DNA of 21,936 bases from a virus, in IMG/VR virus record IMGVR_UViG_3300045107_000061, positions 1 through 21,936 of that record. One strand, given 5' to 3'. The notes under the pieces were generated by a model that saw only the letters and a list, made by a program, of their open reading frames with translations, was not told where the DNA came from and made no database searches. The first letter of the stretch is position 1, and each line of letters opens with the position of its first letter. Positions 1 through 21,936 of this stretch are shown in pieces. The position numbers and the translations under genes were made by a program.

Positions 1-217
1 TATTAAGGTCGCTTCCGAATGTGATGGACGGCGTGCCCGCCGCGCCGTTCGCCGCCTTCAGCGCGCCCGTCATGACGCTTTGCCCGTCTACGGCGACGGA
101 GTTCGTGATTTCGTCGCCAAGATCGGTGAAGTTCTGATTTACATCCGAAGAATCGATCGTTGTGGACGGCGTAAATGAATTGGGCACCGTATAGGTGCCC
201 GAACCGTTTCTAGCCAT
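1..217 (-). CDS. Tail fibre-like protein, N-terminal part (runs off the left edge)
   Basis: The visible 72 residues begin MARNGSGTYTVPNSF and continue through a DVNQNFTDLGDEI segment to a VDGQSVMTGALKA segment. This is the typical opening of podovirus-type tail fibre or tail collar proteins, in which a short virion-attachment region precedes fibre repeats and a receptor-binding tip. The rest of the protein, including any tip or chaperone domain, lies outside the window, so host specificity cannot be judged. It is the last gene of the morphogenesis operon seen here and starts 11 bases after the stop of the 492-aa protein. No strong Shine-Dalgarno sequence is visible before the ATG. The family call is from sequence resemblance; the exact role in the tail is inference. 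Confidence 0.75.
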   Translation of the reverse strand, partial: MARNGSGTYTVPNSFTPSTTIDSSDVNQNFTDLGDEITNSVAVDGQSVMTGALKAANGAAGTPSITFGSDLN

Positions 218-228
218 GTGTTATTGTC

Positions 229-1707
229 TCAGTGTGCCGTGAGTAATGCGCGGGCGATGGCCGCCGCGCGGGCTTGGGAATAGTCTGGGGTCGCCGCACG
301 CATTTTCTCTGCAAGGGGCGAGCGGGAGCGGAGCATTTCATCCAGAATGCGGGCTTGCCGGGCGACGGACGTGTTGTGAACGCCCTTTGCGGTTGCGCCC
401 AATACAGTGGGGATGGTTATGCCAGCGGCTGCGCCAACTGGGCCGCCCAATACAGCGCCGGCAGAACCGCCAATAGACGAGGCGATAAGCTGCCCGAGAC
501 CACCGCCCGCACCTAAATAGTTTGCTATCCTGCGTGCGGAATTTCCGACATTCGTTCCGGTAACGACACGCTCGACCTGCGCGAGCTCGTCCTCGTTAAA
601 TCCTCTACCTTTTTTCTCGCTGGTGAGGATCGGCCTTAGTGTTTGTCGTGTCCGATTTGCAATGTTCTGCCCGGAATTCGCGGCCGCTGCCGTGAGCTCT
701 GCGTTGCTGAGTGCGTCAGAGACTTCTGAGGCCCGCTTTGCGGCGGCGTAGTTTCCCCGCGCGTCAGAAAGGACGGCGGCCACTTTCGCGGCATCACCGG
801 CCATAACATCACTCGCAGGAATATTCGCCAGATAGTCGTCAATATGCGAGATTGCGCGAGACGCCGCGAGGCGTTCCGTAGGATTCTGAAAGTCCTTGGC
901 GGCATGACCGAGAGCGCGGCGGGCGGTTTCAAAATCGGTAACGGTTGCGGCAACTGCGCCCTTGGGCGGACTTTGAAGATCGGAAAGAATCGAGAAGGTT
1001 TTGGGCGCGAGAACAGCATTTATGCCGTCTTTGTTGAGTTCGGTTTGCAGGTCCGTCGCCGTACGCGATACCGCCGAAGGCTTGACTTCAAGCCCCATAT
1101 TCCGAGCAGCATCATAACCCTTCCCAGCCGCGCTTTCCAGTTGCTCGACAGTAGGAATAGTAGAACGAGCAGAAGGCGTAAGGGTTTTGGCGGCAACCGC
1201 GCCGCCCGCCAATCCGCCAGCCAATCTCGCGGGCCCCTCATAACCCGTTCCTTTCGCAGCCTCTCCGGCCGCTTCGCTTGCAGCCCCACTTAATACTGCG
1301 CCGCCCATCTTCAAGGCCATCCCGCCAGGCCCAAGATAGGTTATGGGGTTTGCCAAATTTTCCACGCCAGCCGAGATAATACGCCCCGCCGCCGTCTGCG
1401 GCTTATAGAGCGGCCCTGTGACATAATCCTCCATGATCTTCTGAGATTGTTCGCGAGTGGGCATCGCAGCGGCCTGTTCTGGCGTCATATAAAGATGGGC
1501 CTCCCCGGCCCCCGTATCGGCCAGAAGATTCGCGACCCCCCTCGCAAAAGCGCCGGGAATTGACTTCATCGTATCCATGAACATTCCGGGTTTTTCGCCC
1601 TGCGGCACAGCGCCAGGCAGTTTCCCAAGCGCGGCCATCGCCGATTGCTGATCGGGGGCTTCAATCTCGAAAGACTTGCCCCCGGCTTCAACCTCGAATG
1701 TCGGCAT
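229..1707 (-). CDS. Probable internal virion / DNA-ejection protein (492 aa)
   Basis: I do not recognise a named family over the full length. The protein opens with MPTFEVEAGGKSFEIEAPD, a short beta-rich start I associate with large internal proteins of short-tailed phages. It has two Gly/Ala-rich hydrophobic stretches, near residues 125-150 and 400-440; the second, around GGSAGAVLGGPVGAAAG, looks like a glycine-zipper membrane segment. The region between is helical and charged. Proteins of this kind are packaged in the head and injected to help form a channel through the cell envelope. The ATG shares one base with the preceding stop (TAATG), and the gene sits in a run of three large proteins between the tail hub and the tail fibre, the usual place for ejection proteins. 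Function is inferred from position and composition. Confidence 0.6.
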   Translation of the reverse strand: MPTFEVEAGGKSFEIEAPDQQSAMAALGKLPGAVPQGEKPGMFMDTMKSIPGAFARGVANLLADTGAGEAHLYMTPEQAAAMPTREQSQKIMEDYVTGPLYKPQTAAGRIISAGVENLANPITYLGPGGMALKMGGAVLSGAASEAAGEAAKGTGYEGPARLAGGLAGGAVAAKTLTPSARSTIPTVEQLESAAGKGYDAARNMGLEVKPSAVSRTATDLQTELNKDGINAVLAPKTFSILSDLQSPPKGAVAATVTDFETARRALGHAAKDFQNPTERLAASRAISHIDDYLANIPASDVMAGDAAKVAAVLSDARGNYAAAKRASEVSDALSNAELTAAAANSGQNIANRTRQTLRPILTSEKKGRGFNEDELAQVERVVTGTNVGNSARRIANYLGAGGGLGQLIASSIGGSAGAVLGGPVGAAAGITIPTVLGATAKGVHNTSVARQARILDEMLRSRSPLAEKMRAATPDYSQARAAAIARALLTAH

Positions 1708-3470
1708 TATTGCTTCTGCCTGATGCGAACGCCGTTGCCCATGTCGATCCAGCCGTCGGCACTCGGCTGCGGTGTTCCGCCGATTGCCTTCACCTTATCG
1801 GCAAGATCGGAAAACAGATTCATATTGCGGCTGTCCTTGCGCCACATGCGGTCGAATTCCTCATAGGAAAGTTTCTTGCCCGGAGCCTTGTCCCAATCTC
1901 CGGCTCTGGCGTCCGCCCACGCGCTCGATTTTTCCATACGAAGCTGCGCGACGCGCTGCCCCGCTTCCAGAATGATGTCGTTCGCTTCCGGGCGATTGGC
2001 GAGGTTCGGCATGATCCGTTGCAGGAACGAGCGGTCGGCATCCGAGAAGTTGTTCGCGGGCATTCCGCCTGTTGCGGCACCGATCTTGCCGAGCGTCATA
2101 TTGTTGACGAGCGATGTAAGAGCCTCCTGCGTGGCGGGCAGCTTTGGGTCGATACCGAAACTTGCTGGATCGACGCCGAACGCCTGCATGACGGCACCTA
2201 TGCTGGCCTGCGGGTTTGCAAGTTTGCCGGTCTGCACGTTTTGCAGCAGTGTTTTTGTGAGTTGAATATTATTCAAATCGGACTGCGCCTTCGTGCCGTC
2301 TTCAAGCGTGGCGAGCGCCATTTTCGCCGTGCCCTCGCCATAGGTCTTTTCGAATTCGGATGGCGCGCTCTGATCGATCGTTACATTCACGCCAGCGCCG
2401 CCAAGGCGTTTCGCATTATATTCTTTCCAGAAATTCTGAGCTTTCGGGTCTTGCGAATTCGGGTCGGGGAAGCCGAGTTTCTGCCAATTCGCGCGGGCAT
2501 ATTCGACCTCGCCAATCGCGGCATCGCGAGGGGCTGCCTTTTGCTCTCCGGTCGTCCTATTGATCTGGATGGGAACGCCGTCCGCGCCTGTAACCGTAAC
2601 CCACTGGTCTTTCGGCGTGAGCTGCTTTTCGAGAATCTTTCCTGCAACCGCTTGCCCGGCCTGTCCAAGCCACGGGTTCGTAGCGGCGCGCAAAATACCC
2701 AATGTACCCGCCGGAATGCCCCCCTGCACGGGGGCCGCTTGTGTCGTGGAGGGAGAAGGAGACAGAGCCTGCGCGACTTGCTGCGGCGGCATTTTCTGCC
2801 CGTTCTCGAATCCGGCCATCGCCGAAATAAGCGCGGACTTCACTTGCGGATTCGACATATCGAGCGGCTGGTTCGGATCGACGCCCATTTGCTTCGCGAC
2901 AGACGCCGCATAATTACTTGTGGGGTTATTATCGGAGGGCGGTGCCCATCGGTTCACAATTCCGGAAACCGTGTTCAGTCCGCGCCTTGCATAACTGTCG
3001 AGCAGCGCGCTTGCGGCATTCGTACCGGCCGCAGCATCGGTAAATTGCGCGAAGCGCCCGTCCGACCCAGCATATCCGGGCTGGGACTGCGTGAATTGTC
3101 CGTTCTCGATATTGAGGGGATTGTTGTTGCGAATCCCGCGCGGAATATTCGATGCAATTGTAGGGACTGCGGGGGGCAAAACCGTCCCTCCTGCATCGGG
3201 CACTTGCGGGGGCATCTCCGCTTGCCCGGTATAGGCGCGCATGAGCGCGTCCATCGCTGCCTGTTGTTCGGCCCGCTGCGTTTCGTTCGCCTGGTTTGCA
3301 ATGTAACCGCCCATCCCACCTTGTAGTGCACGAGCAACCGCGGCAAGTGGATGGCCGACGGGAGAGTATTGCGAGCCCTGCTCAAGCAGCGATTGCGCGT
3401 ATTTCTTACGGAGCAGAATATCTTCGGGAAGAACCGAAGAGTCAGCCGTAGTGAACATGCCGCCAGCCAT
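1707..3470 (-). CDS. Internal virion protein with lysozyme-like (RNNNPLNI) domain (587 aa)
   Basis: Residues about 108-225 hold a recognisable cell-wall-degrading module. It starts with PRGIRNNNPLNIE (RNNNPLNI at 114-121), passes through GRFAQFTDAAAGT and IVNRWAPPSDNNPTSNY (171-187), and ends with ISAMAGFENG. This pattern is shared by virion-associated peptidoglycan hydrolases in many phages and resembles the lysozyme-like fold. The first 100 residues are low in structure and rich in Pro, Gln and Ala. The remaining 360 residues are helical and unrecognised. The likely role is local opening of peptidoglycan during DNA injection, not lysis at the end of infection, because the gene is in the ejection-protein run and has no signal peptide. 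It is coupled at both ends by one-base TAATG overlaps. Confidence 0.72.
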   Translation of the reverse strand: MAGGMFTTADSSVLPEDILLRKKYAQSLLEQGSQYSPVGHPLAAVARALQGGMGGYIANQANETQRAEQQAAMDALMRAYTGQAEMPPQVPDAGGTVLPPAVPTIASNIPRGIRNNNPLNIENGQFTQSQPGYAGSDGRFAQFTDAAAGTNAASALLDSYARRGLNTVSGIVNRWAPPSDNNPTSNYAASVAKQMGVDPNQPLDMSNPQVKSALISAMAGFENGQKMPPQQVAQALSPSPSTTQAAPVQGGIPAGTLGILRAATNPWLGQAGQAVAGKILEKQLTPKDQWVTVTGADGVPIQINRTTGEQKAAPRDAAIGEVEYARANWQKLGFPDPNSQDPKAQNFWKEYNAKRLGGAGVNVTIDQSAPSEFEKTYGEGTAKMALATLEDGTKAQSDLNNIQLTKTLLQNVQTGKLANPQASIGAVMQAFGVDPASFGIDPKLPATQEALTSLVNNMTLGKIGAATGGMPANNFSDADRSFLQRIMPNLANRPEANDIILEAGQRVAQLRMEKSSAWADARAGDWDKAPGKKLSYEEFDRMWRKDSRNMNLFSDLADKVKAIGGTPQPSADGWIDMGNGVRIRQKQ

Positions 3471-4252
3471 TATTTAGCTCCGAACAAATTCTTAAGTCCG
3501 CCTCCATACGCCCAGCCCCCGAGAAGCGTTCCGCCGATGCCGCCCAGGGCACCGTAGAGTGCGTTCTGGTTTCCTACTTGCGTCTGATACTGGTTCTGCA
3601 CGAGGCCGGTGTAATCAACGGGCGCAACGCCGGGAGTTGGCGTGTTCACAAAATTAGGATTCTGCACCTGAGAGCCGGATAGAAGCGCGGTCAATTCATT
3701 GAGCGGTTCCTGCCGTTCCGCCAGCGCCTGACGCGATGCCGTGTCGTAGGCCGAAAGATAATTCGAGTTACGCGCATCCTGCTGCTGTAAGTTCAGTTGC
3801 TTGAATGCATCGTTATAAGCCGTAGAACCAGGCGTGACCCCCTGATTGGCGAGCTTCGTTTCCAGTGCCGCGCTCTGGCGGTCGAACTGCGGATTTAGAA
3901 ACGTATCTTGAATATTGGATAGCTTCGTCGCCGCCGCCGCATCGAAATTGAACGGCTGCGAAAGCGTGCTTGCGACGTTCGCCGCCTGATTATTTCCAAT
4001 CGCCCCGAACTGGCCGGCAAGCTTGGTGTAATTATTATAGAGGTTCTGTTCTTCGGGCGAGAGTGTTTGCGTCGCCTCGAACCTCGGAGTGCCATCGTCC
4101 CACGTTCCGATCTGCTTATATGTCAGATTGCCGTAGGGCGTGATTTGATTCGTGGCATTGAGGCCATATTGCGCAACCGCAGTGTCCTTGTTCATCTGCG
4201 TTTGCGCTTGCGCCGTCTGCATTGGATCAGGCGGCCTCGGTGTCGATCCCAT
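3470..4252 (-). CDS. Putative internal virion / tail-associated protein (260 aa)
   Basis: Gln-, Asn- and Ala-rich protein. A segment near residues 35-55 with TPYGNLTYKQIG and DDGTPRFEAT is a signature I have seen in many podovirus-type structural proteins that carry vague tail or DNA-transfer labels. The middle (about 60-180) is predicted helical. The last 30 residues are glycine-rich and hydrophobic (ALYGALGGIGGTLLGGWAYGG), compatible with a membrane-active tail. It lies directly upstream of the lysozyme-like ejection protein with a TAATG overlap, and its start overlaps the acetyltransferase gene by 26 bases. A role in genome ejection is likely from context but not proven by any catalytic motif. 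Confidence 0.6.
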   Translation of the reverse strand: MGSTPRPPDPMQTAQAQTQMNKDTAVAQYGLNATNQITPYGNLTYKQIGTWDDGTPRFEATQTLSPEEQNLYNNYTKLAGQFGAIGNNQAANVASTLSQPFNFDAAAATKLSNIQDTFLNPQFDRQSAALETKLANQGVTPGSTAYNDAFKQLNLQQQDARNSNYLSAYDTASRQALAERQEPLNELTALLSGSQVQNPNFVNTPTPGVAPVDYTGLVQNQYQTQVGNQNALYGALGGIGGTLLGGWAYGGGLKNLFGAK

Positions 4253-4673
4253 CTTTTTCTTTCCTCAGCCAAGGGCAATCCTCGGCAAGCATGTAAAAAC
4301 GCAGCGCGTCCTCGTTTCCGAAGTAGCGCGGCGAACAACCCTCGAATTTGAAATGGCGGCCCAGAATCCTCCGGGCCCTGACATTGCTTCTCCGCGTCGT
4401 CGCGGAGAGTCGTGTGCAGCCGAGCTGGCGGAATACATAATCAGCCACGGCTCGCACAACCGAATGCGAGAATGCGCGCGGGCCGTAGCCCGTCATTTCG
4501 ATTTGATGACCATTGAATTGATTGAAAACGAGAGCCCCGCGTAAGGGCTCGTTCTCACTTTTTGCAATCCCGACCGCGAAATAGGGCGGGTAAACCGCCG
4601 TTCCCAGTTTCGTCGCACACCAACTTCCGATGGCCTCGTTCTCGCGAGGCCCCGCCGGAATAATCAGCCTCAC
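4227..4673 (-). CDS. GNAT-family N-acetyltransferase (148 aa)
   Basis: The C-terminal half has the GNAT layout: a beta strand, a long helix around VVRAVADYVFRQLG, then TRLSATTRRSNVRARRIL and GRHFKFEG, matching the acetyl-CoA-binding and final strand region of RimJ/RimL-like enzymes. The open frame extends further upstream, but the first 42 codons overlap the tail gene. I chose the GTG at 4673 because it overlaps the upstream TGA (GTGA) and has GAGGTTGGGGA a few bases before it. The product is about the minimum length for a GNAT domain. Its substrate is unknown. It sits between the putative tail hub gene and the ejection proteins, so modification of a virion or host protein is possible. The family call is firm, the role is not. 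Confidence 0.75.
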   Translation of the reverse strand: MRLIIPAGPRENEAIGSWCATKLGTAVYPPYFAVGIAKSENEPLRGALVFNQFNGHQIEMTGYGPRAFSHSVVRAVADYVFRQLGCTRLSATTRRSNVRARRILGRHFKFEGCSPRYFGNEDALRFYMLAEDCPWLRKEKDGIDTEAA

Positions 4674-6232
4674 ATAAATTCCCCAACCTCGAACAGTAGG
4701 TTGAAGCCGTTGAGTTGCATCGTAACTGTACCCGTCGAATTGGTCTGGGCGTTGAAGTGAATTGAACCAGATTGTCCCTCGCCCGTAACGCTGACCCAAT
4801 CCGTAACCGATCGGTTTTCGACGGCGAAAACGTCAACGTCCCATTGCGCTTGATCCCAAAGGGCGCTCGCCTCCTCAGCCGCAGTTGGCGTTCCGAGAAC
4901 TGCGTTATCCCTGAAATCCGTCGAAATGCCGAGCGCCGGACGGGACATTGCATCAGTCGTGAGAAGCGGCTGCAACATCAGAAAGTTTTTAAGTTGCCCC
5001 GGCGTTTTGAAATAGTTATAGGCGCACTGACCGATACAATTAATCGCAGAGCCGTGATCGCTCGAAGCGGTATCGGATTTATAAACCTTTCCGTCATTGC
5101 CGCCGCCGTAAATCTCCCCCTTGAAAACGACCATTGTATTGTAATTTTGTCCGGTGAACCTGCACCATGCGCCCGTCAGGGTGTTCATTACATATTGATG
5201 CTGCAACGCCCCTTCTTGCAGCGGAACGTTGAGAATCGCCCGCGTTCCCTTTGGATAGGGGACAAGCTCCCACCCGAAATTTCCGCGCCAGTTTTTCGTG
5301 GCGGAGTTGATCGCGTTATTGATATTTGCCGTAATCGCAATTCTTGCCGCAGCCGCCCGATCGCTTCCCAATCCCTTTGACAGCGGCAGAACGCCGTCGA
5401 TATTGATGAGGGCGAGGTCGCCGCCGACCTTCGTAAAGCATCGTCGCCCAATAGGCGGCCCCAATTCAAACACGCCGACAAGTTGCCACGTATCGGCACT
5501 GTCGGGGTCGGTGCCCTGATAAACCGCGCACTCGCCTTCCGACGAAATAAAAACCGCTAAATCGTCTGAACCGGCCCCGCCGTCACGCGTCCATGTTCCC
5601 ATTGCGACGAGATGGCCGCCCTTTCGGAATACGTTACCAAGTTCGAAGGTCGTCGCCGCCCCAGCAATCGCATTCGTCGCGAGGTAGGCTGCCGTCGTGC
5701 TTTCGTTCAGCACAAACCACAATCGGCTCTTGTGCACGTTTACGTTAATGATGTCGGACGCGCTAATTCCGGTAATCGAAGGCTGCGCCCACGCAGACCC
5801 ATTGAAATGCCTTGGGGCGTCAGCGCCGTTGCAAATCCACAGAAACTTCCCGCCCGGTGTGGTGAAATTCACCCACTGCCAGCGGTCATTGGTTAATGTG
5901 TCCTCTCCTGTCGTCGTAGCGGCGGCATTGGCCGTTGCATCCCAGATTTCCCCGCCCGTTACCGCAAACAGCTTCGAGTCCGCCTCTGCAAGCGCGTTAT
6001 AGACCATGAGCGTTTCGACGGGATCGCTGCCCATCCCAGTAGCCCACGAAATATCGCCCTTGCGCGGCTCTACCCATCCCGGTTGCGGGAACCAGTTATC
6101 GAGAACGACCGCACGCTTCGCATCCATGGCGGCAAGTGGAGAGACCGCATCCCATCCTCCTACGGGAGCCGGAACGGAAGCGCCCCGCGCCAGCGTTTGC
6201 CGCCGCAGATTCGCCGCTAGCGGTTGACGCAT
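4670..6232 (-). CDS. Putative tail hub/nozzle protein (P22 gp10-like position), 520 aa
   Basis: This beta-rich protein has repeated Trp/Gly-containing blades, for example KFLWICNGADAPRHFNG, SRLWFVLNESTTAAYLAT, ECAVYQGTDPDSADTWQ and EIYGGGNDGKVYKSD. These suggest a beta-propeller or similar fold as in nozzle proteins of short-tailed phages. It opens with a basic tail followed by PAPVGGWDAVSPLA and LDNWFPQPG, a start I associate with conserved but poorly named proteins in alphaproteobacterial prophages. The gene directly follows the adaptor gene with a TAATG overlap, which is the place of the P22 gp10-type packaged-DNA stabilisation/nozzle protein. No sequence-level identity to gp10 can be claimed by eye. 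Structural assignment is inferred. Confidence 0.6.
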   Translation of the reverse strand: MRQPLAANLRRQTLARGASVPAPVGGWDAVSPLAAMDAKRAVVLDNWFPQPGWVEPRKGDISWATGMGSDPVETLMVYNALAEADSKLFAVTGGEIWDATANAAATTTGEDTLTNDRWQWVNFTTPGGKFLWICNGADAPRHFNGSAWAQPSITGISASDIINVNVHKSRLWFVLNESTTAAYLATNAIAGAATTFELGNVFRKGGHLVAMGTWTRDGGAGSDDLAVFISSEGECAVYQGTDPDSADTWQLVGVFELGPPIGRRCFTKVGGDLALINIDGVLPLSKGLGSDRAAAARIAITANINNAINSATKNWRGNFGWELVPYPKGTRAILNVPLQEGALQHQYVMNTLTGAWCRFTGQNYNTMVVFKGEIYGGGNDGKVYKSDTASSDHGSAINCIGQCAYNYFKTPGQLKNFLMLQPLLTTDAMSRPALGISTDFRDNAVLGTPTAAEEASALWDQAQWDVDVFAVENRSVTDWVSVTGEGQSGSIHFNAQTNSTGTVTMQLNGFNLLFEVGEFM

Positions 6233-6936
6233 TAGAGATTCCAGGAGCCTTCCGGCAAATGGGTGCCGAGCATTTCCGGCTCACCGGTCATATCGATGGC
6301 GGCACTTCCCGAATCTGCCCCGAACTCGTTTTCGAGCGCGGCTTCATAAGTTCTGAAATCCTCCCCGTAATCGAAACCCTTCGCCTTTCTGAACCGCCAG
6401 ATAATCCCAAGGCGAATGATTTCCTCGTTAATGAGCGCGGTATCGGTATCGGCGGCCCAAGAAGACTGGGCGGTTCCGCCGGACGACTGACACCATTTGC
6501 TGGAGACATACTCGAAATAAATATTCTCGCCTGCCGCCGGAGTCGGATAGAATAAAATCGCATCACCGCGAATGCGAAACCAGTTTCCGATTGCTGCCTG
6601 CGCCGCGCTTGCCTTCTTTCTCTGCCATTCGTCGGGATTCAGCGGGCCAAGCACGCGCCAATTCTGCGTCCGGTTCCACATTGTCTCGTTAACAATGTGA
6701 TCGAAGTCAGATGCTCCGATTGCAGAAAGCGTGGTTTGCGTCTCGGACGCAACGGTTGCGAACGTCGCTTCTTTCGTCAGCGCCTGCCAGTCGAAACGCC
6801 GCGCGAGTTCCTTCCCCTCCTTGTTGGCGAGGGCAAGCAATTGTGGCGCGTTCGGGTCTGTCGATCCGATCACCGTGGCCGGCTTGACGAGCTTTAATTC
6901 AGTAGCCGCGTCTTGGATAATCGTAAGCAGGCTCAT
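6232..6936 (-). CDS. Head-to-tail adaptor protein (phage adaptor family), 234 aa
   Basis: The protein begins MSLLTIIQDAATELKLVKP and runs through LLALANKEGKELARRFDWQAL, then WNRTQNWRVLGPL, GDAILFYPTPAAGENIYFEY and a C-terminal helix with EEIIRLGIIWRFRKAKG. This order is characteristic of the small helical adaptor (ring) proteins that attach below the portal in podovirus-like particles, such as the SU10-type adaptor or P22 gp4-like tail accessory factor. Length, about 200-240 residues, is usual. It overlaps both neighbours (ATGA with the helix-hairpin-helix gene, TAATG with the nozzle gene), keeping adaptor and nozzle expression linked. Family call is from pattern recognition. Confidence 0.75.
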   Translation of the reverse strand: MSLLTIIQDAATELKLVKPATVIGSTDPNAPQLLALANKEGKELARRFDWQALTKEATFATVASETQTTLSAIGASDFDHIVNETMWNRTQNWRVLGPLNPDEWQRKKASAAQAAIGNWFRIRGDAILFYPTPAAGENIYFEYVSSKWCQSSGGTAQSSWAADTDTALINEEIIRLGIIWRFRKAKGFDYGEDFRTYEAALENEFGADSGSAAIDMTGEPEMLGTHLPEGSWNL

Positions 6937-7403
6937 GCAGCTTTATCGGCTTTCTTTTTCTTCTGCGGCCTCGCGGCAGCGGCGGCTGCTTCCAGCGCAT
7001 CCGCCTGTTTGGCGCGGATGAGATTTTGCGCCGCCTTCCGGTGTGTAATCGCGCCAAGCCCGATCCGGGAGCAAGCCATGTCATTTAGCGCCGCAAGCTC
7101 CTCGGCAGTGCGAACGCCATGCGTCTTGTATTGCGCCGCCAGCTGCTTCGTAATCCCAGGAACATCCGTAATCGGCGTTCCGTTGATTTCCTCGTCGGCG
7201 GGGCGGCCCTTCTGATAGGCTTCCCATTCCCGCGGAAAGCGAACGATATCCCCCGGCGTTACCTTTCCCCTGTAAACATTCGGGTCACCGACGATGCTGA
7301 TTGATATGTAATCGGATTTCCCTTCGCGATAGAACTCCGCCCTTAAATTGGAGCGGGCATTCGTGCTGGTTTCCGTAAATTTCATATCGGCAGCTTCCGT
7401 CAT
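6933..7403 (-). CDS. Small virion-module protein with helix-hairpin-helix-like segment (156 aa)
   Basis: The start at 7403 is chosen because the ATG overlaps the previous TGA (ATGA) and has GAGGAG about six bases upstream; a longer reading frame exists but would lie inside the fusion gene. The N-terminal half has a beta-rich piece ending in PREWEAYQKG. Residues 80-135 contain TPITDVPGITKQLAAQY, followed by GVRTAEELAAL and AITHRKAAQNLIRAK, which look like two helix-hairpin-helix or SAP-like repeats often seen in DNA-contacting proteins. The last 15 residues are lysine-rich (PQKKKKADK). I recognise the general type as a common unnamed podovirus protein encoded near the adaptor. A role in head completion or contact with packaged DNA is plausible only. 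Confidence 0.6.
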   Translation of the reverse strand: MTEAADMKFTETSTNARSNLRAEFYREGKSDYISISIVGDPNVYRGKVTPGDIVRFPREWEAYQKGRPADEEINGTPITDVPGITKQLAAQYKTHGVRTAEELAALNDMACSRIGLGAITHRKAAQNLIRAKQADALEAAAAAARPQKKKKADKAA

Positions 7404-8773
7404 GCGGCTCTCCTCACCATGAATACCGAGGCGTCCCCCCGGTTTTCTTCCGTTAGAATTTCGAGCCCGAGGCTCTTGAATTTTTCCTTCCACCACGCAT
7501 GGCTTCTGACCGTAAGGTGAAGCGGGCCGCCGACGAGCGGGCCGAAACTGTCGGGGACGGTCGAAATCTGAAAGAACGTTTCCACTGCCGCCTCAACAAT
7601 GTTCTGAATAACCGCATCAATAGCATTGGGCGGGATATGCTCCATGACATCCGTGCAGAAGCCGTAAGGCGCGCGCAACGGGCACGGTTTCGATAAATCC
7701 CATTCGAGAAACGGCAGCGACAGCGCCTCGTCGTCGCGGCAGTTGTCGGCAAAATCGACGCAAATAACCGAATACCCAGATTCTCTCAGGCGGAGCGCGG
7801 CCCTTCCGGTGCCGCAACCGAAGTCGATAACAGGCCCCGGTTTTTTTGCGAACTTCTCGAAATCCCCCACCAGGAACTCGCCGGGCGATACCTCGCGATA
7901 GCTGTCCGATTGCCAAAGCACCCGGTATCTGTCGCGCTCGGTAAGCAGTGTGGGCGGCGTGCGATACATGTGCTGTAATAGACCGTCGCCATAGACTTCG
8001 ATCTTGCAGCCCCCTGCTTTCAGCATCTGCGCCGTAATCTGAAACTTTTCGGCCTGCGCCTTCATGGCGACCGAGGACGTGAATTCCCTTCCCGCCCACT
8101 CCACTTCGATGGTCGGGATAAATCGATTCATCGGTTGCGGGTAGGCGTGGCTTTCGCCGTTCCAGTGGCAGCTATCGAAACCGAAAATGTGCAACTCGCG
8201 ATGGCCCAATACATAAGCAAGGCACATCGCCGAATTCCCGACGGAAGCCCCGCCCCCGATCAAAGAATAGCCGCCGCGTTTCCTGCGCTTTTCGGGAAAC
8301 TCGGCTTCGATTCTTTCGTCTCCCAAATGCCAAAGCACGGGGTTTTTTGCGGCATCGAATGTCGTGGGATTGACCTGCGACGCGAATAAATGCCCCCTTG
8401 TTCTCGGATCGACCAGCGTAGCAGTTTCCGGCTTCGCGTCGGCAATTACCTGATAATCAGGTTCGATTCCGTTTCCGCGCAGCCATTGCGAGGCGGCGTT
8501 CATCGCGTAAACGATCCCGCCGCGATGTTTCAGCCAATGAATATCTTCGAGACAGCGATTGACCGATGCGCCGCCACCGACAAGAATCGCCGCCTTGTCG
8601 TGCACGGGGCGCTCCCCCACCCACGGCAGATCGCGAGCGGAATTGACGCGAATATTGCGAAGTAAATCCCCCTCCGGGGTATTGTGTAAAACGAGAATGG
8701 GAATGACAAGCGGGCCGCTCGTGCCGGGATTGTAGATTTTTTTGTGCACAATCTCGGTGCGCGGGGCCGTCAT
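7400..8773 (-). CDS. DUF115/MptE-like domain fused to class I SAM-dependent methyltransferase (457 aa)
   Basis: There are two domains. Residues about 55-265 resemble the DUF115 family (6-hydroxymethylpterin pyrophosphokinase MptE-like, also in motility-associated glycosyltransferases): AAILVGGGASVNRCLEDI (61-78), IVYAMNAASQWL, DYQVIADAKPET, YSLIGGGASVGNSAMCLAY (169-187) and LHIFGFDSCHW (194-204). Residues about 290-457 form a Rossmann methyltransferase with motif I VIDFGCGTG (315-323), an acidic strand end ICVD (337-340) and FCTDVMEHIPP (372-382). I chose the ATG at 8773, not the TTG four codons upstream, because GGGAGAG sits just before the ATG. The gene is the first after a strong terminator and is coupled by ATGA to the next gene. 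Similar fusions occur in other phages with uninformative morphogenesis-related names (from memory). Substrate is unknown; a nucleotide, sugar or virion protein target are all open. Confidence 0.78.
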   Translation of the reverse strand: MTAPRTEIVHKKIYNPGTSGPLVIPILVLHNTPEGDLLRNIRVNSARDLPWVGERPVHDKAAILVGGGASVNRCLEDIHWLKHRGGIVYAMNAASQWLRGNGIEPDYQVIADAKPETATLVDPRTRGHLFASQVNPTTFDAAKNPVLWHLGDERIEAEFPEKRRKRGGYSLIGGGASVGNSAMCLAYVLGHRELHIFGFDSCHWNGESHAYPQPMNRFIPTIEVEWAGREFTSSVAMKAQAEKFQITAQMLKAGGCKIEVYGDGLLQHMYRTPPTLLTERDRYRVLWQSDSYREVSPGEFLVGDFEKFAKKPGPVIDFGCGTGRAALRLRESGYSVICVDFADNCRDDEALSLPFLEWDLSKPCPLRAPYGFCTDVMEHIPPNAIDAVIQNIVEAAVETFFQISTVPDSFGPLVGGPLHLTVRSHAWWKEKFKSLGLEILTEENRGDASVFMVRRAA

Positions 8774-8786
8774 GAACTCTCCCAAG

Positions 8787-8816
8787 AAAAGAAAGGGGCG
8801 AGCCGAAGCCCGCCCC
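8787..8816 (-). terminator. Rho-independent terminator with UUCG tetraloop
   Basis: On the minus strand GGGGCGGGC is followed by the loop TTCG and then GCTCGCCCC, giving a 9-bp stem with one G-U wobble. The stem is followed at once by TTTCTTTT. It starts a few bases after the stop of the putative decoration gene and ends just before the ribosome binding site of the fusion gene. The extra-stable UUCG loop and U-rich tail make this the clearest terminator in the window. It should cap or thin transcripts carrying scaffold, capsid and decoration genes so that these abundant proteins are made in excess over tail proteins. Some read-through or a local promoter is needed for the downstream genes. 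Confidence 0.85.
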
Positions 8817-8822
8817 CATCGT

Positions 8823-9317
8823 TTAAGAAACGTCCGACGGATCGTGCGGACGGTTGATCGCGACTTTCACGCTCGTCACGTCCGACTTCGCTGAGGCGAC
8901 AGCCGCAACCGTGGCACCGTTGATGACGGAGCCAGTCGCAACCGCAACCGCAAGGCCGGAACCGGCACCGAGGCCGGCACCCTTCGCGAACGAGACGGAG
9001 TTCGCCTTCGCCACCGTGGCAAGGCCGGAGATTTGATACCAGCCGTACTGATTGGCGACGTTCGCCGACATTGCGACGGCAAGCGGGCGCGCGGGCCCGG
9101 AAACAGCCGTTGTGTCGAGAGCCGTGGTGAACGAATCGTCATAATTGACGATGCTTCCGACGACAGTTGAGCCGATACCCTTGAGGTAAATGAACTCGCC
9201 GCTGCCGAAGGTACCATCTTTCGCGGTCACGATCGTGCCGAGAGGATGGTTCTGCGTGGTGCTCGTATCGGTGATACGCTGCAACCCGGCAATGTGAGAA
9301 GTAATGCGCCAAGTCAT
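8823..9317 (-). CDS. Putative head decoration protein (164 aa)
   Basis: Small beta-rich protein, rich in Ala, Gly, Ser, Thr and Val, encoded immediately after the major capsid gene, the standard position for capsid cement or decoration proteins. It contains LGTIVTAKDGTFGSGEFIYLK, a pattern typical of capsid-binding beta-tulip-like proteins (split here only as an approximate motif), and a low-complexity centre around GAGLGAGSGLAVAVATG. It has the best ribosome binding site of the head genes: AAGGAG eight bases before the ATG, overlapping the capsid stop codon. This suggests expression at a level comparable to the capsid protein. No family is identified with certainty. Confidence 0.6.
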   Translation of the reverse strand: MTWRITSHIAGLQRITDTSTTQNHPLGTIVTAKDGTFGSGEFIYLKGIGSTVVGSIVNYDDSFTTALDTTAVSGPARPLAVAMSANVANQYGWYQISGLATVAKANSVSFAKGAGLGAGSGLAVAVATGSVINGATVAAVASAKSDVTSVKVAINRPHDPSDVS

Positions 9318-9325
9318 GTGCGTAT

Positions 9326-9331
9326 CTCCTT
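9326..9331 (-). promoter_or_regulatory. Strong ribosome binding site of the decoration gene
   Basis: AAGGAG lies eight bases upstream of the ATG at 9317 and overlaps the stop codon of the major capsid gene (TAA at 9330-9332), so ribosomes finishing capsid synthesis can reinitiate. Confidence 0.75.
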
Positions 9332-10283
9332 AAGCCACAATGACGCCCTGGAGGGAGCGGTTGTTGGTGGTCATATTGCCCGCCCAGACAACCGGCATCA
9401 CCAGAGCATCCTGGTTGATGGAAGACTTTTCGCCCAACGGGACAAACTCGCGTCCCTTTGCGGGGCGCAAGAAAATATAGTCCGTGTTGAGGAAATACAT
9501 GTGAGACGCAGGGCACTGATCGTCGTAGACGACCGGGGCCGACATGAACATGATGTTCATGAAGCCCGCCTGCGCCATCTTGTCGTCGGTGAACCTCTGG
9601 TTCGCCTGCAAGCTCGACCAGTAGTAGGTGTAGTAGATCGAGTCCGCCGGAATGAGATCAACCTTATCCGCGCCGCGAACCGTGGCGAGCCATTGATTAT
9701 TCATGGCCGCCTGAATCGTGGTAGCGGAGGGCGTCACCGAATTGGACGAGAAGTCGTAGAACCGGTTTTTCCACCAGGTATACGTTCCCGCGTCGATGCC
9801 GCCCACGGTGCCGGTGCCGTCATCGGAAACAAGCAGCTTAAGGCCGCCGATTTCCTTTCCGTCATTGCCGGTTCCGTTCGCATATAGCGCCGTCGCAACC
9901 GCGTTCTTGAGCGACTTCTCAAGGTTGCGAATGCGCGACTTGATGAGACGGTGAACCGCTTCGGGGCCGGAGTTCTGAATCTGCTCCAGACCGTTGATGA
10001 CGACGTTGCCGGCGAGCTGCTTGTAATTGAATTCGGCCGCCGTGAACGTCTCGGAGGCGGACACGTCGAGAATCTCGGCCCCGCTGTACCATTGCACGGT
10101 CGAGTTCTCGGCGTATTCCAGCTCCTGCACGATGGTGCGGCCGGTCGCCGGGTCTTTGTTGCCCTTCTGATTGATTTTGGTCAGAAGAGCGTTGTGTTTG
10201 GTAATGTTGTCGGCCAGCGTGCCGGAATAGCCCTGCAAGCTGGTCGTTACGATGTCCGTAAAGGACGAGTTAGGGGATGCCAT
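9330..10283 (-). CDS. Major capsid protein (317 aa)
   Basis: The 317-aa product has the usual capsid-subunit traits: an N-terminal helix-loop region (FTDIVTTSLQGYSGTLADN), an extended strand with TIVQELEYAENSTVQWYSG, a long spine-like helix around EAVHRLIKSRIRNLEKSLKNA, and a C-terminal half ending with a QCPASHMYFLNTDYIFL strand and GNMTTNNRSLQGVI. This agrees with HK97-fold major capsid proteins of a podovirus-like lineage. It follows a typical scaffold gene and precedes a probable decoration gene. No separate protease gene is seen, so the scaffold is probably expelled or degraded without a dedicated maturation protease. GGAG lies about ten bases before the ATG. Confidence 0.8.
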   Translation of the reverse strand: MASPNSSFTDIVTTSLQGYSGTLADNITKHNALLTKINQKGNKDPATGRTIVQELEYAENSTVQWYSGAEILDVSASETFTAAEFNYKQLAGNVVINGLEQIQNSGPEAVHRLIKSRIRNLEKSLKNAVATALYANGTGNDGKEIGGLKLLVSDDGTGTVGGIDAGTYTWWKNRFYDFSSNSVTPSATTIQAAMNNQWLATVRGADKVDLIPADSIYYTYYWSSLQANQRFTDDKMAQAGFMNIMFMSAPVVYDDQCPASHMYFLNTDYIFLRPAKGREFVPLGEKSSINQDALVMPVVWAGNMTTNNRSLQGVIVA

Positions 10284-10310
10284 TAAAGGCTAGCTCCTGA
10301 TTGGAGCCGG

Positions 10311-11429
10311 TCAGAATCCCGCCTTGCTCATCGCCCCGGCAATGATCGAATCCAAATCCGTCGCTGCGGCGCTGCCCTTCGGCATGGCCGACGAGGTTTT
10401 CACGGGGGCGGCCTTCTTCGCTTTCTCGATTGCTTCGGCGCGGGCTTTTTCCTGCTCTTCCAGAACGCGCTGGCGTTCCGCCTCTACGGTCTGTTTGTAG
10501 AGTTCGTCATCAAGACGAATGGCCTTGGAATAAGCCGCGTCCCAATCGGGAGCTTGCCCGGTTGCGACCAGTTGGATCATGGATTGCCTGACCTTCTCGA
10601 AATGAGGGTACTTTGGCTGTCCGTTTTGATCCTTGATCTGGGCGAGTGCGTTGAATTCCGCCTCCGCTCGCGCTCGTTCGTCCTGCGTGGCTTTGGTCTG
10701 GATTTCGCTCAGTCGTTGCGTGAGTTCGGCGACTTGCCGGCTCAGTTGAGGGATGCGCGGATCGACCGCCGGTTGAGGGGCGTTCGGGTCTGCGCTGTTC
10801 TGTGCCGGAAGGCTCGCTTGATACAGCTCTGCGAGATAGGCGAGCGCCTGCTGCTTCTGCTCCGGAGTCCCGTTTCGGAGGTTATATTCGACAGTCAGCA
10901 TCTGATTGATGGCCTGCTCCGGCCTCAATCCCAACCGTTGAAGATACTGGCTCCACTTTCCGAGCTCCTGATGCACGGGCTCATAGGCTTTCCGCGTCTC
11001 AGCGATCTCTTGCGTCTTCCGTGTGTAATCGGCTTCCATATCCTTGTAGCGTTGCAGGACGGCTTGCTGCACATCCCGCGGCCACCCGGAAAAGGCCGCC
11101 TTGTCCGCCTCAGACCATCTTGCCGGGGCTTCGAGGGGCTGTTCGGCTTGAACAGGCTCTGCCTTGGCTGGTTCGGCGGTTTTTGCATCCGGCTTCGCTG
11201 GCTCCTTATCGGAGGGCTTGGCGGGTGCGGAATCTTTGGCGACGAAACGCCCCCTCTCGTCGCGGGTGCGTCCGTCGTTATTGGTTTCGGGTGCTTCGCT
11301 CGATTTATCGGCTTGAGGCGCGTTTTTCGCCTCTACGTCCTTAATCGCATCCGAGATAATCGAGTCCAGGTTTCCCTTATCAGGCTCAGCAGACGGCTGA
11401 GGGACAAGGTCTTCCGTTTGCACTTCCAT
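10311..11429 (-). CDS. Capsid scaffolding protein (372 aa)
   Basis: Highly charged, low-hydrophobicity protein rich in Glu, Lys, Ala, Gln and Pro. The first 110 residues are disordered and Pro/Ala/Lys-rich. A conserved-looking core follows with PARWSEADKAAFSGWPRDVQQ and LQRYKDMEADYTRKTQEI. The C-terminal 150 residues are predicted coiled coil, ending in a short helix DSIIAGAMSKAGF that could bind capsid. A nearly matching DSIISDAIKD element occurs near residue 23, so the same hydrophobic helix motif appears at both ends. The position just before the capsid gene is the standard scaffold position. I start at the ATG at 11429, five bases after AAGGAG, not at the TTG one codon earlier. Confidence 0.82.
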   Translation of the reverse strand: MEVQTEDLVPQPSAEPDKGNLDSIISDAIKDVEAKNAPQADKSSEAPETNNDGRTRDERGRFVAKDSAPAKPSDKEPAKPDAKTAEPAKAEPVQAEQPLEAPARWSEADKAAFSGWPRDVQQAVLQRYKDMEADYTRKTQEIAETRKAYEPVHQELGKWSQYLQRLGLRPEQAINQMLTVEYNLRNGTPEQKQQALAYLAELYQASLPAQNSADPNAPQPAVDPRIPQLSRQVAELTQRLSEIQTKATQDERARAEAEFNALAQIKDQNGQPKYPHFEKVRQSMIQLVATGQAPDWDAAYSKAIRLDDELYKQTVEAERQRVLEEQEKARAEAIEKAKKAAPVKTSSAMPKGSAAATDLDSIIAGAMSKAGF

Positions 11430-11647
11430 CAATTCTCCTTGTGTGGGGGCGTAATGTCGTTTCCGACCTGTTTCACGCCGTGAATGCGTTCGTGCTCGCG
11501 GATTTGCGAGCGGGAGGAAATCAGCGATCGATCTATGGGCGAAATGAAGGGCTGCACGTCAGAAATTACATGAACGGATTTGGTCTCCGGCGGCGGCGCT
11601 TTCGACTTTTCGACAAATTCTCCATTCCTGAGAACATAGGTTGGCAT
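11429..11647 (-). CDS. Small conserved-type phage protein upstream of scaffold (72 aa)
   Basis: Product begins MPTYVLRNGEFVEKSKAPP and has a middle SDVQPFISPIDRSLISSRSQI followed by REHERIHGVKQVGND. The pattern of an MPTYVLR(D/N)G start followed by a short helix with HxRxxG-like content is one I have seen often as an unnamed small protein next to scaffold genes in phages. The function is unknown. It starts directly after the stop of the repeat/coiled-coil gene, and its TGA shares one base with the scaffold ATG, so it could regulate scaffold translation by coupling or act as a minor assembly factor. Confidence 0.7.
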   Translation of the reverse strand: MPTYVLRNGEFVEKSKAPPPETKSVHVISDVQPFISPIDRSLISSRSQIREHERIHGVKQVGNDITPPHKEN

Positions 11648-12370
11648 TTAATTCACCATCATCAGAAGCGCGATTGCATCCTCATCGTCCCTCGCCTTGG
11701 CGAGAAGACCTGCTTGCTGTTGCGCGCGGGCCGTTCGCTCCCGTTCCAGTATTTTTGCGTATTCACGCTGCGCGATATTTCCGCTGACGAGCGCGGCTTC
11801 GCGTTCCGCATGAAGGCGCTCCTCCAGCGCCCGCAACGCGCGTTGCAGTTCGTGGAGTTCCTGCTTGCGGCTTTTCGGGCTTCTTACACGCCTTGGTGCA
11901 GGCTCGTATTGCCCGACATCCCCCGCGCCGGAGAATTGCTCGATGTGACCCGTGCTCGTGGTGGGGAGCAGGATCGAATCGGCACGGAGTGCGATGATAT
12001 TTGCAAGCGTGCCGGAGCCGGTGGCATTCTCCAGCGTAACGCCTTCCGTAACGCTCTCGACATTCGAGAACGAGCCGGAGTTTGTCGCGGCATCAAGCGT
12101 ATTGGTAGAGCTTGCCGCTGCAATGGCAGCAATCGTTCCCGCATCTGTCGCGTTCGCCAGAGTAACGCTGGAATCCGCTTTGGCGATGGCCGCAGCCGCC
12201 GCCGATTGCGATACGCTGGCGAGCGTTTGAGAGCCCGTGAGGCTCTCTACATTTGCAAAAGCTCCCGAATTTGTGGCGTTGTCGAGGGTGACGCTGCCGG
12301 TTATGCTGAGGGTTGCAAGTCCTGTATTAACAACGCCGCCTATCGGCGTGCCGATATAACCGCCGATCAT
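11648..12370 (-). CDS. Repeat-rich plus coiled-coil virion-module protein of unknown function (240 aa)
   Basis: The first 132 residues contain about five imperfect repeats of 20-22 residues with the theme VTLxNATxSGxxANVES (starting near residues 26, 48, 68, 89 and 111), which would suit a small beta-solenoid. Residues 155-225 are very different: basic and then alternately charged (KSRKQELHELQRALRALEERL), a predicted coiled coil. The end is ALLMMVN. I know no family with this pairing. It lies between a fibre-like gene and the scaffold, suggesting a virion or assembly component. It overlaps the upstream gene by four bases (ATGA) and its TAA is immediately followed by the next ATG. Confidence 0.65.
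   Translation of the reverse strand: MIGGYIGTPIGGVVNTGLATLSITGSVTLDNATNSGAFANVESLTGSQTLASVSQSAAAAAIAKADSSVTLANATDAGTIAAIAAASSTNTLDAATNSGSFSNVESVTEGVTLENATGSGTLANIIALRADSILLPTTSTGHIEQFSGAGDVGQYEPAPRRVRSPKSRKQELHELQRALRALEERLHAEREAALVSGNIAQREYAKILERERTARAQQQAGLLAKARDDEDAIALLMMVN
11975..12295 (-). repeat. Five imperfect 20-22-codon protein repeats
   Basis: The segment encodes residues 26-132 of the 240-aa protein. Units begin SVTLDNATNSG, QTLASVSQSAA, SVTLANATDAG, TNTLDAATNSG and VTLENATGSG. Units 1 and 4 are most alike (both continue with a NVES turn), which hints at duplication of a larger block. Confidence 0.6.
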
Positions 12371-12549
12371 TTGGCGTTCGCTTTAGTAGCCGCCTCCAGT
12401 TTCTCCACTCTGGCTTGCAGATCGGATAGCGTGACCTCCTTCGCGGGCGGCTTCAATGCCGGGTCGTTCGCAGCCCATTCCGCGCGAATAGCAGCCTCCT
12501 CTTCCGCGCTGCAAATCTCCTGTTTGCCGTTTACAATCTTGGTGAGCAT
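12367..12549 (-). CDS. Small unknown protein, tail-assembly-like (60 aa)
   Basis: Product [19 protein letters not shown] continues into a helical, acidic then basic region with SDLQARVEKLEAATKA at the end, a short coiled coil. The (S/T)AEEEAAIRAEWAAND segment is common in small proteins encoded beside phage fibre and tail genes. I chose the ATG at 12549 because it shares a base with the previous TAA (TAATG) as in most of this operon. An ATG five codons upstream at 12564 is also in frame and would give 65 aa. It overlaps the next gene by four bases. Function unknown; a fibre assembly helper is only a guess. Confidence 0.6.
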   Translation of the reverse strand: MLTKIVNGKQEICSAEEEAAIRAEWAANDPALKPPAKEVTLSDLQARVEKLEAATKANAK

Positions 12550-13820
12550 TAGCTTACTTTCCATCCGTACAAATCGACATCACCCGTCGAAATATTCCCG
12601 GAAGAAAACATCACCCGCAATCCGGTCACCGCCGTCGCCGTGTTCCAGTAGCCGGAGAAAATGGCGGGGTTAGCGTTATACGTGCCTCTGCCGTGCGCCT
12701 GCTTGAATGCAGAGCCGCTGGCGAGATTGCTGATAGAAAGCTCTCCGCTAAAGCCGATATTCGCCGTGTTGGTGATGCTCGCGGCAGACGCGCCCGATCC
12801 GACTTCCGCAATAATGGCCGTGGTTGAGCCGCCATCGGCGTTGTTATAATTCGTGGCCTGCCACGTCGGCGTCGCTCCCGTCCCGACCCGCACAAATAGG
12901 TTTGCGGCAGTAGTCGCTGGAACGACGTTGCGGAACACCAGCAAGAACGTCTTGTAGGTCGTGGTGTCGAGGCCGGTGAAATCCAATGTCGCCGACGAGC
13001 TCGCCGTACCCGTGGAAATCCACACAAGTGACCCGCCGCCACCCCCGAACTTGTTCAGCTTGACCTTTTTCGGCGCGGACGCGGAGGCGTCGTAAGTCAG
13101 CGCGAAGTCGTTTGCCGTATCCGGCGTTGTGTCTTCGGTCAGTCCATTGACCAGCCCAAGGATCGTATTGGGCTTGACCTTCTTGACTCCGCTCGCGCTC
13201 GCATCGTAGCTCGCGACAAAATCCGCCGCACCGTCCGGCGCGGTATCCTCCGTGAACGAGTTAATAACCTTCCAGACATCCTGCCACGCAATCCGCCGGT
13301 TTGCGGTCGCGCTTAAATCGTAAGTCGCAACCTCGTCATCAACCGCGGGGGCCGTAAGCTGCGTCCCGCCATGGATGTCGATGCCCGTTACCGGAAGCCC
13401 GGTGCAGTTGGTCAGCGTTCCAGAGGCGGGTGTTCCCAATATTGGCGAGGTCAGCGTGGGCGAAGTCAGCGTCTTGTTGGTCAGCGTCTGCGTCAGGTCT
13501 ATTTGAACCTGAGAAGCCGCCGGGATGTCGTTCGTTACGTCCTTTGTGCCGGCGGAGAAATTGACCGCAGCATTCGCGTTCGAACTCTCTTCTACAGTAT
13601 CGCGAACCAGCGTCGTAGCATCGGACATATGCCCAATGCCCCGCTCCCACTCCGCCGCATCCCGGTTCGAGATGAAGTAAATGAATACATTGGTCGTCGC
13701 GCCCGTCCCGAATGCGGCCGCAAACGATTGCTTCCCATTGACCGTACTGAGCGTAAGGTTTCCCGTTCCCGTTCCCGTCGTCGTCTGGTGAACGAGATTC
13801 GCGGCAGCTTTATCGGCCAT
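12549..13820 (-). CDS. Tail fibre/spike-like protein (423 aa)
   Basis: Residues 113-141 contain [17 protein letters not shown] then [13 protein letters not shown], a hallmark of phage tail fibre and appendage proteins. Before it lies a beta-rich N-terminal domain (residues 1-95) with [16 protein letters not shown]. Residues 160-258 form tandem repeats with TEDTxPDxAxDFxxxYDASAS, and after a glycine linker (about 259-263) the last 160 residues form a beta-sandwich-like tip with [14 protein letters not shown] and [10 protein letters not shown]. Such C-terminal domains can bind carbohydrate. Its place between the portal and scaffold genes is unusual for the main tail fibre, so it may be a head fibre or a second appendage. 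Confidence 0.75.
13047..13256 (-). repeat. Tandem repeat of about 33-37 codons in the fibre-like gene
   Basis: Two adjacent copies encode residues 189-225 and 226-258, each with a TEDT(A/T)PD start, a DFxxxYDASAS centre and a KKVK end. A more diverged copy precedes them ([14 protein letters not shown], residues 163-176). Confidence 0.65.
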
Positions 13821-13823
13821 GAA

Positions 13824-14231
13824 CTAGGCGTTGCCGTCCGTCAGTGTTTTCGATGTGATATTTACGGTTTGCCCGGAGACAATTGTCGTATTGTCGATCG
13901 TCATATCCCCGCCACCGCCCGTTGACGTGATCGTCCCCTGCTCATGGCAGGTCGTGCCATCGGAGGCATAAATCCGGTAATGCCCCGCCGTGCCGGAGCC
14001 GGATGCCGTACCGCTGATAGGGGTTGAACTCAGTGATTTCGAACCGGATGAGGCGGCCGAAGCCCAATCGCTTGCAAGCGAATAGGAAACCAAAACCGAA
14101 CCGCTATCCGCCGCAGCGCAATTGGCCGGCGGTGAGCCGGTGCGGATTTTCAATACCGCGCTCGTTCCAATAGCGGTTTCTATCGCGTCCAGCCGTGCAT
14201 TTCGCACGCTGACCGAAAATTGCACTGTCAT
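13824..14231 (-). CDS. Small conserved phage structural protein (135 aa)
   Basis: The pattern MTVQFSVSVRNARLDAIETA, then AVLKIRTGSPPANCAAAD, then GTAGHYRIYASDGTTCHEQG and a C-terminal MTIDNTTI...TSKTLTDGNA is a widespread phage protein type with no settled name, usually among virion genes. It is beta-rich and short and has no signal peptide. It starts nine bases after the portal stop and ends three bases before the fibre-like gene start, consistent with a fibre-attachment or decoration role. The recognisable pattern makes the gene call firm; function stays unknown. Confidence 0.72.
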   Translation of the reverse strand: MTVQFSVSVRNARLDAIETAIGTSAVLKIRTGSPPANCAAADSGSVLVSYSLASDWASAASSGSKSLSSTPISGTASGSGTAGHYRIYASDGTTCHEQGTITSTGGGGDMTIDNTTIVSGQTVNITSKTLTDGNA

Positions 14232-14239
14232 CCTCTATC

Positions 14240-16411
14240 CTATTGAACTGTTGCTTTTTGCGCGCCGACAATCTGGCCGCTTGCGTCACGAATGACATTC
14301 ATCGGGGCAGCGTGCGCCCGCGCTAATTGATTCATGGACTGTGCAAGCATCTGCATGGCCTGCGCCATCAACGCACCGTTCTGCTCAATTGCCTCGACAA
14401 CTTCCGAATTGTCCTGAACGGGTGCGAGCGCGGCAGACTTCCCTCCGCTGATTGAGGATGATTTTCCGCCGCTGATTGATGCTGACTTCGCCTTCTCGCG
14501 CTGCATCTTGATCGACTCTTCTGACTTCGTTTTTGCCAGTACGAGGTCTTGCGCGAATTTCTGCTGCCCCTGCTCCATTTCCTGCTGATGCTTCTGCGCC
14601 TCGAATTGCAGTTTCTGCTGGCTCTCGCGCTCCTTCATTTGCATTTCGCGTTCCCGCATCTGGGCTTCGAGCCTGGCTTTCTGCTCTTCCGGAGTCGGCG
14701 GCTTGGGCTGTTGTGCCATCTGCAATACAGCTTGCTTGGTTTGCTCTACGGCATCCTCTAGCGTTCTCCCGGCCTTCACACCGCGCAATCCAAATTCAAG
14801 GATTTCAAACAGAAGCGGCATGAGCGGAGGAATTTGCGCGCCCAAGGGAACGGCCGCCGTGAGAAATTCCGTAACGCCCTGAATAAGCTCCGTACGGGCC
14901 CGCTTTTCAGCCTCCGCGTCCTCGAAGACTGTCGAATCCGTTTCGATATCGACGCGGTACGAGCGTAACTTGTCGTCCCGCAGAATTTTCATGATCGCAA
15001 CGCCGGCGGGCGGCTGCGATGGCTGGCCGGGTTGCGGCGGCTCCGGCACCATTGGAATAGGAATGCCGGTTATGGCCTCCAATTTCTGCGGCTCGAAATG
15101 CTCGGCAATAATCTCCGCCTTAATGCGAAGCGTATCGCGAATCCACTTCTGAACTTTATCCTGGCGCTTCTTCAAACGAGCGCCGCCGAACTGCGCCTTG
15201 ATCTGCTGGGCGGTTGCGGTTTCGCTCGGATTGGAAGACCCGCGCAAAATATCGGAAATGCCGGTGACTTCATAAATCGTCTGCACGCGCAAATCTCGCT
15301 GCTGGTGCAGCTCAGCCAGCACCTTGGCCAGCGTGGAAATATCCTCGGCCTCGAATGCTTTGGAGAGGCCGCCTTTCTGCGCAAGCTCCGAGTAGTTCTG
15401 TACCGGAATGAATTCGTTATCAGCCGCCTTCGCAAGCCGTTTTAGCTCTTTGACCGTCGCATCGTATACGCCGCGGCGGCGCAACGCCCTTGTCAGGCGA
15501 TCAATGCGATTTTCGATCTCGTCAAGCGAATCAGCCTGATCCTTATAAATGTGAAATTCGGGCGTGGGGATTAGCGTGTCGTTAGTGGTGACCGCAAGCA
15601 GCGGCTTTGCGACCGGAAAGAACCTCTGCAATCGGTACGGGTCGGCGTCCTTTCTGAGAACCTTGTCAAACCCGTTTACAATCCAAACGCGGGTCTTGGT
15701 TTCCTTGTCCCATATCTCCCAAACCTCGGCGCGTTTGAGAGAATCCTCTACTTTCTTATGCCCCGTATCGGGCGACCAGTTCAGTGGAGCTTGACGGCCA
15801 ATATCTCCGAAGTTTTCGACGAGGGCCTGCCGTCCCATCTTATGGCGGAAAGCGACCCAAGTGACCTTATTCCACTTCTGCGCGGGCTCGTGCCGAAAAT
15901 CCTTCCAGTAAACATATTCCTCGACAACGTTCTGGTCGGCGATGATCTGCTGGTCTTCTGGCCCCGCGGTAACGGCCTCGTATTTGATCCTGACCACGCC
16001 ACGGCCCGGAAGGAGATAATCCTCGATCGCGCTCTCAATGGCGCTGTCGGCATCTTCGCCCGAAGCATAATCGTCGGAGCATTCGATTAGCGCCCGCTCG
16101 ATAATCTCCGCGACCTGCTTTCCAATTGGGTCTTGATCGGCATAGCGCCTGCGAACGTCTGGCTTTGCCTGCTTCGCATAGATCGCCGCCTTCAATGTCT
16201 CCGTATTGGAATATAGCATCGCGAAACGACGGCTGTTCGCTTTCGCGGCTCTGTCCCTTTCGTTTTTATAACGGCAGACAACGGCATCGCCGTCCTTGAG
16301 CCATTCCCGCTGGTCTTCTTCCGCGAGTTGAAGCTGGATTTGCCAATAGCGGGCCTCCCCGCCTACGGCCTGCGCCTCTTCGCGAGTTTCCAATTCCTGA
16401 TCGTCTGCCAT
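14240..16411 (-). CDS. Portal protein (723 aa)
   Basis: Length and order of features fit the large P22-like portal family. There is a helical N-terminus with RYWQIQLQLAEEDQREWLKD, a RRFAMLYSNTETLKAAIYAK segment (about residues 61-80), the wing region with EEYVYWKDFRHEP, KDQADSLDEIENRIDRLTRAL (stem), a conserved VTGISDILRGSSNPSETATAQ piece (about 397-417) and a clip/crown region. The last 170 residues are Gln/Glu/Lys-rich coiled coil, resembling the helical barrel of P22 portal, followed by a duplicated SISGGKS. It forms the dodecameric DNA gate and docks terminase. It overlaps the upstream gene by one base (TAATG). Confidence 0.88.
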   Translation of the reverse strand: MADDQELETREEAQAVGGEARYWQIQLQLAEEDQREWLKDGDAVVCRYKNERDRAAKANSRRFAMLYSNTETLKAAIYAKQAKPDVRRRYADQDPIGKQVAEIIERALIECSDDYASGEDADSAIESAIEDYLLPGRGVVRIKYEAVTAGPEDQQIIADQNVVEEYVYWKDFRHEPAQKWNKVTWVAFRHKMGRQALVENFGDIGRQAPLNWSPDTGHKKVEDSLKRAEVWEIWDKETKTRVWIVNGFDKVLRKDADPYRLQRFFPVAKPLLAVTTNDTLIPTPEFHIYKDQADSLDEIENRIDRLTRALRRRGVYDATVKELKRLAKAADNEFIPVQNYSELAQKGGLSKAFEAEDISTLAKVLAELHQQRDLRVQTIYEVTGISDILRGSSNPSETATAQQIKAQFGGARLKKRQDKVQKWIRDTLRIKAEIIAEHFEPQKLEAITGIPIPMVPEPPQPGQPSQPPAGVAIMKILRDDKLRSYRVDIETDSTVFEDAEAEKRARTELIQGVTEFLTAAVPLGAQIPPLMPLLFEILEFGLRGVKAGRTLEDAVEQTKQAVLQMAQQPKPPTPEEQKARLEAQMREREMQMKERESQQKLQFEAQKHQQEMEQGQQKFAQDLVLAKTKSEESIKMQREKAKSASISGGKSSSISGGKSAALAPVQDNSEVVEAIEQNGALMAQAMQMLAQSMNQLARAHAAPMNVIRDASGQIVGAQKATVQ

Positions 16412-16665
16412 TAGGGAGCGAGCGTGAATGTGCCAACGGCGGAGAAGTTCGTGGAGCTATTGGCCGCGGCGAATGCAGCTTGAGCGGCCGGGAGATTGTT
16501 GTGGGTCGTTCCGAGCTGGGTATTGATCCAGTTAAGCAAGCGAGCGTTGAAATTCGAGCCCGCGATGCCCTCCTTGTCGAACTCGGCCATGAAGTCACCG
16601 TTGTAATCGAGCGGCTTGCCTGTGCTTGTTCTGCACACCTGCTGGCGCAATCCCTGTTGGCTCAA
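16411..16665 (-). CDS. Small unknown protein between terminase and portal (84 aa, TTG start)
   Basis: The open frame extends further upstream inside the terminase gene, but the TTG at 16665 overlaps the terminase TGA (TTGA) and has GAAGGA eight bases before it, so I use it. The product has QQVCRTSTGKPLDYNGDFMAEF, then GIAGSNFNARLLNWINTQLG and a hydrophobic, Ala/Ser/Thr-rich C-terminus. A short protein of this kind, with a YNGDFMA-like segment, between terL and portal is something I have seen in related phages. Function unknown. The ATG of MAEFDKEG further in would make only 59 residues and lose the conserved-looking YNGD motif. Confidence 0.6.
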   Translation of the reverse strand: MSQQGLRQQVCRTSTGKPLDYNGDFMAEFDKEGIAGSNFNARLLNWINTQLGTTHNNLPAAQAAFAAANSSTNFSAVGTFTLAP

Positions 16666-17981
16666 TCTTCTAATCCTTCGAGCTCGAACTCGTCCATCAT
16701 CTGCTTGAATGTCTTTGGTTTCAGCATTTCCTGTATCGGGTCTTTCTTCGGGTCTTCCCCGACGATCTCCCGGTAGGCCATGCACAAATATCTGAACGCA
16801 TCCGCGCTATGAGACGACCAATCGTGCCGGGGAATATTACGGAATGTCTTGGTCTTCTCGTCGAACTCCGAGCGATATTGCCGCAACGCCTCGATTCCGT
16901 CGGCACACCGCGTCTTTTCAAACCAACAATGCGCCAGCGCCAGCCGGACTGCGTTGATGCCGTCATCCACCTTGTGATTGGGGACAACGCGTGGCTTGCG
17001 CCCGAGCGCGACCAGTGTCTCCACGCGTGTCTTGCCGGTTCCTATCTCAGGAACCTTCGCGTCGTGCGGCACCCAATCGTCCCCGTATCGGTAGCCCTTG
17101 GCTTTCAGCTTCGATACTAGCTGCGGAATGCCGTCGGAGTGCTGACCCTCGACATGATCGACAATTCTGATCTCGTTCCGGCTGACGACCTGAAAGCACC
17201 AAACCGCCATGTTCGCGCCCTTGCCCAAGTCCCATGCCGTTTGTATGTCAATGGATGGCTCAATGGGCACGTCGGTAATTCTGCCGGCGCGGTCTGCCTC
17301 AGCGATCTCCTTGCCATAGTAGGCTCCGAGAATCGCCGCATCGAACGAACACTCAAATTCCTGATCGTATTGTTCGGGCGTCATATCCGCCCTCGCTTCG
17401 TCCAACTCCTGTTTTGCCAGGATTCCGGTTTGAGAGGCGCGCAGACAAACCGCATACCATCGTTTGTTGGTCTGCGCAGCATCCCAGATTTTAAAAAACT
17501 CGTTTCTGCCCTTCGGTGTACCAATGAACGTGGCCCACCCATGGCGATCGGCAAGCATGGGCCTGATAACCTCGCCCCATACGGAGGGGCGCATGTCGGC
17601 GTATTCGTCGAGAACCACGCCATCGAGATAAGCGCCCCTAAGCCTATCCGGGTTGTCCGCGCCATGAATGCGAATGCGCGCGCCATTGATGAGCTGCACC
17701 CAAAGCTCGGCCTCGTTCTTGTCCTCGATTAGCGGTTCAGCAAACCGCCTCAGATAATCCCACGCGACTTCCTTGGCCTGCGCGAGAAACGGCGCAACGT
17801 AGGCATACCGGGCGTGTGGTTCGGTGCATTCGATGGCCCGCTTGATGATGTCGTTGATGCAGGCGACGGTCTTCCCCGCCCGGCGGTGGGCGACAATAAC
17901 CGCCCATCTTGTATCCCTTTCGTGATAAGGCTCGAACTGCTTGCGGGGCGAATATTCGAGCTCTACTTCGATTTCTTCCAC
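16662..17981 (-). CDS. terL: Terminase large subunit (439 aa)
   Basis: DNA-packaging motor with ATPase and nuclease. The ATPase has Walker A AHRRAGKT (31-38), Walker B GVVLDEYA (121-128) and coupling-motif-like FIGTPKGRNEF (152-162). The C-terminal RNase H-like nuclease has acidic residues in AWDLGKG (D251), VPHDAKV (D307) and HSADAFRYL (D394). Length is normal for the family. The start is a GTG at 17981, 19 bases inside the small-subunit gene, with no strong ribosome binding site, so translation probably depends on coupling. All expected catalytic motifs are present, so it should be functional. Confidence 0.93.
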   Translation of the reverse strand: MEEIEVELEYSPRKQFEPYHERDTRWAVIVAHRRAGKTVACINDIIKRAIECTEPHARYAYVAPFLAQAKEVAWDYLRRFAEPLIEDKNEAELWVQLINGARIRIHGADNPDRLRGAYLDGVVLDEYADMRPSVWGEVIRPMLADRHGWATFIGTPKGRNEFFKIWDAAQTNKRWYAVCLRASQTGILAKQELDEARADMTPEQYDQEFECSFDAAILGAYYGKEIAEADRAGRITDVPIEPSIDIQTAWDLGKGANMAVWCFQVVSRNEIRIVDHVEGQHSDGIPQLVSKLKAKGYRYGDDWVPHDAKVPEIGTGKTRVETLVALGRKPRVVPNHKVDDGINAVRLALAHCWFEKTRCADGIEALRQYRSEFDEKTKTFRNIPRHDWSSHSADAFRYLCMAYREIVGEDPKKDPIQEMLKPKTFKQMMDEFELEGLED

Positions 17982-18247
17982 GAAACGACCATGCGAAGCG
18001 GGCCGGACTCCTCGTCCATGGCGATAGCCTGTGGCACTTTTCCATCCAGTCGGTCGGCTATTTCACGCTGCGCCGGCACGCTGTCCTTCCCTGGGCGGGA
18101 CGCTGTCTCAATGAGAGCTCTGGCGATTCGCCGGAGCGTTTTGTGGTCGCCGCCCGCAGCAGCTAGCTCCATTCTCAAGGCATCGCGGAAAGGCTTCTCG
18201 ACCGCACGGCCGCGCGGATTTCCGCTCTGCCCCTTTTTGAAAGGCAT
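17963..18247 (-). CDS. Probable terminase small subunit (DUF5681-like, 94 aa)
   Basis: The N-terminus KKGQSGNPRGRA is the signature of DUF5681-type phage proteins. The rest is helical and includes TLRRIARALIETA and QREIADRLDGKVPQAI, which resembles DNA-recognition proteins that guide packaging. It directly precedes and overlaps terL by 19 bases. Classical small subunits are often longer (about 120-180 aa), so it may be a reduced form. AGGA lies nine bases before the ATG. The role of selecting phage DNA is inferred from family and position. Confidence 0.75.
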   Translation of the reverse strand: MPFKKGQSGNPRGRAVEKPFRDALRMELAAAGGDHKTLRRIARALIETASRPGKDSVPAQREIADRLDGKVPQAIAMDEESGPLRMVVSWKKSK

Positions 18248-18271
18248 TGCTGGCAGTCCTATTTCGTTGAA

Positions 18272-18451
18272 TTAATGAAATTTCTCGCTCGTCGGAGCGT
18301 TCTGCCGCTCGTCTTCCGGAATAACGGGGACTACTAAAAATCCACAGCCCATCAGAAGGCGATAAAGGTCGTTCTCCGATAGCTCGGCAATGTGTTCGTC
18401 TTCGTCTTCTTCCAGCTCGATTAGATTATCGAGGGGTTGGGGTTTTGACAT
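18272..18451 (-). CDS. Small acidic protein upstream of terS (59 aa)
   Basis: The product begins MSKPQPLDNLIELEEDEDEH, continues AELSENDLYRLLMGCGFLVV, and ends PEDERQNAPTSEKFH. It is strongly acidic at the N-terminus and has a hydrophobic centre. It lies 24 bases before the small terminase ATG and fills an otherwise empty stretch. I see no good Shine-Dalgarno sequence, which is the main weakness of the call. In-frame codons upstream hit a TAA within 25 bases, so the ATG is the only reasonable start. The acidic composition could suit a DNA-mimic or an assembly/regulatory role, but that is speculation. Confidence 0.5.
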   Translation of the reverse strand: MSKPQPLDNLIELEEDEDEHIAELSENDLYRLLMGCGFLVVPVIPEDERQNAPTSEKFH

Positions 18452-18734
18452 TGGTAGAATGCGGGGGAGAGATTATCGGAGTCATCGGCACCACCAGCGC
18501 CCATAGCCATAAATAAAAATCGGAAGCCAAATCGGCCAAAATAAAATCAAGCAGCCGACAAAAACGACTACGGCTGTCGCAATCGTTTCCATCTCTCACT
18601 CCTAAAGAAAAACCCGCCATGAATTTGAGTACCGGCATAATTTGCGCCGCCAGCCTGCACCGATGTTCGAGTTTTTGGTCGGCTCTTTCTCGCAGGTTCT
18701 CCTCGTCCGAGATCGGCTTTATTTCGGTGGCCAT
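18426..18734 (-). CDS. Unknown small protein (102 aa) containing a nested out-of-frame gene
   Basis: Begins MATEIKPISDEENLRERADQ and continues HRCRLAAQIMPVLKFMAGFS. This charged N-terminal half reads like a normal gene. GGGGAG lies about nine bases before the ATG. The second half (residues from about 48) contains LLDFILADLASDFYLWLWALVVPM, which is membrane-like, and a Pro/Thr-rich end, but it overlaps the 36-aa membrane peptide and the start of the 59-aa acidic protein in other frames. The true product could therefore be shorter through a sequence error or frameshift, or the overlap may be real. No family recognised. Confidence 0.45.
   Translation of the reverse strand: MATEIKPISDEENLRERADQKLEHRCRLAAQIMPVLKFMAGFSLGVRDGNDCDSRSRFCRLLDFILADLASDFYLWLWALVVPMTPIISPPHSTNVKTPTPR
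18482..18592 (-). CDS. Small single-pass membrane peptide (36 aa)
   Basis: The product starts METIATAVVVFVGCLILFW and ends PIWLPIFIYGYGRWWCR. Almost the whole chain is hydrophobic and aromatic with a basic tip, so it should insert in the inner membrane. AGGAG sits six bases before the ATG, the best initiation site in this stretch. It is nested in a different frame inside the 102-aa reading frame. Size and composition suit a tiny phage membrane protein, for example a holin-like, superinfection or host-takeover factor, but there is no endolysin gene beside it to support a lysis role. Confidence 0.55.
   Translation of the reverse strand: METIATAVVVFVGCLILFWPIWLPIFIYGYGRWWCR
18599..18603 (-). 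promoter_or_regulatory. Ribosome binding site of the 36-aa membrane peptide
   Basis: AGGAG with a six-base spacer to the ATG at 18592. Within the surrounding 102-aa frame these bases have no need to form a Shine-Dalgarno sequence, which supports the nested gene. Confidence 0.6.
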
Positions 18735-18786
18735 CGTGATCTTCTCCCCGAATGAAAACAGGGAGTTTTTTTTAACACGAATCGGC

Positions 18787-18882
18787 TTACTTGTCGCAAG
18801 GGGATATATCCGCAATACCCGGTCTAGGGGTCGTGCTCCCGCCTCTAGATCGGCCCTTGGTTACTTTCGCCGGCTTTTTCAT
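18787..18882 (-). CDS. Small basic peptide (31 aa)
   Basis: Starts MKKPAKVTKGRSRGG and ends PRPGIADISPCDK. The ATG overlaps the TGA of the DUF6362-like gene (ATGA), and AAGGAAG lies six bases upstream, so initiation looks real. It is strongly basic at the N-terminus and Pro/Gly-rich in the centre with one Cys near the end. No family recognised. It is the first of four very small genes before the terminase. Confidence 0.5.
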   Translation of the reverse strand: MKKPAKVTKGRSRGGSTTPRPGIADISPCDK

Positions 18883-19523
18883 GCGCGCTTCCTTCGCGCT
18901 TCCTTCCGAGCATTGCGCTCAAGCCGCTTGATGGTTTTCTTACGATCAGATTCGGCGGGCGAGCCGGGTATTAAGTGCGCGCCGGGTTGCGGGCAATTAT
19001 CGCTGGCAAGCCATATATTTGGGGTTTTCGCGGGAAGCCTGTCTTTCACAGGCACTTCGTCCATTATGTTCTCGTTTTGTACACCTGCGGAGCATTCGGC
19101 GCAAGCCCCACCCAGCAATTTTTTTATTTTGTCCCCATGGGCCTCCGCAATTGTCAGTGCAACCGCGTCACGCCAGCGTTTCACGGTGTCGTCCCCACGC
19201 TTAATTTGATGCTGGATCAAGTACATAGGAAGTTCAAAGGCCCACGAAACAAACACCCTCACCTTCTCGATTCCATGTTCCCTCTGATACCAGGACAGGA
19301 GGTCAAGAACGTCAAGGTAGATTGAAACGTCTCTCGGTTCGGGCTGAAAACGGCGAGCTGCGGGCGGTTGATACCCATAAGCCTCAATTGCGTCTCGCAC
19401 CATAACGCCAGCAAGGGGATTTCTTGCGGGCTCCGGCCCTCGCGGCGCAGGGACGGCCGCCAAAGTCAAAATAGCTCTACGCAGCAACTCACGAACATGG
19501 GGCATGAGTTCTCGTGGTGTCAA
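18879..19523 (-). CDS. DUF6362-like phage protein (214 aa, TTG start)
   Basis: The N-terminal 125 residues match the general layout of DUF6362-type phage proteins: LAAVPAPRGPEPAR (21-34), RDAIEAYGYQPP (43-54), a helix with DVLDLLSWYQREHG (71-84), and a C-terminal helix-turn-helix-like KRGDDTVKRWRDAVALTIAE (108-127). Proteins of this type may bind DNA, but their role is unsettled. The remaining 90 residues are an unrecognised extension with CAEC (141-144) and a very basic end (KKTIKRLERNARKEARRKR) that would suit nucleic-acid binding. The TTG start is supported by AAGGAG six bases upstream; no ATG occurs before residue 7. Confidence 0.65.
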   Translation of the reverse strand: MTPRELMPHVRELLRRAILTLAAVPAPRGPEPARNPLAGVMVRDAIEAYGYQPPAARRFQPEPRDVSIYLDVLDLLSWYQREHGIEKVRVFVSWAFELPMYLIQHQIKRGDDTVKRWRDAVALTIAEAHGDKIKKLLGGACAECSAGVQNENIMDEVPVKDRLPAKTPNIWLASDNCPQPGAHLIPGSPAESDRKKTIKRLERNARKEARRKRA

Positions 19524-19529
19524 AGAAAG

Positions 19530-19535
19530 CTCCTT
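19530..19535 (-). promoter_or_regulatory. Ribosome binding site that supports a TTG start
   Basis: AAGGAG sits six bases before the TTG at 19523 and directly after the TAG of the preceding 147-aa gene, fixing the start of the DUF6362-like protein. Confidence 0.75.
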
Positions 19536-19979
19536 CTAGGCTGCGTAAATCGCACCGAGCAACGCGACAAATTCGCAATTTGGGGGAAGGTTTTTCTTCC
19601 GCGAAAACTCCAGCCATTTATCAAACGAAATGCCGTCTTGAATTAGCTGGCGATTTGCGTATTGCGCGCGGACTCTCGCGATCTTTGCGTTGATAGGCTC
19701 GCGCGGCAGTTCCTCGCCCCGATATGTCAGCGTCCCCGCCTTCCTGACCTCGATTAAATCGCGCGCAGCCTTCACGAATTCCGCAACCGAAGGAGCGAAC
19801 GTCAGGCTTTGCCCCTCGACCAGACCGCAGACGAATTTACGGGCGGTATCACAGATTATTTCATCGGTGAACCCATCCAGTGCGTTCTCAAATGTGCGAA
19901 GCAAAAGATCATGGTTGCCCGCGCGCTGGGGGAATGAGTTCAATAACGTTGCTAGTGCCACTACCGATTGTTTTTCCAC
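19536..19979 (-). CDS. Unknown protein next to the replication initiator (147 aa, GTG start)
   Basis: I chose the GTG at 19979 because GGAG lies seven bases before it and an upstream start would lie even deeper inside the initiator gene. It already overlaps that gene by 71 bases. The product is helical: EKQSVVALATLLNSFPQRAG, a FTDEIICDTARKFVCG helix, VEGQSLTFAPSVAEFVKAAR and a basic C-terminal half. The GEGQS-like and FAPSVAEF elements recur in small proteins beside phage replication initiators of this kind (from memory). It could be a helicase loader partner by analogy with lambda P, but it has no ATPase motif and the assignment is a guess. Confidence 0.6.
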   Translation of the reverse strand: MEKQSVVALATLLNSFPQRAGNHDLLLRTFENALDGFTDEIICDTARKFVCGLVEGQSLTFAPSVAEFVKAARDLIEVRKAGTLTYRGEELPREPINAKIARVRAQYANRQLIQDGISFDKWLEFSRKKNLPPNCEFVALLGAIYAA

Positions 19980-20682
19980 GTTCTTTCTCCGCAAGCATGT
20001 CCATCGCTGCATCGACGATTGTTCGGCCCGGCGGCCCATGCGCGCGCGTGCGGTTCAGCAGCCATTCGGGCTCGAAACCCTGCCACCCGTTCGCAATCAT
20101 CGTGTCGGCGGCGGCGTTCGGGTCTGGCGCTCGCGCAAGCTTTGCCGCCAGCAAGCGGGCGGCGTGCGGCGTGAGCGGCTTCCGCAAACGCTGCCGGTGT
20201 TCGACGACCGCCTCAGCATGCGGGCGGTCGAGAACGGTTTCCAATTCCTCGCGCGGACTATTCTTTGGTTTACTGGTTATATTATTTAATTCTTCTAGTT
20301 CGTTCCGCGAGCGTTCCGTCGGCGTTCCGCGAGCGTTCCGTTTCGCGTCTCGCGGTGATTGATATTCGTCGTAGTTGCAAATAGTTATGCGTGTCGTTTC
20401 CCGTTCCGTTTTTAGAAAAATCATTCCCTCTTTCTCTAAAGTTCGCAAAAAGCGGGAAACGCGCCCCTTGGTATTCCACCCCCAAGCGCGGCGCATGAAC
20501 TCAAGCGCATGGGCCAGCTCTCCGCGCTTCAGGTCTATGAAGGTGCGACCCCGACGAATACGGGCATCTTGCCACGCGGCCTCGCTAATCAGCCAAAGCC
20601 ACGCCTCACGCTTGCTGTATGGCTCGCCCGACAGCAACTCGTGATAAAAAATCCCGCGATCAACAGCAAAATACCCGCTCAT
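19909..20682 (-). CDS. Replication initiator / replisome organiser, lambda O-like (257 aa)
   Basis: Residues 1-110 form a winged-helix domain of the phage O/replisome-organiser type: YFAVDRGIFYHELL, PYSKREAWLWLISEAAW (21-37), LKRGELAHALEFMRRAWGW (51-69), TKGRVSRFLRTLEKEGMI (71-88) and ITICNYDEYQ (98-107). A polar linker (108-145) follows. The C-terminal part has TPHAARLLAAKLARAPDPN and ADTMIANGWQGFEPEWL, typical of the helicase-recruiting half. The linker-coding DNA carries four phased CGTTCCG repeats and an AT-rich tract, so the gene probably contains its own origin. Its ATG overlaps a micro-gene stop by four bases. Confidence 0.8.
   Translation of the reverse strand: MSGYFAVDRGIFYHELLSGEPYSKREAWLWLISEAAWQDARIRRGRTFIDLKRGELAHALEFMRRAWGWNTKGRVSRFLRTLEKEGMIFLKTERETTRITICNYDEYQSPRDAKRNARGTPTERSRNELEELNNITSKPKNSPREELETVLDRPHAEAVVEHRQRLRKPLTPHAARLLAAKLARAPDPNAAADTMIANGWQGFEPEWLLNRTRAHGPPGRTIVDAAMDMLAEKERGKTIGSGTSNVIELIPPARGQP
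20261..20344. other. Putative phage replication origin inside the initiator gene
   Basis: It consists of an AT-rich tract at 20261-20299 (9 G/C in 39 bases) directly beside four 11-bp-spaced CGTTCCG repeats at 20301-20344. Read in the direction of the initiator gene, repeats come first and the AT-rich tract second, as in lambda ori within gene O. The function is inferred from this layout. Confidence 0.6.
20301..20344. repeat. Four direct repeats (iteron-like) with exact 11-bp period
   Basis: Units are CGTTCCGCGAG, CGTTCCGTCGG, CGTTCCGCGAG and CGTTCCGTTTC at 20301, 20312, 20323 and 20334. The 19-base string CGTTCCGCGAGCGTTCCGT occurs twice, 22 bases apart. A fifth CGTTCCGTTT lies at 20402. 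Eleven is not a multiple of three, so the repeats are read in shifting frames and do not make a protein repeat. About one helical turn per unit would place bound protein on one face of DNA. Confidence 0.85.
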
Positions 20683-20726
20683 GCCGCCCCCGCTTCGAGG
20701 ATGGCGCGGCCAGAAAATTTAATCAT
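20679..20726 (-). CDS. Micro-gene linking methyltransferase and initiator (15 aa)
   Basis: Reads MIKFSGRAILEAGAA. Its ATG overlaps the methyltransferase TGA (ATGA at 20723-20726) and its TGA overlaps the initiator ATG (ATGA at 20679-20682). GGAG stands eight bases before its ATG. It may act only as a coupling device that hands ribosomes to the initiator gene, which has a poor ribosome binding site of its own. A chance short frame is also possible. Confidence 0.4.
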   Translation of the reverse strand: MIKFSGRAILEAGAA

Positions 20727-21868
20727 GGCTGGCACTCCATGAAGGCTGAGATAAATTCTTTCGCCGGCCGCGGGTCGATCGCGTTACCGAAACCGCGCAA
20801 GATACCCACTCGGTTGGGAAACCCATCAACCAGCAGACGAATTCCGGGTTTAACGCGCCGCGCTTTTCCGTCGGCACCGAGCACCCATTCGAATTCGCCG
20901 CCATCGCGTGCTCGCGTATCTTGTTGTTGTTGCGCGAGTTCCCCGGCGGGTTGCTCGTCTCGGAGCCGCCCGCAAGGCTGGTCGGTGTCGGCCACACCGT
21001 CCGGCCGAGCAGGCCGTTCAGCGGCACCTTCGGCTGATAAACGCCGTCCTTGTGGACGCAGGTGGTGGTGGGCCACGTCGATTTCTCCGCGACCGTTTGA
21101 ATGTCCGCCCGGCATCCCGTCCGCGACGGGCCGCTCATATTCGCGCTTTGCGCTCGCGGGGCCGGCCACGTCGCCGTCGACGCGGCTTGCGCGGGCAGGG
21201 GCGTCCCACCCGCGCCGAACTTCATATTCGGGCCGCCCTTCGCTCCGTCCGTCGCTCTCGACGTCGACCAGTACGAGGTGATCACCTGGTCCGACAAATT
21301 GATCTGATGGCCGCTCGCAAGCCGCGCCCGCGCCCGCGCCGGATCGCTGTACTCGCCGCCCTTGGGCGCGGTGATCGTACGCCACAACCCAGAATCGGTT
21401 TCGCAAGTGGTCCGCACCCGCGCTCGCGGCCTCGAAAGGACGTGCCCCGACAACATAGTCCACGGAACCCAGGTCACTTCGCACAAGTCCGAGCCATTCA
21501 GCCGCGCTCGCAACCTGTTCTCCAAAGATAATTCCAGGGCGACAGTCGCGGATAAGACCGAACCAGACAGGCCAGAGGTGTCGATCGTCGGCAAAGCCCT
21601 TCCGCTTGCCCGCTTGCGAGAATGGCTGACAGGGGCAGCTTCCTGTCCAAACAGGTCTATCGTCCGGCCACCCTGCAAGGCGCAGCGCGTAACTCCATCC
21701 TCCAATGCCCGCGAAGAAATGGCACTGGACGAATCCCCAGAGGTCGTCGGGGCGGACATCGACGATCGAGCGTTCATCGACTTCACCAGGCGCGACGAGT
21801 CCTGCCCGGATAAGTTCTTTGAGCCATTGGGCTGCGAACGGATCGTTTTCGTTGTAATAGGCCGACAT
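20723..21868 (-). CDS. DNA (cytosine-5) methyltransferase, phage type (381 aa)
   Basis: It transfers a methyl group from S-adenosylmethionine to cytosine in DNA. Motif I is FAGIGGWSYALRLAGW (52-67). Motif IV is GSCPCQPFSQAGK (77-89) with the catalytic Cys80. The motif VI position is FGEQV (115-119), EQV instead of the usual ENV. Motif VIII-like is HLRNRFWVV (154-162). The C-terminal motif is RGFGNAIDP (358-366). The stretch between about 165 and 335 is the expected target-recognition region and is unusually rich in Arg, Gly, Asp and Glu. I start at MSAYYNENDP (ATG 21868), a typical opening for this phage subfamily, although no strong ribosome binding site is seen. The gene is locally very GC-rich. 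It could protect phage DNA from host restriction. Confidence 0.85.
   Translation of the reverse strand: MSAYYNENDPFAAQWLKELIRAGLVAPGEVDERSIVDVRPDDLWGFVQCHFFAGIGGWSYALRLAGWPDDRPVWTGSCPCQPFSQAGKRKGFADDRHLWPVWFGLIRDCRPGIIFGEQVASAAEWLGLVRSDLGSVDYVVGARPFEAASAGADHLRNRFWVVAYDHRAQGRRVQRSGAGAGAACERPSDQFVGPGDHLVLVDVESDGRSEGRPEYEVRRGWDAPARASRVDGDVAGPASAKREYERPVADGMPGGHSNGRGEIDVAHHHLRPQGRRLSAEGAAERPARPDGVADTDQPCGRLRDEQPAGELAQQQQDTRARDGGEFEWVLGADGKARRVKPGIRLLVDGFPNRVGILRGFGNAIDPRPAKEFISAFMECQP
20735..20738 (-). promoter_or_regulatory. Possible ribosome binding site of the 15-codon micro-gene
   Basis: GGAG lies eight bases before the ATG at 20726, inside the end of the methyltransferase gene. Confidence 0.4.
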
Positions 21869-21869
21869 G

Positions 21870-21936
21870 TCACATCGCACCTATCGCTTTCAGGTACTCT
21901 GTGACTTCGTTTTCATTATCGGCTACCATGTAGCGG
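21870..21936 (-). CDS. C-terminal end of an unidentified gene (runs off the right edge)
   Basis: The last 21 residues, RYMVADNENEVTEYLKAIGAM, are in an open frame ending in TGA one base before the methyltransferase ATG. The tight spacing matches the rest of the operon. Too short for identification. Confidence 0.55.
   Translation of the reverse strand, partial: RYMVADNENEVTEYLKAIGAM

Follow-up and report, generated by a model that had tools for sequence, protein, structure and literature searches.

The site described here is, with high probability, a phage theta-replication origin that is embedded in the linker-encoding part of the phage's own initiator gene and works as proposed below. It was found in a virus fragment of 21936 bases (IMG/VR record IMGVR_UViG_3300045107_000061), and the whole of this stretch is called the window. 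The site contained an array of four direct repeats, which very likely form the replication start site inside the initiator gene. Wherever the outcome for a sequence feature was clear, the initiator was of the SPP1 gp38 type, and on these features the origin was assigned to the SPP1 kind as a further member. The coordinates are listed in Table 1.

Table 1. Features of the putative origin and its surroundings, in positions of the window.
Feature	Position	Strand	Remark
Replication initiator gene P0001	19909..20682	-	ORF of 257 aa; matched DnaD-like/O-like phage initiators in PHROG
N-terminal DNA-binding domain, residues 1-108, SPP1 gp38-type winged helix	20359..20682	-	Structure model, fold and family matches
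Codons of predicted recognition helix, residues 72-84	20431..20469	-	AlphaFold2 model; K72/S76 covary with repeat core in relatives
Outlying iteron CGGAACG in wing codons T92-R94	20402..20408	-	68 bp upstream of the array on the gene strand
30-nt element ATAACTATTTGCAACTACGACGAATATCAA, codons of ITICNYDEYQ	20359..20388	-	Codon choice fixed in relatives
Iteron array, CGGAACG four times in steps of 11 bp	20301..20340	-	20334-20340, 20323-20329, 20312-20318, 20301-20307
Tract rich in AT and purine, presumed to serve as DNA unwinding element	20258..20300	-	AT content 77%; gene strand 70% purine
Perfect stem of 8 bp closing a 10-nt loop (CGACCGCC CGCATGCTGA GGCGGTCG)	20205..20230	-	Site of the hairpin in GC-rich relatives
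C-terminal half, presumed to contact a helicase or loader	19909..20262	-	C-terminal part of phrog_678; relatives with this half only
Downstream ORF P0002, whose position alone would suit a helicase loader	19536..20039	-	No confident family match

The repeat array was analyzed in the window and in shuffled versions of the gene. On the + strand, CGTTCCG started at 20301, 20312, 20323 and 20334, which reproduced the coordinates given in a preliminary description of this DNA. The perfect 19-base repeat at a distance of 22 bases was also recovered, with identical copies of the 19-mer CGTTCCGCGAGCGTTCCGT at 20301-20319 and 20323-20341. Read on the gene strand (minus), CGGAACG appeared four times in 11-bp steps and was followed by the AT tract. 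This order of iterons and AT tract, in the linker after the winged-helix domain, was as first described. No other 7-mer in the whole window had four equally spaced copies. In synonymous-codon shuffles of the gene, four equally spaced 7-mers were obtained in 0/3000 cases and three in 10/3000. The self-match of the window linker at lag 11 was 24/33. These results upheld the earlier claim that selection acted on DNA and not on protein, as shuffles that preserved the amino acids removed the period. CGTTCCG sites outside the array showed a strand bias, with 12 CGTTCCG on the + strand against 2 CGGAACG, possibly as a result of codon usage.

Relatives were gathered by protein similarity, and 51 N-domains with less than 90% identity to each other were kept. 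These non-redundant relatives came from several bacterial phyla, and period 11 dominated among them. In the linker past NYDEYQ, the self-match of the 51 relatives at lag 11 was 23.7 of 33, compared to 16.8 in synonymous shuffles, and lag 22 was second to it. Lag 11 was individually significant (at or below 1/60) in 40/51 relatives. At least 22 lag-11 matches were observed in 70.6% of the linkers, compared to 0/903 control windows, which were other ORFs of the same loci. Exact core spacings were 11 bp in 98 cases and 12 bp in 27 cases, and some relatives carried a 12-bp spacing or weak arrays (L266, L267, L036 and L275). The trend was also observed out of sample. In prophage loci of host genomes, 10 of 16 confident N-domains reached significance at a spacing of 11 or 12 bp. 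Repeats could be seen by eye in nearly all of them. The distinct short-iteron class suggested in the preliminary description was real and broader than proposed. The claim of an origin in the initiator gene also withstood a check of the relatives for initiators without the repeats and the AT tract. In L092 and L096, from Pseudoalteromonas and Vibrio phages, a 23-bp period with alternating cores was seen in place of a plain 11-bp array. The initiator of L089 (OP712483, labelled Pseudomonas phage PSV3) differed very little from the Staphylococcus phage PVL protein, and this record may be mislabelled or contaminated.

The repeats might also be explained by a low-complexity protein linker or by chance. 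The linker was hydrophilic and variable in the relatives, as this explanation would expect. However, 11 is not a multiple of three, the period was abolished by amino-acid-preserving shuffles, and none of the 903 control windows reached the level of the arrays. Chance and protein repeats were ruled out by the shuffles and the control windows, and this was the least credible of the explanations weighed here.

The initiator consisted of two halves with separate relationships. The N-terminal domain matched phrog_35955 and phrog_2514 (DnaD-like helicase loader), and the C half matched the C-terminal part of phrog_678 (O-like). The C-terminal half was joined to different N-domains in other phages. 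In relatives that shared the C half only and carried other N-domains, lag 11 was significant in just 3/17, and the array was ruled out as a property of the C-terminal half. Lambda O, 80alpha gp20 and TP901-1 rep were likewise without lag 11; TP901-1 rep lacks this N-domain and had no significant repeat lag. These results meant that the array belonged with the N-domain. In relatives sharing the C half (L001, L010, L011, L015, L016, L244 and L250), a hairpin was seen by eye at the C-half junction, with a variable stem and the near-constant loop TCACTTCGTTC. The window was without it.

Structure prediction was performed for the N-domain using AlphaFold2 with 25 aligned sequences, and the model had a pLDDT of 91.4. 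It showed the winged-helix order of helices and strands, with wing strands at 88-92 and 97-101 following the recognition helix, and a last helix at 104-107 in NYDEYQ. Fold matches in a viral library were named 'Replisome organizer' with a TM of about 0.9, and no close solved structure was found by sequence or fold search (best fold E 0.018). The N-domain of relative L003 matched SPP1 gene 38 by tblastn with an E of 1e-9, and also many Staphylococcus phages. In addition, phrog_2514 was matched both by the window N-domain (E 4e-17) and by SPP1 gp38 (E 2e-33). The DNA-binding half of the initiator is thus related to SPP1 gp38.

The downstream ORF P0002 gave no confident match to a family, loader or helicase in protein-family searches and had no relatives among viral contigs, and its structure model (pLDDT 40) was unusable. 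On these three results, P0002 had no support as a helicase loader. In three relatives, the next gene was a DnaB-type helicase or primase-helicase. GC skew of the 21.9-kb fragment was uninformative. A DNA cytosine methyltransferase gene (PF00145, phrog_363) was located just upstream of the initiator at 20723-21880 (-), and a second minus-strand frame was open across almost the same interval.

The placement of an origin within an initiator gene has precedents in SPP1, 80alpha, TP901-1 and Tuc2009 and is therefore not novel as such. SPP1 gp38 binds direct repeats of oriL, which lies inside gene 38 and adjoins an AT-rich unwinding element, and SPP1 replication has been reconstituted in vitro with a plasmid bearing oriL as template (PMC6316719; PMC3485210). 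The protein binding to the repeats and the replication from the origin have thus already been demonstrated for this homologue. The replisome organizers of the lactococcal phages TP901-1 and Tuc2009 bind direct repeats within their own genes (PMC8965321). ORF20 of phage 80alpha could not be complemented in trans, which suggested an embedded origin (PMC5499656).

The closest of the likenesses were those to SPP1 G38P (gp38) and oriL, which share the homologous winged helix and the position of the origin within the initiator gene (PMC6316719), with direct repeats and then an AT-rich tract right behind the domain. The period was shared as well. When it was computed here from the sequence of SPP1 gene 38, the best lag was 11 with 29/33 matches. 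The core of SPP1 was AAACGACA/AAAGACAC, whereas that of the window was CGGAACG. The C-terminal domain of SPP1 gp38 was TIGR02220 and that of the window differed. In SPP1 the genes of the loader gp39 and the helicase gp40 follow, whereas the next gene in the window was not recognisable as gp39. SPP1 also has a second origin, oriR; no second equally spaced array was seen within the 21.9-kb fragment, which is an incomplete genome. In Staphylococcus phage PVL orf46 and its relatives, the N-domain was homologous, and seven ACATCA cores at 11-bp spacing and a wing copy were found. PVL orf46 was unlike the window in its C-terminal DnaD domain and AT-rich genome. The 80alpha initiator was alike in the embedded origin suggested by genetics (PMC5499656), and a putative rep_origin is annotated there. 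However, its N-domain was of another family, with repeat lags of 12 and 24. The published identity of 80alpha gp20 to SPP1 gp38 is 26% (PMC5499656), and because gp20 (L259) did not match the N-domain model, this identity probably lies mainly outside the N-domain.

The preliminary description had called the site a lambda-type origin in the initiator gene. Its placement of an origin in the gene was strongly supported by the sequence features, but the lambda type was not, as the N-domain belonged to the SPP1 gp38 group. The likeness to lambda O and ori-lambda was one of layout alone, with DNA-binding domain, mid-gene iterons and AT-rich tract in that order. Lambda iterons are annotated as 18 bp at a spacing of 20-24 bp, in contrast to the 11-bp unit of the window, and have been described as imperfect inverted repeats (PMC7466680). 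The lambda O origin gave repeat lags of 20, 23 and 24 and no signal at 11. Lambda O matched phrog_277, its own family, and an N-terminal part of phrog_678, and the window N-domain matched neither of these; nor did lambda O match the N-domain model. Lambda O also touched phrog_2514, but mainly via the C half (residues 96-297). Lambda ancestry was ruled out by the different N-domain family and by the repeat lags.

The AT tract adjoining the array was the least stable part of the window. Nearest-neighbour energies placed the start of the least stable 40-mer in the 21.9 kb at 20258 (z = 4.4). The 39-base tract with nine G/C that had been described was confirmed from 20261, and the window minimum was eight, at 20259. 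In GC-rich relatives, AT rose from about 38% to 61% right behind the array, with 75% purine on the gene strand. These data bear on another explanation, in which the repeats are operator sites through which the protein represses its own operon and replication begins elsewhere. The winged helix of the N-domain is a kind found in repressors too, and initiators often autoregulate. However, the array was deep inside the gene, a search for promoter-like sites near it found none, the AT-rich tract stood behind the array across the relatives, and the SPP1 homologue uses its repeats as an origin. We considered the operator explanation improbable.

A fifth CGGAACG copy had been overlooked in the preliminary description. 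It is the outlying iteron of Table 1. In the relatives, an upstream core copy was found at -50 to -48 from the motif end in 20 exact cases, mostly 66-68 bp from the first array copy. This position corresponded to the wing tip in the structure model, which meant that wing residues were encoded by an iteron. Between the wing iteron and the array, the codons of ITICNYDEYQ were fixed (ATA, TGT, GAA, TAT) far above background in the window and the 51 relatives. In GC-rich relatives, Ile99 was ATA in 20/20, Glu106 was GAA in 21/21 and Tyr107 was TAT in 25/25, whereas 20 other conserved positions followed background codon use almost without exception. These fixed codons mark a putative 30-nt DNA element, ATAACYATCTGTAATTACGACGAATATCAG. 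The palindrome GTAATTAC was present within it in 24/51 relatives; the window element matched most of ATAACYATCTGTAATTACGACGAATATCAG, and the palindrome was absent.

Hairpins were observed after the AT tract. Counted over 27 GC-rich initiators, perfect stems of 6 bp or more at +90 to +150 past NYDEYQ numbered 19 against 4.3 expected, and stems of the same length inside the 30-nt element showed a weaker enrichment (7 against 1.3). The stems differed from phage to phage, mostly with 4-nt loops (for example L012, L013, L022 and L041). Taken as a single sequence, the 8-bp stem of the window could be due to chance.

The core hexamer varied by lineage, and its relation to the recognition helix was investigated. 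Cores were assigned by eye for clear cases only (n=44 sequences), because cores could not be called automatically on A-rich Gram-positive linkers. In a nearest-neighbour test of the 44, with neighbours of more than 60% identity left out, neighbours with the same core numbered 16.3 by recognition helix and 8.5 by the rest of the N-domain, compared to 3.3 by chance. In 33 sequences thinned to 60% identity, all 84 columns were compared with core positions 2-5 in an unbiased scan. The top pairs included K72 with core base 4 (z 4.8) and S76 with core base 3 (z 4.2). In the structure model, these two residues lie in the first turn of the recognition helix. High values were also obtained for L17 with base 5 and for L60 with base 4. 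An acidic residue 72 together with Arg 76 accompanied the ACGCA core in 9/11 against 0/33 sequences (7/9 against 0/24 in the thinned set), and Glu 76 accompanied AG at core bases 2-3 in 6/7 against 1/37. The correlation of core and helix distances by partial Mantel test was mixed, with P 0.012 for a thinned set of 20 sequences and 0.056 for one of 32, and P 0.05 and 0.15 once new loci were added. The position-wise scan is the sharper test, in which phylogeny is controlled by the 60% identity thinning alone. Since the specific rules were drawn up once the table was known, and common ancestry was only partly removed, the covariation was taken as a strong lead and not as proof.

A third explanation is that the repeats are a recombination site for swapping initiator halves and are not read by a protein. 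N and C halves do get exchanged at this linker. However, lineage-specific cores would hinder homologous exchange, and the cores followed the recognition-helix residues. This explanation was regarded as very unlikely.

On the preferred reading as an origin, the initiator winged helix would bind the 7-bp cores, and the 11-bp spacing would place one initiator molecule after another at intervals of one turn, all on one face of the DNA. Together with the outlying wing copy, which is about six turns upstream, the assembled complex would strain and open the adjacent AT- and purine-rich tract. The C-terminal half would then load the helicase, through a loader, on the opened strand. The present analysis showed the anatomy of the sequence, its recurrence under synonymous freedom, the linkage to the N-domain and the covariation between the core and residues 72 and 76. 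We infer the binding, melting and helicase loading for the present phage. A further proposal stands at about even chances. The gp38-type initiators may bear a recognition code in which residues 72 and 76 (i, i+4 on the recognition helix) specify core bases 4 and 2-3. The origin may be inherited and exchanged as one unit with the domain by which it is read, giving many mutually incompatible replicons of the same architecture. Movement as one unit would follow from the one shared gene and by the iteron copy in the wing codons.

No description of the 11-bp class architecture or of the core-helix covariation was found in the literature searched, which covered few subscription papers. One remark on one gene was extended to a class, the 11-bp-iteron origin tied to one winged-helix family in several bacterial phyla. 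The lambda label was corrected, as a similar layout can arise although the DNA-binding domain and the repeat length differ. As the 11-bp iteron is coupled to one winged-helix family across phyla, such origins become annotatable from sequence alone. With about ten natural cores and matching helix residues, the specificity between initiator and origin and its evolution in a single gene become directly testable.
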